Source of the DNA: Candidatus Electrothrix scaldis
GTDB taxonomy: Bacteria; Desulfobacterota; Desulfobulbia; Desulfobulbales; Desulfobulbaceae
Direction of reading: 5' to 3'
DNA: 64,000 nt
NCBI GenBank assembly: GCA_033584155.1
Contig: CP138355.1
Coordinates: forward strand, 3,047,826-3,111,825
The position numbers and the translations under genes were made by a program. This document shows, in pieces, positions 1 to 64,000 of the stretch (the first letter of the stretch is position 1; each line of letters opens with the position of its first letter). Below the pieces are notes generated by a model, which worked only from the letters and a program-made list of their open reading frames with translations, was not told the origin of the DNA and made no database searches.

Positions 1-1766
1 CGCTCTGTTGCATCCATATTCATCTGAACCCGCATGGTTGCGTTTTTCATCGCATCTAAGAGAGCTTTGGCATCATTTTGTTGAGCCCCAGCCGCTGGCA
101 CCTGAGCAATAATATCCCCGATCAACCCGTAATACTTGCCATAATCAAATGTTGCAGCCATAAGCCCCCGAGAGCTATCCAGGGGCTCTGAACGCAGGCC
201 TTCAGCTAAAGCCTGAGATTTTTCCCCGGCAAAGACTGTCAGGTGCGAGCCATTCACTGCCGCCATAATGGGAAAGGAAAGTGGTAAGGGCAACGGAAGC
301 TGAACCGGGGTTCCATCAGCAGATAATTGCAGCTCGGCAAGCGGGGGAACAAGGCCTCTGAGCATCTGCACAAAATTCATGGGATTTTCCACAGCTAAGC
401 TGATCAGGGCATCAATGCTTTTCGGCATAGGGCTTGCGCCTGACTCAGTTGCCTCCAATTCCACAGTGCTCAGGGAAAAGGCTAAGCCTTGTACCCCCTG
501 AGCCATACCTGTCATCATAGCCAAGGCTGCTGGTTGTTGAGATTTGGCATCCTCTTGCATCTCTTTAAAGAAAGAGCAATGATATTCTTTCTGAGTGATT
601 GTATTCCAGCGTTCTGTAAGAAAAGGCGCTATATTCTGTACATTCAGGCCGATTCCTGCTGCAATGGCAGAACTTTCCCCGGCATTGCGCACATATTGTG
701 GCAGTACACCACGAATGGACTGCAAACCTTTGAGAAGAGCCTGATCCTTATTCTCAATCACAAGTAAGGAATCAATATGAGAAGGCGTAGCTTCCAGAGC
801 CAATGCAGTGTAACCGAATACTGTTTGTGGCCAGTTTTTGCCAATATCCTCGAAATCTTTTCTACAGCCCTCTGTTTGCAACTCGTCCAGAAATTCTTGA
901 AAGCCTGAAGCCTCCTGCTGTACCTGTGGGCTCAAGGTCTGCATCATTTTCGCGATGCTGTTTCCTTCTTTGCTTGTCAGTGCGGTAATTATCTGCTGAT
1001 GATCAAGATAACCAATAAAGGATGAATCCAAAGCATACTGCTTTTGCAGGGCCTCAACCCGGCCAGTTTCAGCCAGTGTTTTTTTCGGCTTTTGCTGGCC
1101 TAAAGCAATGGCAATGGTCTGCTCACTGTCAACACCAATATCCAGCATGAACACAGCATGTTTTCTTTCGTTATCAACACCGATGATCAGGTCAACAGAA
1201 GGATCTGCCTCTTTCAAAGGATAGCGATGAAAGTTTGCCTGCCCCACGGTCTCTGCCTGGGTACTGATCTTTGCCTTTGTTTCCAGCTCTTCAATTTTTT
1301 TGTTAAATTGCGGTACATCGTTTAGGCTCACCCGAAGGAGAACCGGGGCCAATCCAACGGTATAGCTCGTGAGAAAGGCCTGCTCAGGTATCCCCCATTG
1401 AGGCAGTTCCGTCTCAGGAGAGAGCATCATTGCATAATAATCAAGCCAGAGCTGGCTGAGCATACGGCGACCTGCCAGTTGCTCATCTTCTGCTACAGCG
1501 AGCATTTTTGCAGGATCAACACCTTTTAACATGCTGAGATTTTTATCACTCCATTGCAGAACTTTCTGTAAGGGAGCTGGCTTCAGACCGCCGGAAAAGA
1601 AAAGAGTATCTGCCGGTACCACATCAAGCATGGTCACTGGCTTTGGCTGCTCGCTTGTTGCTTTTACCTCTTTTACCTGCACCTCTTCCTTTTCCTTCTT
1701 GTCACAGGCAAAAAGCAGCGAAGCTGCCAGAACGAGGAGCAATGTTTTTTTTAGGGTCAATTTCAT
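1..1766 (-). CDS. Large lipoprotein of unknown function, 3' end outside window
   Basis: An open frame on the minus strand starts at ATG 1766 and runs off the left edge, giving about 588 residues without a stop. The N-terminus is a short basic stretch, a hydrophobic helix and a lipobox ending LLFAC at about residue 21, followed by a charged KKEKEE linker. It should therefore be exported and lipid-anchored. The rest is soluble and mixed alpha/beta, with no catalytic motif that I recognise. It resembles the long substrate-less DUF-type lipoproteins of Deltaproteobacteria, but I cannot name a family. The start is supported by the fit of the signal peptide. It has no same-strand neighbour within 110 bases. 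Confidence 0.75.
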   Translation of the reverse strand, partial: MKLTLKKTLLLVLAASLLFACDKKEKEEVQVKEVKATSEQPKPVTMLDVVPADTLFFSGGLKPAPLQKVLQWSDKNLSMLKGVDPAKMLAVAEDEQLAGRRMLSQLWLDYYAMMLSPETELPQWGIPEQAFLTSYTVGLAPVLLRVSLNDVPQFNKKIEELETKAKISTQAETVGQANFHRYPLKEADPSVDLIIGVDNERKHAVFMLDIGVDSEQTIAIALGQQKPKKTLAETGRVEALQKQYALDSSFIGYLDHQQIITALTSKEGNSIAKMMQTLSPQVQQEASGFQEFLDELQTEGCRKDFEDIGKNWPQTVFGYTALALEATPSHIDSLLVIENKDQALLKGLQSIRGVLPQYVRNAGESSAIAAGIGLNVQNIAPFLTERWNTITQKEYHCSFFKEMQEDAKSQQPAALAMMTGMAQGVQGLAFSLSTVELEATESGASPMPKSIDALISLAVENPMNFVQMLRGLVPPLAELQLSADGTPVQLPLPLPLSFPIMAAVNGSHLTVFAGEKSQALAEGLRSEPLDSSRGLMAATFDYGKYYGLIGDIIAQVPAAGAQQNDAKALLDAMKNATMRVQMNMDATE

Positions 1767-1881
1767 GGAATTCCTTTCAGTTATGGGCGACAGCGGGTTG
1801 GGCACCTCGGCCGCACCGTTGACAGAGCATGCTGTAAAAGGTTTGCGGCAAGTATCATATTGTTAATAAGCAAAAATGTCA

Positions 1882-2547
1882 CTACAAATCAAACCGGATA
1901 TTCCAGCCATTTTCCAAAATCGTGTTGAAAACAGGAGATTTGATTTCTTGAGGATGGAAGAGATAGTCAGCAGGAGCTGTCTGTTCCAAAAAAGTAAGTC
2001 GCCACTGAGGGGCTGTTCGCATACGAATATAAAAACGGGTGGAGCTCATGAGGCCTAAACGTACTTTCACGGGACAGCGCGATAAATCTATATGGCGCAC
2101 CTTGTCCCTCATGATCACGGTTCTGGTTTCCGGCGAGAACTCCAAGTGCAGTTCATAGGAGCGTTTCATCCCGGCCAGAAACATCCGCTGGCACCAGTCC
2201 GCATCATGGCTTCGCCAACAGAGACGGAGTTTATTCTTTTTTTTTCGTACCTGCACCGGGTTATTGAAATCATTAACTGCCAAAAGCGTGAACTCCAGCA
2301 GATCCTGTAACACTGGCTCTCCCCTCCCCTTGAAAAACCAAACCCGGCGGAGAATAAAACGAAGAAAAAAAGGAAAAGGAAGAAGATACAGCGCAGCCCA
2401 GGCTATCAGGGCTGGCACCAAATATTGAAACTGGACATGGGGCCAGACCAGGAGCAGGGGCAGCAAGGTCAGGGCATAGCCCAGAGGTAACAGCAGTAGA
2501 AACCCTATGGTTTTGACCACACGAAGCAACACCGGGGCTTCTCTCAA
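1882..2547 (-). CDS. Small inner-membrane protein, unknown function
   Basis: A 221-residue protein. Two hydrophobic segments lie in the first 70 residues (about 12-35 and 40-65), followed by a soluble basic domain of about 150 residues rich in Arg, Lys and aromatic residues. The soluble part contains three Trp and alternating hydrophobic residues, which suggests a beta-rich domain. Its ATG overlaps the stop of the upstream LD-carboxypeptidase by 4 nt (ATGA), so the two are translationally coupled. No known motif is seen. The link to peptidoglycan recycling rests only on the operon context. Confidence 0.65.
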   Translation of the reverse strand: MREAPVLLRVVKTIGFLLLLPLGYALTLLPLLLVWPHVQFQYLVPALIAWAALYLLPFPFFLRFILRRVWFFKGRGEPVLQDLLEFTLLAVNDFNNPVQVRKKKNKLRLCWRSHDADWCQRMFLAGMKRSYELHLEFSPETRTVIMRDKVRHIDLSRCPVKVRLGLMSSTRFYIRMRTAPQWRLTFLEQTAPADYLFHPQEIKSPVFNTILENGWNIRFDL

Positions 2548-3482
2548 GCTGTCTGGCAGCTTCGGGGAAGAAAACTCAAGGTGCCGGTGATATCATCCAT
2601 CACAGCTTCCATGCCCACAGGTAAGGCCACGTTGCCCTGTTGATGCCCAATAGGCAATCCTCCCCAGATCGGGTAAGAAGAGCCCTCTGTTAGCTCCAAA
2701 GCACGATTCCAGACCTGTTCGTTTAAACGAAGAATCTCCAGACGATCAAAATGGCCTGGATCAAACACACCAAGAAGTAACCCGGCAAGATTATTCAGCA
2801 GTCCGCAACAAGCCAGGTGGGTCAGCATGCGATCCAATTTATACAGAGGCTCGCCAGTATCTTCAAGAAAAAGAATTTTTCCGCTTAAATCAGGTTGCCA
2901 AGGCGTGCCGATCATATGGGTGAGTGTGGTCAGGTTACCACCAGCAAGTCTGCCCTGCCCTCTCCCTGAGCGCAGAATTTCCAGATCCCTGCTTGGCGCA
3001 AGGGGAGAGAATTCACCACTCAGGGCCTCTTTGAAGCGCTGGAATGAGAGCGGATCAGTATTTGCCAGAGTAGTGACCATTGGCCCGTGCAGGGTGACTA
3101 GACCAGCTGCTGCGGAAATCCCATTAAGGAGCACGGTTAAATCGCTGAAGCCGATTAGCCATTTAGGCCGGGAGCGCAGTAGGTCCGGATTCATACGGCC
3201 TATCATCCGCAGGCAGCCGTACCCTCCCCTGGCCGCGATAACCGCCTTAACCTCTTCGTCATTCCACAGTCGGTAAAATCCCTTAAGACGCTGTTCATCG
3301 TCCGCAGCAAGATACTCTGGGCCGCTCTGGTCAGGGGAGTAGTGACGGACCCGCAGATTGAGATTTCTCAGGATCTGAAGACCTTTTTCCAGCCGAGCCT
3401 GATCGCGTACCGGTCCTGCCGGATAAATAACGCCTACTGTGTCACCAGGACCAAGGCGCGGAGGAAGGAGAGGAAGGGGCAT
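2544..3482 (-). CDS. ldcA: LD-carboxypeptidase (peptidase family S66)
   Basis: This 312-residue protein fits cytoplasmic murein tetrapeptide LD-carboxypeptidase, which removes the terminal D-Ala of recycled L,D-linked tetrapeptides. S66 landmarks are visible: the N-terminal GDTVGVIYPAGPV segment, RGGYGC near residue 85-90, the nucleophile serine in IGFSDLT (Ser113), the acidic FLEDTGE motif near 205-211 and the histidine in LPIGHQQGN near the C-terminus. No signal peptide is present, as expected. The length matches the family (about 300 residues). MccF-type immunity peptidases share this fold, so the exact substrate is inferred. The downstream membrane gene overlaps it by 4 nt. Confidence 0.9.
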   Translation of the reverse strand: MPLPLLPPRLGPGDTVGVIYPAGPVRDQARLEKGLQILRNLNLRVRHYSPDQSGPEYLAADDEQRLKGFYRLWNDEEVKAVIAARGGYGCLRMIGRMNPDLLRSRPKWLIGFSDLTVLLNGISAAAGLVTLHGPMVTTLANTDPLSFQRFKEALSGEFSPLAPSRDLEILRSGRGQGRLAGGNLTTLTHMIGTPWQPDLSGKILFLEDTGEPLYKLDRMLTHLACCGLLNNLAGLLLGVFDPGHFDRLEILRLNEQVWNRALELTEGSSYPIWGGLPIGHQQGNVALPVGMEAVMDDITGTLSFLPRSCQTA

Positions 3483-3872
3483 TGTCTCTGTATATTTTGC
3501 TAGTAGCTTATTTTTATGAGCCTATTGCAGATTGATGGGCTTATTATCTCGTTGGAGAATGACCATAGTCTAAAGCAAGCAATAGGTCTATGCAGCAAAA
3601 AAATGCTTTTTATCCATTGCTCTCGGTGCCCATTTATTGTGCTTTTGCTCAGATATAGAGTATATCCTCTGCGGGATACGTTAAAAATATCTTTGGACAT
3701 CCTTTCAAATTTATTATACAATTTTTAGCAATGGCCCTCTGCTTGTTCTGAAAAAAGGCATGCTCTATGCATTCTTCACTGCACATGAACAGAATCAAGC
3801 TGAAGCATGAATGAGAAGAAAACAGGTGAGAGAAAATATGATTGAGCAACGAGCAAAAAGGTGTGCTGAACT
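3483..3872. other. Divergent intergenic region, no gene seen
   Basis: About 390 bases separate the minus-strand ldcA unit from the plus-strand MoxR unit. The tract is AT-rich with several short open frames on both strands, none with coding-like composition or a good ribosome-binding site. It must hold the promoters of both units, but I could not assign a convincing -35/-10 pair. Confidence 0.5.
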
Positions 3873-5186
3873 ATGAGCAGCAATGAGCCTCGCCCGCAAA
3901 AAATCAGGGTTGGGCAGCGTATCAAACTCGAGCGGTGCCAATCCTGGGATGAGAGTTTTCATATCTTTGATGAAGAGACAGCCTTTGCCATCGAAATGGC
4001 TTTAGCAACAGGCCGCCCTCTTTTGGTCAAGGGAGAACCGGGAAGTGGGAAGAGTCAGTTGGCCAGGGCCGCTGCCCAGGAACTGGATCGTTATTTTCTT
4101 GCTGAAAGCATAACGAGCTGCTCTGAGGGCAAGGATCTTCTCTGGAAATATGATCCGATAGCCCGACTCAACGAGGCTCAAACCCAGGCCGCTGAATCCA
4201 CTTTATGGCAACAGCGACGCATTCTCCGCCAGGGAGGGCAAGAGATACGGGCCTTGACTGCTGAGGCTCTTGTTACGCAGCAAGCCAATACAACCAATAC
4301 GCCAAGAAAAAAGAAGGTAGCTCGCTATAGAAAGAAAAAGGCAAGTAGCCAGAAAAACAAAGATCTTTACCAGTTCAGCAGGAAACCCATACCAAAAGAA
4401 CTTGGGCGGATTGAGATTCCAGTGGTCAAAGAACGGGAAGATAACCTGCGGCCAGGAAATTTTATCAGCCCAGGAGTCCTTTGGTGGATTTTTGACTGCG
4501 TATCTGCCTATAAACAATATAAACGATGCCGTTACCCCTTTTATAAGCCCGGATTCCTCTATGAAGAGAGTGAAGAATTTGAGACCGCAGAGCGTGGTTT
4601 TGTTCTGTTGATCGACGAAATTGACAAGGCTGATCCTGCGCTGCCCAATACTCTTTTAGAAGTTTTGGGCAACGGGGCTTTTCACGTCCCGATAATTGAC
4701 CAGACCGTTGGCATGGCTCGGGGGCTTACAAAACCCCTGGTCATTATTACAAGCAATGGGGAGGAAGAATTACCATCTGCCTTTGTCCGTCGCTGCCTGG
4801 TCCTGCACCTCCATTTTGATGATCGAGCCTATCTTCGGACCTGGTGGCAACAACAACTGGAAACAGCAGCATTACCAAGCAGCTCTGAAGATTTTTCTCA
4901 GGAGAAAGCCCTTATCCTTTGGTTGATTCAACGAGCAGAGGTCCATTTCGAGGGCGTTTTCTCGGACAGAGTCAAGGTTAAGGCGGCGCAGTTACTGGTA
5001 AAAGACCGGAGGGAGGCGCAGCGATTTGGCGGCGTGAAGCCAGGTCAGGCCGAGTTCCTTGATCTCCTCAGTGCCCTGCAAGAAATGCCAAAACCAAATT
5101 GTTCTGGGGAAGCTCTGGAGCAGTACCAATTGGCCTTATTAAAAAAGATAAGTCGCTATGCGCTGGTTAAATCTGTTGCTGACTGA
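3873..5186 (+). CDS. MoxR-type AAA+ ATPase
   Basis: A 437-residue AAA+ ATPase. Walker A is GEPGSGKS (residues 54-61), Walker B is LLIDEIDKAD (245-254), sensor 1 is ITSNGEEE with Asn295, and the arginine pair at 306-307 is a candidate Arg finger. Together with the EELPSAFVRRC signature this places it in the MoxR clade. MoxR proteins are remodelling ATPases that usually act with a partner, often vWA or FGE-like. A charged insert (about 105-235, very Lys/Arg-rich at 145-163) separates Walker A and B and is longer than in housekeeping MoxR. No vWA gene follows. Instead two FGE-like genes lie 3 nt downstream and beyond, in the same direction, and are probably its partners. Confidence 0.88.
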   Translation: MSSNEPRPQKIRVGQRIKLERCQSWDESFHIFDEETAFAIEMALATGRPLLVKGEPGSGKSQLARAAAQELDRYFLAESITSCSEGKDLLWKYDPIARLNEAQTQAAESTLWQQRRILRQGGQEIRALTAEALVTQQANTTNTPRKKKVARYRKKKASSQKNKDLYQFSRKPIPKELGRIEIPVVKEREDNLRPGNFISPGVLWWIFDCVSAYKQYKRCRYPFYKPGFLYEESEEFETAERGFVLLIDEIDKADPALPNTLLEVLGNGAFHVPIIDQTVGMARGLTKPLVIITSNGEEELPSAFVRRCLVLHLHFDDRAYLRTWWQQQLETAALPSSSEDFSQEKALILWLIQRAEVHFEGVFSDRVKVKAAQLLVKDRREAQRFGGVKPGQAEFLDLLSALQEMPKPNCSGEALEQYQLALLKKISRYALVKSVAD

Positions 5187-5189
5187 GTT

Positions 5190-7634
5190 TTGCCGAATTG
5201 CCGTATGAGGAAGTTAAAAACACAGGTCAGCAGGGCAGATATACTGCGTTTCCTCGCAGTTACCCGGAGGGTACCCTGGAATGCTGCGGCGAAATTAACG
5301 GGTTATAGCCTTCAGCTGGAACAACATAAGCCGAAAAAAAAGCAGCAAACCAACCGATCCAGGAGAGCCCAGCAGATTCAAGCCCACCTTGCTGCCGAGA
5401 CACCAGTCCTGGATAAGATAGCCGAGGCAAAGGAAATCACTTTCACGGTTCCTCTGGAGGCGTTTTGGTATCTCGCCGAAAAAAGAAGCCTGAAAAAGAC
5501 CATTCATCGACTGACCGAACAATCTGAGTTTTTGCCCCCTAAAGAAAAGAGGAGCGCTTTGCCTGGAGTGCTCCTTCAGGTTAAACCGCTGAGCCCGGAG
5601 GAAATCTCAGTTCCAGAATTCAAAGTCAAGAAGCGTGTTCGTCGTTCCCCTACTGCATCGTTATCTAACTCACCTTTGTTCAGTACCTCTTCGGAAATAA
5701 AACAAAAAAAAAACGCAGAGATTCTCTCCTTACGGGCGGATATGGAATCCCTTGTTGTCTCCTACGCTACATTTACCACTTTCCGGGCAAAGGCAGAGAG
5801 AAAAAAGCAACAAAGTGCATTAAAGAAAAGAGTCGAAGAAAAAGCAGCTCATCGATTTCACCTTCGCCTCCACCGTTTGCTCGGCCTTATTTCAGTGGCT
5901 GAATATGTTGATCCTGCCCTGTTGCAGGAAATTATCTGTCTTCTCCCCTCTTCCACTCCTGATATTAGGACTGAAGCAGCTCTTCAGTCGCACCCGGACG
6001 TAGAGCGAGCCGACACTTCTTTTCTTCGGATCAAGCCTGAAAAAAAAAAGATATATCAGGCAACGTTTTCCCAGGAAGGATCTTCTCTGCAAGCGGATCT
6101 GCTCGGATTACTGCGGCAGCGTGATGCCACACAGGCCCCCTTTCTTTTTTCCCTGGAATTACTGGTTGCCCTGCCCCTTCTCCATTCGGACAGTATGCAG
6201 AAGCAGATTATTATCTGGCTGGAAGCATGCATGCTCCGTTTTGTCCGTACCTGGTTTGACATGCAGGAAGACAGCGAGTTAACCAGACCTGCTGCTCAGT
6301 TCCTTGGGCTCATTGACTTACTGCCCAAAGAACTCAGAAAACGTTTTACAACCCGTTCCTTTCTCTATGGCATTGTTCATCGAGATTCTCTGCGCCAAGG
6401 TGCTCTCATTCCCGCTGAGTATGAGACAGAGAGGGTTCTCCAGACCGTGCAGAATGTGGTACCAGTTCAGTATTATCAGGTGCTGCAACAGGGCGAGTTA
6501 CTCCGTCTCTACCCAAGCCACGAGGCTGGTTTGCCGAGCTTTCCTGGCAGTCCTCTTGTTGAGCTTGAACTGTCCAGAGATATTCTCCTTTTACACCGGG
6601 CCGGATACATTTCCACCTTGCCGGTTCGCCCAGGAGAGGTCGTGCATGACTGCACCGGGTCAGAAGAGACGTTCATCCTGCAAAGTACCTCAGAACAATT
6701 CTTTTTTGGAATCTGCTTCCGTCCTTCCTGGGCGGAAAGTATAGGCCGAAATAAACAAGGGCTTTTTGTTGATGCCCGCTGGTTGCATAAAACATACAGG
6801 TTACATTGGACAAACAGCACAAAGGACGGGGCGGGTAATTGGCAGGGTGAGAAGGAATTGCAAACAGATCAGTACGGTCTCTTTGTTGATCTCTCTATCG
6901 CGGATCAGGTGGTGCAACGTTTTCGTCGCATCCTTCCGGGCGAATTTATGATGGGTTCGCCGAAGGATGAACCGGAACGACAAAGCTGGGGCAAAGAAGC
7001 CCTGCACAAAGTTATCCTGAGTACGAGCTTCTGGATTGCAGATACGGTCGTAACGCAACGATTCTGGCAAGAGATCGTCAAAACAAATTCCAGCCGGTTC
7101 AGAGGGGCTGAACGACCTGTGGAAAAGGTGAGCTACCATGATGCCATGCTCTTTCTCCAGCAGCTCAATGAGCGCATGCCAGGTATTAAAGCCCGTTTAC
7201 TCACCGAGGCGGAGTGGGAATACTGCTGCCGTGCCGGAAGCAACACACCCTTTGCCTTTGGCCATCGTATCACACCAGACCTCGTCAATTATAATGGTCA
7301 GTACCCGTATCACACAGGAACACCAGGAAAAAACAGGAAACAAACCGTCCCGGTGAAATCCCTGCCCTGCAATGCCTGGGGCCTCTATGAAATGCACGGC
7401 AATGTCTGGGAATGGTGCCAGGATTATTGGCAAGAGAACCTGTCTGCCGAGGAGCCACAGCGTGATCCGCAAGGACCGGCAACGGGCGAGTTCCGGGTTG
7501 TACGGGGCGGATCTTGGTCCCTGGCTGGCCGGGGAGTGCGCTCAGCTGTTCGAGGAAAATTTTCTCCTCATTTCCGCAATAGCTGTATAGGGTTGCGTAT
7601 CGCCTTGAGCCCGGATGAGGAGCCTGCCGTATGA
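5190..7634 (+). CDS. Large protein with C-terminal FGE-sulfatase/C-type-lectin-like domain
   Basis: The frame opens at TTG 5190; ATG 5205 is an equally good start. The protein is about 810 residues. The first roughly 580 residues are helical and highly charged, with a Lys/Arg-rich, low-complexity region up to about 220 and no catalytic motif. The last 220 residues are an FGE-sulfatase (SUMF1-type) domain: FMMGS, RLLTEAEWEYCCRAG, YEMHGNVWEWCQDYW and RVVRGGSW. The copper-binding cysteine pair used by true formylglycine-generating enzymes after GGS(W/Y) is missing, so it is probably a ligand-binding rather than catalytic domain. The architecture recalls FGE-like partners of MoxR ATPases. It starts 3 nt after the MoxR stop and overlaps the next FGE gene by 4 nt. 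Confidence 0.82.
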   Translation: MPNCRMRKLKTQVSRADILRFLAVTRRVPWNAAAKLTGYSLQLEQHKPKKKQQTNRSRRAQQIQAHLAAETPVLDKIAEAKEITFTVPLEAFWYLAEKRSLKKTIHRLTEQSEFLPPKEKRSALPGVLLQVKPLSPEEISVPEFKVKKRVRRSPTASLSNSPLFSTSSEIKQKKNAEILSLRADMESLVVSYATFTTFRAKAERKKQQSALKKRVEEKAAHRFHLRLHRLLGLISVAEYVDPALLQEIICLLPSSTPDIRTEAALQSHPDVERADTSFLRIKPEKKKIYQATFSQEGSSLQADLLGLLRQRDATQAPFLFSLELLVALPLLHSDSMQKQIIIWLEACMLRFVRTWFDMQEDSELTRPAAQFLGLIDLLPKELRKRFTTRSFLYGIVHRDSLRQGALIPAEYETERVLQTVQNVVPVQYYQVLQQGELLRLYPSHEAGLPSFPGSPLVELELSRDILLLHRAGYISTLPVRPGEVVHDCTGSEETFILQSTSEQFFFGICFRPSWAESIGRNKQGLFVDARWLHKTYRLHWTNSTKDGAGNWQGEKELQTDQYGLFVDLSIADQVVQRFRRILPGEFMMGSPKDEPERQSWGKEALHKVILSTSFWIADTVVTQRFWQEIVKTNSSRFRGAERPVEKVSYHDAMLFLQQLNERMPGIKARLLTEAEWEYCCRAGSNTPFAFGHRITPDLVNYNGQYPYHTGTPGKNRKQTVPVKSLPCNAWGLYEMHGNVWEWCQDYWQENLSAEEPQRDPQGPATGEFRVVRGGSWSLAGRGVRSAVRGKFSPHFRNSCIGLRIALSPDEEPAV

Positions 7635-8533
7635 TGATTCCCTCAAAAAAACTACGAGCAGGAGAGGTTACTAGAGAGCAAAGCGTTGCTCCTCGAATTC
7701 CTCCTAAACGCTTAGGATTGGGATATCGCAATCATCTTTCCCCACCTCAGTTTCCAGCACCGTGGGCTATGGATTGGGGCGAGGACAGGTACGGCCTCTG
7801 GATGAGCTTTGCTCTGGATCAGGTGTGCCAGACGCTACGCTGGATCAAGCCGGGGGATTTCCTTATGGGGGCGGCAAGAAAGGAGAAAGGGCAGCGTCCT
7901 TGGTTAGGCAAGGAAAGTCAACATCAGGTAACGTTATCTAAAGGTTTTTGGCTGGCTGACACCACGATCACCCAGGAATTGTGGTACACCGTCATGGGCA
8001 CAGCGCCAAGTGGTTTTACCGGGGAGCAGCATCCGGTGGAACGAATCAGCTGGCAGGATTCCCGCACCTTCCTGCGACGATTAAATAATCTTATTCCAGG
8101 TCTTGCTGCGCGCCTGCCTACAGAGGCGGAATGGGAATATGCCTGCCGGGCTGGAACAAATACACCCTTTTCCTTTGGCAAAGATATTTCATCGGAACAG
8201 GCCAACTTTAACGGAAAATATCCTTACCGTCCTACATCCCTAGGGGAATATCGCAAAAGAACCGTCGCCGTCAAAACTCTCTCCTGTAATACTTGGGGTT
8301 TGTATGCAATGCACGGCAATGTCTGGGAATGGTGCCAGGATTACTGGCAGGAAGACTTAGGAAAGCAAGATTGCCTTAACCCACAGGGGCCGAAAAGGGG
8401 AAAGTACCGCCTTGTGCGCGGAGGTTCCTGGGCCAGTGATGCCTGTTTTATCCGCTCTGCCTGCCGTGACCGCTTTCCTCCTCATTATTGTCTGGGAAGT
8501 GTGGGGGTACGACTGGCGATCAGTGCCACATGA
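7631..8533 (+). CDS. FGE-sulfatase/C-type-lectin-like domain protein, paralogue of the preceding C-terminus
   Basis: A 300-residue protein. After an approximately 60-residue lead it is one FGE-like domain, closely similar to the end of the preceding protein: FLMGA, LPTEAEWEYACRAG, YAMHGNVWEWCQDYWQ and RLVRGGSW. It has no signal peptide. The FGE catalytic cysteines are not at their usual places. The segment after GGSW differs strongly from the paralogue at the solvent-exposed ligand-site positions, while RSA, P and the final G-x-R are shared. Most variable codons there end in C or T, as in targets of diversity-generating retroelements. The ATGA overlap with the upstream gene indicates one transcript with the MoxR ATPase. 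Confidence 0.85.
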   Translation: MMIPSKKLRAGEVTREQSVAPRIPPKRLGLGYRNHLSPPQFPAPWAMDWGEDRYGLWMSFALDQVCQTLRWIKPGDFLMGAARKEKGQRPWLGKESQHQVTLSKGFWLADTTITQELWYTVMGTAPSGFTGEQHPVERISWQDSRTFLRRLNNLIPGLAARLPTEAEWEYACRAGTNTPFSFGKDISSEQANFNGKYPYRPTSLGEYRKRTVAVKTLSCNTWGLYAMHGNVWEWCQDYWQEDLGKQDCLNPQGPKRGKYRLVRGGSWASDACFIRSACRDRFPPHYCLGSVGVRLAISAT

Positions 8534-8548
8534 AGGTGGGTAAGAAAA

Positions 8549-8959
8549 TCAGGCCGCGTTATCGTAATAACCGTAATGGGATATTTTGTATTTACTCATA
8601 TGTACTCCCTTTCTTCCGCAGGATGAGCAACGGATTTCTTGCGGTTTTTGCGGGCCGGTAAATTTGGTACTGAGCAAGGTGTGCAACACCAGTGCCTTTG
8701 AATAGGCAGCATCCACCAGTGAAGTAAAAACAAAGTCATACATTGTTATATGATTCTGGCATGCGCATCTGCACGCATCAGATTCAAAAAAATAAGCCTT
8801 GCTGCTTAATGTACCGGGCTGTACCTCTAAAAGTCGTTCTATCGCCTCAATATCCGACTGCTTTACCTGAGAAATTCTCGATTCTTTTCCTTGATCAACA
8901 AAGCGTAAATTTCCGAACCCGTCATCAGTCATCGATTTAATCAGATAATAATAGCTCAT
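8549..8959 (-). CDS. Small Cys-rich protein, unknown function
   Basis: A 136-residue frame convergent with the FGE-like gene, with 15 bases between their stops. Visible features are a cysteine group CRCACQNH near the middle and a CSSCGRKG knuckle about 28 residues from the end, possibly a zinc site. The N-terminus MSYYYLIKS and the balanced composition look coding. No clear Shine-Dalgarno precedes ATG 8959. I do not recognise the family. It could be an accessory of the MoxR-FGE cassette or an unrelated gene. Confidence 0.5.
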   Translation of the reverse strand: MSYYYLIKSMTDDGFGNLRFVDQGKESRISQVKQSDIEAIERLLEVQPGTLSSKAYFFESDACRCACQNHITMYDFVFTSLVDAAYSKALVLHTLLSTKFTGPQKPQEIRCSSCGRKGVHMSKYKISHYGYYDNAA

Positions 8960-9393
8960 AATGCGGCTTTTTTGTCAGATTTAAAGGTATAAAGCGGATC
9001 GCGTATATCCCGCCCATGCTATAACGTGTAAGTGCGTGTAGGCATGAAAGACTACACTGATTGATACAGCAAAAAATATGCCCATAAAGAAATGTCAAGA
9101 GGCAGATTGTATTATCATTATGTACTTCCCTTAAAAAGAGATAAAAAGCAAAGCTGGTCTCATTTGGTTTCCTGCAACGAGTAGGTACTTTTTACATAGC
9201 CCTGTGCAATAGTTGGGTATTTACAACCCGGTCTGTTTTTTTCTTTTTTGTATTTCTTGCAAAAAAGGACATTTCCTGTCATGTATAGCCTCCAATGCGG
9301 TCTTTACCGTAACCCTAGAACTCTCAGTTCTATTTAAACCAAAAATGACCCTGCTGCCTATCTTATAGAAAATTATAAAAAAAGGAGATCAAG
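8960..9393. other. Divergent intergenic region upstream of the V4R-Sia operon
   Basis: About 430 bases with no plausible gene. I looked here for a template repeat matching the ends of the FGE-like genes and for a reverse transcriptase and found neither. A short inverted repeat, AGAACTctcAGTTCT, lies at about 9318-9332, roughly 60 bases before the V4R start; it could be an operator or a small hairpin. The region should contain the promoter of the V4R-Sia operon. Confidence 0.45.
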
Positions 9394-9921
9394 GTGTTCA
9401 AAGAAGAGCGACAAGAGTCAATGTTTGACTGGAGCATGTTGGGCGATATCTCTGAAGGACGCCCAAACCTGGGCAACACGATGAATGTAACCGTATATCG
9501 TCTGATGCAATTTACCTTGCGAGACGTTTTGATCCGCAAATACGGTGTGGAAGAAACAGATCGCACATTCTATGAGGCTGGAGAGGAAGCGGGACGCCAA
9601 TTATATCATAATATCATCACGAAAAAAGACAATTTCGAGGATTTTATCACGGAGCTGCAAGAGGTTCTGAAAGACTTAAAGATAGGCATACTCAGAGTAG
9701 AAACTGCGGATATCGACAGACTGACGTTCACCTTGACGGTTGCTGAAGATCTTGATTGTTCAGGTCTGCCGATGTGCGAAGAGCAGATCTGTACATACGA
9801 CGAAGGCTTTATTCAAGGACTGCTGTCGGCTCATACGGGAAAGAATTTCCTCGTCAAAGAGGTGGATTGCTGGTGCTCTGGTGATCGTGTATGTCGTTTC
9901 GACGTGAGAACGGAAGCCTAA
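9394..9921 (+). CDS. V4R-domain sensor protein
   Basis: A 175-residue protein starting at GTG 9394, with a strong AAAGGAG Shine-Dalgarno at 9381-9387. The C-terminal half carries the V4R (4-vinyl reductase-like) pattern: a GLPMCEEQIC segment, YDEGFIQG, and the final CWCSGDRVCRF cluster. V4R domains are small-molecule or metal-binding modules found in sensory proteins and in bacteriochlorophyll and phenol regulators. No DNA-binding domain or membrane segment is present. It is the first gene of the Sia-like operon (3 nt to the next gene), so it probably supplies the input that the cytosolic SiaA-like phosphatase lacks. The ligand is unknown. Confidence 0.85.
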   Translation: MFKEERQESMFDWSMLGDISEGRPNLGNTMNVTVYRLMQFTLRDVLIRKYGVEETDRTFYEAGEEAGRQLYHNIITKKDNFEDFITELQEVLKDLKIGILRVETADIDRLTFTLTVAEDLDCSGLPMCEEQICTYDEGFIQGLLSAHTGKNFLVKEVDCWCSGDRVCRFDVRTEA

Positions 9922-9924
9922 ATT

Positions 9925-11112
9925 ATGCTGGAGTTGCACGAGGAGCAATTAGACAGGATCACGGAGGTTTTTTACCGGATATTAGCCGGTGAAAAACCTC
10001 AGCCCGTCCTTCTTCCACCGGATGCCCCAGAGGATGAATACAGTCAGGTAGTGTCCTATCTCAATCGCTTTATTGAGGAGCATAACCAATTTGCGGAGTT
10101 TATGTATTCTCTCTCCCGGGGAGAATTGCATTACACGCCGCCAAAAGGAAGGATGCGGGTCTTGCAATCATTTAAAAGTTTGCAGGCAAGCCTCAAGCAT
10201 CTTACCTGGAAAACGCAGCAGATAGCCGGTGGTGATTTTAGCCAGAAGGTTGATTTCATGGGGGACTTTTCCGATGCATTCAACTTGATGACGCATCAGC
10301 TGGAAAAAGCCTTTGCAGATTTAGAACAGGCGAACCAGGAACTTGCTGATAAAAATAAACATATTACGGATAGTATCCGTTATGCCCAGCGCATTCAGCA
10401 GGCGATTCTCCCCACGCAAGCAGCAATACGAGAAGCCTTAGACAACGATTTTTTTGTCATATTTTATCCGCTGAGCATTGTATCCGGTGATTTTTATTGG
10501 CTTACCCGGATTCAGGATGATATTCTACTTGCCGCAGTGGATTGCACTGGTCATGGTGTATCCGGTGCGTTTTTAACCATGATCGGACATACCCTGTTGA
10601 ATAAGATTGTGAAAGAGGACCAGATAATCGATCCTGCCCAGATTTTACTGAACCTCAGCATCGGTGTCCGAAACGCCTTGCAACAAGAAACAGGAGATAC
10701 CCGAGACGGCATGGACGTCTGCTTATGTCGGATTCATGCTGATCGGCAACAGGTAACCTTTGCTGGAGCCAGACGCCCTCTCTACTCTATTTCCCAGCAG
10801 CAAATACAAGAGATCAAAGGTGACCGACTATCTATCGGGGGTAAGCCTCCTAAAAAGAGACAGGAAGAGTTCACCAATCACGACATTTTCCTTGCACCTG
10901 GTGATACTCTTTATCTCAGCAGCGATGGCTTCGCCGACCAGCCAAACCCTGCGGGCAAGGCCTTTGGCTCAAAGCAACTGAAAACACTTTTGAATAAGGT
11001 ATCTGGCTATTCGCTTACTGAACAGGAGGCTCGCATCTTAGCTGAACTGCATGCGCATCAGCAAGATAAACCGCAACGCGACGACATCACATTACTCGGT
11101 GTGCGTCTCTGA
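9925..11112 (+). CDS. siaA: SiaA-like PP2C (SpoIIE-type) protein phosphatase
   Basis: A 395-residue protein with no transmembrane segment. A HAMP-like helical region (about 70-130) and a short coiled coil lead into a SpoIIE-type PP2C phosphatase domain (about 160-395). Metal-binding landmarks are SGDFYW, AAVDCTGHGVSGAFLT, RDGMDV, YLSSDGFADQ and the terminal RDDITLLGVRL. In Pseudomonas aeruginosa, SiaA dephosphorylates SiaC and so releases it to activate the cyclase SiaD. There SiaA is membrane-bound with a periplasmic sensor; here that part is absent and a separate V4R protein is encoded just upstream. The neighbours SiaB, SiaC and SiaD make the assignment firm. Confidence 0.85.
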   Translation: MLELHEEQLDRITEVFYRILAGEKPQPVLLPPDAPEDEYSQVVSYLNRFIEEHNQFAEFMYSLSRGELHYTPPKGRMRVLQSFKSLQASLKHLTWKTQQIAGGDFSQKVDFMGDFSDAFNLMTHQLEKAFADLEQANQELADKNKHITDSIRYAQRIQQAILPTQAAIREALDNDFFVIFYPLSIVSGDFYWLTRIQDDILLAAVDCTGHGVSGAFLTMIGHTLLNKIVKEDQIIDPAQILLNLSIGVRNALQQETGDTRDGMDVCLCRIHADRQQVTFAGARRPLYSISQQQIQEIKGDRLSIGGKPPKKRQEEFTNHDIFLAPGDTLYLSSDGFADQPNPAGKAFGSKQLKTLLNKVSGYSLTEQEARILAELHAHQQDKPQRDDITLLGVRL

Positions 11113-11129
11113 AAACTGAGAGGAAAGGT

Positions 11130-11681
11130 ATGGATAGTTTTGATGTCTTCGGATTTTATCAATACATGGAAAAACATGATGTTATCATTTCCTTTAAAGG
11201 GAAAATTTCCCAAAAACTTCTCATCAGTATTGGCGATGTCTTAAAAGAAAAATTGTCCCATAAAGAGACCAGCCAAAAAGTTGTGAGAAAAGTTTTCTTC
11301 ATCTTTATAGAACTGGGCCAGAATATTTACCAACATTCTTTCGAACGAGATTTTATTCAAGAAAATCAAATTGCAATCGGGGTTCTGTTTATCAGGGAAT
11401 GCGAAGAATATTTTACGGTTTTTGCCGGTAATATCGTCACTCCCGAAGAAGCAGAGGAAATTAAAGAACAATGTGCAACTATAAATGAATTAAACAAGGA
11501 CGAGTTGAAACGGCATTACAAGACAAAAATAAAACAGGATCGCGCAGATGGTAAGGTCGGAGCTGGTGTCGGGCTCATCAGCATCGTGCGTAAGGCTGAA
11601 AAGCCCATTAACGTGAGTACAACACCCATCGACGAAGCGAAAACCTTTCTGGTCCTTTCCGTTAAAATTGATAAGGAATGA
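11130..11681 (+). CDS. siaB: SiaB-family protein kinase
   Basis: A 183-residue protein of the SiaB family (anti-sigma-factor-like histidine-kinase fold), which phosphorylates a threonine of SiaC. Family features are the ELGQNIYQHS segment, corresponding to the N-box of GHKL ATPases (about residues 62-71), and the glycine-rich KVGAGVGLISI motif around 140-150. No membrane segment is present. It sits between the PP2C phosphatase and the phosphoprotein gene, and its stop overlaps the start region of siaC. The kinase/phosphatase pair should set the phosphorylation state of SiaC. The family call rests on motif pattern and gene order. Confidence 0.85.
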   Translation: MDSFDVFGFYQYMEKHDVIISFKGKISQKLLISIGDVLKEKLSHKETSQKVVRKVFFIFIELGQNIYQHSFERDFIQENQIAIGVLFIRECEEYFTVFAGNIVTPEEAEEIKEQCATINELNKDELKRHYKTKIKQDRADGKVGAGVGLISIVRKAEKPINVSTTPIDEAKTFLVLSVKIDKE

Positions 11682-11686
11682 CATTC

Positions 11687-12061
11687 ATGGACCATTTACA
11701 GATTGAGGCCACGGATGATACCCTGAAGGTCGATTTTTACGCTAAAACTGGAGTACTTGCGCTGGAGGGTGAGTCCTACCCTGAAAACCCAAGTGATTTT
11801 TTTGCCCCCCTGCTTGATTGGATCAAACAATACATTCAGGAGGTCAAGGGACCATTAACCTTGAATAGCACGATAAGCTATCTCAATACCAGCTCATCCA
11901 AATGCATGCTCGATTTGCTGGAGACCTTGGATAAATATTATGAATCCGGTGGCAAGGTTGCCATAAACTGGTACTACGAAGAAGATAACGAAGATATGGA
12001 AGAAACCGGGGAAGAATTATGTGAAGACCTGGAGATTCCCTACAAGGTTCTCCCACTATAG
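11687..12061 (+). CDS. siaC: SiaC-family regulatory phosphoprotein
   Basis: A protein of about 124 residues from ATG 11687. An in-frame ATG at 11678 overlaps the siaB stop, but AAGGA at 11673-11677 is better placed for 11687. With that start the threonine in SYLNTSSSK is residue 68, the same number as the phosphorylated threonine known in P. aeruginosa SiaC, which supports the choice. SiaC is a small STAS-like switch. Unphosphorylated, it binds and activates the diguanylate cyclase SiaD; the SiaB kinase inactivates it and the SiaA phosphatase restores it. The acidic C-terminal part (YYEEDNEDMEETGEE) is typical of the family. Confidence 0.87.
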   Translation: MDHLQIEATDDTLKVDFYAKTGVLALEGESYPENPSDFFAPLLDWIKQYIQEVKGPLTLNSTISYLNTSSSKCMLDLLETLDKYYESGGKVAINWYYEEDNEDMEETGEELCEDLEIPYKVLPL

Positions 12062-12079
12062 CATGAGACCGTAAAAGAG

Positions 12080-12814
12080 ATGAAAAGTCTGTACAAGAAT
12101 GAATTTGCATTTCTCGAATATGCTCAAGAGGTACTTGAAGATCCCGACCTGTCTTTGGCAACATTACGGTGCAAGTATAGCGAGGTTCTCGCGGAACATG
12201 AAGTCCTCCTGCGCAAAGTCGTTAAGATGACAGGGGTTTCAGACAGGGCACAACGCGAGCTCAAACGTTTGAATATCGAATTGCAGGACGTCAATAAGGA
12301 ACTTGAAAACCTTTCACAGACTGACGGGCTCACCGGGCTTCATAATCGAAGATTTTTTGATACACGTTTACGTCATGAATGGAATCGGCATTGCCGGAAT
12401 CATTCGCCGTTGTCGTTAATCATGTGTGATATTGATTATTTTAAAAAATATAACGATACATACGGACATCATGAAGGTGATCAATGCTTAAAGAGAGTAG
12501 CACAGGCAATCCAGGAAAACCTTAAACGTTCTTTTGATACAGCGGTCCGCTATGGGGGAGAGGAGTTTGCGATTATTTTGTCCGAAACCGATTCGGAGGG
12601 TGCAACAACTGTAGCCCGTTCTATCCAGAATAACATTGCGAAACTTGATCTTCCTCATTCTGCATCAAAGGCAAACTCTGCGGTCTCAATGAGCTACGGG
12701 GTGGCAACTGTGGTTCCAGACCTGGGTTCTTCGCCGGATACGCTTATCTGCCTTGCAGATAATGCCTTGTATCAAAGCAAAGAAAAAGGAAGAAACATGA
12801 TTTCAGTCCGTTGA
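12080..12814 (+). CDS. siaD: SiaD-like diguanylate cyclase
   Basis: A 244-residue cytosolic cyclase. A helical N-terminal region (1-80, coiled coil at about 55-80) precedes a GGDEF-family domain with an intact GGEEF active site (159-163), the metal-binding CDIDYFKKYNDTYGH segment and an RxxD product-inhibition site (R150-D153) five residues before GGEEF. It should make c-di-GMP from two GTP and be feedback-inhibited. In characterised Sia systems, SiaC docks on the N-terminal helices and stabilises the active dimer, which fits the layout. It is the last gene of the operon. The output is probably aggregation or biofilm behaviour, inferred from Pseudomonas. Confidence 0.9.
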   Translation: MKSLYKNEFAFLEYAQEVLEDPDLSLATLRCKYSEVLAEHEVLLRKVVKMTGVSDRAQRELKRLNIELQDVNKELENLSQTDGLTGLHNRRFFDTRLRHEWNRHCRNHSPLSLIMCDIDYFKKYNDTYGHHEGDQCLKRVAQAIQENLKRSFDTAVRYGGEEFAIILSETDSEGATTVARSIQNNIAKLDLPHSASKANSAVSMSYGVATVVPDLGSSPDTLICLADNALYQSKEKGRNMISVR

Positions 12815-12840
12815 GTTTGGAGCAAGGAGTGAAGGAGAAT

Positions 12841-13158
12841 ATGAAGGAAAAATACTGTTTGGTCATAACAACATACGCTGATGAGGAAAACGGCAAGAAG
12901 ATTATCGATGCCCTGCTTTCCCAGCGGCTGGCTGCCTGTGTCCAGATGATGCCGATCCAGAGTTTTTATCACTGGCAGGGAAAAATCGCCAATGACCAGG
13001 AAAAACTTCTTTTGATAAAGTCCAAGGCTTCGCTGTACAGCGAGGTTGAGGCAACAATCCTTCATCATCATACCTATGAGACGCCGGAGATTATTCAAGT
13101 TCCTATCAACACCGGCTTTGCTGGCTATCTGCACTGGCTTGGGGAAGAGTGCAAGTAA
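12841..13158 (+). CDS. cutA: Divalent-cation tolerance protein CutA
   Basis: A 105-residue CutA1-family protein. The start at ATG 12841 is preceded by GAAGGAG. Signatures are LVITTYADEENGKKI at the N-terminus, RLAACVQM, the YHWQGKI strand, and YETPEIIQVPI with GYLHWL at the end. The family forms very stable trimers and is linked to copper tolerance in E. coli; its true role remains unclear. It lies immediately after siaD and 17 nt before cbiB, so it may be co-transcribed with either by chance. Confidence 0.93.
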   Translation: MKEKYCLVITTYADEENGKKIIDALLSQRLAACVQMMPIQSFYHWQGKIANDQEKLLLIKSKASLYSEVEATILHHHTYETPEIIQVPINTGFAGYLHWLGEECK

Positions 13159-13175
13159 GCTGTTTTTGACAAACT

Positions 13176-14174
13176 ATGTATTTTCTCTCTGTTCTTTTCT
13201 TTGCCTGTCTTCTTGACGCCCTTTTCGGCGATCCCCGCTGGTTTCTTCATCCGGTTCGGCTTATCGGACGTTTTGCCCTTGCAGTGGAATTATTCACAAG
13301 AAAACTCCCTTTGGACTTATATAATAGCGGCAGACTGGCAATGTTGATAATCTTATGCGGCACCGGCGGGGTAACATGTACGCTTCTCGTGCTGCTCTCT
13401 CATACTCCGCAACCTGTGTTTTTTGTCGGCGCCACCTTTATCCTCTACACCACCATTGCGGCCCGAGACCTGATTCATCATGCCTGCCAAGTTGTTGATG
13501 CACTGGCTCTTGATACCCTTGACATAACACTTGCACGAAAACGAGTTGGGATGATTGTGGGAAGAGATATAGATCAGTTGGACACTGCCGGTATAGTTCG
13601 GGCCTGCGTAGAGAGCGTTGCGGAAAATATGTCCGATGGTATCATCGCTCCGTTGTTTTGGGCCGTCATCGGGGCTGTTTTGGGACAGATTATTGTAGGC
13701 TTACCTGTTATCTGGGGTGTGACTGCCGCCATGTTGTACAAGGCTATTAATACGATGGACTCCATGTTCGGGTATAAAAATGAGCGCTATCTGCAATTTG
13801 GCTCCTGTCCTGCTCGCCTCGACGATGCGGTGAACTTTCTCCCTGCCCGGCTTTCCGGGGGAGCTCTGATTCTTGCGGCCTCTCTCTGCGGCTGTGATGT
13901 AAAAAACAGCTTTCAGGTGCTCATCAGAGACCGACGGAACCACAGTAGCCCGAATGCAGGCTGGCCAGAGGCGGCAATGGCCGGGGCTTTACGCCTGCAA
14001 CTCGGCGGCACCTCATCCTATTTCGGCGAATTGCTTAGAAAGCCAACCATCGGTGATTCATTGGAAATTCCTCAAGCTGATCATATTATCCAGGCAAACA
14101 AGCTTGTCGTAGTGGCATCGCTCCTCTGCCTCTTGTTACTCTCCCTTTGTTCATTTCTGCCAAGCATCTTCTAG
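13176..14174 (+). CDS. cbiB: Adenosylcobinamide-phosphate synthase CbiB/CobD
   Basis: A 332-residue polytopic membrane protein of the CbiB/CobD family, which attaches the aminopropanol(-phosphate) arm to adenosylcobyric acid in cobalamin synthesis. Typical features are LLDALFGDPRW with HPVRLIGR at the N-terminus, the VGRDIDQLD segment, ACVESVAENMSDGIIAPLFW, and YKAINTMDSMFGYKNERY. Several hydrophobic helices span the length. No other cobalamin gene and no cobalamin riboswitch is visible nearby, so it stands apart from the rest of the pathway. Confidence 0.95.
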   Translation: MYFLSVLFFACLLDALFGDPRWFLHPVRLIGRFALAVELFTRKLPLDLYNSGRLAMLIILCGTGGVTCTLLVLLSHTPQPVFFVGATFILYTTIAARDLIHHACQVVDALALDTLDITLARKRVGMIVGRDIDQLDTAGIVRACVESVAENMSDGIIAPLFWAVIGAVLGQIIVGLPVIWGVTAAMLYKAINTMDSMFGYKNERYLQFGSCPARLDDAVNFLPARLSGGALILAASLCGCDVKNSFQVLIRDRRNHSSPNAGWPEAAMAGALRLQLGGTSSYFGELLRKPTIGDSLEIPQADHIIQANKLVVVASLLCLLLLSLCSFLPSIF

Positions 14175-14389
14175 TACATGCGGTCGATTGTTCTCCTGCT
14201 CAGAGCGTATCCAGAAGAATCCAACGATTCTTCCCGCATCGGCTTGTAATGAAGACTGTTTTCTGTTATAATTTCTTTATAATTTTATTCCAAACAATCA
14301 AAGTCTTGTGTAGGAATGATTTAAAATATTATTAATCCCCCTGTTAACACGAGCTGATACACTCATGGAGCACCCCTATGGAGGACCGT

Positions 14390-14851
14390 ATGTATTTACA
14401 TGTTATTATTCTGGCTGCGGTTGTTCTTCATTTCAGCAGTCTGTCTTTTGCAGCATCTCATGCCTTTGCCGAACATATTGATTCGGCAATGACCGATAAA
14501 TTCTGCACAATCCCGTTACCCAATCCAGAGCACCTTTCTGAGGAAGAAAAAGAGTGGTTTGCCACTTTTCAGGAAGGGACCTTCTATGTGCAGGGATGGC
14601 AGGAAATTACTGCGGAAATTCTTGAAACAGTCAAGCAGGAAAACAAAAAAGAAGAACTTCGTCGTTCCCTCACTAACCTCGGTATTCGTATAGGCTGTGA
14701 GTGGAGTAAAAAAAACGATGTGAGAAAGATAGATACAGATATGTTATCAGAATGGGGCTCCGAGCTGCAGGAAACAGCTGAGAAAAATCCCGATGAACTG
14801 CCTATTGTTATCGCTAATATCCAGCAAAAGGTGTTTGAACTTGTGGAATAA
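14390..14851 (+). CDS. Small secreted helical protein, unknown function
   Basis: About 153 residues from ATG 14390, which has GGAGG at 14380-14384; an in-frame ATG at 14378 is the alternative. The N-terminus is a clear Sec signal peptide ending near SFAASHAFA. The mature part is acidic and helical with one repeated charge pattern (EEEKEW, ENKKEELRR) and two cysteines (KFC and GCEW), which could pair in the periplasm. No family is recognised. A gap of about 200 AT-rich bases separates it from cbiB, so it probably has its own promoter, and it is followed by the FNT-type channel gene after 45 bases. Confidence 0.7.
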   Translation: MYLHVIILAAVVLHFSSLSFAASHAFAEHIDSAMTDKFCTIPLPNPEHLSEEEKEWFATFQEGTFYVQGWQEITAEILETVKQENKKEELRRSLTNLGIRIGCEWSKKNDVRKIDTDMLSEWGSELQETAEKNPDELPIVIANIQQKVFELVE

Positions 14852-14896
14852 TTACCCTGCTTCCTCCCTTGCACCAAAGAATATGGTAAAGAAAAG

Positions 14897-15805
14897 TTGA
14901 CCGAAGAAAACAAGAAGCTGGTTGACAGGCTCGGCTCTCCCTTGAAACTGCGTACACAGACCGAACGTGCAGCAGAACGGACGCAAGAGGATCATGATTT
15001 TGTCCCTGTCATTATAAAACGAACTGATGAGGGCGTTCGGCACCCTGATGATGTCCTAGAAAAGGCTATCACGGAAGGCTTGGAACAAATCCAGCGTCCT
15101 TTTCTCTCCCTGGCACTTTCTTCTGTTGCCGCAGCTCTTCTGCTTAGTTTTTCCGTCATGGCTGTAGCAGTCATGACCACGCTGATGATTGATTTGCAGC
15201 AGCCCCTTCTCATCCGCCTTGCAATGGCTTTGGTCTATCCATTAGGCTTCATTATCTGTATCATCAGTGGCACAGAACTTTTTACCGAACATACCGCCAC
15301 CGCAGTGTATCCTGTGCTTGAAGGAAAGGCCGGGCGACGTGAGTTACTTCGGCTCTGGTCCATCGTTATTCTTGGAAATATGGTGGGTGCCCTTGTCGGG
15401 GCACTTCTTCTTACAGGAACAGACCAAGTAATCCAGGCAAAAAGAGGCTACATCCATATTGCCCATCATCTTATCCAGTACGACAATGTTTCGCTTTTAT
15501 TCAGCGCAGTCCTGGCTGGCTGGTTGATGGCCTTGGGCGGCTGGCTGGTTCTGGCGACAACCCCGGCCCTCAGCCAGATTCTTTGTGTTTACATTGTCAC
15601 TTTTCTGATTGGCCTTGGCGGCCTTCATCATTCCATTGCAGGCTCTGTTGAAATGTTTACAGCCCTGCTTATTTCTGATCACTTCACCCTTCTGCAAGGC
15701 CTACGCTTTATCGGACTTGCCATGCTGGGTAATCTGATTGGAGGGAGCGTTTTTGTGGCTATCCTTAATTACGGCCATATCCGAAAGACGCAAGGCCTTG
15801 TATAA
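14897..15805 (+). CDS. Formate/nitrite transporter (FNT) family channel
   Basis: A 302-residue protein with an approximately 70-residue soluble N-terminus and about six hydrophobic helices. It fits the FNT pentameric channel family and is closest in layout to the YfdC-type branch with a long N-terminal extension. The GTELFTEHTA segment and the GLGGLHHSIAGSVE segment correspond to conserved FNT half-repeats, the second carrying the histidine region of the pore. The frame opens with TTG 14897 behind a weak AAAGAAAAG, so the start is uncertain. The substrate (formate, nitrite, hydrosulfide or similar anions) cannot be told from the sequence. In a sulfate reducer, formate or HS- would be plausible. 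Confidence 0.82.
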   Translation: MTEENKKLVDRLGSPLKLRTQTERAAERTQEDHDFVPVIIKRTDEGVRHPDDVLEKAITEGLEQIQRPFLSLALSSVAAALLLSFSVMAVAVMTTLMIDLQQPLLIRLAMALVYPLGFIICIISGTELFTEHTATAVYPVLEGKAGRRELLRLWSIVILGNMVGALVGALLLTGTDQVIQAKRGYIHIAHHLIQYDNVSLLFSAVLAGWLMALGGWLVLATTPALSQILCVYIVTFLIGLGGLHHSIAGSVEMFTALLISDHFTLLQGLRFIGLAMLGNLIGGSVFVAILNYGHIRKTQGLV

Positions 15806-15851
15806 TATACTCAAAAACGTACGGCTTCATATCACTTAAAAAAGGAACAGC

Positions 15852-16043
15852 ATGGCAGATATTATTATAGACAGCTATCAATGCAGCGGCTGCGAGACCT
15901 GTGTGGAAATGTGCCCGGATATCTTTCGCATAGACGAAATCACTGAAAAAGCCACCTTGGTGAACCCCTCACCGCAGATCACTGACGCTATTCGGCAAGC
16001 TGCCGCCTTTTGCCCGGAAAAATGTATTGAAGTTTTGGAATGA
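15852..16043 (+). CDS. Single-cluster ferredoxin
   Basis: A 63-residue ferredoxin. The N-terminal CSGCETCVEMCP supplies cysteines for one [4Fe-4S] cluster, together with the later AFCPEKCIEV cysteines. The length and spacing match monocluster ferredoxins of the Desulfovibrio ferredoxin I/III type. AAAGGAA precedes ATG 15852. It is probably a cytosolic low-potential electron carrier. It stands alone between the FNT channel and rseP, so its redox partners cannot be inferred. Confidence 0.92.
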   Translation: MADIIIDSYQCSGCETCVEMCPDIFRIDEITEKATLVNPSPQITDAIRQAAAFCPEKCIEVLE

Positions 16044-16238
16044 CTTCTTTCCCTATTTATGCCTATAATTGACTCATGCTTTTACCTTTGTGCATAATGT
16101 GCATAAAAGATGGTAAGTGAAATCGGTTAAGCTAATTTTTATGTCCCACAACTCTGCCCCTCCGGCTTAAGGCTTAGGTGATTGAAACCGAAAAAGCACT
16201 TTCGCAAGCAGTATATCGCTCTCTAATCGTTAAAAAAT

Positions 16239-17327
16239 ATGAATTCAATAATATCCTTTATACTTGTCCTCGGCATCCTGATCTTTGTTCATGAGCTGGG
16301 ACATTTTCTCCTGGCCAAGCTCTTCGGGGTACGGGTGCTAAAGTTCTCTTTGGGCTTTGGTAATAAACTCATAGGTAAAAAATGGGGAGAAACAGAATAC
16401 CTGATCTCTGCCTTTCCTTTGGGCGGCTACGTAAAGATGTTCGGTGAACAGCCTGATGAAAAAGTGAGTGAGGAGGAGCAGGCAGTCTCTTTTACCCATA
16501 AGACCGTGTGGCAACGTTTCGGGATCGTCCTGGCTGGTCCTTTGTTTAACCTGTTTTTTGCGGTGTTCCTTTTCTGGCTGATGTTCACCTTTGCTGGCCT
16601 GCCTGATTATGCTGAGTCAGGTCTGATAGGTAAGGTTTCCCCTGACTCTGTGGCTGAGAAGGCTGGTCTGAAAAACGGTGATCTCGTTCTCTCCATTGAT
16701 GGACAGGCAGTCAGCACCTGGACGCAGATCTCAAACGCAGTAAAGGACTCCCAGGGAAAAGAGCTGCGCATAGAGATACAGCGAGGCGAGGAAACCTTGA
16801 CCATTACCGCAAGCCCTGCTATGGATAAGGTGAAAAATATCTTTGGCGAAGAGGTGGGCGAACGTTACCTTTTGGGGATCAGCCGTTCGGAGGAATTGGA
16901 ATACAAGAAAACCTCGGTACTGGAAGCGATTAAATACGCCTTTATCCAGACCTGGAATCTTATTGTGCTGACTCTATTGGGGCTGGTGAAAATTATCCAG
17001 CGGGTTGTTCCCGCGTCTGAACTGGGCGGCCCGATCCGGATTGCCGAGCTGGCAGGCCAACAATGGGAAGCCGGGCTCATGCAATTGGTCCATTTCACCG
17101 GCCTGCTTTCTATTAATCTCGGTGTGCTCAATCTCCTGCCCATCCCTGTCCTGGATGGTGGGCATCTTGTTTTCCTCAGCGTTGAGGCCGTACGCGGAAA
17201 GCCCCTGGGAGAGCAGGCTATCCTCATGGCGCAGAAAATCGGCATAACCTTGCTGGGTGCGCTGATGATCTTTGTCTTTTATAATGATATTGCGCGGCTT
17301 GTTCGCCAATGGTTTGCAGCTCCCTGA
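16239..17327 (+). CDS. rseP: Site-2 zinc metalloprotease RseP
   Basis: A 362-residue intramembrane protease. The zinc site HELGH lies at residues 18-22 in the first membrane helix, and the second metal-ligand motif LLPIPVLDGGH is near residue 300. One PDZ domain (about 115-190) sits between; E. coli RseP has two, but single-PDZ forms are common. Helices at 90-110, 235-255 and near the C-terminus complete the fold. The family cleaves anti-sigma factors and remnant signal peptides in the inner membrane. tsaB follows directly. No bamA or dxr gene is adjacent, unlike the common order. Confidence 0.95.
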   Translation: MNSIISFILVLGILIFVHELGHFLLAKLFGVRVLKFSLGFGNKLIGKKWGETEYLISAFPLGGYVKMFGEQPDEKVSEEEQAVSFTHKTVWQRFGIVLAGPLFNLFFAVFLFWLMFTFAGLPDYAESGLIGKVSPDSVAEKAGLKNGDLVLSIDGQAVSTWTQISNAVKDSQGKELRIEIQRGEETLTITASPAMDKVKNIFGEEVGERYLLGISRSEELEYKKTSVLEAIKYAFIQTWNLIVLTLLGLVKIIQRVVPASELGGPIRIAELAGQQWEAGLMQLVHFTGLLSINLGVLNLLPIPVLDGGHLVFLSVEAVRGKPLGEQAILMAQKIGITLLGALMIFVFYNDIARLVRQWFAAP

Positions 17328-17356
17328 TTTTTTCTTTGTTTACTTCAGTAAATACC

Positions 17357-18073
17357 GTGTCTGATAGTCCTCTTATACTTTCTATTGAAACTGCAACTGG
17401 TTGCGGCAGCGTAGCCCTAACCAGAGGCGGCGTGCGTAGCGGCAAAGTACTTGCCGAGGCCACTGCCCAACCCGAAGTTACCCATTCACGACGTCTGCTT
17501 GGCTCAGTAGATTGGGTTATGCAAGCCGCAGGAATAGGCTGGGACACGCTGGATGGTGTCGCCATCAGCCTTGGGCCTGGCTCCTTTACCGGCCTGCGGA
17601 TTGGCATGGCAGCGGCTAAAGGGATAGTCTTTGCCGCGCAAAAGCCACTTCTTGCTGTACAGACCCTGGATGCAATCGCCCTCTCCTGCCCGGTCATTGA
17701 TCGCCCGCTCTGGTGTTTGTTGGATGCCCGGAAACAGGAGGTCTATGCAGCCTGTTACCAAATGGGTGCGTATGGCCTGCCGGAACAGTCAACTCCGGTT
17801 GAAGCCATTCGTCCAGAACATCTCCTGGAACGAATTTCAGGACCTGCCCTGCTTGCTGGTCCAGGCCTGAAGGAATATCATGAGCTTTTTGCCCAGCAGG
17901 CAAATCTTCAGCTCATTCCTCCTGCCCTCAGTACACCAAGCGCTGCGCGAATTGGATTCCTGGCTGCGGAACAGCTTCTGCGCGGTGAAATTCAGGATCC
18001 GGCACAGATTGCCCCCATGTATGTTCGTGCCTCAGAGGCTGAGGTAAATCTGCAAAAGAAAAAAGCGGCGTAG
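17357..18073 (+). CDS. tsaB: tRNA threonylcarbamoyladenosine biosynthesis protein TsaB
   Basis: TsaB partners TsaD in making t6A37 in ANN-decoding tRNAs. The N-terminal ILSIETATGCGSVAL is the degraded ASKHA nucleotide fold; the central GVAISLGPGSFTGLRIGMAAAKG motif is diagnostic. The frame is open from ATG 17309, overlapping rseP by 19 nt, but family alignments begin close to the LILSIET strand, so GTG 17357 is preferred; neither has a clear Shine-Dalgarno. The protein is about 238 residues, usual for the family. Confidence 0.92.
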   Translation: MSDSPLILSIETATGCGSVALTRGGVRSGKVLAEATAQPEVTHSRRLLGSVDWVMQAAGIGWDTLDGVAISLGPGSFTGLRIGMAAAKGIVFAAQKPLLAVQTLDAIALSCPVIDRPLWCLLDARKQEVYAACYQMGAYGLPEQSTPVEAIRPEHLLERISGPALLAGPGLKEYHELFAQQANLQLIPPALSTPSAARIGFLAAEQLLRGEIQDPAQIAPMYVRASEAEVNLQKKKAA

Positions 18074-18107
18074 AATATATATAGTAGCATTAATAGGGAG
18101 GCCCTTT

Positions 18108-18710
18108 ATGGCACAGCCTGCATTGATTGATAACCCGGTTTTCACCTATAAGGATTATCTGAGTTGGCCAGCTGAAGAACGCTGGGAGCTGATTGATGGC
18201 GTACCCTGGAATATGTCGCCAGTGCCTGGGACCACTCACCAGCGCATGGTGCGTGAACTGGCTGTTGCCCTTTACGGCGCCTTGGCTGCCAGTTCCTGCG
18301 AACTCTTCCTGGCTCCTTTTGACGTTCGTTTGCCCGAGACCTCGACGGATCAGGCCGAAGATGAGACCATTCTGACTGTGGTACAGCCGGATTTGGCTAT
18401 CATCTGTGATAAAGGCAAAATTGACAGCAAAGGCTGTCTCGGTCCACCGGATGTGATGATAGAGGTGCTTTCTCCTTCCAGTGCCTATCGGGATGAGACA
18501 GATAAACTACATCTCTACGAAAGCCAAGGCGTCCGTGAATACTGGATTGTTAATCCAGATGGAGGCTACATCATGGTCTATACCCTGGATGGCAAAGAAT
18601 ATGGCAAACCGGAGTATCTTTGGAAAAAAGACCACTTGATCAGCAAAGTTATTGACGGCATTGCTCTGGATCTTGAAGCCCTTTTTGCCCGCATAATTCC
18701 TTCAGATTGA
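18108..18710 (+). CDS. Uma2-family (DUF820) PD-(D/E)XK nuclease-like protein
   Basis: A 200-residue Uma2-family protein with a restriction-endonuclease fold. Landmarks are YLSWPAEERWELIDG at the N-terminus, HQRMVRELA, the VQPDLAIICD strand with the catalytic acidic residue, and MIEVLSPSSAYRDETDKLHLYE with the E-x-lysine part of the motif; REYWIVNP follows. The family is very expanded in cyanobacteria and some other bacteria, often tied to mobile elements, but its role is not established. It has a GGGAGG Shine-Dalgarno before ATG 18108. There is no adjacent partner gene. Confidence 0.9.
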   Translation: MAQPALIDNPVFTYKDYLSWPAEERWELIDGVPWNMSPVPGTTHQRMVRELAVALYGALAASSCELFLAPFDVRLPETSTDQAEDETILTVVQPDLAIICDKGKIDSKGCLGPPDVMIEVLSPSSAYRDETDKLHLYESQGVREYWIVNPDGGYIMVYTLDGKEYGKPEYLWKKDHLISKVIDGIALDLEALFARIIPSD

Positions 18711-18808
18711 TATATCCCGTCCTTTTTCAAAACAAAATCTCTGCAAAAAAACTGAAAATTCTAAAAATCTTACCTCTGTGCTCCTGACTGTGAGCCAGTA
18801 CATTTCCT

Positions 18809-19885
18809 ATGATTCAGCGCAAACAAACCAAGAAAATCTGCATTGGTAATACTCCGGTAGGCGGCGATGCCCCGATCACTGTGCAGTCCATGACCAATAC
18901 CGACACACGGGATGCGGAAGCCACCGTGCGTCAGATCAAGGGTCTGGAAGCCGCAGGCTGCGAGATCATCCGGGTGGCTGTGCCGGATATGGAAGCGGCT
19001 CAGGCCATTCGGGCCATTCGGGAGCAAATCGCCATTCCCTTGATCGCGGACATCCATTTTGACTCGCGCTTGGCAGTTGCGGCCTTGGAGCATGGGGCAC
19101 AGGCCATCCGCATCAATCCGGGCAATCTCGGTGGCCCGGATAAACTGGCTCGGGTGGTGGATGCGGCAAAGCTTCATAAGGCGCCCATTCGGGTGGGTGT
19201 GAATTCCGGCTCCATAGAAAAAGACCTGCTGGCAAAGTACGGCTATCCAACCCCGGAAAACTGCCGATCCCTTATTGAAAGCGCGCTGAATAACGTAGCA
19301 GCCATCGAAAAACTGGGCTATGAGGAGCTCAAGATTTCCATCAAATCCTCTGATACCCTGACCACCGTAGCTGGGTATAGGGAACTCTCCCGGCGTACGG
19401 ATTATCCCCTCCATATCGGGGTGACCGAGGCGGGTGGCCTCATTGCCGGAACCGTGAAATCCAGCGTGGCCTTGGGGATTCTCCTCTTTGAGGGGATCGG
19501 CGATACCTTCCGCATCTCGCTGACCCGTGATCCCCTAGAGGAGGTACGGGTGGGCTTTGAATTGCTTCGCTCCCTGCGTATTCGGGAACGGGGGCCGGAA
19601 CTAATTTCCTGCCCGACTTGCGGGCGCACCAGGATTGATCTTTTTTCAATGGCTGAAGAGGTGGAACGGGTTCTGCAAACCATGCAATCCAACCTGAAGG
19701 TTGCTGTTATGGGTTGTGTGGTCAATGGCCCTGGTGAGGCCAAGGAGGCGGATATCGGGATTGCCGGCGGGCATGGCACCGGGATTATCTTCAAGAAGGG
19801 TGAGGTGTTTAAGAAATTACCGGAAGAGGAGCTGTTGCCTGTGTTTTTGGAGGAGTTGCGGAAGATGGATGAGGAGGCGAAATGA
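18809..19885 (+). CDS. ispG: 4-hydroxy-3-methylbut-2-enyl diphosphate synthase IspG
   Basis: A 358-residue GcpE/IspG, the iron-sulfur enzyme that converts MEcPP to HMBPP in the non-mevalonate isoprenoid pathway. The N-terminal TIM-barrel shows VQSMTNTDTRDAEATV and GCEIIRVAVPD; the C-terminal [4Fe-4S] ligands are CPTCGRT and VMGCVVNGPGEA. The length matches the short bacterial form without the insert. Its stop overlaps the next ATG by 4 nt (ATGA), even though the next gene has a very different base composition. Confidence 0.96.
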   Translation: MIQRKQTKKICIGNTPVGGDAPITVQSMTNTDTRDAEATVRQIKGLEAAGCEIIRVAVPDMEAAQAIRAIREQIAIPLIADIHFDSRLAVAALEHGAQAIRINPGNLGGPDKLARVVDAAKLHKAPIRVGVNSGSIEKDLLAKYGYPTPENCRSLIESALNNVAAIEKLGYEELKISIKSSDTLTTVAGYRELSRRTDYPLHIGVTEAGGLIAGTVKSSVALGILLFEGIGDTFRISLTRDPLEEVRVGFELLRSLRIRERGPELISCPTCGRTRIDLFSMAEEVERVLQTMQSNLKVAVMGCVVNGPGEAKEADIGIAGGHGTGIIFKKGEVFKKLPEEELLPVFLEELRKMDEEAK

Positions 19886-20664
19886 GTGATAGTAATGGAA
19901 ATGAAATTTCTTCAAAAAAAAGATTTTTTCTTCCTATAGTATTACCTGCAATTTTGGCAATTATCACTCCAGGAGCATATTTATTAGGAACTAATTTTGA
20001 TCAAGGATATATAGAAGCATTTGGGATTTCTTCTGATCAGTTTCACCTATCAACTCCAGATGTCTATATTATATCATATTACGCCGTTGGATACTTTCTA
20101 TTGTTTTTTGGAAAACATGCTTCTTTAATTGTAGAATACTTGCTAAGTAAAGATTCGTTTTTCTATATCATATTGAGTGTTCTCTTAAATATAGAGGGAG
20201 CTATTCTACTAGAACGATTCAAGCATCTTTTTCACAAAGAGAAAATAAAAAAACATCTTGATGATTCCAAGAAGTATTTTGAAGACTTCCTTAGAAATAA
20301 CAAAATATTATTAAGTTTTGTTAGTTGTATTACAACGGCATATTCATTTGTTTTGTTCATCTCTGCTACCACTGTTTTGATCGCATTATTTTGGTGGAGT
20401 TTACCACTCTCTGCACGTACAAAGGGAGAAGAATTAGCAACGGAGCAAATTAGTCACTTCCTTAAAAGTGGGTGTCAATCACACAAAAAAACGAAGTGGG
20501 ACTCATGCGTTGTTATTTTAGACAAACAAGGAAAAACATTGCACGAAGGACTGCTTATCGGGCTAAACGACAAGGAAATTGCAATGTTTAAAAAGGATGG
20601 AAGCTACATTTTTGCCCGCCAAAATGATTGGGTAATCCATAAAAAATCTCATAAGGTTCCATGA
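19882..20664 (+). CDS. AT-rich membrane protein, unknown function
   Basis: A 260-residue protein with about three or four membrane segments (about 15-37, 55-75, 92-110 and 145-175), a charged cytosolic loop KEKIKKHLDDSKKYFEDF between them, and a soluble C-terminal domain of about 70 residues that looks beta-rich. No family is recognised. The codons are much more AT-rich than those of ispG and the downstream namZ-like gene, suggesting later acquisition. The ATGA overlap with ispG means it is nevertheless read from the housekeeping transcript. Confidence 0.6.
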   Translation: MSDSNGNEISSKKRFFLPIVLPAILAIITPGAYLLGTNFDQGYIEAFGISSDQFHLSTPDVYIISYYAVGYFLLFFGKHASLIVEYLLSKDSFFYIILSVLLNIEGAILLERFKHLFHKEKIKKHLDDSKKYFEDFLRNNKILLSFVSCITTAYSFVLFISATTVLIALFWWSLPLSARTKGEELATEQISHFLKSGCQSHKKTKWDSCVVILDKQGKTLHEGLLIGLNDKEIAMFKKDGSYIFARQNDWVIHKKSHKVP

Positions 20665-20668
20665 TAAT

Positions 20669-20953
20669 ATGAACGCGAAAGAAGCTGCGGATAAAGGCAT
20701 TGCGATCATTGGTGAATTGTATGAGAAGGCTATGGATTGTCGCCTTGAGGAACTTGCAAAAAATGATGCTATCTGGAAAGTAACAATCAGCTTTCTCTTG
20801 GAAGAGATTCCGATCAGATCAGGAAGTCGCCTCAGTAGCTTTCAAAAATCTCTTTCAAATGGATATAAATACGCAACTGTGCGCCTGTATAAGTCTCTGT
20901 CCATTTTCGATGACACTGGAGAACTTATAGCAATGAATTCCGTGAAAGATTAA
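20669..20953 (+). CDS. Small helical protein, unknown function
   Basis: A 94-residue soluble protein, predicted mostly helical, with no cysteine pairs or catalytic motif beyond a lone Cys near residue 23. It begins 4 nt after the preceding AT-rich membrane gene and ends 1 nt before the next ATG. It is therefore sandwiched tightly in the operon and likely translated by coupling. Together with its upstream neighbour it looks like a two-gene cassette inserted between ispG and the NamZ-like gene. Confidence 0.5.
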   Translation: MNAKEAADKGIAIIGELYEKAMDCRLEELAKNDAIWKVTISFLLEEIPIRSGSRLSSFQKSLSNGYKYATVRLYKSLSIFDDTGELIAMNSVKD

Positions 20954-20954
20954 C

Positions 20955-22130
20955 ATGATAACCATCGGCATAGAACACCTCATCGCAAATCGCCCTTCCT
21001 CCTTTGCAGGCAAACGCCTCGCCCTGCTCTGCAACCAAGCCTCCACTGACCGCCATTTTCGCCACAGCCGAGACCTGATCATGCAGGCCTTTCCCGGCCA
21101 GCTGACCTGCCTGTTTTCCCCGCAACACGGTTTTTTCAGTGAAAAACAAGATAATATGATCGAATCCGATCATGCCACGGATGTGGCCACCGGCCTACCG
21201 GTTTTCTCTCTCTACGGCGAGACGCGAAAACCCTCTGCGGCCATGTTTGAACATTTTGATATCCTGCTCATTGACCTCCAGGACGTGGGAACGCGGGTTT
21301 ACACCTTTATATGGACCGTGGTCTACTGTCTTCAGCGGGCAGCGGAAACCGGGAAAAAGGTGGTCATCCTGGATCGCCCCAACCCGGTGGGTGGGCATCT
21401 GGTTGAGGGTAACCTGCTCCGAGCGGATTTTCGTTCCTTTGTCGGTCTCTATGCCATCCCCATGCGCCACGGCCTGACAATGGGAGAACTGGCCCTGCTC
21501 TGTAATAAAGAAATGGGCATCAATGCGGAGTTAGAGGTTGTCAAAATGCAGGGCTGGCAACGGGAGATGTTTTTTGCCGATACCGGCTTTCCCTGGGTTT
21601 TTCCCTCCCCCAATATGCCCAGCCCGCTCACCGCCTTGGTCTATCCGGGTCAGGTGATTTGGGAAGGAACCAATATATCCGAAGGACGGGGAACTACCCT
21701 GCCCTTTGAACTCCTTGGTGCGCCTTTTATTGATCCGATGCAGGTCATGGAAAGACTCTCTTCTCGCGATTTACCGGGCTGCGAGCTCAGACCTCTGATG
21801 TTTGAACCGACCTCTGGAAAATGGGCAGGGCATCCCTGTGCTGGCTTTCACATCCATGTCACCCAGCCTCAGGCCTTTTACTCGTATCGGCTCAGTTTGG
21901 CACTTCTTCAGGTACTGTTTCGGCTTTATCCCGGAGAATTCGCCTATAAACAGCCGCCCTATGAATATGAATACGATCTCCTGCCGATGGACCTGATCCT
22001 GGGTGACCAGGAAGTCCGTAAAGCCATAGAGCAGGGTGAAAATATTATTGAACTGGAGCGATCCTGGCAGGATGAGCTGGAGGAATTCAACAGCCTGCGT
22101 CGCTCTGTTTTTCTGTATCCAGCCGGTTGA
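20955..22130 (+). CDS. NamZ-like exo-beta-N-acetylmuramidase (DUF1343)
   Basis: A 391-residue DUF1343 protein. Family marks are GKRLALLCNQAS, the FSPQHGFF strand, DVATGLPVFSLYG, LIDLQDVGTRVYTF, VILDRPNPVGG, FPSPNMPS and EGTNISEGRGTT. Characterised members (B. subtilis and Tannerella NamZ) remove MurNAc from the non-reducing end of peptidoglycan fragments. No signal peptide is present, so it should act in the cytosol on recycled muropeptides, in contrast to exported forms. That location is inferred from the missing leader alone. It fits loosely with the LD-carboxypeptidase elsewhere in the window. Confidence 0.88.
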   Translation: MITIGIEHLIANRPSSFAGKRLALLCNQASTDRHFRHSRDLIMQAFPGQLTCLFSPQHGFFSEKQDNMIESDHATDVATGLPVFSLYGETRKPSAAMFEHFDILLIDLQDVGTRVYTFIWTVVYCLQRAAETGKKVVILDRPNPVGGHLVEGNLLRADFRSFVGLYAIPMRHGLTMGELALLCNKEMGINAELEVVKMQGWQREMFFADTGFPWVFPSPNMPSPLTALVYPGQVIWEGTNISEGRGTTLPFELLGAPFIDPMQVMERLSSRDLPGCELRPLMFEPTSGKWAGHPCAGFHIHVTQPQAFYSYRLSLALLQVLFRLYPGEFAYKQPPYEYEYDLLPMDLILGDQEVRKAIEQGENIIELERSWQDELEEFNSLRRSVFLYPAG

Positions 22131-22136
22131 ATGATG

Positions 22137-22246
22137 CCCGGAGTGCTACTCCGAGCTAATATATTCCGCCCCTTCAGGGCGATCTCTATAAAAGACCCCT
22201 GAAAGGGTTCAATAATTTCAGCTCGGGGTAACACCCCGAGGAGCAT
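22137..22246. repeat. Imperfect 110-bp palindromic intergenic element
   Basis: The gap between the NamZ-like gene and lpxD is filled by two inverted arms. The left arm starts GATGCCCGGAGTGCTACTCC and the right arm, read on the opposite strand, starts GATGCTCCTCGGGGTGTTAC. Each arm itself contains a small hairpin (GGAGTGCTACTCC; GGGGTGTTACCCC) and a second short palindrome (CCCTTCAGGG; CCCTTTCAGGG). Such nested structure is typical of dispersed REP/MITE-like repeats and could also terminate transcription. No second copy was seen in this window. Confidence 0.6.
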
Positions 22247-22262
22247 CTATATAAGAAAGTAT

Positions 22263-23303
22263 ATGAAAACAGCAACTCTTAGTGAATTAGCCGCCCTTGT
22301 GCATGGAACAGTCCTTGGTGATGAACAGACCCAGGTGAGCACAGTCAATAGCTTGGATCTGGCAGAGTCCGGCCAGCTAACCTTTATTAACTCAGTCAAG
22401 CTGGCAGAGAAACTTGCTGCAAGCAAGGCCTCCGCCTGCATTGTTCCCAGCGACTTTACAGAGGCGACGCTTCCCCTTATCCAGGTCGAGAATGTAGATC
22501 TGGCCTCAGCACGAATCCATAATTATCTCCTGGAAGAGCCGTTTCAGGCCACAGGTATCCATGAACGGGCCGTCATCGGGGCGGATTGTACAATCAGTGA
22601 GCAGGTTTCTATCGGAGCACTGGCCTGTATAGGTAACCGGGTCCAAATAGGTGAACGGGTAAAAATCGCGTCTGGCGTGGTGATCGGCGACGATGTCCAG
22701 ATCGGCGATGACTGCGTGCTCCATGCCAATGCTGTAGTTGCTTACGGTTGTACTCTGGCTAATCGGGTTGTCCTGCACCACGGGGCCATTATCGGTAGTG
22801 ACGGCTTTGGTTTTGCCTCAGATCCCCAAACAGGTTGCCATGTCAGCAAGCCCCAGGTAGGCACTGTGCGCATTGATGATGATGCGCAGATTGGAGCTAA
22901 TTCCTGCGTGGATCGGGCCGCCTTTGGTGTCACCCATATAAAAAACGGGGTGCGTATTGATAATCAAGTCATGGTAGGGCATAATTGTGTTATCGGTGAA
23001 AATTCAATCCTTGTTGCCCAGGCTGGTATAGCAGGAAGTAGCACCTTGGGACGTAATGTTATCCTGGCAGCTCGGGCTGCTGTGGGCGGTCATATCCACC
23101 TTGATGACGGAGTTATGGTGGCTGCTCTGGGCGGGGTCCATAATGACCAGAAAAAAGGTGCGGTGGTTGGTGGGGTTCCAGCCATAGATATAAAAAAATG
23201 GGGCCGAGCCGCAGCAACCTATGCCCGTCTGCCTGAGATGGCCCGCGAGATAAAACGCCTCCGCAAGGAATTGGATCGCTTGCTCAGTGAACGAAAAGAA
23301 TAA
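22263..23303 (+). CDS. lpxD: UDP-3-O-acylglucosamine N-acyltransferase LpxD
   Basis: A 346-residue LpxD. The N-terminal uridine-binding domain (1-100, SGQLTFINSVKLAEKL) is followed by a left-handed beta helix of hexapeptide repeats (about 105-300: IGADCTISEQVSIG and following) with the catalytic histidine region VVLHHGAIIGSDGFGF, then a C-terminal coiled helix (EMAREIKRLRKELDRLL). It transfers the second hydroxyacyl chain in lipid A synthesis, so the cell makes lipopolysaccharide. No other lpx gene is in this window. It starts right after the palindromic element. Confidence 0.96.
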   Translation: MKTATLSELAALVHGTVLGDEQTQVSTVNSLDLAESGQLTFINSVKLAEKLAASKASACIVPSDFTEATLPLIQVENVDLASARIHNYLLEEPFQATGIHERAVIGADCTISEQVSIGALACIGNRVQIGERVKIASGVVIGDDVQIGDDCVLHANAVVAYGCTLANRVVLHHGAIIGSDGFGFASDPQTGCHVSKPQVGTVRIDDDAQIGANSCVDRAAFGVTHIKNGVRIDNQVMVGHNCVIGENSILVAQAGIAGSSTLGRNVILAARAAVGGHIHLDDGVMVAALGGVHNDQKKGAVVGGVPAIDIKKWGRAAATYARLPEMAREIKRLRKELDRLLSERKE

Positions 23304-23353
23304 TCTGCTATGCCCTCACAGGCCTATGCTCTCATGGTCGCCTTAAATCTCTG

Positions 23354-25561
23354 ATGTTTTCTCATCTTCGAAAACAATGCAGGGTGAGTCCGCTCACCCT
23401 GATAGGGCTTCTTCTTACACTTTTTTTTCTCTTTCTTGGTCAGTTCCCTCCCCTGCTTCTCCACGAACTGCGCCTGAAATCCTTTGATTTCTTTCTGCGC
23501 CACAGCCCTGGTCCTCTTGCCGAGCAGAAGGTGGTTATTATTGATGTTGACTCGCAAAGTCTGGAAGAGCTCGGGCAATGGCCCTGGCCTCGCAAGCACA
23601 TTGCGAGTTTGTTGCAAAAAATAACCGCAGCAAAACCAGCAGTAGTGGGGCTTGATATGATCTTTGCTGAGCCTGACAGCAGTTCTCCTCACCTCCTTTG
23701 CCATCTGGATGCGATAAAAAAGGCCCCTACTGAAGTACAGGCCTACCTGAAAACGCTCCCGGATCATGACGCCTCTCTGGCCCAGGTCTTGAGAAAAAGT
23801 CCTGCCCCGGTAATCTTGGGCTATGTCTTTACTAATTCCGGGACAAAGGACACAAAGCGCAGGATTCCACGACGAGGGAGTTTCCTTCTCTGGGGCGAGG
23901 ATCCACTCCCTTCCTTATACAGTTTCAACGGGGTGGACTCCAGCCTGGAAATGTTTGAACAGACAGCGCAGGGTATTGGTTTTTTGAATATCGTACCAGA
24001 TCTTGATTCGCTCCTGCGCAATGTTCCCCTCGTGGTCAGTTATCATAATGAGATATATCCCAGCCTGGTTCTCTCCATGTTGCAGGCCGCAACTGAACAA
24101 GAAACCATTACATTGGAAACAGATAGCAATGGGGTCCGCTATGTCCAGGTCGGGGAGTATCAAATTCCCACCAATATGAACGGCGAGCTGATTATTAATT
24201 TCTCCGGTCCATCCCGCACCCTGCCCTATGTCTCGGCCCATGATATTTTATCTGGAAATTTTGATCCAGAACTGATCCGCGATGCCTATGTGCTGGTTGG
24301 CACCTCAGCCCCAGGTCTTTTTGACCTCCGGGCTGTGCCCACAGACCGAGCCTTTCCTGGTGTAGAGCTGCACGGGCATGCCCTGAATACCATCCTCAGT
24401 AAAAACTATATTCATCGTCCGGAATGGGCCAAGGGAGCAGAGTTGCTCTATATCTTCACTATGGGCATCTTGCTGATTATGGTCCTTTCACGGCTTGAGG
24501 CAGCCAAGGGGGGGCTGGTTGTTCTACTCTTTTCCCTGGGCATGGTCTCCTTTTCCCACTGGTGCATGCATCATTGCCGCCTCCAGCTGGACATCGTCTA
24601 TCCCCTGACTGCGACCTGGGCCTTATTCACGGTGCTGACCTTTTATAATTTTATTATCGGGGAACGAAAAATCCGCCGCCTGCGCTCCACTTTTTCCCAT
24701 TACCTCGCTCCTGAGGTGGTGCGGGAGCTCCTACAAAAGCAGGATGACTTGGTCCTGGATGGAGAGGAACGAGAGCTGAGCATCCTGTTTTCCGATATCC
24801 GTCGCTTCACCTCAATGGCGGAAAAAATGTCGCCGGATGATCTCTGTGCCTTCCTGAATGAGTATCTGACCCCCATGACTGAGGCCATTATGGAGCGACG
24901 CGGCACGGTAGACAAGTTTATCGGCGATGCCATCATGGCCTTTTGGAATGCCCCCCTGGATACGCCCAACCATGTTTTTCATACCTGTGAGTGCGCCCTT
25001 GCAATGCTCAAGGAGCTTGAGGTACTGAACAAAGCCTGGAACAGCAGAGGATTACCAGAGGTACGCATCGGCATTGGTATCCACTGCGGAGTGGCGCGGG
25101 TTGGCAATATGGGCTCCCAGCAGCGTTTCGATTATACGATCATGGGAGATGCCGTAAACCTCGCCTCCCGTATTGAAGGACTGACCCGGCTTTACGGAGT
25201 GGATATCCTGGTGAGTGAGGCAGTGTATCATATCTTACAGGACAGCGATTTCTTTTTCCGTCATATTGATCGGGTCCGGGCCTTTGGCAAGACAACCCCG
25301 GTGACCCTGTACCAACTTATGGGACTGCGTAGCGAGCAGTCCGTGGAAAAATCCCAGGAGCTAGAAAAATACGCTGCTGCTCTTGAGCTCTATAATGCCG
25401 GGGCCTTTTCCCAGGCTGCCCAGGCTTTTCAAAATCTGAAAGCAGAGCATCCCTGCACCTTGCTCTATGAAATCTATAATGAGCGCTGCCAGCGGATGGC
25501 AAAGAATCCCCCGGAAAACTGGGATGGGATTACGGATATTCAAATGAAAAAGGCCGATTAA
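23354..25561 (+). CDS. CHASE2-domain adenylate/guanylate cyclase
   Basis: A 735-residue membrane cyclase. Order: an N-terminal membrane helix (15-38), an extracytoplasmic CHASE2 sensor (about 45-340; the VVIIDVDSQSLEELGQWPWPR start is typical), three membrane helices (about 355-435), and a class III cyclase domain (about 475-650; LSILFSDIRRFTSMAEK, FIGDAIMAFWNAP, FDYTIMGDAVNLASRIE). A C-terminal helical tail of about 80 residues resembles a TPR pair. It should turn an unknown periplasmic signal into cAMP or cGMP. It is 50 nt downstream of lpxD. The metal-binding Asp residues are intact. Confidence 0.92.
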   Translation: MFSHLRKQCRVSPLTLIGLLLTLFFLFLGQFPPLLLHELRLKSFDFFLRHSPGPLAEQKVVIIDVDSQSLEELGQWPWPRKHIASLLQKITAAKPAVVGLDMIFAEPDSSSPHLLCHLDAIKKAPTEVQAYLKTLPDHDASLAQVLRKSPAPVILGYVFTNSGTKDTKRRIPRRGSFLLWGEDPLPSLYSFNGVDSSLEMFEQTAQGIGFLNIVPDLDSLLRNVPLVVSYHNEIYPSLVLSMLQAATEQETITLETDSNGVRYVQVGEYQIPTNMNGELIINFSGPSRTLPYVSAHDILSGNFDPELIRDAYVLVGTSAPGLFDLRAVPTDRAFPGVELHGHALNTILSKNYIHRPEWAKGAELLYIFTMGILLIMVLSRLEAAKGGLVVLLFSLGMVSFSHWCMHHCRLQLDIVYPLTATWALFTVLTFYNFIIGERKIRRLRSTFSHYLAPEVVRELLQKQDDLVLDGEERELSILFSDIRRFTSMAEKMSPDDLCAFLNEYLTPMTEAIMERRGTVDKFIGDAIMAFWNAPLDTPNHVFHTCECALAMLKELEVLNKAWNSRGLPEVRIGIGIHCGVARVGNMGSQQRFDYTIMGDAVNLASRIEGLTRLYGVDILVSEAVYHILQDSDFFFRHIDRVRAFGKTTPVTLYQLMGLRSEQSVEKSQELEKYAAALELYNAGAFSQAAQAFQNLKAEHPCTLLYEIYNERCQRMAKNPPENWDGITDIQMKKAD

Positions 25562-25634
25562 TATCTCCGAAAACTAACCCGCCCCTTGGGACTCGGTATC
25601 AGACCTAAAGCTTCGCAATGTATGAGACGTATAT

Positions 25635-26249
25635 ATGACCTATCTGATTTTTGGCTGGTTGCTTTGGTGCAGCCTCCACAGCCTACTCATTACCGGCAAG
25701 CTGAATGACTGGATCAAAAAAAGGGGCGGAATCCTGCAAGGAACCTACCGCCTTTTCTACAGTCTTTTTTCCCTGCTCAGTTTGCTCCCACTGCTTTGGT
25801 ACCAGTACAGCCTGCCCCAGGAAATCCTCTTTTCCTGGTCCGGCTGGTTACGGATTCCCCAGGGGCTACTTCTCGGCTATGGCCTGCTTATGTTTTATAG
25901 CGGCAAGCAAGTCTATGATGTGCAGTATCTTCTCGGGATCAGGCAATGGCAACAGTATCGTCGGGGAGAGCAGCCCCTATCCCTCCCCTTTACCTGTGCA
26001 GGTGCCTTGGCCTATGTCCGCCATCCTTGGTACAGCAGCGGCCTTGCTCTGCTCTGGAGCCTGGGGCCGATTACTGATACCAACCTGCCGCCCCGAACTA
26101 TCCTCAGTCTCTATTTTGTCATTGGTACCCTGCTGGAAGAGCGAAAATTGCTCAGGGAATTAGGCGAGCCCTACCGGCTCTATCAGCAGCAAGTCCCTAT
26201 GTTGCTTCCCTGGAAAGGGCGGAGCATCAGACCTGGAGATTCGCAATGA
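25635..26249 (+). CDS. Isoprenylcysteine/phospholipid methyltransferase-like membrane protein (NnrU-like)
   Basis: A 204-residue protein with about five membrane helices. The C-terminal VRHPWYSSGL, followed by EERKLLRELGEPYRLYQQ, is the SAM-binding signature shared by isoprenylcysteine carboxyl methyltransferases, PEMT-type phospholipid methyltransferases and NnrU proteins. The substrate cannot be deduced. Its end overlaps the start of the outer-membrane protein gene by 4 nt (ATGA), so the two are coupled. Confidence 0.78.
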   Translation: MTYLIFGWLLWCSLHSLLITGKLNDWIKKRGGILQGTYRLFYSLFSLLSLLPLLWYQYSLPQEILFSWSGWLRIPQGLLLGYGLLMFYSGKQVYDVQYLLGIRQWQQYRRGEQPLSLPFTCAGALAYVRHPWYSSGLALLWSLGPITDTNLPPRTILSLYFVIGTLLEERKLLRELGEPYRLYQQQVPMLLPWKGRSIRPGDSQ

Positions 26250-27019
26250 AAATCTTTACAACATCTTTTCTTTTTTCTTTCTCGCTCCTCTTTCTTCATC
26301 TGAGTATCGTGGAAATACATACCGCCTGCGCCCAGCCTCGCGGTGGTCCTCCAACCTTTTCCCTCGGCACAGGAGTGGTCTTTTCCACCACGCCCTACCT
26401 GGGAGCAGATACTAAAACCATCGCCATTCCCATGATCATGTTTTCTGGGGAGCAGTTCTTTATCCGGGGAACCGGGGCGGGCCTGCATATCTACCAGGAC
26501 GAGCAATTTTCTCTCGACCTACTGGGAAAATATCGTTTTAATGCCTATGAGGCCGGAGACAGCCCGGACCTCGTGGGGATAAAGGATCGAGAGGGAACTG
26601 TGGAGGCGGGATTGGGGATAGATTGGCGATTTAAGCAGGCTGTTATCTCCGGCAAGGTATTCACTGACCTGCTTGATAAACACGGAGGTCAAGAGATCAA
26701 GCTCCGGATCAAAAAGCCTTTTCGCTGGCGGATGCTCTTTCTTGCCCCCTACCTCGGTGTTTCACTGCGCAGTGATGCTTTCTCCACCTATTACTATGGC
26801 GTCGATGCCACAGAGGCAATTGCCGGACGAGCAAAATACGAACTCGACTGGACCACAAACTGGCAAGCAGGGCTGGTGCTTCGGATTGGCCTCAATCAAA
26901 ACATCATGCTGAACACCTTGGTTGGCCTGGAGATCCTTGACCAAGAAGTCGAGGACAGCCCTATCATTGAGCAAGGGAATCAGTTCTTTGCTATGTTTGG
27001 TCTTGCCTATGGATTTTAA
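26246..27019 (+). CDS. MipA/OmpV-family outer membrane protein
   Basis: A 257-residue protein with a Sec signal peptide ending near VEIHTACA, then a succession of amphipathic beta strands ending in an aromatic residue (LAYGF), as expected for an outer-membrane barrel. The opening PTFSLGTGVVFSTTPYLGAD, the GAGLHIYQ strand and the AGLGIDWRF strand fit MipA/OmpV. Members scaffold murein enzymes or act as small porins; the role here is unknown. It is translationally coupled to the methyltransferase-like gene. Confidence 0.85.
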   Translation: MKIFTTSFLFSFSLLFLHLSIVEIHTACAQPRGGPPTFSLGTGVVFSTTPYLGADTKTIAIPMIMFSGEQFFIRGTGAGLHIYQDEQFSLDLLGKYRFNAYEAGDSPDLVGIKDREGTVEAGLGIDWRFKQAVISGKVFTDLLDKHGGQEIKLRIKKPFRWRMLFLAPYLGVSLRSDAFSTYYYGVDATEAIAGRAKYELDWTTNWQAGLVLRIGLNQNIMLNTLVGLEILDQEVEDSPIIEQGNQFFAMFGLAYGF

Positions 27020-27084
27020 CGTGATAATGCGTCACTCATAGATACCCTACCCTTTCCTTCTGAAATCACTGGAGCACGGAGTCC

Positions 27085-27689
27085 ATGAAAATGCTTTCCC
27101 TTTCTTCATTCAGTAGTTGTCGTCACTTAATCGCCCTGCCATGCTTAGCCGTATGTTTATCAGCCGCCGCTTCTGCCTTGGCAACAACGGATACAAATAT
27201 CAGCTGCCCGGACGGTGTCTATAAGGGCCTTTTTGACTTGACCATTATCAAGAGGGATCTTGGCCCAATCAGGAACCGTCTTGATGATATGACCTTTTTT
27301 TATGGTGCAGAGCCAGACCCATCGCAGGGTAAAGATGAAATCCAGCTGAAAAGCCTGATGATTTGTTCCAATACTGGAGAGAAGATCCGCACCGCGACCA
27401 GGCACATTGGCAGCTACCGCTTTTTGGGACAACAATGCAGGATCATTCTTAATGGCAAGGGAATGCAAAGTTGACCTGCAAGGATAAATTTGTCTATCAG
27501 GGCACCTACACGGTAACGGCTGTTAATTTGCTACTGGCAGAGAAAGAGCAGGCCGATGAAGCGGGAGAGCAAAAGGCTGAGAGTACTGATTCTTCCTTGC
27601 CAGGAAACGGTCAGGGAGCGCTAATCACAACACCGAAAGAAGAGGATGACACAACAGATTTTGATTTCTCGAGCATACTGGGATTATAA
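27085..27689 (+). pseudogene. Secreted protein, apparently split by a frameshift
   Basis: The first part (27085-27474, 129 residues) has a signal peptide ending near AASALA and a Cys-containing mature domain. It stops at TGA 27472-27474. The frame that begins by overlapping that stop (TTG 27471 to 27689) continues with TCKDKFVYQGTYTVTAV, an alternating strand that completes the preceding one if the frame is shifted at about 27460-27470. The two parts therefore look like one protein of about 200 residues broken by a single-base change, or a recoding site. The C-terminal tail is acidic and disordered. A translationally coupled two-protein arrangement is the alternative. The function is unknown. 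Confidence 0.5.
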
Positions 27690-27714
27690 AAGAAAAGAGC
27701 GCGCTCAAGAGGCA

Positions 27715-27735
27715 CGCCTATACGTGCCAAAAATG
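27715..27735. terminator. Hairpin between convergent genes
   Basis: GGCACGCCTATACGTGCC forms a 6-bp stem with a 6-nt loop, in the 137-base gap between the convergent frameshifted gene and the MORN gene. Only a short A-run follows on the plus strand, so terminator function is weakly supported. A 10-bp tandem (AAAGTTAGCG twice) lies at about 27780-27800. Confidence 0.35.
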
Positions 27736-27826
27736 GACTTGTTTCTTTTTAAAAACCAGATGCTCCAACAAAAAAATATAAAGTTAGCGTAAAGTTAGCG
27801 AAATGAGATGTCTCTTGCATTGATGC

Positions 27827-28423
27827 TCAGTTCACTGGATGACCATCTTTCCAGTCACTTTCTATCACAGTTCCATCAGGAAAAGAAATGGCTCCTTTTC
27901 CATTGAATTTTCCGTTTTTAAATTCGCCGGTATACTTACTGCCATCAGCATAGGTCATGACACCGTACCCTTCATACTTACTGTCCTTGAAACCGCCAGA
28001 ATAGCGATCTCCATTAGGCAAGGTCACGGTTGCTTCCCCACAAAAAGTTCCGCCGCTCCAGGTCCCGTTAAACACGTCCCCATTGGAAAAGCGTGCTGAG
28101 ATTTGTTCGCCATTTTCCCACTGACTTTCTATAAGACGACCGTCGGGAAGAGTGATAATTCCTTTCCCATGCATTTCATCATTGGCAAACTCCCCCTCGT
28201 ACTTTCTGCCACCAGGGTAAATAAGAATTCCCTTGCCGTGGCGTTTACCGTTTTTCCACTCACCGGTATAGGTACTTCCATCTGGATAGTTCATTATGCC
28301 ATTGCCATTTGTGCAGGTCGTTATGCATTTCCCCTCTTCTGCAAGCAATACCTCCCCTGAAACAACCTGTAGGCAACAGAATCCACAGCAAAACAACAAT
28401 GCTGTTTTTATGAAGGTAGACAT
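27827..28423 (-). CDS. Secreted MORN-repeat protein
   Basis: About 198 residues from ATG 28423. The signal peptide is hydrophobic and Cys-rich (LLFCCGFCCLQVVSG). The mature part consists of seven or so MORN repeats of about 23 residues (pattern YPDGSTYTGEWKNGKRHGKG and variants), with one divergent repeat in the middle (SQWENGEQISARFSNGD). MORN repeats form elongated beta meanders; in bacteria they occur in envelope and secreted proteins of largely unknown role. The gene is alone on the minus strand with about 250 bases of AT-rich leader. Confidence 0.88.
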   Translation of the reverse strand: MSTFIKTALLFCCGFCCLQVVSGEVLLAEEGKCITTCTNGNGIMNYPDGSTYTGEWKNGKRHGKGILIYPGGRKYEGEFANDEMHGKGIITLPDGRLIESQWENGEQISARFSNGDVFNGTWSGGTFCGEATVTLPNGDRYSGGFKDSKYEGYGVMTYADGSKYTGEFKNGKFNGKGAISFPDGTVIESDWKDGHPVN

Positions 28424-28673
28424 ACACACAAGATAAGTAAAAAATATACAGGAGGAACTCCGAAAAACAAAAAGAACAGATCTTTCCTTTTTAATATATT
28501 TTCTTTATATATCATGGTACAAAAAAGAGGTACACCTTTTTCTGGCAGAAAAGTACTATTTTTTAAACCACCCTGCAATAATCGAGTAAAAACAACCCAG
28601 GGTAACTCAAACAAAAAGGGAGAAAAAGCATCTTCCTCCCTAACTAAGATCCAGAAAAGAAAAAACGTGCTAT

Positions 28674-29636
28674 TTAAGACGGATTTTGAGCAGGGCGAGT
28701 GGGACGAACAGGGCGTTGTTTTTTACTGGTCTGTTGTAACGTGGACATAGCCGTAGCAATCATACTCGACACATCGGTCAGGTTACCTGGCAGAATCATA
28801 GTATTATTCTCCTGAGCCAGTTTACCAAATTCATCAAGATACTTTTTCGCCACCTCAAGTCTAGCAGCCTCGTGCCCTCCAGGGGCAGCCAAGGCCTCAC
28901 CAACCTTGCGGATTCCTTCTGCGGTGGCTTCTGCCACTCTGAGGATTTCCTGAGCCCGACCATCAGCCTCATTAATCCGCTTCATCTTTTCACCTTCGGA
29001 CTTGGCAATAGCCTCAGCTCGCTGTCCTTCGGCCCGATTGATCACCGATTGCTTATCACCTTCGGATCGAGCAATCTCAGCTCGTTTCTCACGTTCCGCC
29101 TGCATCTGTTTTTCCATAGCATCAAGAACAGAACGAGGGGGTTGAATATCCTTGATTTCATAGCGCAATACCTTGATGCCCCAGTTCTGGGCAGCATCAT
29201 CAATGGCCTCAACAACCTGCTGGTTCAAATTCTCGCGGGCCTCAAAGGTGTTATCCAGGCTGATCTTACCGATAGCTGACCGGAGCGAAGTTTGGGCCAA
29301 CTGCGAAGCGGCAAAATGATAATCCTCAATTCCGTAGGCTGATTGACGTGAGTTGACAACCTGAATATACATGATACCATCCACCTCCAAGGTGACGTTA
29401 TCTGCTGTGATACAGGTTTGCCCGCCGATATCAACAGGCTCTTCTTTCAGGTTTCGCCGGTAGGCGATTTTGTCAAGGAAGGGAACCAGGATATGGAATC
29501 CCGCTTCAAGCGTTGTCCGATATTTACCCAGGCGCTCAACAACGTACTCATGTCGCTGAGGCACAACAATCGCTGTTTTTACTAGGATAACAACAATAAA
29601 AACAACAAAGACAACAACACCGAACAGTAATTCCAT
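28674..29636 (-). CDS. qmcA: SPFH/Band-7 (QmcA/stomatin-like) membrane protein
   Basis: A 320-residue protein with one N-terminal membrane helix (3-22), the SPFH domain (about 25-200; VPQRHEYVVERLGKY, then YIQVVNSRQSAYGIEDY) and a long Ala/Glu-rich coiled coil (about 180-260, EGDKQSVINRAEGQRAEAIAKSEGEK). The C-terminus is proline and basic rich. GAGGAG lies 7 nt before ATG 29636. The pair of an SPFH protein with an upstream NfeD gene is the widespread QmcA-NfeD module for membrane microdomain organisation. It lies 66 nt downstream of nfeD. Confidence 0.92.
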   Translation of the reverse strand: MELLFGVVVFVVFIVVILVKTAIVVPQRHEYVVERLGKYRTTLEAGFHILVPFLDKIAYRRNLKEEPVDIGGQTCITADNVTLEVDGIMYIQVVNSRQSAYGIEDYHFAASQLAQTSLRSAIGKISLDNTFEARENLNQQVVEAIDDAAQNWGIKVLRYEIKDIQPPRSVLDAMEKQMQAEREKRAEIARSEGDKQSVINRAEGQRAEAIAKSEGEKMKRINEADGRAQEILRVAEATAEGIRKVGEALAAPGGHEAARLEVAKKYLDEFGKLAQENNTMILPGNLTDVSSMIATAMSTLQQTSKKQRPVRPTRPAQNPS

Positions 29637-29702
29637 CTTATTTCTCCTCGTTACATACGATTATTTTCTTTAGGCTATAACGCTACAAGCCTTTTGATCC
29701 AA

Positions 29703-30164
29703 TTACAATGTTGCTTCTTCTGTGTGCAAGGGACAGACCTGAACAATGAGATTTTTTCTTTCAAGAATCTGTACAACCGTATTCTCAGGTATGGGCTCAT
29801 CAGCTATAGCCTTCCAGAAAGAGCCGCCGTATTTGACTCGACCTTGACCTGGGGGCACAATAGCCTCTGTCACAATGCCGGTAGACGGTGCGGTATCCAC
29901 ATTGACTGAATCATCTTCCTGACTGGAACCACCAAAAAATATTGATCGAAGCCATGATCGAAGCAGAACAAGGGTCACAAGGGAGCTGATCAAGAAAATG
30001 ATCATCTGAACGGTCAATGATACACTTGTCAAGGCCAGTACCGAGGATGTGCACCACGCCCCGACACCGAGAAAGAAAAGGATAAAACTGGGAACAATCA
30101 GCTCTGTAATGAAGAACACAACTCCCAGGAGAAACCAGACAAGAACAGGAGATACAAATTCCAT
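29703..30164 (-). CDS. NfeD-family membrane protein
   Basis: About 153 residues from ATG 30164 (an in-frame GTG at 30170 is possible). Two or three membrane helices in the first 80 residues (PVLVWFLLGVVFFITELIV) are followed by the small OB-fold of NfeD (GIVTEAIVPPGQGRVKYGG, then NTVVQILERKNLIVQV). It is the short, protease-less NfeD1b type that partners SPFH proteins, which agrees with the downstream gene. Confidence 0.9.
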   Translation of the reverse strand: MEFVSPVLVWFLLGVVFFITELIVPSFILFFLGVGAWCTSSVLALTSVSLTVQMIIFLISSLVTLVLLRSWLRSIFFGGSSQEDDSVNVDTAPSTGIVTEAIVPPGQGRVKYGGSFWKAIADEPIPENTVVQILERKNLIVQVCPLHTEEATL

Positions 30165-30416
30165 AGCCACTTCCCTATAACAAAAATTGAATTATCCCTC
30201 GATTATTTGACAACTGTATAATGTTTTAAAGAGAAAAGCAAACGAAAGAGGTCAGGCAATAGAGGGAAAAGCACAAAAGATAGAGAGCGCTACAGGTCAA
30301 ATTGCCAACTCTCCTCATGGAAAAGCATTGCGAGGTAATTTTGCCTTGAGGAGAACAAGAGCATCATGTTATGACAGGAAATCCCCTGCAACTGAAACAA
30401 CAACTGGAGATTTCTA

Positions 30417-31670
30417 ATGGATATTAACTATGTAATACGAGGGTTTGGTGGCGTTACCGGGATTTGTCTGCTAGCATGGTTGTTCAGCGAAAAGAAAAGA
30501 CAAGTGAGCCTCAAGCAAGTTGGTGGTGGCCTGCTGATTCAACTCCTTCTCGCGGTTTTTCTTCTCAAATTACCCTTCAGCAAGGAACTTTTCCTGATTC
30601 TCAATAAAGGCGTACTCCTCTTACAGGAGGCCACAAAAGCTGGTACATCCTTTACCTTTGGATATATTGGCGGAGGAGCGCTCCCTTTTACGGAGTCCTT
30701 TCCTGGTGCTGGCTTTATTCTTGCCTTTCAAGCACTCCCTATTATTTTAGTCATGAGTGCCCTTTCCGCCCTCCTCACCTATTGGCGAATACTACCCGCC
30801 CTTGTCCGCCTTTTTTCCAGCCTTTTTCAAAAAACTATGGGCATTGGTGGGGCCCTTGCTGTGGGGGCATCGGCCAACATATTTATAGGCATGGTGGAAT
30901 CACCCCTGCTGATCAGGCCTTACCTCACCAAAATGACCAGAAGCGAACTCTTTGCCACCATGACCTGTGGCATGGCAACCATCGCAGGTACAGTGCTGGT
31001 TCTCTATGTCACGCTCCTGGATAAAATTCTCCCGGATGCAGCAGGCCATATCCTGACGGCCTCCATCATCAGCGTCCCGGCAGCTCTTACTGTCGCTCGC
31101 ATCATGATCCCGGAAACTGAAAATCTCACTGAAGGAGATATATCGCCAGAGCAGGAGGCGAACAGCAGCATGGATGCCATAACCAAAGGGACAGCTGACG
31201 GAGTCGGACTCTTTCTTCATATCACAGCCATGCTGGTCGTCCTCGTTTCCCTTATCCATCTTGTGAATCTGCTCTTGGCGCTTTTTCCTGATGTTCTGGG
31301 TGCGCCTGTAACCATGCAACGAGTCTTAGGGTATGTCATGGCTCCCGTAGCGTGGCTCATGGGAATTCCCTGGCAGGAAGCACTTTCTGCGGGGTCTTTG
31401 CTCGGAATCAAGATTGTTCTCAATGAATTCCTCGCCTATATGGAATTAGCTCAACTTCCTGCGCAGAGCCTGTCCCCTCGCAGCATAACTATTCTCACCT
31501 ATGCATTATGCGGATTTGCTAACTTTGGCAGCCTCGGTATTATGATCGGCGGCATGGGAACAATGGCTCCTGAAAGAAAAAATGAAATTGTTGACCTAGG
31601 GATTCGCTCTATTATTGCAGGCACTCTTGCTACCTGTTTAACAGGTGCCACCGTGGGAATCCTCTACTGA
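30417..31670 (+). CDS. Concentrative nucleoside transporter (NupC/CNT family)
   Basis: A 417-residue polytopic protein with about ten helices. CNT marks are the GTSFTFGYIGGG region, FQALPIILVMSALSALL, AVGASANIFIGMVESPLLIRPYL, TCGMATIAGTVLVLY, and the late LNEFLAYMEL with YALCGFANFGSLGIMIGG. These proteins import nucleosides with Na+ or H+. CTGGAG precedes ATG 30417. No nucleoside catabolic gene is adjacent. Confidence 0.93.
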   Translation: MDINYVIRGFGGVTGICLLAWLFSEKKRQVSLKQVGGGLLIQLLLAVFLLKLPFSKELFLILNKGVLLLQEATKAGTSFTFGYIGGGALPFTESFPGAGFILAFQALPIILVMSALSALLTYWRILPALVRLFSSLFQKTMGIGGALAVGASANIFIGMVESPLLIRPYLTKMTRSELFATMTCGMATIAGTVLVLYVTLLDKILPDAAGHILTASIISVPAALTVARIMIPETENLTEGDISPEQEANSSMDAITKGTADGVGLFLHITAMLVVLVSLIHLVNLLLALFPDVLGAPVTMQRVLGYVMAPVAWLMGIPWQEALSAGSLLGIKIVLNEFLAYMELAQLPAQSLSPRSITILTYALCGFANFGSLGIMIGGMGTMAPERKNEIVDLGIRSIIAGTLATCLTGATVGILY

Positions 31671-32010
31671 GAGTAAGATATTTCTTTTCCCTGTTTTCTT
31701 TACCTCAAAAAACAACTCCATCTTCCCGAAAAAATGGGCTTGTCGCCCTATTGTCCGGGCTCAATCATTCTGGTATCGTGCTGAAGTAGGGAGAACCTTG
31801 CTGATTATAACGGATTCTGTTGATTTATGTTTCCTATACAAAATAAGCAGTTGCAAGCATAATGATGTTTAGATGAAACTCGTTTTAGACGCCCCTAGAG
31901 TGATATTCGTCGAAAACTGCACCGCGCTGACATCACTGACATGATCGTCAGCGCAACTTACCCAAAAGCAATGGGTGCGGCTCTTCTGTTTTGATGTTAA
32001 CATATTTATA
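31671..32010. other. Intergenic region between nucleoside transporter and IS, with hairpins
   Basis: About 340 bases with no convincing gene. GCGCTGAC (31924-31931) pairs with GTCAGCGC (31947-31954). Next to it CCC-AAAAGCAAT-GGG forms a small stem, and the 15 bases at 31973-31987 (GGGTGCGGCTCTTCT) recur inverted at 35541-35555 on the far side of the insertion element. The last five bases, TTATA (32006-32010), are the left target duplication of the element. Confidence 0.5.
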
Positions 32011-32106
32011 CCTAAATCCTGCAATTAGTTGAAAGGGTATCGTAAAAATAGTATAATCCTCAATATGTTAAAGGTAAAATTACTACAGAAGAGGGTCACT
32101 ATTTTT

Positions 32107-33454
32107 ATGAAGTCTAAACAGAATAAACGATCTGCCCGAGTCTCGCCCAAAAAAATACAAATTAATAAAGGAGCAAAAGGGGTTACAGCACAGGCAGGCT
32201 TGATTCCTGCCGTAAAGTTCCTGCAAAAACATAATGTTGGCCAGCTTATCCAGGAAACTTTAGAACATCAACGCGGAGCCACCGCCACTTATGATGCAGT
32301 TGATATAATATTTCTCCCTTTGATAGCTATTATCGGCGGAGCTCGTTCTATCAGCAATATTGCAACAGTCTGGGCAGATAGCGTACTTTGCCGGATAGCA
32401 GGATGGCGGTTAATCCCGGACGAAACAACCTTTGGCCGCCTTTTTCGAACATTCAGCTATCGTCATATCAATAACCTGGAAGTTCTTAATCATCGGTTGC
32501 GTGCTCGCATGTGGCGTAAGGGATTGCGATCCGGGAAAAGTAAAGTCGGTGCAGCCCACTGTCTGGTTGTTGATGTGGATTCCACAGAAAAGACGGTATA
32601 CGGTTCTCAGCAAGGAGCGGCCAAAGGGTTTAATCCACATAAACGCGGTGCAAAATCGTATCATCCTCTGCTTGCATTTTGCGCTGAAAGCAAAGAGATA
32701 TTGCAAGGGTGGCTTCGATGCGGCAATGCCTATACAAGTAATGGTATTGTCGAGTTTACCAAGCAACTTCTGGCACACCTTCCCAATGGAACCCGGATTT
32801 TGTTCAGGGGCGACAGCGGTTTTTTTTGTTGGTGCCCTGCTTGATCTTTTGGATCAGTATGGTCATAGTTACCTGATCAAGGTTAAGCTCAAGGGGCTGG
32901 TCACCCTTCTGTCCAAACAATCCTGGGAGCCGGTCCCCGGGCAGGCCGGTTGGGAACAATGTATCTTTTTTCATAAATGTACGACCTGGTCTTCGACCCG
33001 ACTCTTTGTTGCGGTCCGCAGAGAGAAACCGGCTGACCCGGCAAAACCAGCGACCCTGTTTGAGATGAAGGAGTTCGATTACTTCTGTTATGTGGTCAGT
33101 GAGATTGCTGATCCATGGCAGGTCCACAAACGATACGGCCAACGAGCAACTTGTGAAACCTGGATTGAGGAAGCAAAAAACCAGACTGCGTTGGTACATA
33201 TCAAGACAGAAGATTTCTGGGCAAATAGTGTGTTGTTTCAAACTGCTATTCTGGCATACAACACGATACGATGGATGGCTTTATTGAGCGGTAATGCTGT
33301 ATTACGTCGCTGGGAGCCAGGTACAATTCGTACATTTCTCGTTCGGGTGGCTGGGAAGTATACTACTGGTGGACGGCAGCAAAAGCTATTTGTTCCCGAA
33401 CGAATGCTGTATTCCACTCAGTGGGATGACTGGGTGGCGGTGGGGCTGTACTGA
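32107..33454 (+). pseudogene. IS1380-family transposase, frameshifted in a poly-T tract
   Basis: The transposase reads from about ATG 32107 to a premature stop at 32844, and the rest continues in another frame to 33454. The break is a run of eight T at 32820-32827, where the other copy has seven (34500-34506). DDE parts are split: VVDVDSTEKTVYG and RGDSGF before the break, CETWIEEAKNQ after it. With seven T the protein would be about 448 residues, usual for IS1380. Transcriptional slippage on T8 could restore some full-length product, but that is speculation. Confidence 0.85.
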
Positions 33455-33685
33455 CCAGCACTACTACCTCTTTTTTTGAAATATTTTTTTCCATCAACAG
33501 GATTAGTGCGTCTTGTGGGGCAAAATATTCTACTTGATCAGCCTTAAAGAGGCATCTGCTTATCTGGAAACAGCACTTTTCGGTGTTTTTTACTATCAAC
33601 TGATAACTATTTTCAGAATTTTTGGTTTTCTACAACACCAAATGGTTAGTCATTTGAGCCAAAAAGATCAATTGCAGGATTTAGG

Positions 33686-34242
33686 TGATACGATTTTGCA
33701 CCGCGTTTATGTGGATTAAACCCTTTGGCCGCTCCTTGCTGAGAACCGTATACCGTCTTTTCTGTGGAATCCACATCAACAACCAGACAGTGGGCTGCAC
33801 CGACTTTACTTTTCCCGGATCGCAATCCCTTACGCCACATGCGAGCACGCAACCGATGATTAAGAACTTCCAGGTTATTGATATGACGATAGCTGAATGT
33901 TCGAAAAAGGCGGCCAAAGGTTGTTTCGTCCGGGATTAACCGCCATCCTGCTATCCGGCAAAGTACGCTATCTGCCCAGACTGTTGCAATATTGCTGATA
34001 GAACGAGCTCCGCCGATAATAGCTATCAAAGGGAGAAATATTATATCAACTGCATCATAAGTGGCGGTGGCTCCGCGTTGATGTTCTAAAGTTTCCTGGA
34101 TAAGCTGGCCAACATTATGTTTTTGCAGGAACTTTACGGCAGGAATCAAGCCTGCCTGTGCTGTAACCCCTTTTGCTCCTTTATTAATTTGTATTTTTTT
34201 GGGCGAGACTCGGGCAGATCGTTTATTCTGTTTAGACTTCAT
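33686..34242 (-). pseudogene. Inverted 5' half of IS1380-family transposase
   Basis: This stretch is the reverse complement of the left half of the element at 32011-32663, from the inner TGATA junction to the internal start. It encodes the first about 185 transposase residues up to KRGAKSYH and then runs into the adjoining element end. It contains the first catalytic Asp only. Because it faces the other way it cannot join the right half at 34339. Confidence 0.85.
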
Positions 34243-34338
34243 AAAAATAGTGACCCTCTTCTGTAGTAATTTTACCTTTAACATATTGAGGATTATACTA
34301 TTTTTACGATACCCTTTCAACTAATTGCAGGATTTAGG

Positions 34339-35133
34339 TATCATCCTCTGCTTGCATTTTGCGCTGAAAGCAAAGAGATATTGCAAGGGTGGCTTCGATG
34401 CGGCAATGCCTATACAAGTAATGGTATTGTCGAGTTTACCAAGCAACTTCTGGCACACCTTCCCAATGGAACCCGGATTTTGTTCAGGGGCGACAGCGGT
34501 TTTTTTGTTGGTGCCCTGCTTGATCTTTTGGATCAGTATGGTCATAGTTACCTGATCAAGGTTAAGCTCAAGGGGCTGGTCACCCTTCTGTCCAAACAAT
34601 CCTGGGAGCCGGTCCCCGGGCAGGCCGGTTGGGAACAATGTATCTTTTTTCATAAATGTACGACCTGGTCTTCGACCCGACTCTTTGTTGCGGTCCGCAG
34701 AGAGAAACCGGCTGACCCGGCAAAACCAGCGACCCTGTTTGAGATGAAGGAGTTCGATTACTTCTGTTATGTGGTCAGTGAGATTGCTGATCCATGGCAG
34801 GTCCACAAACGATACGGCCAACGAGCAACTTGTGAAACCTGGATTGAGGAAGCAAAAAACCAGACTGCGTTGGTACATATCAAGACAGAAGATTTCTGGG
34901 CAAATAGTGTGTTGTTTCAAACTGCTATTCTGGCATACAACACGATACGATGGATGGCTTTATTGAGCGGTAATGCTGTATTACGTCGCTGGGAGCCAGG
35001 TACAATTCGTACATTTCTCGTTCGGGTGGCTGGGAAGTATACTACTGGTGGACGGCAGCAAAAGCTATTTGTTCCCGAACGAATGCTGTATTCCACTCAG
35101 TGGGATGACTGGGTGGCGGTGGGGCTGTACTGA
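34339..35133 (+). pseudogene. 3' half of IS1380-family transposase (unshifted copy)
   Basis: The right half of the outer element, in frame through the seven-T tract (GDSGFFVGALLDLLDQYG), down to the normal stop at 35133. It carries the second Asp and the catalytic Glu region but has lost its 5' half to the inversion. A short frame from 34381 is open, but without the first Asp the product would be inactive. Confidence 0.85.
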
Positions 35134-35622
35134 CCAGCACTACTACCTCTTTTTTTGAAATATTTTTTTCCATCAACAGGATTAGTGCGTCTTGTGGGGC
35201 AAAATATTCTACTTGATCAGCCTTAAAGAGGCATCTGCTTATCTGGAAACAGCACTTTTCGGTGTTTTTTACTATCAACTGATAACTATTTTCAGAATTT
35301 TTGGTTTTCTACAACACCAAATGGTTAGTCATTTGAGCCAAAAAGATCAATTGCAGGATTTAGGTTATAATATATCAATTGTAGATTTCAAATTGAGTGT
35401 TATTCGCTCGAACTGCTCTACTTTTAATCCGGTAAAAATAGACCCCATAATTACCACCACATTAACAGGAGCAGTTTAGACAAATAGCACTTAAAGTGAA
35501 ATGAAGTATTGGCACTTTTTCAATACCCTAGCTTTGATTTAGAAGAGCCGCACCCAAAAGCAATAAGAACTCTAACGTTGTATTGCCCTCCGCCATCATT
35601 CCATAACAATTCAGTCAGCGAA

Positions 35623-36840
35623 TCAACTACTCTTCCGCAAATCACTGAGAGGTTGGAGCGGCACAACAAGCTCCTTATGCCCACATCCGCAAGATGTCCC
35701 TCCCGCACAGCCCCCTTGCTTTTTTCCGAAGCGTCGCTGTAGACTGTTCTTTATCGGACGAAGGGAAAAGGCCAACAGGAAAACAGTGGCAGCTAAGCTG
35801 AGCTGTTCTGGAACGAGCTCACCATGCTTTGCCACCGACGCAACAACGGAAATCCCAAGCATACTGTACACCGCATCCAGAATTAACCCGCAGAACACAC
35901 TGACGAAAGCAATAGAAGTGAGATAGAGAGCAACAGCCCGTTTACCGAGCAAACCAACCAAGACGGATAAAGAGGTGATATTGGTGGCTGGGCCAACCAG
36001 AAGGAAAACCAAGGCTGTTCCCGGGCTCACTCCCTTAAGGAGAAAAGCAGCTGCAATGGGCGTAGAAGCTGTCGCACAAATATAGAGGGGAATCCCTATG
36101 ACCAGCATCAGTAGCATAGAGCTGAGCCCGCCCCCAAGGTAAGAGGAAATAAAGTCATCAGGCAGGAGGACCGTAATAACTCCGGCCAGGAGTATACCCA
36201 CCATAAACCAACCTGCCAGCTCTTCCCAGATGTCAAAGATTGCATATCGGATGCCAGACCTGAGCTTTCCGGGGAATTCCTGCAAGAGTCCTTTTTTGCG
36301 AGCAGCATTACTCGATATACCCTCATTCTTCCGCTGCTCATCACCACCACAACAACCACTAGCACAGGCGCAGGCACTGTGCTCTATTTTCTGATTACCC
36401 GCTGGTTTTGCACTGGAACCAGGGCTGGGAAACGCAAAAAAGTTCTCTGCTATTCCGGCAACAGCCGCAGAAAAAAAAGCCGAAACTGGACGGGCGACAG
36501 TCATGAGGGGGTCAAGCAATGCCCAGGTGATAGACAGAGAGTCAATCCCGGATTCCGGGGTGGAAATAAGAAAAGCGGTGACAGCACCGTTATTGGCTCC
36601 TTGCTTCTTCAACGTGGCCGCAGCTGGCAGGACCCCGCAGGAGCAGAGTGGAATGGGAATGCCGAGCAAGGCCGCCTTGAACACGGAACTAAAACGTCCC
36701 GTTCCCAAATGGTTGGCTACATAGGTCGGTGAGAGATATTCCTTGAGTAATCCACCAATCAGCAGACCGAACAACATGTAGAGCGCTGATTGATTGAGTA
36801 AAGTCCAGGAAGAGAAAAGCGCATCATAGATAAAAGACAT
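35623..36840 (-). CDS. SO_0444-type Cu/Zn efflux permease (DUF318 family)
   Basis: A 405-residue membrane protein with about eight to ten helices. The IPLCSCGVLPAAATL motif in the second helix region and the repeat half YICATASTPIAAAFLLKG are typical of the YraQ/DUF318 permease family, and Cys-rich clusters (CACASGCCGGD in the central loop; GGCAGGTSCGCGH near the end) mark the SO_0444 Cu/Zn efflux branch. AGGAGGT precedes ATG 36840. It is probably a metal or metalloid exporter; the ion is inferred. No ArsR-type regulator is visible nearby. Confidence 0.85.
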   Translation of the reverse strand: MSFIYDALFSSWTLLNQSALYMLFGLLIGGLLKEYLSPTYVANHLGTGRFSSVFKAALLGIPIPLCSCGVLPAAATLKKQGANNGAVTAFLISTPESGIDSLSITWALLDPLMTVARPVSAFFSAAVAGIAENFFAFPSPGSSAKPAGNQKIEHSACACASGCCGGDEQRKNEGISSNAARKKGLLQEFPGKLRSGIRYAIFDIWEELAGWFMVGILLAGVITVLLPDDFISSYLGGGLSSMLLMLVIGIPLYICATASTPIAAAFLLKGVSPGTALVFLLVGPATNITSLSVLVGLLGKRAVALYLTSIAFVSVFCGLILDAVYSMLGISVVASVAKHGELVPEQLSLAATVFLLAFSLRPIKNSLQRRFGKKQGGCAGGTSCGCGHKELVVPLQPLSDLRKSS

Positions 36841-37092
36841 CTGAACCTCCTGTCAAACGAAGCGGCTAGGGTAGCTCTTTTCATAGTACCTCAGTCTGCT
36901 CCAGCATGCATTATTTTCCTGGCGCTGTAGGTAAAAAATTTCTACGGATCGGCAAAAAAAGCCTTGGAAGAACAAAAAGAAAAGGACAGAAAATCCCTCA
37001 AAAAGGTGGACATGCCGCTTCTCGAGTGTGATACTAAAAATGGAGATGGGATGAAGTAATTTTTTCACCATTCTTTCTTGGGGAGGAAAATC

Positions 37093-37383
37093 ATGGAACA
37101 ATCCACAGTCAAGATAGTTTATCCCATTGCAGGATCAGCCTATCCAATTGTTGAAGCAGACAGCTTAGCCGCATCAGCTTACATAACAGCAAGTTTCAGT
37201 ATCACCTTGGCCGGAGGCCCTCATAAGGTCAAATGGGGTTTTGATAAAGAGCTGGTGGGTAATGCCATTTTTTACGATCAATTCAGCGCACAATTTGTCT
37301 GGAATCTTGCTGCTGGCGAGCACACGTTTTCCGTTGCATCTGAAGATGGAAGCAAGGAGCAGGTGCAGTTTGAAGTAGCTTGA
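37093..37383 (+). CDS. Small beta-rich protein, unknown function
   Basis: A 96-residue protein from ATG 37093, preceded by GGGGAGG at 37080-37086. There is no signal peptide and no cysteine. The alternating pattern (VKIVYPIAGSAYPI, ITASFSITLAGGPHKVKWGF, FVWNLAAGEHTFSVAS) suggests an immunoglobulin-like or CBM-like sandwich. The composition and Shine-Dalgarno support a real gene. No family is recognised. Confidence 0.65.
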   Translation: MEQSTVKIVYPIAGSAYPIVEADSLAASAYITASFSITLAGGPHKVKWGFDKELVGNAIFYDQFSAQFVWNLAAGEHTFSVASEDGSKEQVQFEVA

Positions 37384-37406
37384 AGTCACCTGAAAAATGA
37401 GCACAC

Positions 37407-37449
37407 TAAAAAAGATCGGCAGTCGTAGGCCTTTTGCTCGACTGCCGAT
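37407..37449 (-). terminator. Rho-independent terminator of the Liv-type binding-protein gene
   Basis: A perfect 11-bp stem, ATCGGCAGTCG (37415-37425) with CGACTGCCGAT (37439-37449), has a 13-nt loop. Read on the minus strand it is followed by C then a run of seven T, the classical layout. It lies 42 bases beyond the stop of the minus-strand binding-protein gene and may also stop plus-strand transcription. Confidence 0.85.
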
Positions 37450-37490
37450 ATAACGCGCCGCCCGCTTGAGCAGTGGGGGGAGAGCGTTTT

Positions 37491-38672
37491 TTACTCAGGG
37501 CAAATAGACTTGTAGAATTCGTATTCGCCCTTATCACTGATCTTCACGATAACAGCGCATTTTATGGGATCGCCGTCTTCGGTAAAGGTCATTTTGCCGG
37601 TGATTCCCTGAAAATCCTTAACCTGAGCCAAAGCATCACGCACGGCCTTGCGATCATCTTTGATTCGACCGCTGATCTCTCCGGCACCTTCTATGGCAGC
37701 TTTGGCAAGTCCTAAGGCATCCCAGGTTAAGGCTGCCACGTCATCAGGTACGTACCCATACTTCGTCTTGTAGCGATCAATGAAGTCCTTGGTTGCCCCC
37801 TGGGCACCGGCTGCTGCGTAATGGGTACTGAAGAACTGGCCATAACAGGCCTCGCCACAAAGCTCGATGGTCTCAGCAGAGCCCCAGCTGTCGCTACCCA
37901 CTATCGGGCCTTTCCAGCCCAGATCCTTGGCCTGCTGCACGATCAGGGCAACCTCGTTATAATACTGCGGAGTGAAGAGCACCTCTGCCCCAGATCGGAT
38001 GATCTTAGTCAGCTGGGACCCGAATTCGGTATCCTTGGTGGTAAAGCTCTCATAGGCAACCACTGAGCCCTCACCGTGTTTTTCCTCCCAGGCTTTCTTG
38101 AAAAACTCAGCTAAGCCCTTGGGGTAATCGCTGGCCACGTCATAGAGGACAGCAGCCTTGGTGAAATGAAACTCATCGGTGATGAAGTTGGCCAATACCG
38201 GCCCCTGAAAAGGATCAAGGAAGCAGCCGCGAAAGACATACGGGCGATTTGCCGTGGTATCCGGGTTGGTGGACCAGGGGCTGATCATCGGGGTTTCGTA
38301 ATTATTGGCCACGTCGCCAGCCGGAATGGCCTGCTTGGAAGACTGTGGCCCGATGATGATCAGAGCATCATCCTGGGTGATCAGCTTGGTATTGACTTTG
38401 ACAGCGGACTCGGCCTTGGACTCATTATCCTCAATAACCAGTTCTACAGCGTATTTGACCCCGCCAACCTCAATGCCTCCAGCTTTATTAATATCCTCCA
38501 GCCACATTTCAGCTGCATACTTGCTGCCTTCACCGACCTTAGGGATATCACCGGTCATGGGAATATTGAGTCCTACCTTGACGGTCTTTTTCCTGCCTGA
38601 GCCACAGGAAGCAATGGTGAAGCAAAGGCTAAGGGCACAGAGTGCGGCGATAAGCCGTACTGGTCTGTTCAT
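37491..38672 (-). CDS. Branched-chain amino-acid-type ABC transporter substrate-binding lipoprotein
   Basis: A 393-residue type I periplasmic binding protein (Peripla_BP_6). The signal peptide ends in the lipobox TIASC, so it is a lipoprotein. The KVGLNIPMTGDIPKVGEGS opening, GPQSSKQAIPAGDVANNY, PMISPWSTNP and VGSDSWGS are typical of LivJ/LivK-like proteins. AAGGAGA precedes ATG 38672 and a strong terminator follows, so it is monocistronic. No permease or ATPase gene is adjacent; the substrate could be an amino acid, amide or other small molecule. Confidence 0.92.
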   Translation of the reverse strand: MNRPVRLIAALCALSLCFTIASCGSGRKKTVKVGLNIPMTGDIPKVGEGSKYAAEMWLEDINKAGGIEVGGVKYAVELVIEDNESKAESAVKVNTKLITQDDALIIIGPQSSKQAIPAGDVANNYETPMISPWSTNPDTTANRPYVFRGCFLDPFQGPVLANFITDEFHFTKAAVLYDVASDYPKGLAEFFKKAWEEKHGEGSVVAYESFTTKDTEFGSQLTKIIRSGAEVLFTPQYYNEVALIVQQAKDLGWKGPIVGSDSWGSAETIELCGEACYGQFFSTHYAAAGAQGATKDFIDRYKTKYGYVPDDVAALTWDALGLAKAAIEGAGEISGRIKDDRKAVRDALAQVKDFQGITGKMTFTEDGDPIKCAVIVKISDKGEYEFYKSICPE

Positions 38673-38707
38673 GGGGTATCTCCTTTTTTGTTAGGATAAT
38701 TGATAAG

Positions 38708-41700
38708 CTATTTGTTTTTTCTATGGGTATGGTCGCTGATAATGCGTTCTGCATCACGATCATAACTTTTTGCTAAATCCCTGAGAGTAGCGGCAAGGCG
38801 ATGGTATCCCGCATTTTCCACATCTTCTGCTTGTTGCCAATATTTTTCTGCAAGTTCCCGTTCTGGTTTGCCGGTGGGATCAACTGTATAAACGCCACGA
38901 GAACAAAATAGTCCCGAATAGAAACCATTTCTCATTTCATCAGCATCTCTAGCATTCAGAGCATTAGCCACAATTTTATTGATCCAGAGTCCACAGTCGT
39001 CTGCGGGGCAATGAATAAGAACCTTTCCGATATTATTAAACGCAACTCCCAAGTGTCCAGATTTAGCACAGAGATCTTTCACCTGATGTAGCCAGTTTGA
39101 AAAATGATCTTGGTCAAAGCTACCGTCTTCCTGCATTCCTGGCGGAATGTGCCAGTTATGTAGCAATCTCCAAGCATTTACTGCGATGTTCTTTTCTTCA
39201 TCAGATGAACTATCTTCAGTATCAGGATTTATTGAACGATAGACACGTTGAATTATTTGGCAGAAAAAATTCGGATCATTAGCAAGATGATTCTCAAGTA
39301 GCGTTGGTAATACACCATGATTGCCATCTAACAAAGGAAGATAGGCCGATTCTATATCAAAAAGGTCGTCCGGGTTAATATCTTGAGATTGCTGGAGGAA
39401 TTCTACGAGTTGAGCAGTGTAATAAGGACCAAATAAACTTGATGCGTCAAAAATAGAAGGTGCAGCAGCAAGCAGAACTTTTACACATTGCTTTATATTG
39501 ACTTTCTGTTTATAAACTCTAACTTTATGAATGCAATCAAGGGCAGCATGAGGCCTTCCAAACGTAACAAGTTTATCAAGAGCAACATTTAATTTGTTAT
39601 CATCTCCATCATAAAGTCTTATATCAGCTTTAAGCCAATATTCTTGCTGCGCACCACCTAACCAATTTTCAGCTCTGGCCCATGTTTCTTTGGTGAACGG
39701 CAGGTGGCTGAGAAAACATCCTATCTGACTCTTGCTCCATTCAGTTTTGTCTACCAGGTCAACCCATGTCCAACCATGAACAGAATAACGGCTGAATACG
39801 TACCAGCTAATAAAAAAGGATAAATCGCTACATTCCGATTCCAAATAATCAGGCAGCAGAGCAGCATCTATTTTTTCATTACCGATCTGGCCAAGAATAT
39901 CCCCAACTTGATTTGAGTAAATACCACATTGGGCAAAATCTATAATAGATTCAATACCTCCTGTTTGCAATATTTCCTTGAGAGCTTTTTTTTGATACTC
40001 AGTTAGTTTCTGCTTTCGGACCTTCCAGTCGTCATCGCTATCATAGAATTCAAAATCATGATCTGTAAATAACCGCTGGTGGCAATTGAATGGATTTGAT
40101 GGAGTTAGCTTGTCAGTAACGATTTGAATAGGTTCAAGTTGCTCATTATTCCATGCCCACGCAGCATGAGAATAAAGTCGATGTTTAGCAATGAATCTTT
40201 TAAGCTTATTCCAAATGATCAACCGTTTCTCTTCAGAAATACCTGTTATGTCATCTGAGGAAAGTACTGCTAAAAAATTATCAAAAGAAGGCTGCGGAAG
40301 ATTCTCAATGAGATTGGCAAGCTCACTGAGTCGGTCTATATCATGCCCTGCCAAAGAAACTGCACGTTCAGCGCAAAACGAGACTTGTTCCCAATACTCT
40401 TTTGTCGTCACACCTGCTTTCCAGTCGTCAGGTATAGTTTTACGCCATGAGGGCTTATAAGAACCCGATGTCATTTGATGCTGATTGGGTAAGAAATCAA
40501 GAACGAGTTGCCAGCCAATTTGTGGTAGTTCGTCACAAAGCGTTTTAATGGCCGCTTTTCGCTTCACAAGCGGGGCGATAGTGTGCGGCTTCCAGGGTAA
40601 AAGAATAGTTGAGAGAGAATTGGCAGGTCGATTTGACCAATTGCCGCCCGGGTCACGGTCGGCAAGCTCGCCAAGGAGAACGCAGACTCGTATCAGATAC
40701 TCGGTATCCCAAGCAAGTGCCTCTAACGAAGAGAGTAAGCCGATGAGATAATTATTACCCCAGACGACACCACTATCTTCTTGGGCAAAAAGTTTATCAA
40801 ATGGGCAGGGTGACAAGCGCAGGCAGTTTTCTACGGTATCCAAAAAATCGTCTGGTACAGCTTCGGCCAATACAGGAAGCAGGGTGTTCAAACTGCCCCA
40901 TAGCACCCAATCAGAATCTGCAAAAATATCATGAATGACGGCTAGAGCAATTTCCTCTGTCTTATCCCGTGAACAATTACTCAAAATGTTCGGGTAGCAC
41001 CCCAGTAAGGCCAATCCTTCAGCAATACCTTTTTTTAAAGAGAGCGACCACTTAAAATTTTTTCCATAGCTCGCCGCAGCAAATTGATCTTCTTTGGCTA
41101 GTTCAAAAACAGGATCACGTTCCGACAGCACTGAGACCGCGCATTCTTTGAATACCTCCAGATGCTGATCAAAAATACGTGAACCAAGTTGCTCCCATAG
41201 ATTGATACGCTCGGAAATTTTCCAGATACCGTTATGCAAGGAAAGAGGGCTGTCAGCAACTTGAAGCAGTTCTTGGATTTTTGGCGCAAGGTCGGAGTAA
41301 TCCTGTCCTGTTATTTTGGCGACGGTCGAAATGTCAGCTTCGTTTTTCTCGTTCCATCCACCGACCAATAACAACAAGGCAAGATCGACCGCGTATGGAT
41401 GCTTTTGCCACGATGATAGATCGTTCTTCCTTTGGACTTTGCTATTTTGGGCAAGATTTGTTATAGCAGCCTTCAATACTTGTAGACAAATTTCGGCTGT
41501 ATGTTGATCGGGAGAGAAGTCCTCCTGCATTTGCTGATATGGGTGGATGTAATTTCTAAAATCACGCAACACGTGACTGAAATTCTTTACATCTAATTTT
41601 AACAAGCCAAGCTCGTGCGCCACGTTAATAAACTGGGCAAGCGACCATTCTTGAAAGGGTTTAACCTTTTCATTCTTGTCTTTTGGGGATGCTGCTGACA

Positions 41701-42019
41701 GATTAAATTCTTTTGGATTTTTGCGGGCAATTCCATGCAGAATTCCTTCCAACATGCTGCCGCATAGGAAAATCGTCGCTAATGGAGAATGAGCAACACA
41801 GTTCTGAACCTCTTTCAGCCGTGCTTCCAAGATTGGAATAAGCCTATCTTCAATTGGGATTAAACGGATGGATAAGTCGTTAAATGTTCTTTCAAGAAAC
41901 TCCTTCTCAACTATTTCATGCTGATTTCCTGTCGTTTCTTCTTTGAAATTCATTTGGCCTGTGGTGTTGCGCAGTTGCTTACTTCTCGTATCCACTATAT
42001 TTTCAGCCCTTATATCCAT
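38708..42019 (-). CDS. 1103-residue helical protein with N-terminal HEPN-like domain
   Basis: The frame opens at TTG 42022; ATG 42019 is preferred, and Met24 is a further option. An N-terminal helical domain (about 45-185) holds LRDFRNYIHP, an R-x6-H arrangement (R153-H160) like the RNase motif of HEPN domains. Residues 200-1000 are largely helical with many Trp and acidic residues, like HEAT-type solenoids. No Walker A is present. The end, PERELAEKYWQQAEDVENAG then LRDLAKSYDRDAERI, resembles, from memory, the C-termini of some very large STAND/SIR2-linked bacterial proteins. I cannot name the family. It is a possible defence or stress protein, flanked by no nuclease or kinase gene. Confidence 0.75.
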   Translation of the reverse strand: MDIRAENIVDTRSKQLRNTTGQMNFKEETTGNQHEIVEKEFLERTFNDLSIRLIPIEDRLIPILEARLKEVQNCVAHSPLATIFLCGSMLEGILHGIARKNPKEFNLSAASPKDKNEKVKPFQEWSLAQFINVAHELGLLKLDVKNFSHVLRDFRNYIHPYQQMQEDFSPDQHTAEICLQVLKAAITNLAQNSKVQRKNDLSSWQKHPYAVDLALLLLVGGWNEKNEADISTVAKITGQDYSDLAPKIQELLQVADSPLSLHNGIWKISERINLWEQLGSRIFDQHLEVFKECAVSVLSERDPVFELAKEDQFAAASYGKNFKWSLSLKKGIAEGLALLGCYPNILSNCSRDKTEEIALAVIHDIFADSDWVLWGSLNTLLPVLAEAVPDDFLDTVENCLRLSPCPFDKLFAQEDSGVVWGNNYLIGLLSSLEALAWDTEYLIRVCVLLGELADRDPGGNWSNRPANSLSTILLPWKPHTIAPLVKRKAAIKTLCDELPQIGWQLVLDFLPNQHQMTSGSYKPSWRKTIPDDWKAGVTTKEYWEQVSFCAERAVSLAGHDIDRLSELANLIENLPQPSFDNFLAVLSSDDITGISEEKRLIIWNKLKRFIAKHRLYSHAAWAWNNEQLEPIQIVTDKLTPSNPFNCHQRLFTDHDFEFYDSDDDWKVRKQKLTEYQKKALKEILQTGGIESIIDFAQCGIYSNQVGDILGQIGNEKIDAALLPDYLESECSDLSFFISWYVFSRYSVHGWTWVDLVDKTEWSKSQIGCFLSHLPFTKETWARAENWLGGAQQEYWLKADIRLYDGDDNKLNVALDKLVTFGRPHAALDCIHKVRVYKQKVNIKQCVKVLLAAAPSIFDASSLFGPYYTAQLVEFLQQSQDINPDDLFDIESAYLPLLDGNHGVLPTLLENHLANDPNFFCQIIQRVYRSINPDTEDSSSDEEKNIAVNAWRLLHNWHIPPGMQEDGSFDQDHFSNWLHQVKDLCAKSGHLGVAFNNIGKVLIHCPADDCGLWINKIVANALNARDADEMRNGFYSGLFCSRGVYTVDPTGKPERELAEKYWQQAEDVENAGYHRLAATLRDLAKSYDRDAERIISDHTHRKNK

Positions 42020-42065
42020 CAAGGTTCATATCTGGCCTCATCAGTCAAACCTCATCTTACAGTAC

Positions 42066-42094
42066 TTGACAACCAATTATGACAACGCTACCAT
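42066..42094 (+). promoter_or_regulatory. Putative sigma70 promoter for the calcium-binding-protein gene
   Basis: TTGACA (42066-42071) is separated by 17 bases from TACCAT (42089-42094), four of six matches to the -10 consensus. It points toward the gene at 42171, leaving a leader of about 70 nt. It lies in the 150-base divergent gap with the 1103-residue gene. Confidence 0.45.
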
Positions 42095-42170
42095 AGCCAT
42101 GATGTCAAAACAAGGCAAAGCCAATGTAATCACCTGAAAAAGGCGTATAATAAGAAAAGAAGGAAAATCC

Positions 42171-42539
42171 ATGTCCCGAATTCCAAGAGACGAAGAGCGC
42201 GAAAAAAGAATTGACTTTGACGTAGTAGTTGACGCCTATGACGATGTAGAAAGGGCAATGGGCTGGTTTTACTACCTTGCCGAACAATGCGATTTCCCCT
42301 TCAAAGCACGATGTATCGCGGAACGATTGATCTCACCTTTACTTGTCGATGAGGAAGTAGAGGTCATCAGCGAGGCATCAGCCAAAGAATGTGAAAGAGA
42401 ACTTTTTGTGGAAGTACAGTGGAAGGATCGCCAGATGGCCGTGCCCTTGTCCCAACTCAGCATTATCGAATCGAGCAATACAAGCAAACAAATTGTCGAG
42501 GATTGGCAATACTGGGTTCAGCGAGGGTATGAGTTTTAA
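42171..42539 (+). CDS. Small acidic calcium-binding-family protein (PF11535-like)
   Basis: A 122-residue protein matching the pattern of the Calcium_binding family: PRDEEREKRIDFDVVVDAY, RAMGWFYYLAEQ, FPFKARCI, SPLLVDEEVEV and the terminal DWQYWVQRGYEF. It is soluble and acidic. The family name comes from calcium-binding phosphoproteins; the biological role is unclear. AGAAGGA precedes ATG 42171. Confidence 0.85.
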   Translation: MSRIPRDEEREKRIDFDVVVDAYDDVERAMGWFYYLAEQCDFPFKARCIAERLISPLLVDEEVEVISEASAKECERELFVEVQWKDRQMAVPLSQLSIIESSNTSKQIVEDWQYWVQRGYEF

Positions 42540-42577
42540 CCCCACATAACCGCAGAGTATAACACCCCAGTCATGAG

Positions 42578-43654
42578 CTACTTAACCCTCACCCCCACAG
42601 CCCCTGCAACAGCCTCACCAATGCAGGCCGCTCCCTCGACCCCATTCTTTTGTAGAGCAGTCAGCAAGGCCGGTACCTGATCCTTCGGCAAAGTGAGCAA
42701 TAAACCTCCTGAGACCTGAGGATCATAGAGCAGCTCAGCTTCAGCCTCTGAAAGGTTAGCTCGAATTTTCAGGTCATGCTGCGACAGCAGGGCTCTGTTC
42801 GCCTTATTGCTCTCCGTTGTCACTCCTTTTCGAGACATCTCTATCGCCCCTGAATAAAAAAGAAGATCTTGGTATTTTAAAACCACTCTGGCCTGACCGC
42901 CACGAGCGATGTTGAGCAGACAACCAAGGATTCCTGTATTACTTACGTCAGAGCAGGCATGAATATCAAAGGATACTGCGGCTTCAATGACCTTATCTTG
43001 AAGAGAGACCAAAAGCGGCAGAGTCTCATCTTCCAGATTTTTCATTGAGTATTTTCCTGTACGTACCGCTTGCAAGAGTACGCCAGTGCCCAGGGGTTTA
43101 GTTAAAATAAGGGCATCCCCAGGCAGGGCTCCGGCATGGGTGATGACTTGCCCAGGATGCACCACGCCATTGACACAAAGCCCGTACTGCGGTTCCGCCT
43201 CCTGCATAAACTGACCACCGGTAAGACAGGCCCCAGCCTCAGTGACCTTGTCATAACCACCACGCAAAATCTCTTTGAGCATTCCCCTGTCCAGTTGCCT
43301 GGAAGGCAAGAAGGCCAGCTTGAGTATCTCCAACACAGTTCCCTTATTTTGCTGCTCACCAGGAGACATAATGAGATTGAGGGCCGTTACCGGCCTTCCA
43401 CCGAAAGCGTAAATTTTGCCAAGTGCATTAGCTGCGGCAATCTGGCCAAACCAGTAGGGAGCAGCAAGTGGCTGCCGAATGCAACTCACTGTGTTTATAG
43501 AGGCTATTTCAGATGACAGGCGATAAACCGAGGTGGATTCTGTGGTTTCAATACCAACCAACAGATTGGAATTTTCAGATAAGGGAAATTCTGCAAGTGC
43601 GTTCGACAGAACTGTCGAATTATTTGTAGGTACTCAACCGCAGCTTTTCGACAT
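42578..43654 (-). CDS. SelD-like selenophosphate synthetase paralogue, probable selenoprotein with lost catalytic Asps
   Basis: The AIRS/SelD fold is clear from LVGIETTESTSVYRL to the end (GQIAAANALGKIYAFGG, ACLTGGQ, ILTKPLGTGV, DPQVSGGLLL). The same frame continues upstream of TTG 43561 with NNSTVLSNALAEFPLSENSN, which still aligns with SelD, through a TGA at 43634-43636 to ATG 43654 (TTG 43669 also possible). The TGA sits in SCG-U-VPT, where SelD has its active-site Cys/Sec (GCGC-K or GC-U-AAK). A SECIS-like hairpin follows. However, the SelD lysine after Cys/Sec and the metal-binding Asps (DDAAVY, TTDFF, ISDIFAMGG) are replaced by T, T-S, S and K. It is therefore a Sec-bearing pseudoenzyme or a decaying SelD, not an ordinary SelD. 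Confidence 0.7.
43602..43636 (-). promoter_or_regulatory. Candidate bacterial SECIS element after an in-frame UGA
   Basis: On the minus strand the UGA (43636-43634) is followed by a 14-nt spacer and then UUCGACA-GUUC-UGUCGAA (43619-43602), a perfect 7-bp stem with a tetraloop. The loop starts 21 nt after the UGA and its first base is G, matching what I recall of bacterial SECIS rules (loop about 16-37 nt from UGA, G in the first two loop positions). The stem is also coding sequence, as bacterial SECIS elements are. Confidence 0.6.
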
Positions 43655-43687
43655 CACAGTTTTTTCCAAGAGATGAAGATGGATAAG

Positions 43688-43737
43688 AAGACAACAGCAA
43701 GGCAGTCAGATCTTTCCGACTGCCCTGAAATTGTCTT
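43688..43737 (-). terminator. Nested hairpin after the first cytochrome c peroxidase gene
   Basis: Outer arms AAGACAA (43688-43694) and TTGTCTT (43731-43737) enclose an inner 7-bp stem GGCAGTC (43701-43707) and GACTGCC (43718-43724). It lies between the peroxidase stop and the SelD-like start, 17 bases past the stop. No long T-run follows, so it may be a weak terminator or a processing hairpin in a common transcript. Confidence 0.45.
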
Positions 43738-43753
43738 GTCCTTAGCTCTTCAG

Positions 43754-44746
43754 CTACTCAAACGGTCTGGGGCGAGGAGTGGTATCGCTGGAAGGCGGCA
43801 GAATAGGAATTGTAAATGTGGGTTGCTCACCAGTCAGCGTTTTCAGAAAGGCCACCAGCTGTGCGTTTTCTTCCCGGCTGAACTTCTTCCCCAGCTGATG
43901 CCGAGCCATAGTGTCGACTGCCTCGGACAAGGTCTGAGCAGAGCCATCATGGAAGTACGGATAGGTTAACTCCACATTACGCAGGGTCGGCACTTTGAAC
44001 ATGAAATGGTGTTCCTCCCTACCTGTCACATCCTGACGACCTTTGGATGGGCTCTTGGCCTTAAACTCCTCAACCATTCCCATCTTGTAGAAATTTCCTC
44101 CTCCCATTGCCATGCCGTAATGGCAGGAAATACAGCCAGAGTCCTGAAACAGCTTATACCCTGCCTGCTCGTCCGCGTTTAAGGCATTTTTATCGCCTTG
44201 CAGCCATTGGTCAAAACGGGAATTGGGAGTCACCAAAGTCTTTTCAAACTCGGCAATAGCATCTGTAATCTGCTCTATATCAATTTTATCCTTGCCGTAG
44301 ATTCCTTTGAATTCAACAACGTAACCAGGAATTGACTGAAGTACTTCCTCTGCCAGACTGTGAGTAAAGGCCATTTCCCCTGGATTAGCAATTGGTCCAC
44401 CTGCCTGATCTTTGAGGTCCTTGGCACGACCATCCCAAAACTGGACAAAATTCATACTGGAGTTCAGGACAGTGGGTGCATTAATAGGTCCCTGCTGCCA
44501 GTTATGGCCAATGGAGGTTTGCAGGTTATCTGTGCCGCCCCTGCTGAGATTATGACAGGAGTTACAAGAGATAAAACCTGACTTAGAGAGACGAGGATCA
44601 AAAAAAAGTTTTTTTCCCAGCTCAGCCTTTTCTTTATTAATACCCGTCGCTGGAGTAATAGGTTCAACCGGTTTTTGCTCTGCTTGGGCGGCTCCGGTCG
44701 CCAATACTGCGCATGCAAGAAAAAGAGCGACTGCTGTTTTTTTCAT
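43754..44746 (-). CDS. Di-haem cytochrome c peroxidase
   Basis: A 330-residue periplasmic protein with a Sec signal peptide ending ATGAAQA. It has two haem c motifs, CNSCH (about 61-65) and CISCH (about 205-209), in the order of bacterial di-haem cytochrome c peroxidases of the CcpA/MauG superfamily. FVQFWDGRAKDLKDQAGGPI and FKVPTLRNVELTYPYFHDGSA are conserved segments. It reduces hydrogen peroxide with electrons from small c-type cytochromes. It is a close paralogue of the gene just upstream (44854-45864), and its transcript may continue into the SelD-like gene. Confidence 0.95.
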   Translation of the reverse strand: MKKTAVALFLACAVLATGAAQAEQKPVEPITPATGINKEKAELGKKLFFDPRLSKSGFISCNSCHNLSRGGTDNLQTSIGHNWQQGPINAPTVLNSSMNFVQFWDGRAKDLKDQAGGPIANPGEMAFTHSLAEEVLQSIPGYVVEFKGIYGKDKIDIEQITDAIAEFEKTLVTPNSRFDQWLQGDKNALNADEQAGYKLFQDSGCISCHYGMAMGGGNFYKMGMVEEFKAKSPSKGRQDVTGREEHHFMFKVPTLRNVELTYPYFHDGSAQTLSEAVDTMARHQLGKKFSREENAQLVAFLKTLTGEQPTFTIPILPPSSDTTPRPRPFE

Positions 44747-44780
44747 AAACGGTGCCTCTCAAAAAAAATCGAAAAATAGT

Positions 44781-44808
44781 AAAAAAAATCCCCGGCAAAA
44801 CCGGGGAT
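44781..44808 (-). terminator. Rho-independent terminator of the second peroxidase gene
   Basis: ATCCCCGG-loop-CCGGGGAT (44788-44808) forms a perfect 8-bp GC-rich stem with a 5-nt loop; on the minus strand it is followed by a run of T (44781-44788). It separates the two paralogous peroxidase genes, so they are at least partly independent units. Confidence 0.9.
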
Positions 44809-44853
44809 AAAAGCAAAAATCAACCGTTTGTCATAAAGAAATACAATTCGTTC

Positions 44854-45864
44854 TTACTCAAAAGGCTTGGGCTGCGGGGTTTTTTCGTTTGAAGGCGGTA
44901 AAATCGGCAGCGTGAATGACGGCTGCTCACCCGTCAGGCTTTTCAGAAAGGCCACGATCTGTGCATTCTGCTTATCAGTAAATTTTGCACCAAGCTGTAG
45001 GCGACCCATAATATCAACAGCCTCAGTCAGGGTCTCAGCCTCACCATCATGGAAATACGGATAGGTCATTTCCACGTTTCGCAGAGTCGGCACCTTGAAA
45101 GCAAAACGATCTTCATCCTTGCCAGTCACAGCCTTTCGACCTTCAGCCGGACTTTTGGACTTGTATTCTTCCACTACGCCCATTTTCTGGAAGGAGGATC
45201 CACCCATTGCCACGCCGTAATGACAGGAAATACATCCAGAATCCTTAAACAACTTGTAGCCTGCCTGTTCATCAGCAGTCAGGGCATCTTTATCGCCCAG
45301 TAGCCATTGGTCAAAGCGAGAGTTCGGGGTCACTAAGGTTTTTTCAAACTCAGCAATGGCATCAGTGGCCCGATCAATATTAATTGCATCATCACCAAAA
45401 ACTTGCTTGAATTCGGTAATATATCCTGGAATAGACGCCAAGACATCTTCAGCCATCTCATGGGTAAATGCCATCTCGCCGGGATTGGCGATGGGCCCCC
45501 CGGCCTGATCTTTCAACGTTTCTGCCCGACCATCCCAGAACTGAACAAAATTCAGGCTGGAGTTTAGTACAGTAGGAGCGTTAATCGGACCTTTCTGCCA
45601 GTTATGACCAATAGAGGTTTTCAGGTTGTCTGACCCACCCATGCTTAAGTTATGGCAGGAATTACAAGAGATAAAACCTGACTTGGAAAGGCGAGGATCA
45701 AAAAAAAGTTTTTTGCCGAGCTCGGCCTTGGCCAAATTAATTTCCTTTACTGGCGGAATAGGCTGCACCGGTTCTTCTTCCGCTGCACCTGCTGCACCTG
45801 CTGCACCTGCTGCACCCAGAATAGCCATGCAAAGAAATGACATCACGCCTGATTTGACCTTCAT
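44854..45864 (-). CDS. Di-haem cytochrome c peroxidase, paralogue
   Basis: A 336-residue protein closely similar along its whole length to the neighbouring peroxidase: CNSCH and CISCH haem sites, FVQFWDGRAETLKDQAGGPI and YPYFHDGEAETL. The signal peptide is unusual: its end is lengthened by tandem Gly-Ala-Ala triplets (AAGAAGAAGAAEEE). AGGAGG lies 6 nt before ATG 45864. The pair arose by duplication; the sequences have diverged enough that separate regulation or substrates are plausible. Confidence 0.95.
   Translation of the reverse strand: MKVKSGVMSFLCMAILGAAGAAGAAGAAEEEPVQPIPPVKEINLAKAELGKKLFFDPRLSKSGFISCNSCHNLSMGGSDNLKTSIGHNWQKGPINAPTVLNSSLNFVQFWDGRAETLKDQAGGPIANPGEMAFTHEMAEDVLASIPGYITEFKQVFGDDAINIDRATDAIAEFEKTLVTPNSRFDQWLLGDKDALTADEQAGYKLFKDSGCISCHYGVAMGGSSFQKMGVVEEYKSKSPAEGRKAVTGKDEDRFAFKVPTLRNVEMTYPYFHDGEAETLTEAVDIMGRLQLGAKFTDKQNAQIVAFLKSLTGEQPSFTLPILPPSNEKTPQPKPFE
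45782..45817. repeat. Four 9-bp tandem repeats in the peroxidase signal region
   Basis: GCTGCACCT occurs three times (45782-45808) plus a fourth unit ending CCC (45809-45817). On the coding strand it encodes repeated Gly-Ala-Ala right at the signal peptidase region. Copy number can change by slippage in steps of three residues without breaking the frame. Confidence 0.85.
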
Positions 45865-46112
45865 ATTGTTCCTCCTGTTTTTTTTATTAGATTATTGAAG
45901 CATAAAATAATATTGTTTGTTTTTCTCGTAATTCTATATGAGAGGAAGAAACAAGTCAAACAAGAAGGGAGAAAAGGAAAACGAAAATCACAGAAGATAT
46001 GCAGCAAGAAACAAGCAGCCCTTTACAAAAATTTGCTGAACTGAGCTCAGTATAAAAGAGAGAGGTAAGCTGCTTGCCGTTCGTAACAATGAAATATACT
46101 GGTGAGAACCCC

Positions 46113-46406
46113 TTAAAGTTCCTCAAGCTCTGGAGGTAAATCTGTTTTTTTCGCCGTATTACATTTCTTGCAACAGGGAACTAAATTGCCCTTAGTCGAG
46201 CGACCGCCCCTGGACAGGGGTATAACATGGTCCATCGTCAGTTCGTTGACAGGAAATTTCTGCTGGCAGTAATGACAAATCCCTTCAGCGGTCTTCTGCT
46301 GCCACCAGCGAGTTTTGCGTAACTCCCTGGCTTTTTTTCTTTCTGCTCGGATGGTTGATTCATCAACTCCGAAACCATAAGCAAAATCTTCATTCATCAT
46401 CGACAA
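46113..46406 (-). CDS. Small HNH endonuclease
   Basis: A 97-residue HNH protein. Zinc knuckle CHYCQQ (about 44-49), the catalytic DHVIPLSRGG with its His pair region, the Asn in KGNLVPCC, and the second CCKKCN knuckle form the full HNH module. The N-terminal half is basic and helical. Its start overlaps the end of folC by up to 17 nt; Met3 or Met4 (46400, 46397) are alternatives. Such lone HNH genes are of unknown role, and sit in an operon here only by overlap. Confidence 0.88.
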   Translation of the reverse strand: MSMMNEDFAYGFGVDESTIRAERKKARELRKTRWWQQKTAEGICHYCQQKFPVNELTMDHVIPLSRGGRSTKGNLVPCCKKCNTAKKTDLPPELEEL

Positions 46407-47712
46407 GTCCTCCTAACAACAGCTGTCGAGCTATTCCAACAAGATATAGTGAACCGGCGATACAGATCAAATCCTGACCACTTGCCAGGACCCGAGCCTG
46501 TTGCAAAGCCGCAGGCACAGCTTCCGTGCAAATCACCTTTTGGTGCATAGCACTTGATACGCATCCTTTAAGCTGACTTGTCCGGGCCGAACGTTCCGAC
46601 TCTGGCCGGGTAAAAATAATAATATCGGCAAGGGGAGAGATCTCGCTGAGCGTGACACGTAAATCTTTATCACTCATCGCTCCCCAAACCAAAATAAGAC
46701 GATTGCGGGAAAAATCGCGCAGGGCATGCTTCAGCGCTTTAACACCAGCAGGGTTATGGGCCCCATCAAGAAGAAAATTCCAACCTTCATCTTTTTTATC
46801 GATTTTTTTCCCTTCCTTATTCAGGCGAAAAAATTCTAAACGCCCTGGCCAAAAGGTTTCTTGCAGTCCCGTGCGAAGCTGTCCCTCTGTGACGCCCCAT
46901 CCCTGTTGACGGAGAAGCTGAATCGCAGCAAGGGCCAAAGAAGAATTAGCAATCTGATAATTACCGCGTAGAGACATGGGAAGATCCACCAGAGCCTCAC
47001 CGTCCAACCCGTTATATTGCCATTTTTTTTTACTCTCTTGGCTAAAAGAGCCATTAAATTCCCTGCCAAAAAGAAAGAGCTGCGCCTTGCGTTCATCGCA
47101 GGTTTGACGAATAATCTTTCCCGAATCATCATCTGCAACGCCAGACACAACGGGAATGCCTTCTTTAATAATCCCTGCCTTTTCAGTAGAAACTTCTGCC
47201 AAGGTGTTTCCCAGGTACTGCTCGTGATCCATGCTCACATTGGTAACCAGAGAAAGAAGAGGCGTCACCACATTAGTAGCATCTAAACGGCCCCCCATCC
47301 CCACTTCCAAAATAGCGCAATCGACTTTTTGCTCTGCAAACCAAAGCAAGGCCAAAGTGGTGGTGCATTCAAAATAGGTAATTTGCTGTCCATCAAGCGC
47401 ACCATGAATTTTTGTAATCAGACGGGCAAAATCATCTTTCCCAATATAATGCTTACCAATTCGAAATCGTTCCCGTACCGAGCTGAGATGAGGTGATGTA
47501 TAAAACCCTGTCTTGTAACCAGCAGCTGTAAGAATTGAGCAAAGCGTTGCACCTACCGAGCCCTTGCCGTTAGTGCCACCGATATGGATACATTGCAAAT
47601 CGCGGTGCGGATTGCCCAATCGCTCTAAAAATTGATTCATGGAATCCAGGCCCAGCTTGATCTTAAAAAACTGGAGTTGGTCCAGGAATTCCCACGCCTC
47701 TTGGTAATTCAT
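46390..47712 (-). CDS. folC: Dihydrofolate/folylpolyglutamate synthase FolC
   Basis: A 440-residue Mur-ligase-family enzyme that adds glutamate to dihydropteroate and folates. HIGGTNGKGSVGATL (about 42-56) is the P-loop, with YTSPHLSSVRERFRI, EVGMGGRLDATN (catalytic region) and LLDGAHNPAG at the start of the C-terminal domain. The length is usual. It has only a weak ribosome-binding site. HNH follows with overlap. No accD gene is adjacent, unlike the common order. Confidence 0.95.
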   Translation of the reverse strand: MNYQEAWEFLDQLQFFKIKLGLDSMNQFLERLGNPHRDLQCIHIGGTNGKGSVGATLCSILTAAGYKTGFYTSPHLSSVRERFRIGKHYIGKDDFARLITKIHGALDGQQITYFECTTTLALLWFAEQKVDCAILEVGMGGRLDATNVVTPLLSLVTNVSMDHEQYLGNTLAEVSTEKAGIIKEGIPVVSGVADDDSGKIIRQTCDERKAQLFLFGREFNGSFSQESKKKWQYNGLDGEALVDLPMSLRGNYQIANSSLALAAIQLLRQQGWGVTEGQLRTGLQETFWPGRLEFFRLNKEGKKIDKKDEGWNFLLDGAHNPAGVKALKHALRDFSRNRLILVWGAMSDKDLRVTLSEISPLADIIIFTRPESERSARTSQLKGCVSSAMHQKVICTEAVPAALQQARVLASGQDLICIAGSLYLVGIARQLLLGGLVDDE

Positions 47713-48266
47713 ACCTATATTAAACCGGTTATGCGTTTTTTGGGTTTATTCATATATCTCAGCAGGCACGAATATAATATGTCCATAAAAAATTGCCAAC
47801 AGGGAACACGGATATTGACGGGAGCATTCCCAAAAATCAGGTAAAAAGATGGAATACCATCGGGGGTTGTCTGTTTAACTTTACGACGATTTACAGTTAT
47901 CATCATCAAAATGTTTTTTTAGAATAATGATCAAACCGCCCCGTTTGGGCTGATTTGGGTTGTTTATCTGAGTATATTTTTTTATATTTCTCTGAACTGA
48001 TTTGAACTTTTCACCTGAGTGTTTAATCACTTGATATTATATGTTATAGATACCCATAAAGGCAAATAGTTCAAGGAGATGGAACAGGGATTAAACGCAG
48101 CTTATGGTCCTAAAGAGGGCGCGTTGATTACGTTGAAATAGCGTAAAGAGCTGTACACCGAGCCAGGAATTGACTCGGTCGATTATCGATAGGCAGAATG
48201 GTTGTCCCGGGCATCTTTGTTTGATGTCCGGGACTTGTTGTTCTGGGAGGCTGAAGAACTCTCCCC
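47713..48266. other. Long intergenic region with hairpins, no gene seen
   Basis: About 550 bases between folC and the glutamate synthase unit, both on the minus strand. I see no coding-like frame. The AT-rich part near 47880-48050 should hold the folC promoter on the minus strand. Two hairpins lie toward the synthase end: CCGAG/CTCGG at about 48159-48179 and the strong GTCCCGGGCATC/GATGTCCGGGAC at 48204-48234. Confidence 0.5.
48204..48234. terminator. 12-bp stem-loop downstream of the glutamate synthase genes
   Basis: GTCCCGGGCATC (48204-48215) pairs with GATGTCCGGGAC (48223-48234) with one mismatch (G/T) and a 7-nt loop. It lies about 35 bases past the stop of the minus-strand synthase gene, so it is probably its terminator, although the following minus-strand bases have only a modest T content. 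Confidence 0.55.
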
Positions 48267-50624
48267 TTAGTACGGACGCATAGTCCAAATACCACAGGGG
48301 CAGGTGTCTGCACAGAATCCACAAGCAATACACTTGCTGTCATCAGACACATACTCAAAGCTTACCCCATCGGGATCAGCAGCCACTGCCTCACGGCGGG
48401 AGATGGCATGCGTCGGACAGATGGTCTCACAGAGATGACAGTCTCGGCAGGAGCCGCAACTTAAACAGCGGGCTGCCTGCTGATTCTCGGTATCACCCTT
48501 TTCATCAGCCGGATCATAATGAGCAATGGTCAGGGCTTCGTACTGAATCAGCTTCTGGGCAAAGGGCTTCCACTCTGTTTCAGCCAGAACTGAGGCTAAA
48601 TATTCTGCTGTCCGCTTGGCTGCACCTAAGGCATTGGTCGCCAAACCAGGGCGCTCCACATCACCGACCGCCAGAATCTTCTCATCTGTGGTCCGACCCG
48701 CATCATCGGTCTTGATCCAGGAACCACCAGCAATATTGACCACCTCGACGCTTTCCGGCAGGAAAGGCAAGCTCGGCACATCGCCAATGGAAATAATCAC
48801 GGTCTGTGCAGGAATCAGCTCATCCTTATCTGTGACTAATCCTTCCTCCGTGACTTCCTTGGTCATCACAGGCCATTTAAAGGTAGCCCCCAAGGCCTCA
48901 GCCGCATCACGCTCCTTACCAAAGGCCAATGGTTTCTGAATGTCCACCAAAGTGACCTCTTCTGCTCCAAGGCGATAGCACTCAGCAGCAACATCGCATC
49001 CCACGTTACCAGCACCAATGATGACCACTTGCTTGCCGGTCTCCATTGGAGAGTCGCTCTTGGCTGCCTTTAGATAATCCAGGGCAGGGATGACTCGCTC
49101 ATGCCCAGAAAAAGGGATAATCTTCGGCTGGTGCGTGCCAACAGAGACGATAACATAGTCGAATTCCTCTTTCAGCTCTTCCATCTTTTCCTTGGTCATT
49201 TCCACGCCAAGGTTGACGGTGATAAGCTCGTTTTTGAGGAAGCGCTCAACCTCCATCTGCCAAACTGCCTTGGTCAGACGTTCCCAAGGGATGGTCTGAG
49301 CCAGCTTTCCGCCCAGCTCATCACTTTTTTCAAAAATATGCGCCTCAATCCCTGCTAAGGCCAGATGCCAAGCAGCACCCATACCACCAGGGCCACCACC
49401 GATAATAGCTACTTTATGACCAGTGGCAGGTTTGCACTTGGGAGGATCTACATTATGCACAGCCTGGCCAAGAACGGCTACATCAATGGAGTAATCCACT
49501 TTTTTGCGTGAGCAGTTCTGGATGCAGAGGTTCGGACAAATCGTTCCGCAAACAGAGGCCGGGAAAGGGGTATAGCGAAGCAGCATCTCATAGGCTTCGT
49601 CGTTTCTTCCCTCACGAATCATCCTCAGCCGATCAATGGTCGGGATGTGCATAGGGCAGTAATAGGTGCAGGGCGCTGCTGAATCACGATTAACCCAGTA
49701 GGGTCTGCGGCGTCGCATCTCGCCGGTCTCGACAACACCGACCAGGGAACGGTCCAGTCCTGGTGCCAGATCACGAAGAGGATCTCCACCGCCAAAACCA
49801 TTATTCCAAATACGAGCAGAGAACTCAGACATGGACATTGGGCCAGAGAACATCAGTGCGCGTTCCTGAGCTGTAACAGCACTGAGGAGATTCCACTCCT
49901 CACGGTTACTTAGGGTCTCCAGCAACTCAGGGCGTCCAATAGACTCCAAATATTCCGGCAACCGCTCAACAAGCCATTGCCATTCCTCATCTGTAGGGCT
50001 GGTCAATTTTGCATTCCTTCGTGAGTAACTCTCATCGATATTACCACGAAAATAGACCTGTCCACCAACCATACCAACGCAAGGACGATAGCCCAGAACG
50101 TTGTCTGGATTTTTAGGCTCATGACCACAGATGACCGCAATACCACCGCAGTTGAACTCGGCAAAGGTATCACCTACAGAACCGAGTACCCACATCTCTG
50201 GTCTCTCGTATTCCGGGTTCCACTTGGTCATGGTCAGACCACGGGCACCGATGGAACCACCGATCATCACCCGGCCACCGGCCATCGCATTACAGACACC
50301 GTTGGTGGCATCGCCTTTTACGATAACGTCTGCCCCGATGTTGAGGTAGCCCACATCGTCAGAAGCAGAGCCTTCGCAGATGATAGTGGAACCAGGCATA
50401 CCCATACAGCCCACGCGCTGGCCAGCTGGTCCTGTAATACGGATGGTCAGAGGACGCTCTACATTACCGAGTCGCAGGCCAATATTATGTTGACCAAAAG
50501 ACTCCAGAATCAATTCGTCGGCATCTGCTGCTGCACCACGTACCTCTTCTTCGAATATCTTGGACGTCAGGCGCCGACCATTGGCGTCTTTGCCGCTAAC
50601 TTTTATTACTTTTCGCTCACTCAT
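48267..50624 (-). CDS. Glutamate synthase subunit: GXGXG domain fused to GltD-like oxidoreductase and ferredoxin
   Basis: A 785-residue fusion. Residues 1-240 are the GXGXG beta-helix domain of GltB (VGCMGMPGSTIICEGSASDD, NAMAGGRVMIGGSIGARG). About 300-720 is the GltD-type module: Fe-S binding N-terminus (CTYYCPMHIPTID, CGTICPNLCIQNCSR), an FAD fold (VAIIGGGPGGMGAAWHLAL) and an NAD(P)H fold (VVIIGAGNVGCDVAAECYR). The C-terminus has two [4Fe-4S] ferredoxin motifs (CRDCHLCETICP; CIACGFCADTCP). It is the electron-input subunit of a split, archaeal-type glutamate synthase, with the FMN and amidotransferase subunits encoded upstream. Confidence 0.92.
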   Translation of the reverse strand: MSERKVIKVSGKDANGRRLTSKIFEEEVRGAAADADELILESFGQHNIGLRLGNVERPLTIRITGPAGQRVGCMGMPGSTIICEGSASDDVGYLNIGADVIVKGDATNGVCNAMAGGRVMIGGSIGARGLTMTKWNPEYERPEMWVLGSVGDTFAEFNCGGIAVICGHEPKNPDNVLGYRPCVGMVGGQVYFRGNIDESYSRRNAKLTSPTDEEWQWLVERLPEYLESIGRPELLETLSNREEWNLLSAVTAQERALMFSGPMSMSEFSARIWNNGFGGGDPLRDLAPGLDRSLVGVVETGEMRRRRPYWVNRDSAAPCTYYCPMHIPTIDRLRMIREGRNDEAYEMLLRYTPFPASVCGTICPNLCIQNCSRKKVDYSIDVAVLGQAVHNVDPPKCKPATGHKVAIIGGGPGGMGAAWHLALAGIEAHIFEKSDELGGKLAQTIPWERLTKAVWQMEVERFLKNELITVNLGVEMTKEKMEELKEEFDYVIVSVGTHQPKIIPFSGHERVIPALDYLKAAKSDSPMETGKQVVIIGAGNVGCDVAAECYRLGAEEVTLVDIQKPLAFGKERDAAEALGATFKWPVMTKEVTEEGLVTDKDELIPAQTVIISIGDVPSLPFLPESVEVVNIAGGSWIKTDDAGRTTDEKILAVGDVERPGLATNALGAAKRTAEYLASVLAETEWKPFAQKLIQYEALTIAHYDPADEKGDTENQQAARCLSCGSCRDCHLCETICPTHAISRREAVAADPDGVSFEYVSDDSKCIACGFCADTCPCGIWTMRPY

Positions 50625-50720
50625 AGGTATTGAATCAGTGATTATGGGCAGCCTGCCCGTCTTTCTGTTATTCTTTCATTATATTGATAATTTTTTCATC
50701 CAAGCAGGAACGAAGAAAAA

Positions 50721-50747
50721 TATAGCACGCTCTATGAGCGTGCTATA
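50721..50747 (-). terminator. Intra-operon rho-independent terminator or attenuator
   Basis: TATAGCACGCTC (50721-50732) pairs perfectly with GAGCGTGCTATA (50736-50747), a 12-bp stem with a 3-nt loop; on the minus strand TTTTTCTTC follows. It lies between the FMN subunit gene and the GltD-fusion gene, so it may lower expression of the latter. A second possible stem (CCCCCTGT with ACAGGGGG) lies at about 50828-50861, just after the FMN subunit stop. Confidence 0.75.
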
Positions 50748-50879
50748 AAAACTGGAGGACAGCACGTAGACCTATCACGTCTGATAAAGAAAAAGCTGTC
50801 CATCTGCTTTAATGAAAAATTACAGTTCCCCCTGTTTCTTTTAGAGACGAGAAGACAGGGGGAGTAGTAGCACAGCTGT

Positions 50880-52520
50880 TTAACAGGCGTACTTGATGCC
50901 TAAACGATCTGCCACATCCTTATCATCAATGGTCAGCGCATCAGACATACCAATAGGCAAGCTCTGAGAACGTCCCAGCGGAGCCATGATTTTCTTCATC
51001 TCAGTCTTGATGGAAGAGAAGGTATCAGCAACTCTCTGCGCCACATCATCCGGGTCCAGACGACGATACAGCTTCTCGTTCTGGCTGGTAATACCTTTCG
51101 GACAAATACCCACGTTACAAACATTACAGCGTCCCAGTTCATTACCGAGACAGCCTGCACAGGCCTGCATGATGTATTTACCGATGTGGACACCAGAGGC
51201 TCCGAGCATAATCAGGGCCATACCGTTCTGGGTTACATTACCGTTCTTACCCACACCACCAGCTGCAAAGATGGGGATCTCGTTCTGGCGTCCCTGAGCT
51301 ACCAGATCCTGGTAACACTCACGGACGTTAGAGGCAATGGGATATCCGGTTGCGTCCATAGAAACATTGTAAGCTGCACCGGTTCCACCATCAATACCGT
51401 CGATCAGCATACCACTGGCATAGGGGTTACGAACCAGGTTGTTCAGTACAGACTTCGCAGAAGTAGAACCGGAAATCTTCGGATACACCGGTACCCGAAA
51501 ATTAAAGGCCATAGACATGGTCTGGATCATCTTCATAACACTCTCCTCAATGGAGTAGAGTGTCTGATGAACCGGCGGTGAAGGCAGATCAACGCCTTCC
51601 GGTACACCACGCAGACGAGCGATGAGCTTGGAGACCTTGAACCACATCAGCAGCCCACCGTCACCAGGCTTGGCGCCCTGACCGTACTTGATCTCAATCG
51701 CTGCCGGATCACATTGCATTTCTGGAATAGCGCGGATGATCTCATCCCAACCAAAATAACCAGAAGCGATCTGAAGAATGATGTACTTGAGGAAGGGGCT
51801 CTTGAGTACCCACGGCGGACAACCACCCTCACCAGTGGCCATAACCACAGGAATTCCCAGGACCTCATTACAATACGCCACACCCTGGAGCAATCCCAGC
51901 CACATATTGGGGGACAGACCACCAAAGGACATGGAGCCGATCACAAAGGGGAAGATCTCACGGGTTGGTGGAATCCACTCTCCAGCTGCTTGCCGACGAA
52001 TATATTCTTCCGGCGGCAGTACCCGACCAAGAATAGTATTGGCGTTGAATTCATGTCGTCCTGCATCCAGGGCAGGATCGGTCAGCATGGAAATTCGACC
52101 GAAAGAGAGGCGATCCAACACGGTCCGACCAGAAAGGTTACGGCGTCCACCGCGCTTCCAGGAATCCCCCTTCTGATCCATATGAAATTTGGAGCGATGC
52201 TCATTGGGGTTCGGCACCGGACCTATGGCCTCGTTGGGACAGACAGAGGAACACATACCGCAGCCAATACACATCTTATCGACTTCGGTATTTTGGCGAA
52301 TGCCGACAAAATGGCGGTATTCGTTGCCGCGTTTCTTTTTCAGGATATCCAGTTTGGGCACCCTCTGCCGACGGTAGGTCAGGTAGATAGCCTGCTTAGG
52401 GCAAACCGCAGTACACTGCCCGCACAGGGTACAGCGATCCTCACGGTGCTCTATGATCCAGGGCAGGTCGCTATAAGTTAAGCTGCTTGGCTGAGTGTAA
52501 ACTGATCGAACTGAGACCAT
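50880..52520 (-). CDS. Glutamate synthase FMN-binding (large central) subunit with N-terminal ferredoxin
   Basis: A 546-residue protein. Two ferredoxin-type motifs at the N-terminus (CTLCGQCTAVCPKQ, about 30-44; CIGCGMCSSVCPNE, about 83-97) precede the GltB2 FMN barrel: SFGGLSPNMW, GTGEGGCP-like ATGEGGCPPWV, IEIKYGQGAKPGDGGLL, DGIDGGTGAAYN, and the Fe-S cysteines CAGCLGNELGRCNVCNVGICP. This is the archaeal-type subunit. The start overlaps the end of the amidotransferase gene by 43 nt; a downstream start is possible. Confidence 0.93.
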   Translation of the reverse strand: MVSVRSVYTQPSSLTYSDLPWIIEHREDRCTLCGQCTAVCPKQAIYLTYRRQRVPKLDILKKKRGNEYRHFVGIRQNTEVDKMCIGCGMCSSVCPNEAIGPVPNPNEHRSKFHMDQKGDSWKRGGRRNLSGRTVLDRLSFGRISMLTDPALDAGRHEFNANTILGRVLPPEEYIRRQAAGEWIPPTREIFPFVIGSMSFGGLSPNMWLGLLQGVAYCNEVLGIPVVMATGEGGCPPWVLKSPFLKYIILQIASGYFGWDEIIRAIPEMQCDPAAIEIKYGQGAKPGDGGLLMWFKVSKLIARLRGVPEGVDLPSPPVHQTLYSIEESVMKMIQTMSMAFNFRVPVYPKISGSTSAKSVLNNLVRNPYASGMLIDGIDGGTGAAYNVSMDATGYPIASNVRECYQDLVAQGRQNEIPIFAAGGVGKNGNVTQNGMALIMLGASGVHIGKYIMQACAGCLGNELGRCNVCNVGICPKGITSQNEKLYRRLDPDDVAQRVADTFSSIKTEMKKIMAPLGRSQSLPIGMSDALTIDDKDVADRLGIKYAC

Positions 52521-53614
52521 ATCTGAAGTTCCTTTCGTTCTGGTGGAATAATTACTGTATGTTCACGCATGGGCTGAAAATCAAGAGCAGGGTCGCGGTC
52601 CGGCACAAGGGCCTCAACACCGCACATCTCTGAGGCTATGGCCCAGGCACCGGGACGTCCGCCAACAGTGGCTGGGCGCATCTTTTTCTGATCCATCACC
52701 AGCATACAGGTTTCATCTGGCAGGGTTCCGATAATGGCGTTGGGGCCATCAATAATCAGGCGGCGACAAGCAGTACGCAGGCCTTTGAGGAAGTCTCCCT
52801 GGGGATGAGCATTCAACTCTTCTGTCTTCAGCGGGGTAATAACATGTTTGTATGCAGCCAAGGGCAGGTTGAGCCGTTTGGTCACGTAGTGAAGAATATG
52901 GGCAAAGACCTCAGAGTCAGACTGGTAGCCCATGTAGCCGGGAATTTTCTTTCCTTCTAACCATTCTTTGATGGGAACAAAGGCGGTGTTCTCGCCATTG
53001 GTCATAGTGGCGATGCCTTGGATAAAGAAGGGATGGCAGGCATAAAGATTAATACCGTAGTTGGTATTCTGCCGTCCCTGAGCCATAACTACTCTGGCCT
53101 TGATTCGCTCGTCGTTCAATCCCAGGCCATCACCTACCTGAAGGGGCCAACCCACTTCTTTAATGGTCACAACATCAGACCAAAAAGAGAAGATGGTTAA
53201 ATCGTTCCCATGCTCTTCTCCATTTTTACGAAGAAAAAGCCGGGTCTGCATCAGTCGATCTTCCAGTTCTTTTTCTGTGAGGCCTTCTGGCTTTTTGTAC
53301 ACCCGAACAATATACTGATAACGATCAGAGGTATCGATCTGGCTGGAATCAACCTTAAAACGGTGATCATAGTCCTGTTCAAAGCCCCGTTCCTCCATAA
53401 GTCGCTGGAGGCGTTTAAACGCGGCCTCTGTATGAGCAATACCAGACAGGATAATCTGCTCATCTTTTTTATATTTATAATCCTCGAAACTGACACCACG
53501 CAGCAACAGTCCGAGACCGCTACCATCATATCCCTCCTGCATGGCCTCCATGCCGGTCAGCACCTCATAGGGTGAGAAGGGTATATCTGCGGTTTTCAGG
53601 GCTAATCGACACAT
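52478..53614 (-). CDS. Glutamate synthase class II glutamine amidotransferase subunit
   Basis: A protein of about 378 residues. The start is fixed by biology: class II amidotransferases expose Cys after Met removal, and ATG 53614 gives MCRLALKTADIPFSPYEV, with GGGAG 7 nt upstream. Open frame further upstream is ignored. NTNYGINLYACHPFFI and YMGYQSDSEVFAHIL are conserved amidotransferase segments. It hydrolyses glutamine and passes ammonia to the FMN subunit encoded next. The tail overlaps that gene by 43 nt, so they are coupled. Confidence 0.92.
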   Translation of the reverse strand: MCRLALKTADIPFSPYEVLTGMEAMQEGYDGSGLGLLLRGVSFEDYKYKKDEQIILSGIAHTEAAFKRLQRLMEERGFEQDYDHRFKVDSSQIDTSDRYQYIVRVYKKPEGLTEKELEDRLMQTRLFLRKNGEEHGNDLTIFSFWSDVVTIKEVGWPLQVGDGLGLNDERIKARVVMAQGRQNTNYGINLYACHPFFIQGIATMTNGENTAFVPIKEWLEGKKIPGYMGYQSDSEVFAHILHYVTKRLNLPLAAYKHVITPLKTEELNAHPQGDFLKGLRTACRRLIIDGPNAIIGTLPDETCMLVMDQKKMRPATVGGRPGAWAIASEMCGVEALVPDRDPALDFQPMREHTVIIPPERKELQIWSQFDQFTLSQAA

Positions 53615-53902
53615 AAAATGACTCCCGGAAATTCTCTCATGCTCTTTTCTTTCAATAGGAAAATGCACCGCATCTCTTGGTAAAATTTTCGTTAATTTTA
53701 CCATCGGTGCAAAAAAATACTTGACAATACAAAAAAAGCTACATTCTGTCAAACAGAAAGCGCGTCGTGCAAAAGTGAAAGCTTTTCAGAGGCTATTGCA
53801 CATTCTCTTGACCTCTATGTATATCCTCAGAAAATTTTCCCCAACCGTTCTTCAATTTTTTTCAAGCAAAGGAAGAGAATTCGATGGAAATGAAAAAGGG
53901 CA

Positions 53903-54322
53903 TCAGCATATCAATTTTTCTTCCTGCTCTAGCAATTTTTTGAAAATATCACAGAACTCTTCCCAGCTGATTTCCTGATTAAGGCCAGGGCAGGAATCCC
54001 GGATGGTACGAAAATTGTCCTTATCATGCAGCATGCTGGGATGCAGAGGCCACTGACCACAGCGCCAAGGGCGTCCTTGATGCACCGTACAGCCAGCATT
54101 TTTTTGATAAAAGATGCAGTGATGGTCTACAATTTTCATTTGTACTACTTTGCCGGTAATTCGCCAGTATTTTTCTTCGACTTCCTGTCGTGTCAGACCT
54201 AATTCAGCGATCATTCGCTCTTGATCGTCTTGATCCAGAGAAACTGTGGTTTCCCCCTGGCAGCAATAACCGCAGCGGGTGCAGTTAAAGATGTCAGAGA
54301 GGGAAGGAGATTGTTTATCCAT
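53903..54322 (-). CDS. YkgJ-type cysteine-cluster protein
   Basis: A 139-residue protein with the CxxCxxCC-type cluster FNCTRCGYCCQG (about 12-23), then C-rich HHCIFYQKNAGCTVHQGRPWRCGQWP and a late CPGL. This is the YkgJ/CxxCxxCC family, thought to bind zinc or an iron-sulfur cluster; the function is not established. It starts 24 bases from a plain AT-rich stretch without clear Shine-Dalgarno. It is a single gene between glutamate synthase and the PEBP-like gene. Confidence 0.88.
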   Translation of the reverse strand: MDKQSPSLSDIFNCTRCGYCCQGETTVSLDQDDQERMIAELGLTRQEVEEKYWRITGKVVQMKIVDHHCIFYQKNAGCTVHQGRPWRCGQWPLHPSMLHDKDNFRTIRDSCPGLNQEISWEEFCDIFKKLLEQEEKLIC

Positions 54323-54521
54323 AATTTTAATAGTTATGTTGCGTCATGATGTGAGAGCAGAAAATGCTCTGTTCCTTATAGGCTACGGAGCGTTACAAGA
54401 TATTGTATCCAGAGATGAAAGTGCATCTTATAAGGTATAGGGAGAGACAGAACTTGTAATGCCGTCACACCATAGAAGTGATTGTTTTTTTTGTCAAGGA
54501 TAGTGACTGGGAGGAACGAAA

Positions 54522-54581
54522 ATGATAAGCATTGATTTATTATTCGAAATTTTGATAGGATACAAGGTCTGTCGCAGATAA
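54522..54581 (+). CDS. Possible 19-residue leader peptide
   Basis: ATG 54522 follows GGGAGG (54508-54513) at ideal spacing and opens a 19-codon frame, MISIDLLFEILIGYKVCRR, ending 30 bases before the start of the PEBP-like gene. The Shine-Dalgarno is stronger than that of most genes here. It could be a small regulatory or membrane peptide, or a chance frame. Confidence 0.3.
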   Translation: MISIDLLFEILIGYKVCRR

Positions 54582-54611
54582 CTTTCTATAATATCCTATG
54601 ATAAGGAGAAA

Positions 54612-55259
54612 ATGAGTATGTTTACAAAAAAAGTTCTTGCGCATATTTCCAGTCTCGCAGGCTCTGCAATGCTCGTATGCTCTGCTTACGCAGCAACGAC
54701 GAGCGCTGGCGAGTCCAATATATTCATCTATTTACCAGCATATACCCAGTCAGGTTCGACAAGCACAGCAGATTTCACTTTAACAAGCAGTGCTGTTGCC
54801 GATGGAGAACTTCTTGAGGCTTATAAATGCGAAGAAAAGGTAGACGATGTAGAGAACTCCATTCCTTTAGCCTGGTCTAATGTACCTGATTCTGCAGGAT
54901 CGTTGGCCGTTATAATGCATCATTATCCAAACCCTGATGATACCTCGCAGGCAAATTCCTATCTGCTCCTTTGGGATATTTATCCTTCTATTACAGAGAT
55001 CCCCTATGGAGAGGCTGACGACGGGAGTTGGTATATGGGATCGAACAAAGACGGAACAGCGATATCCTACACCTCCCCCTGTTCTCCAAGTGTAGGTACT
55101 CATGAATATACAATCACGCTCTACGCTTTATCAGAAACACCTCCATCCTTGCCCACTGAAAGTACTCTGGAGGTTGATTATGACGTACTCAAAGCTGCAA
55201 TTGAAACGGTTACGGTTATTGATACGGCGACGTTAACCTTCAACGATGTCAATGAATAA
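54612..55259 (+). CDS. Secreted PEBP-like (YbhB/YbcL) protein
   Basis: A 215-residue protein. The signal peptide ends near VCSAYA. The mature part follows the phosphatidylethanolamine-binding protein layout: FTLTSSAVADG, SIPLAWSNVPDSAGSLAVIMHH, YLLLWDIYPS, the GSNKDGTAISYTSPCSP ligand-pocket segment and HEYTITLYAL. PEBP-like bacterial proteins are of uncertain role (Raf-kinase-inhibitor-like). Two cysteines (YKCEE, SPCSP) could pair in the periplasm. AAGGAG precedes ATG 54612. Confidence 0.85.
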   Translation: MSMFTKKVLAHISSLAGSAMLVCSAYAATTSAGESNIFIYLPAYTQSGSTSTADFTLTSSAVADGELLEAYKCEEKVDDVENSIPLAWSNVPDSAGSLAVIMHHYPNPDDTSQANSYLLLWDIYPSITEIPYGEADDGSWYMGSNKDGTAISYTSPCSPSVGTHEYTITLYALSETPPSLPTESTLEVDYDVLKAAIETVTVIDTATLTFNDVNE

Positions 55260-55289
55260 GAGATATACTGATACCTCAAGGTAGTGACG

Positions 55290-55757
55290 TTATGGTGTCA
55301 GCATGGTAATTTTATTGAATCCTCTTAACCAATCAGCGACCCCGGTTCCGGGATAATATCCTTCAAGTCTTCCCCGCTCTGTGCCGTCAGGGTATAAACC
55401 GATAACGGTGGGGTAGCAGCTGATACTATATTTTTTCTTCAGTCCTTTGTTTTGGGCTACTATGTGTTCTGGTAAGGATTTGTAGGCAGGGAGGTCTATT
55501 TTTAAGAGGATAGCGTTTTTCGTGGCCCAACGAACAAACTGTAATGTATAGTAAACCTCTTTTTTGAGATAGTCACAGTATTGGCAGACATCACTGCTTG
55601 TAAAATGCACCAAGATGATTTTGTCCATCTGCTGAGCAAAGGAAAGAGCTGTTTCATAATCAGTGAGCCATTCCGGGCTAAGTATTTCCCATAAAAAGTT
55701 GGGTACCAAAGAGTTTATTGTTCTTTCGTTATATAATGTGCTTGATTGATAGAGCAT
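55290..55757 (-). CDS. Thioredoxin-fold protein with CQYC motif
   Basis: A protein of about 155 residues from ATG 55757, preceded by GGAGG at good spacing; further upstream in-frame codons lack such support. The IILVHFTSSDVCQYCDYL segment is a thioredoxin-like active site with C-Q-Y-C, followed by YSISCYPTVIGLYPDG, which has the cis-proline and a third Cys. There is no signal peptide, so it appears cytosolic. It resembles the thioredoxin_7/DUF255 type. The end overlaps nothing; it is convergent with the PEBP-like gene. Confidence 0.83.
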   Translation of the reverse strand: MLYQSSTLYNERTINSLVPNFLWEILSPEWLTDYETALSFAQQMDKIILVHFTSSDVCQYCDYLKKEVYYTLQFVRWATKNAILLKIDLPAYKSLPEHIVAQNKGLKKKYSISCYPTVIGLYPDGTERGRLEGYYPGTGVADWLRGFNKITMLTP

Positions 55758-56178
55758 TGTTTTGTCCTCCATTTGATTTATAAAGGGCACAGCAATTACT
55801 CAAGGCACTTTGCTTTTGTGGGAACGAGATAGTATCTTTCTCTTTTTCTACATATTTTGTATGTAACACCTCAGTGACGTTCAACCTTCAAAGGCACTGA
55901 TCGGCTTGTTTTTCTCTTTTCCCTATTCTATGTGGCTATTGGCTATGCGCTGCTTGAGCACCCCCGGCAAGACATCCTGTCTTCTTGCCTGTAAGTATAT
56001 GATACGCAATGCATGTAAAGAGGATTTGTCTTTTCAGTAAGTCAAATGTAATTGTTTTGTAAATTTGGATTTACATCTTTGGAAGGGCGCGATGTATATA
56101 CCTATGGCAGGCCGGAGATTCGGAGGTGGATTCTGGCGGCGTTGGTCTACGACAACTTAACTCGTATAAGGAGATGCG
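55758..56178. other. Intergenic region, one hairpin
   Basis: About 420 bases with no convincing gene. A stem-loop GGCAAGACATCC/TGTCTTCTTGCC with one bulge is at 55966-55989. The last bases contain AAGGAG (56169-56173), the Shine-Dalgarno of the interrupted secreted-protein gene that follows. Confidence 0.5.
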
Positions 56179-56328
56179 GTGAAGAAGATACAGCGCGTAT
56201 TGAGCGCAGTTGTGTTGATTTTATTAATTTTTTCTTCAGTCAATGCCTTGGCCTTATCTGATTTAGATACAAGATTTTCAGTTCAGCTGAGCAATCGAGA
56301 GAGCCTTGCAATGCGATTTTTTAATTAG
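56179..56328 (+). pseudogene. 5' fragment of a secreted-protein gene cut by an IS element
   Basis: GTG 56179, with AAGGAG 6 nt upstream, opens MKKIQRVLSAVVLILLIFSS..., a Sec signal peptide cleaved near NALA, and about 25 mature residues that end at TAG 56326-56328 exactly where the insertion element begins. The pattern suggests an interrupted gene. A probable 3' remainder lies beyond the element at 57949-58218. The original function is not recognisable. Confidence 0.5.
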
Positions 56329-57908
56329 AGCATCCTCAAAAAGCCAACCTCTCATACAGGCAATACTGCAGGACTTGCCTTGGCATTTGCTCAAAGAACG
56401 CAAAAAATCGAGCGCTAATATGATTCAGCTGGCTGCGTAAAAGTAAAAACCGTGAAAGATATAAATTTTCAAGCTGTTCCTGCAACTTCCTGAGCAGAAC
56501 CATCAGATTCATGACCAGGAAGATACAGTTAATCCATGCTTCAGAGGTCCTCTGAAGTTTTGCCCGGATGTAGTTGAGTCGGTAGCCGTTTTTTCCTTGG
56601 CCAAATTTCCCCTCAATGGGGATCCGTTCTCGACTATCCCGAATTCGTTGTGCTTTCAGTTCCCGAAGACGTTCTTTGTTTTCTTCTGTCTCTTTCGGGG
56701 ACCTGCCCATTCGTTTACCACCAAATCGAATGCCTTTCTCTTTGAGATATTTACGGTTTTCTCTTGTTCCGTAGATCTGATCAGCCAGTACGACTGCCGG
56801 ATAGTAACCATTCCGGCGCTTGTAACTCTCCACTTGCTCACGCAAATCCGTGCCTTCGTTGAAGGCATCCCAACCAATATGATCGACAAAAGCCAAACCA
56901 TCGACCATGCTCACGCTGAGTTTGGCACCGAACTCCACATTTTTACCTGCTTTCCCACGAACTATTGGTCGTACATGAGGTTGGGCAATGGAAACAATTC
57001 GGTCATCGCAACGTCGTTTTCGTTTTTTGTACATCTCATCCTGCTGGCGATACACATGCTGAATGATCCAATACTGTCGTTGTTGCTGATGGGGAAGTGG
57101 AAAAGGTGCCGATCCAACATTATCAAGCAACTCTTCAATATATCGTATATTTCTTCGGACGTACTGTAATTGCTGCCGAAGTCCGCGCCGCAGATTTTTT
57201 TTGCCTGGTTTCTTTTTTTTAGCCAGGTTCAGGTAGTTTTTGCGAGCAACTCTCCGATATGTCCTGGGCTTTTTGGGGTAGTCACTCTGTTTGTACAGAT
57301 CATCAATCAGCTGCTCGGAAATCTCACGGGCTTCGTTGAGTAAACTCAGATCAGTCGGGTAACGAATCGCTTGCTCAGCAACCGTTGCATCGACAAGCAT
57401 TTTTCCCTTATTTTCAACGGGCTCTTCCTCACCCTTATCCTCTTTTTCATCCTTATTTGTCGTACTTTTCTTTGAGAGAGCAAGTTTTTCCAAAATCACT
57501 TCTTCAAACGCAGAAAAGACATCCTTTCCCATCCGTTTTCGAATCTCAACAAACAGGCTGGGAGCTAGAGGTTGCTTGTCTTGAAAAGAAGAAAACCCAA
57601 CAAAATACTGAAGATAGGGGTTCTCCTGAATCTGGAGTACGGTTTCTTCGTCACTGAGCGTCAGCTTATGTTTAATGATTAACGCGCCGATCACCAATCT
57701 GGCATTTTTGGCAGGTCGCCCCTGACGCGGGTCCAATGTTCGGTAATATCTGATGGCGAACTCATCCCACGGAATAACTTTATGCCATTTGATCCATCTG
57801 TTTTCAGGGTTCAGTTTACCTCCAAACGGAAGGCTGAATCCTTCAAGTGTAAGCTGTCTGTCACTGGTGTACCTAATCATGTGCATGCCTTATGAGGGGG
57901 TGAACGTC
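56328..57908 (-). mobile_element. IS5/IS1182-like insertion sequence
   Basis: A 1.58-kb element bearing a single transposase gene on the minus strand. The ends are only loosely defined: GAGCATCCTCAAAAAGCC at the left resembles, inverted, the right-hand CCTTATGAGGGGGTGAACGTC. I could not read a target duplication. The flanks look like two parts of one interrupted gene. Confidence 0.6.
56336..57886 (-). CDS. IS5/IS1182-like DDE transposase
   Basis: A 516-residue transposase with a DUF772-type N-terminus (LIIKHKLTLSDEETVLQIQE, PYLQYFVGFSSF) and DDE residues in MLVDATVAEQAIRYPTD, VVLADQIYGTRENRKYL and RIPIEGKFGQGKNGYRLN. A Lys/Arg-rich coiled region lies at about 150-260. It is full length with no visible break, so the element may still move. 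The family name within the IS5/IS1182 superfamily is uncertain. Confidence 0.88.
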   Translation of the reverse strand: MHMIRYTSDRQLTLEGFSLPFGGKLNPENRWIKWHKVIPWDEFAIRYYRTLDPRQGRPAKNARLVIGALIIKHKLTLSDEETVLQIQENPYLQYFVGFSSFQDKQPLAPSLFVEIRKRMGKDVFSAFEEVILEKLALSKKSTTNKDEKEDKGEEEPVENKGKMLVDATVAEQAIRYPTDLSLLNEAREISEQLIDDLYKQSDYPKKPRTYRRVARKNYLNLAKKKKPGKKNLRRGLRQQLQYVRRNIRYIEELLDNVGSAPFPLPHQQQRQYWIIQHVYRQQDEMYKKRKRRCDDRIVSIAQPHVRPIVRGKAGKNVEFGAKLSVSMVDGLAFVDHIGWDAFNEGTDLREQVESYKRRNGYYPAVVLADQIYGTRENRKYLKEKGIRFGGKRMGRSPKETEENKERLRELKAQRIRDSRERIPIEGKFGQGKNGYRLNYIRAKLQRTSEAWINCIFLVMNLMVLLRKLQEQLENLYLSRFLLLRSQLNHISARFFAFFEQMPRQVLQYCLYERLAF

Positions 57909-57948
57909 AAAAACATGCATATTTTACAATATTTTTACAGGTTTTTCA

Positions 57949-58218
57949 TTTAAAATCAGCGCACTGAGAGTTTTTAAGGACAATCTAATTATTTCAAATA
58001 AAAGAGTTAGCTGCACAAACGAAAATATTATAGAACAGGTTGCTCTTCCCCTTGTTAACCAGCTGAATATTTTTTACATGGGAAAAGAGTATAATCTCCC
58101 GCTGCAGGTGGGGGATAGTGATGTGGACTCAATCAATGCTATGAGCATGAGAAAGGGGCAGGCTGTCCTGGCGAGGCGAACTGGCCGTATGAAATTATTG
58201 GCAGTATTGAGCCTGTAG
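57949..58218 (+). pseudogene. Probable 3' fragment of the interrupted secreted-protein gene
   Basis: One frame is open from the element boundary to TAG 58216-58218 (about 90 codons), with coding-like content such as NIIEQVALPLVNQLNIFY and RKGQAVLARRTGRMK, but with no start codon or ribosome-binding site. It is on the same strand as the signal-peptide fragment on the other side of the IS. The join is inferred. Its end overlaps the 3' end of the convergent glycosylase gene by 24 nt. Confidence 0.45.
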
Positions 58219-59151
58219 GGCTTTTTGCACAGCCTGGAGATCCTTCCACGTTGCCTGTTTCATTTCCGGGTATTGCAAAAGTAAGCGAGGATGAAAGGTG
58301 GGCATAACTTTCGCCACACCTCCCTGTGGGTATTTATAGGTATGAAAGCGCCCCCGCACCCGCGCCAAGGGAGCCTTTGTTTTTAGCAGGGCCCGCGTTG
58401 CGATATCTCCCATAGCACAAATCAGTCTCGGACGAAGGATCTGCAATTCTTTTTCTAAAAACGAAAGGCAAGGCAATTCCACAGAAGAATTTGCCTGATC
58501 AAAACTCGGTTGGACACATTTCATCGCATTGGTGACATAGACTCCGTCCTGCTCAAGTCCAATAGCTGTCATCATCCTCCAGAGCATAGCATCCTCTTCC
58601 TCTCCCCAGATCAGCTGAGTGGCTGCTGTGCTTTCGGCATCAGCACAATAATCTCCCACAATCAACAAGCGGGGCTCAAGACTCCCCAGGCCAAGTACTT
58701 TCTTCACCTCTTTCCTAGAAGAGCATTGAGGGCATTGCATGATCTCTTGGTTTAAGACCTTCAAGGACTGCTGAATACTCTCGACCGCTGCCTTTGCCGG
58801 AGGCGTATTCTCCTTGCGCACTTGAGGTTGGGGACTGGGGGACGCAGTCCTTCCAGGTCTTGCTCTCTCTCCTGCTTTCTCAAAACGATGCTCAGGCATC
58901 CCTGTAGATTCTAGTGGATATGCATCTTTCCCCTTCTGTTCTTGCGGATAAGAAGAAGGCTGCGGCTTCTGAGCTCGGGTGAGAAATTGCCGCAATTGCG
59001 GGGCAGCAGGATAGGTCGTCAGGCCTATTTCTTTATGAAAGGCGAGAAGATGACGAACCTGGGCAGTGAGCAAGGCCAGTGATGCCGGATCGGTTTTTTT
59101 CCCTCTTTTCCTGTCCGATGATTGATCAGGGGCTCTTTTTTCGGCTGACAA
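58195..59151 (-). CDS. Family 4 uracil-DNA glycosylase
   Basis: A 318-residue protein from TTG 59151 (GGAG 8 nt upstream). The C-terminal 190 residues are the UDG family 4 domain: Fe-S ligands CPQCSSRK at the start, VGDYCADAE replacing the usual GExPG-type motif, YVTNAMKCVQPS, CLSFLEKEL and the conserved TFHPRLLL. The first 120 residues are a proline- and charge-rich linker not usual for the family. It removes uracil from DNA. The DY-C variation at the first motif makes substrate preference uncertain. Confidence 0.85.
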   Translation of the reverse strand: MSAEKRAPDQSSDRKRGKKTDPASLALLTAQVRHLLAFHKEIGLTTYPAAPQLRQFLTRAQKPQPSSYPQEQKGKDAYPLESTGMPEHRFEKAGERARPGRTASPSPQPQVRKENTPPAKAAVESIQQSLKVLNQEIMQCPQCSSRKEVKKVLGLGSLEPRLLIVGDYCADAESTAATQLIWGEEEDAMLWRMMTAIGLEQDGVYVTNAMKCVQPSFDQANSSVELPCLSFLEKELQILRPRLICAMGDIATRALLKTKAPLARVRGRFHTYKYPQGGVAKVMPTFHPRLLLQYPEMKQATWKDLQAVQKALQAQYCQ

Positions 59152-59296
59152 AAGCTGCTCCAGTGCTTATTATTTCGTTATTCCTCCCGCAGGTCGGGAG
59201 GGCTCTTTATTACATCAGACCAGCTCAGAATCAACTCAGCGCTGGAAGATATACTGAATGCAGTATGCTTATTCCACCAAGATCTGGAGAAAAAAT

Positions 59297-59512
59297 ATGC
59301 CTATCTATGAGTATGTGTGCAAAAAATGCGAAAAGCATTTTGAGGTTCTCAGTACCTCAGCCAATGAAGCGGACATTGTAAAATGCCCGGAATGCCAAAG
59401 TCTTGAGGTGAAGAAAACCATCTCATCTAGCAATTTCCGAATGAGCTCTGGTGGTTCTTCCATTCCTGGCGGATTCCCCTCAGGTTGCTCCTCTAAATCT
59501 GGATTTTCCTGA
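59297..59512 (+). CDS. FmdB-family zinc-ribbon protein
   Basis: 71 residues from ATG 59297 with GGAG upstream. MPIYEYVCKKCEKHFEVL and CPECQSLEVKKTIS form the CxxC...CxxC zinc ribbon; the tail is Gly/Ser-rich with one late Cys (SGCSSKSGFS), typical of FmdB-like regulatory proteins of unknown role. It is divergent from the glycosylase gene and convergent with the hybrid kinase gene. Confidence 0.93.
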   Translation: MPIYEYVCKKCEKHFEVLSTSANEADIVKCPECQSLEVKKTISSSNFRMSSGGSSIPGGFPSGCSSKSGFS

Positions 59513-59559
59513 GCATAAAAACAGGAAGGCCCGTGTGGTCTTCGAAAATACGTTCTCCA

Positions 59560-59590
59560 AGCGCCCTGAGGCATAAAAAATCAGGGCGCT
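59560..59590. terminator. Hairpin between convergent genes
   Basis: AGCGCCCTGA (59560-59569) pairs with TCAGGGCGCT (59581-59590), a 10-bp stem with an A-rich 11-nt loop. It sits between the convergent FmdB and hybrid-kinase genes and may stop transcription in both directions, although no strong T-run follows either arm. Confidence 0.6.
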
Positions 59591-59609
59591 TATCATCCTA
59601 AGATGAACC

Positions 59610-62600
59610 TTAGGAATCCTTTTCATCCAAATACGCTGCCAAAGCCTTTGCTTCCTGTTCAAGAAGAGGCATAAAGACCTGAACAGTATCAATCTTTCCT
59701 TCCTTAGCTGTCAACTCCATCCGGTAGGCCACCTCCCGCACCCGCTCCACAGAAGCATTTGCACACATTCCTTTAATTTTATGGGTGCTGCTCAGGATAC
59801 CCGCCATGTCTTTTTTTGCCAAGGCAAGCTCTAATTCTTTAATATCGGCAGAGAGATAGGCTGGGAACTCCTCCATAAACTCTTCAATACCGTCTTCATA
59901 ACCTCCCATTCGCTCCACAAGATCATCTCGATCAAAAATGGGCAGGCAATCATCAAGCAGAAGAGATGGTGTATTGTCTTGCAAGGACGGATTCCCCTGC
60001 ATAGGCCTAATCTGTTTACAGTTTTGCGATGAATCTGACTTTGCATGCTCATCATGATATACTGCTGCCTTGCTGAGCTGCTCCTGGAGGACAAGAAAGA
60101 GGCGATCGCGATTTACTGGTTTGGAAATATAATCATTCATTCCAGCAGCAAAACATTTTCCCCGATCTTCTTTGGTGGCATCAGCTGTCATAGCGACTAT
60201 CGGCACATCTGGACGCAGGACTCCAGTGGCGGGATTACGGATATGACGTGCCGCCTCAAAACCATCCATCTCCGGCATCTGAATATCCATAAGGACCACA
60301 TCATACTCTTTTTGTCTCTGCATCTCAAGAGCCTCGACCCCATTCTCAGCCACATCCGCAGCCAGCTGAAATTTTTTCAGGATGGAAAGAGCTACATATT
60401 GGTTAATTTTATTGTCTTCTACTAATAAAATATTGGGCGTCGAAGGCAGCGTATCATGAAAATGGGTACTCTCCTTTTTACTGAGCAAGGTATCTTCACT
60501 TGTTTTCTGAACCCGCACTGTGAACCAGAATGTGCTGCCCTCACCCGCTTCACTTTGGACACCAACCTGCCCACCCATAAGCTCACTTAAACGCTTGCAA
60601 ATGGCCAAGCCAAGACCTGTGCCGCCATATTTCCGCGATGTTGATGTATCTGCCTGGGAAAAGGTTTGGAAAAGCCTGGTCATTCTGTCCTCTGGAATAC
60701 CAATACCGCTATCCTCTACACTAATTTGCAGCAGCACCTCCTTCCCTTCCTCCTCCTGCACAGCAATATGGACAAGTACACCACCAGAGGCTGTAAATTT
60801 GATTGCATTATTCAAAAAATTTAAGAGAATCTGCTGAAGACGAACCGAGTCCCCTATAAGAAAGGGATGGACCTCTGGCTCAATGACCAAGCCAAGAGAA
60901 AGCCCTTTGTCTTCAGCCTTAATGCGCATAGGACTGAGGACTGTTTTCACCAGCTCTCTCAAGTCAAATGAGGCATGCTCCAATTCGAGCTTGCCAGCCT
61001 CTATCTTGGAAAAATCAAGAATATCGTTGATCAACGAGAGAAGTAATTCAGAAGAATCCATTGAGATTTGAGCATAACTTCGCTGATCATAATCTAAGGA
61101 TGTATCTAAAAGCAGGCGGGTAAGATTGATAATCGCGTTCATAGGCGTTCGGATTTCATGGCTCATGGTAGCAAGAAATTCCGATTTGGCCTTGGCAGCA
61201 GACTCAGCTGCGTCTCGGGCATGAAGCAAGTCTTGTTCCGCCTGTCGTGCTTCTGTCACATCGCGAATAGACTCAATGGAGGCAACGATTTTCTCCTGGG
61301 AGTCCCGCAAAACAGAGGCGGTGCCAAGGAGGCAAACATGTTTTCCATCCAAGATAATCTGAGAATTTTCAGCGGTTATCTTGTCACCCTCTATCTGTAC
61401 ATGCTCGTAGACCGAGGTGATTTCCACAGCAGGTCGACCTGCGTAATCAATCAGGATAGGCTGAGGAATACCGTAAAAAGGCACAGCATAGGCATAATTC
61501 CCTTTCCCTAGCATTTCTTCTGCTGGAACACCGCTCAGCTTTTCCATAGCCTTATTCCAGGCGATAACAACCCCCTGTCTATCAACGACAAGGACAGCCT
61601 CTGGAAAAAAATCTATGAGATCTGCAAGGAGATGTTCTTTATCCAATAAAGCAGCCTCTGTCTGCCGCCTTCGCTTGACTTCTTTCATCAGGCGCCAGGT
61701 CCAGAAGCTAAACAGAAGCAGTAAAAGACTTGCTCCTGCAAGAACAATAAGGAAAAGCTGATAATCCACATGATGCGTGTACTGCACAGATATCCATCTA
61801 TGGTAAATAGCATCGTGCTCATCCTGAGAGATAGCCCCTATTCCCTTATTCAAAATACTCTGCAAAAGGGGTTCCTGCCTGGGAACAGCCATGCGTACAC
61901 GATAAGAATAGGATGTTTCACCAACAACCCTCAGCTGCGTAAGGCCGGTTTGACCAATATAATAGCTGGTGGTAAGCAGGCTGCCAACAAAAGCAAAGGC
62001 CTTTCCCTGCGTAACCATATGAAGCCCCTCACTGACAGATTGAGCTGGTACCAGCTCAATCTGGGGATAATCCCGTTGAAGCCATTCCTGCACAGCATAT
62101 CCTTTTGCGACGGCTATCTTTTTCCCCTCTAAATCTTCCAGGTCCCCCAGATAGGTGATATTAGCATCTGAAAAGATAGCCACAGGCAAAGAAAGATAAG
62201 AAGAGGTAAAGTAAAAATGCTCTTTTCGTTTGTCGGTCTTGGTTAAGGCAGGAAAAAGAAGGATTTGTCCCTTGTTCATCATCTCCTGCGCCTGCTCAAT
62301 GGACTCAGCACAAACAGGCTGAAATTGAACGTTCAATTTTTTTTCCAGCCAATGCAAGTAGTCTCTTGAAATTCCTTGTGGTTGCCCCTGATCATCAGCA
62401 AATTCAACCGGAGCCCAACCCGGATCAAAAGTGAAAGGGATAACTGGGTGCTTTGCGAGCCAATTCCGTTCTTCAAGTGTCAGCTCAATCACCCCAGCCT
62501 GCATTCCTTGGGCTGCAGTCTGCGCTCCTAGCCAGCGGTTAAGAATCTGTTGCTTTTCCTGTGCGCTAATGAGTTCAAAGCCCTTATTCAGAATAGACGT

Positions 62601-63347
62601 CAACTCCGGCCAGTCTTTACGAAGAGAGAAAACAACAGGAAGACGAGTTTCAGGAAGGATGGCTGCCACGCCAAAGCTGGGCTGGATATTCTGCTTTCGC
62701 CAGTATTCAAGCGTAATATTGGCAACAATGGCATCAATGTCACCGTTCAGCAAGGCCGTTGCCAATGCCTCGTTATTTTCTAACGGTACAGGGATAATAC
62801 CCTGTACCTTTTCCAGGAGTTCTTTTTCTACGGCCACACTGCGGGTATAACCAACGCGATACCCTTTGAGGTCTGAAAGTTGGTTAAAACGTCGGAGTTC
62901 ATCGGAGCGAGCATAAATGCTGTGATAATGAAAAAAAAGAGGCTGGGTAAAACGAAAGTACTCTTTGCGCGATTCAAGAGAAAAACTCGGCCCCAAGCCA
63001 TCAATCTCGCGCGCTTTGGCAAGGCGAATGATCTCCGGCCAGGAATCCACGACCAACCCAATACGGATGCCTAATTTTTCTTTGAGGAGTTTGAGATAAT
63101 CAGGCAGGATGCCAGCCAAGTACCCATTCTCCTGACGCATAAGTACTGGAGGAAAATCCAGCGTATAACCCAAGGATATTCGAGGGTGTTGCTTCAGCCA
63201 GTTCTGTTCTGCCGGAGAAAGCTCAACAGAGGCAGCAGGGGGATGCTTTGCAGCCCAGCCTGTATCGATACATAAAACACTCAGAAAAGCCAGGACAAGC
63301 ACTGCCAGAACAGAACATAGCCTATTTTTTTTTCGCTTTTGGATCAA
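59610..63347 (-). CDS. EvgS/BvgS-type hybrid sensor histidine kinase
   Basis: A 1245-residue protein from TTG 63347. Order: signal/anchor (10-32), two SBP_bac_3 periplasmic sensor domains (about 50-270 and 290-515; NWLKQHPRISLGYTLDFPPV and NWLAKHPVIPFTFDPGWAPV), a membrane helix (about 530-555), PAS (about 585-700), HisKA with ATMSHEIRTPMNA, HATPase (YGGTGLGLAICKRLSELMGG), a receiver domain (LMDIQMPEMDGFEAARHI, Asp intact) and an Hpt domain (STHKIKGMCANAS). It is a complete phosphorelay needing only an output regulator, which is not in the window. The start overlaps the FtsB-like gene by 26 nt. Confidence 0.95.
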   Translation of the reverse strand: MIQKRKKNRLCSVLAVLVLAFLSVLCIDTGWAAKHPPAASVELSPAEQNWLKQHPRISLGYTLDFPPVLMRQENGYLAGILPDYLKLLKEKLGIRIGLVVDSWPEIIRLAKAREIDGLGPSFSLESRKEYFRFTQPLFFHYHSIYARSDELRRFNQLSDLKGYRVGYTRSVAVEKELLEKVQGIIPVPLENNEALATALLNGDIDAIVANITLEYWRKQNIQPSFGVAAILPETRLPVVFSLRKDWPELTSILNKGFELISAQEKQQILNRWLGAQTAAQGMQAGVIELTLEERNWLAKHPVIPFTFDPGWAPVEFADDQGQPQGISRDYLHWLEKKLNVQFQPVCAESIEQAQEMMNKGQILLFPALTKTDKRKEHFYFTSSYLSLPVAIFSDANITYLGDLEDLEGKKIAVAKGYAVQEWLQRDYPQIELVPAQSVSEGLHMVTQGKAFAFVGSLLTTSYYIGQTGLTQLRVVGETSYSYRVRMAVPRQEPLLQSILNKGIGAISQDEHDAIYHRWISVQYTHHVDYQLFLIVLAGASLLLLLFSFWTWRLMKEVKRRRQTEAALLDKEHLLADLIDFFPEAVLVVDRQGVVIAWNKAMEKLSGVPAEEMLGKGNYAYAVPFYGIPQPILIDYAGRPAVEITSVYEHVQIEGDKITAENSQIILDGKHVCLLGTASVLRDSQEKIVASIESIRDVTEARQAEQDLLHARDAAESAAKAKSEFLATMSHEIRTPMNAIINLTRLLLDTSLDYDQRSYAQISMDSSELLLSLINDILDFSKIEAGKLELEHASFDLRELVKTVLSPMRIKAEDKGLSLGLVIEPEVHPFLIGDSVRLQQILLNFLNNAIKFTASGGVLVHIAVQEEEGKEVLLQISVEDSGIGIPEDRMTRLFQTFSQADTSTSRKYGGTGLGLAICKRLSELMGGQVGVQSEAGEGSTFWFTVRVQKTSEDTLLSKKESTHFHDTLPSTPNILLVEDNKINQYVALSILKKFQLAADVAENGVEALEMQRQKEYDVVLMDIQMPEMDGFEAARHIRNPATGVLRPDVPIVAMTADATKEDRGKCFAAGMNDYISKPVNRDRLFLVLQEQLSKAAVYHDEHAKSDSSQNCKQIRPMQGNPSLQDNTPSLLLDDCLPIFDRDDLVERMGGYEDGIEEFMEEFPAYLSADIKELELALAKKDMAGILSSTHKIKGMCANASVERVREVAYRMELTAKEGKIDTVQVFMPLLEQEAKALAAYLDEKDS

Positions 63348-63726
63348 GGTAATACACTTCCTCGTTTTTTTTCAGCATCCCGTACTTCTCCCGGGCAATT
63401 TTTTCCAGGTACTCCTTATCATGGAGAAGCAGATCAATTTCCTTTTCCAGTGCCGCCTTTTCTTCCAGTAATCTTTTGTTCTCTTCAACCAGTCTGTTTG
63501 ACTTTTTCTCCATCTTATAATAAGAATACAGGCTGCAACGTGGAGCAAATAAAAGGAAAAAACTCCCAGCCAGAAAAAAAGTCAAGAGAGTACGACGAAA
63601 GATCTTTTTTTCTTTCAGACTCAGTCCCTTGCTTTGTCGTCGTTTGGGCCTATTGGTTCTTTTTTTCTGCAATGTTTTTTGCAAATGTTGAAATGTTGTA
63701 TTGCAATAATGTTGCAATAAATACAA
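63322..63726 (-). CDS. ftsB: FtsB/DivIC-family septum formation initiator
   Basis: A basic N-terminus, one membrane helix (FFLAGSFFLLFAP), a coiled coil (KKSNRLVEENKRLLEEKAALEKEIDLLLHD) and the YLEKIAREKYGMLKKNEEVYY end are the FtsB/DivIC layout. The family bridges FtsL and FtsQ in the divisome. TTG 63726 gives 134 residues, longer than usual; the first 20 or so codons coincide with repeated AATGTTG motifs and are probably not translated, so a start near 63663 is likely. Its end overlaps the hybrid kinase start. Confidence 0.85.
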   Translation of the reverse strand: MYLLQHYCNTTFQHLQKTLQKKRTNRPKRRQSKGLSLKEKKIFRRTLLTFFLAGSFFLLFAPRCSLYSYYKMEKKSNRLVEENKRLLEEKAALEKEIDLLLHDKEYLEKIAREKYGMLKKNEEVYYLDPKAKKK

Positions 63727-63872
63727 TTATACCGGTACGCCGCAAGCAGCGAGATATCAGCTGAGGAGTTAGGTGTTCCTCTTAGCCCCAAAGAGCGAAG
63801 AGGATGTACGATTGACTATATAATGTTCTGCTGTCACGCTCCGCAACAAAATACCTGCCTCGAAGCTTCTCT

Positions 63873-64000
63873 ATGAAAAAATGTCTGATCAGCAGTTGTT
63901 TGATTGGCTTATGCACCCGCTACGACGGGCAAAGTAAGCCCAATGAACGCTGTTTGAAATACCTTGATGACTTTATCTACATCCCTGTTTGCCCAGAGCA
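63873..64000 (+). CDS. DUF523 protein, 3' end outside window
   Basis: ATG 63873 opens MKKCLISSCLIGLCTRYDGQ and the frame stays open to the window end. C-x-S-C-L-(L/I)-G-x-x-x-R-Y-D-G is the signature of DUF523 (YbbK-type) proteins, small Cys-containing proteins of unknown function, often fused to DUF1722. The rest is not visible. Confidence 0.82.
   Translation, partial: MKKCLISSCLIGLCTRYDGQSKPNERCLKYLDDFIYIPVCPE

Follow-up and report, generated by a model that had tools for sequence, protein, structure and literature searches.

A conserved SelD paralogue of Candidatus Electrothrix with an in-frame UGA, a SECIS-like hairpin and three replaced metal ligands: a putative selenoprotein pseudoenzyme

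The cable bacterium Candidatus Electrothrix scaldis carries a paralogue of the selenophosphate synthetase SelD in which an in-frame UGA at the active-site position and the RNA hairpin that follows it are conserved in all six copies found, while three of the four metal ligands of the kinase site are replaced. Our best overall explanation, weighted towards what the paralogue is and held at about even odds as a whole, is a conserved selenoprotein pseudoenzyme that would act in selenium handling. The gene lies within a stretch of 64,000 nucleotides (the window) from a closed, single-contig genome of 5,089,909 bases; it occupies positions 42578–43654 of the minus strand, the strand of all of its features given below. 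The reading frame starts with an ATG (43654–43652), meets the TGA six codons on (43634–43636) and is then open for 351 codons to a TAG (42578–42580), for a product of 358 aa with the UGA read as Sec7. The context M-S-K-S-C-G-[UGA]-V-P-T aligns the UGA with Cys17 of E. coli SelD, and Cys5 (43640–43642) completes a Cys-x-Sec motif that is invariant (6/6 copies). Both AIRS domains are matched in Pfam, and the protein scores 217.6 bits against TIGR00476 (selD), over the cut-off of 125; it stays under the cut-offs of NF002098, also a SelD model (185.7 bits, cut-off 299), and NF010705 (63.0 bits, cut-off 291). It is 57–60% identical to the canonical SelD of the same genome. The six paralogues share an insertion of 19 residues (43310–43366) that none of the seven canonical SelDs in the alignment has. 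AlphaFold predictions reached a mean pLDDT of 31.0 and 32.9, too poor for use. A sequence-only reading of the window had proposed a Sec-containing SelD paralogue with the UGA in the SelD active-site loop and with SelD similarity continuing upstream beyond 43561 and through the UGA. The position and the open frame are borne out, the similarity is real in that the copies from five relatives align through, and the retention of UGA and hairpin in 6/6 copies supports the proposal itself.

The same reading had pointed to the selenium machinery of the genome as a check, and a canonical SelD with one in-frame TGA, SelA, SelB and a tRNA-Sec (75.3 bits; the window genome being the sole genome searched for it) are all present elsewhere in that genome, so that the set required by the bacterial SECIS (bSECIS) model is complete. 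Among the eight genomes of the genus set, where G000 denotes the window genome and G005 its sister and closest relative, SelA was found in 8/8 and a full-length SelB over cut-off in six; SelB is in pieces in G006, a genome 69% complete, and was not found in G004. A canonical SelD with one TGA is present in 6/8 genomes and stands alongside the paralogue in five of the six that carry the latter. The sixth is G001, where no canonical SelD was found. In G000 selD is preceded by a dihydrouridine synthase gene; the G001 counterpart of this gene stands 265 bases short of a contig end, on the side where selD would be expected, and an assembly gap is thus the likelier reason for the missing gene.

The paralogue itself is present in six of the eight Electrothrix genomes (G000, G001, G003, G004, G005 and G007), with 58–94% identity to the window protein, and is absent from the two others, which are 93% and 69% complete. 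A paralogue profile run over 257 genomes of the class recovered the six Electrothrix copies at 637–711 bits; among the matches listed, the next best was the canonical SelD of G002, at most 468 bits. A single-protein query of wider genome contigs gave no paralogue match, and an alignment query of the same contigs gave two, one in Ca. Electrothrix aarhusensis MCF and one in a Desulfobulbaceae MAG, apparently already among the six copies. Two scans of viral contigs gave no match. The residue-by-residue reading used below covered the SelD rows of the fetched loci, Cys-type SelDs aside, so that a more diverged paralogue may exist elsewhere in the class. In G002 the folC-HNH-peroxidase cluster that accompanies the paralogue in other genomes is present, and no paralogue remnant was seen in the 1.5 kb beyond it. 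In a tree, the six paralogues group together (100/100) on long branches, G001 included, and fall outside the separate clade formed by the six canonical Electrothrix SelD copies. A duplicate of a Sec-containing selD would have become a separate gene in Ca. Electrothrix.

The hairpin after the UGA carries much of the argument for selenocysteine. The sequence-only reading had described a perfect 7-bp stem with a GUUC loop starting 14 nt after the UGA, and the window contains it as described (43602–43619; TTCGACA-GTTC-TGTCGAA), with the apical loop 21 nt past the UGA. The conservation of both elements, likewise named as a check, proved complete: with the UGA in 6/6 copies, all 18 nt of the hairpin are identical in 6/6 and form the longest identical run of the gene, the next being 11 nt (shuffle test of the longest run, 0.005). 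Codon usage tells the same: 94 alignment columns hold a four-to-six-fold degenerate residue common to all six copies, and 15 of them show one codon throughout, namely 5/5 inside the hairpin versus 10/89 elsewhere (hypergeometric, 5e-5). A pattern scan of 257 genomes allowing at most two mismatches found the hairpin in the six Electrothrix and, at the limit of two mismatches, once more in G087, within a remnant of selD; a reversed control pattern matched one genome. In canonical SelD of the order, the same seven positions pair in 40/40 loci read (one per genome, all Sec forms). Compared with these, the paralogues have exchanged a C-G pair for U-A at +16/+31, with both sides changed, and a G.U pair for A-U at +21/+26. 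Since the double pair change turns Pro into Ser and Asp into Asn, the RNA pairing has been kept while the protein changed. The outer pair at +14/+33 is formed in 35/40 canonical loci and in 0/6 paralogues, which counts against our explanation.

The bacterial SECIS model, as set out in extracts of PMC13188914, asks for an apical loop of 3–9 nt, an upper stem of 4–16 bp, a G at loop position 1 or 2, 16–37 nt from UGA to loop and a minimum free energy (MFE) of at most -7.5 kcal/mol. With a 4-nt loop, 7 bp, the loop GUUC and 21 nt, the hairpin falls within these limits, and so do its energies over stretches of 47–48 nt that we chose ourselves (window, -9.9; G003/G004, -9.2; G001, -12.4), although these are not clearly better than those of shuffles. 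The suggested fit to SECIS models therefore stands as far as the limits of the model go, but the folding energy is ordinary in three of the four stretches folded: the 47-nt window stretch has a z of -1.13, with 33/200 shuffles as good, and z is -0.95 in the canonical gene and -0.86 in G003/G004, while the fourth stretch, that of G001, reaches -2.06. Rfam at gathering score gave no match within the window. Hairpin stability alone is not unusual, then, and it is the conservation that exceeds chance. Because UGA and hairpin are both conserved, decoding of the UGA as selenocysteine by SelB and tRNA-Sec via the following hairpin is strongly supported and, in our view, highly probable.

Decoding of this kind implies translation from upstream of the UGA, which would begin at an ATG, or at a GTG in one species. 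The signals in front of these starts are uneven: AAGGAGG lies just upstream of an ATG 20 codons before the UGA in G004, and GAGGAAG just upstream of ATGs 29 and 20 codons before it in G003 and G007, respectively. The window and G005 have a weak GGA only, before the ATG six codons ahead of the UGA, and the GTG of G001 has no evident ribosome-binding site. The clear upstream sites of three copies speak for our explanation, and that only 3/6 copies have one counts against it. In a rival explanation the gene is a decaying selD copy or its product starts downstream of the UGA. Downstream, the first start falls at codon 25, 25, 49, 1, 48 and 2 past the UGA in G000, G005, G003, G007, G004 and G001, respectively. 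A GTG at codon 49 is common to G000, G005, G003 and G004 and could be counted for this rival, but it has no evident ribosome-binding site and the starts as a whole are scattered. The sequence-only reading had named three findings that would tell against it, namely the lack of homologues aligning upstream of 43561, missing selenium machinery and close relatives with a start past the UGA; none of them came true, a downstream start being improbable in view of the differing positions.

The substitution pattern bears on the same question. Pairwise dN/dS (Nei-Gojobori, with dS near saturation between clades) is 0.11–0.26 in 14/15 paralogue pairs and 0.45 for G000–G005, against 0.03–0.10 in 18/21 canonical SelD pairs, the remaining three having infinite dS. 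The paralogue is constrained, though less than canonical SelD. The rival can draw on these higher ratios, on the loss in both G000 and G005 of the lysine that follows the Sec position, and on a 1-nt frameshift after DPQTS in the copy of Ca. E. aarhusensis (L022/L068), which sits close to the end of a draft contig and may be an error or real. The G000–G005 pair does differ at 22 residues, against 16 codons with synonymous changes, and at 93.6% identity the paralogue falls below 9/10 neighbours compared (97.9–99.7%); because of this identity, the ratio of 0.45 and the shared loss of the lysine, constraint may be loosening in this pair. Against decay, however, 5/6 frames are intact over 351 codons, the three paralogue clades are separated by a dS of about 1.0–1.8 with a dN/dS of 0.14–0.26, and no part of the gene is better conserved than the hairpin. 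Taken together, the conservation, the dN/dS values and the positions of the starts disfavour both the pseudogene and the downstream-start versions, which we consider most improbable. The earlier alternative of a very recently decaying SelD-Sec is unsupported on the same grounds, the gene being kept in six genomes with such a dS between clades and a dN/dS well below 1.

What sets the paralogue apart from an active SelD is its metal site. The metal ligands, which we take to be Asp51, Asp68, Asp91 and Asp227, were located here by alignment. SelD is described in parts of PMC4210487 as requiring Sec/Cys-x-x-Lys, four metal-holding Asp and Asn87. The N-terminal catalytic Sec or Cys is represented by the UGA in 6/6 copies. 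Catalytic Lys20 is replaced by Thr10 (43625–43627) in the window protein, which thus does not show Sec/Cys-x-x-Lys; this loss is restricted to G000 and G005, the lysine being kept in 4/6 copies. Asp51 has become Ser40 (43535–43537; Ser in 6/6), Asp68 has become Ser57 (43484–43486; Ser in five copies, Glu in one) and Asp91 has become Lys80 (43415–43417; Lys in 6/6), so that among the four ligands Asp227 alone is kept, as Asp236 (42947–42949; 6/6). Asn87 is retained in 5/6 paralogues, the window included, and is His in G001. Canonical His236 is replaced by a new invariant cysteine, Cys245 (42920–42922; 6/6), the Thr-Gly-Phe of the TDITGFG loop is replaced, and the first D of DDAA, a non-ligand, is still D in 4/6 copies. 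In the canonical SelD rows the four Asps and Asn87 are kept in 54/54, repeats of the same gene included; the N-terminal Lys belonged to the motif that selected 47 of these 54 rows, hence they are no test of it, and three further canonical rows, cut before the N-terminal motif, were left out. The sequence-only reading had taken the lysine and the catalytic Asps, those of DDAAVY, TTDFF and ISDIFAMGG, as replaced. This stands for the lysine in G000 and G005 but not in the four other copies, and for three of the four ligands in 6/6 copies but not for Asp227 or for the non-ligand D of DDAA. Its wider point, the loss of kinase metal ligands, is supported, and the same three Asp losses, which it had suggested looking for in homologues, are common to all six Electrothrix copies.

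With three of the four ATP-site metal ligands gone, the paralogue would very probably make no selenophosphate by the known route. A product that still does so with an altered metal site, or that serves as a low-activity back-up SelD, would fit the TIGR00476 score above cut-off, the retention of Asp227 (6/6), Asn87 (5/6) and Lys20 (4/6) and the genome of G001, where no canonical SelD was found. Set against these are the replacement of Asp51, Asp68 and Asp91 in every copy and the canonical enzyme alongside in 5/6 genomes, the gap in G001 being likelier one of assembly, and we regard such activity as very unlikely.

As to the role, we tentatively favour, at well short of even odds, a pseudoenzyme in selenium handling, either a selenide carrier or a partner of SelD. 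In this mechanism, proposed from sequence comparison, the Sec beside the conserved Cys would bind selenide as a perselenide and pass it to canonical SelD or to SelA, possibly within a mixed SelD/pseudo-SelD dimer, and the Lys that replaces Asp91 would leave the pocket without metal. SelD proteins are dimeric, with the ATP pocket between chains, and their N-terminus helps to bind SelA (extracts of PMC7595633), and it is this arrangement that makes a mixed dimer possible. A carrier role gains plausibility on two counts: a 2026 review (passage of PMC13188914) describes the donor that supplies SelD with selenium in vivo as "incompletely elucidated", and PRDX6 carries selenide to selenophosphate synthetase in mammals through a perselenide (extracts of PMC11327102). 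The more specific form of the proposal, in which the protein is dedicated to carrying selenide or to acting with SelD/SelA and keeps selenium bound as Sec-Se without phosphorylating it, is by itself rather unlikely. If true, it would give a bacterial selenium donor for SelD in sulfide-dwelling cable bacteria, with selenide kept apart from sulfide.

Alternatively, the SelD scaffold might serve a thiol-selenol redox enzyme, with the AIRS fold as a platform only, a possibility that we hold for somewhat doubtful. Cys5-x-Sec7 would then cycle via a selenenylsulfide, perhaps with Cys245, and reduce peroxides or other oxidants. The invariant Cys-x-Sec and the new invariant Cys245 are what such an enzyme could use, and most bacterial selenoproteins serve redox reactions (parts of PMC9312934). 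However, Cys-x-Sec is also found in the canonical SelDs of the order, in 47/50 rows printed (rows picked by a Cys-requiring motif, the other three being cut before it), and therefore looks inherited. We lean, by a small margin, towards the carrier or partner role because of this inheritance, because much of the SelD sequence is kept together with the Sec loop, and because of the dimeric build of SelDs and the part of their N-terminus in SelA binding; no sequence feature distinguishes a carrier from a redox protein.

The neighbourhood was the other support for a redox role. In the window two di-haem peroxidases stand next door on the minus strand, a di-haem cytochrome c peroxidase/MauG-like gene (43754–44746; PF03150) and a second di-haem peroxidase (44854–45864; PF03150). 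Such di-haem peroxidases are usually periplasmic. In G000, G005, G004 and G001 the paralogue is preceded by folC, a gene for an HNH protein and di-haem peroxidase genes, one or two in number, with a single one in G001. In G003 and G007 the peroxidase cluster lies about 0.42 and 0.55 Mb from the paralogue, so that adjacency holds in 4/6 genomes only, and in the window a terminator-like hairpin of 13 pairs (43698–43727, minus strand) separates peroxidase and paralogue, from a scan that found five terminator-type hairpins overall versus a shuffle mean of 5.1, so no excess. The peroxidase–paralogue link is weak. The earlier suggestion of a redox role beside two peroxidases is thus reduced to its first half: a redox role is possible, but the tie to the peroxidases did not hold up.

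Comparison with known systems places the paralogue between several of them. It resembles Sec-form SelD/SPS2 (TIGR00476) in overall sequence, in the place of Sec, in SECIS position, in Asp227 and mostly in Asn87, and differs from it in the replacement of Asp51, Asp68 and Asp91 (6/6), in the change of His236 to Cys, in the 19-residue insertion and in the loss of Lys in 2/6 copies. Animal SPS1 (SEPHS1) offers a comparable history, being a Sec-SelD duplicate thought to have left selenoprotein synthesis with the original gene retained (extracts of PMC4561486), much as the paralogue is a duplicate of Sec-SelD beside a retained original. SPS1 has neither Sec nor Cys in its active site but Thr (vertebrates), Gly (tunicates), Leu (annelids) or, in some insects, Arg, and insect SPS1-UGA shows that the duplicate kept its UGA in some lineages; readthrough of the SPS UGA with insertion of other residues has been proposed in animals (all from the same extracts). 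Its nucleotide site is kept, as seen in ADP- and AMPcP-bound structures (parts of PMC7595633). Unlike SPS1, the paralogue has the UGA in 6/6 copies with a conserved SECIS-like hairpin, goes with SelB and tRNA-Sec in the window genome, and has lost three metal ligands instead. The insect SPS1-UGA copies are, by analogy, a partial precedent. A further side family derived from SelD, in which the active-site position is likewise retained, is formed by the SelD-like proteins of Crenarchaeota, which have Cys, keep all functional residues and occur in hosts without known selenium use (extracts of PMC4210487); the paralogue differs from them in that it lacks part of the SelD functional residues. PRDX6 shares with it the proposed perselenide hand-over to selenophosphate synthetase, but is a peroxiredoxin and no relative of SelD, with Cys in place of Sec (extracts of PMC11327102).

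In open-licence literature, animal SPS1 and the archaeal SelD-like family surfaced as SelD paralogues, and no paper was found there on selenophosphate synthetase as a pseudoenzyme or on selenoproteins of cable bacteria, which does not prove their absence in print; the main text of PMC13188914 has no occurrence of cable, Desulfobulb or paralog. Animal SPS1 duplicates gave up Sec, or were left with a UGA without a selenium role, and retained the fold (parts of PMC4561486). The Electrothrix paralogue would reverse this pattern, with UGA and RNA signal the best kept and the kinase metal ligands lost. It would represent a selenoprotein subfamily that gene callers likely truncate at the UGA, and it could serve as a natural test of the function of the SelD selenocysteine apart from phosphorylation, and of selenium delivery to SelD.

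Several minor observations were made on other SelD genes and on the surroundings of the paralogue. Two selD genes stand in tandem in G109 (C75; L098/L038), and other genomes of that genus also have two SelD matches; the tandem was rejected as a parallel case, as the second copy, where read, keeps the Asps. The G087 match of the hairpin scan was likewise rejected as a paralogue. It belongs to a selD remnant (C198:9349, L067) whose SECIS region, at about position 1500, lies inside a long perfect palindrome, EQLRRPTVLSDALAAQ, followed by a SelD-like stretch with an early stop. A third viral scan found a Cys-type SelD with its Asps in place at 1935–2996 of IMGVR_UViG_3300035670_000038 (L141), adjoining a 468-aa protein with, by eye, an HNH-like end. 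Just downstream of the paralogue and convergent with it, the window holds the gene of a CcbP-type calcium-binding protein (42171–42539; PF11535), also present in G005. At 38708–42022 a protein of 1104 aa without Pfam or NCBIfam match is encoded; it is the tenth of the neighbours compared between G000 and G005, 63% identical to its G005 counterpart where the nine others reach 97.9–99.7%, and its N-terminal part varies between genomes.
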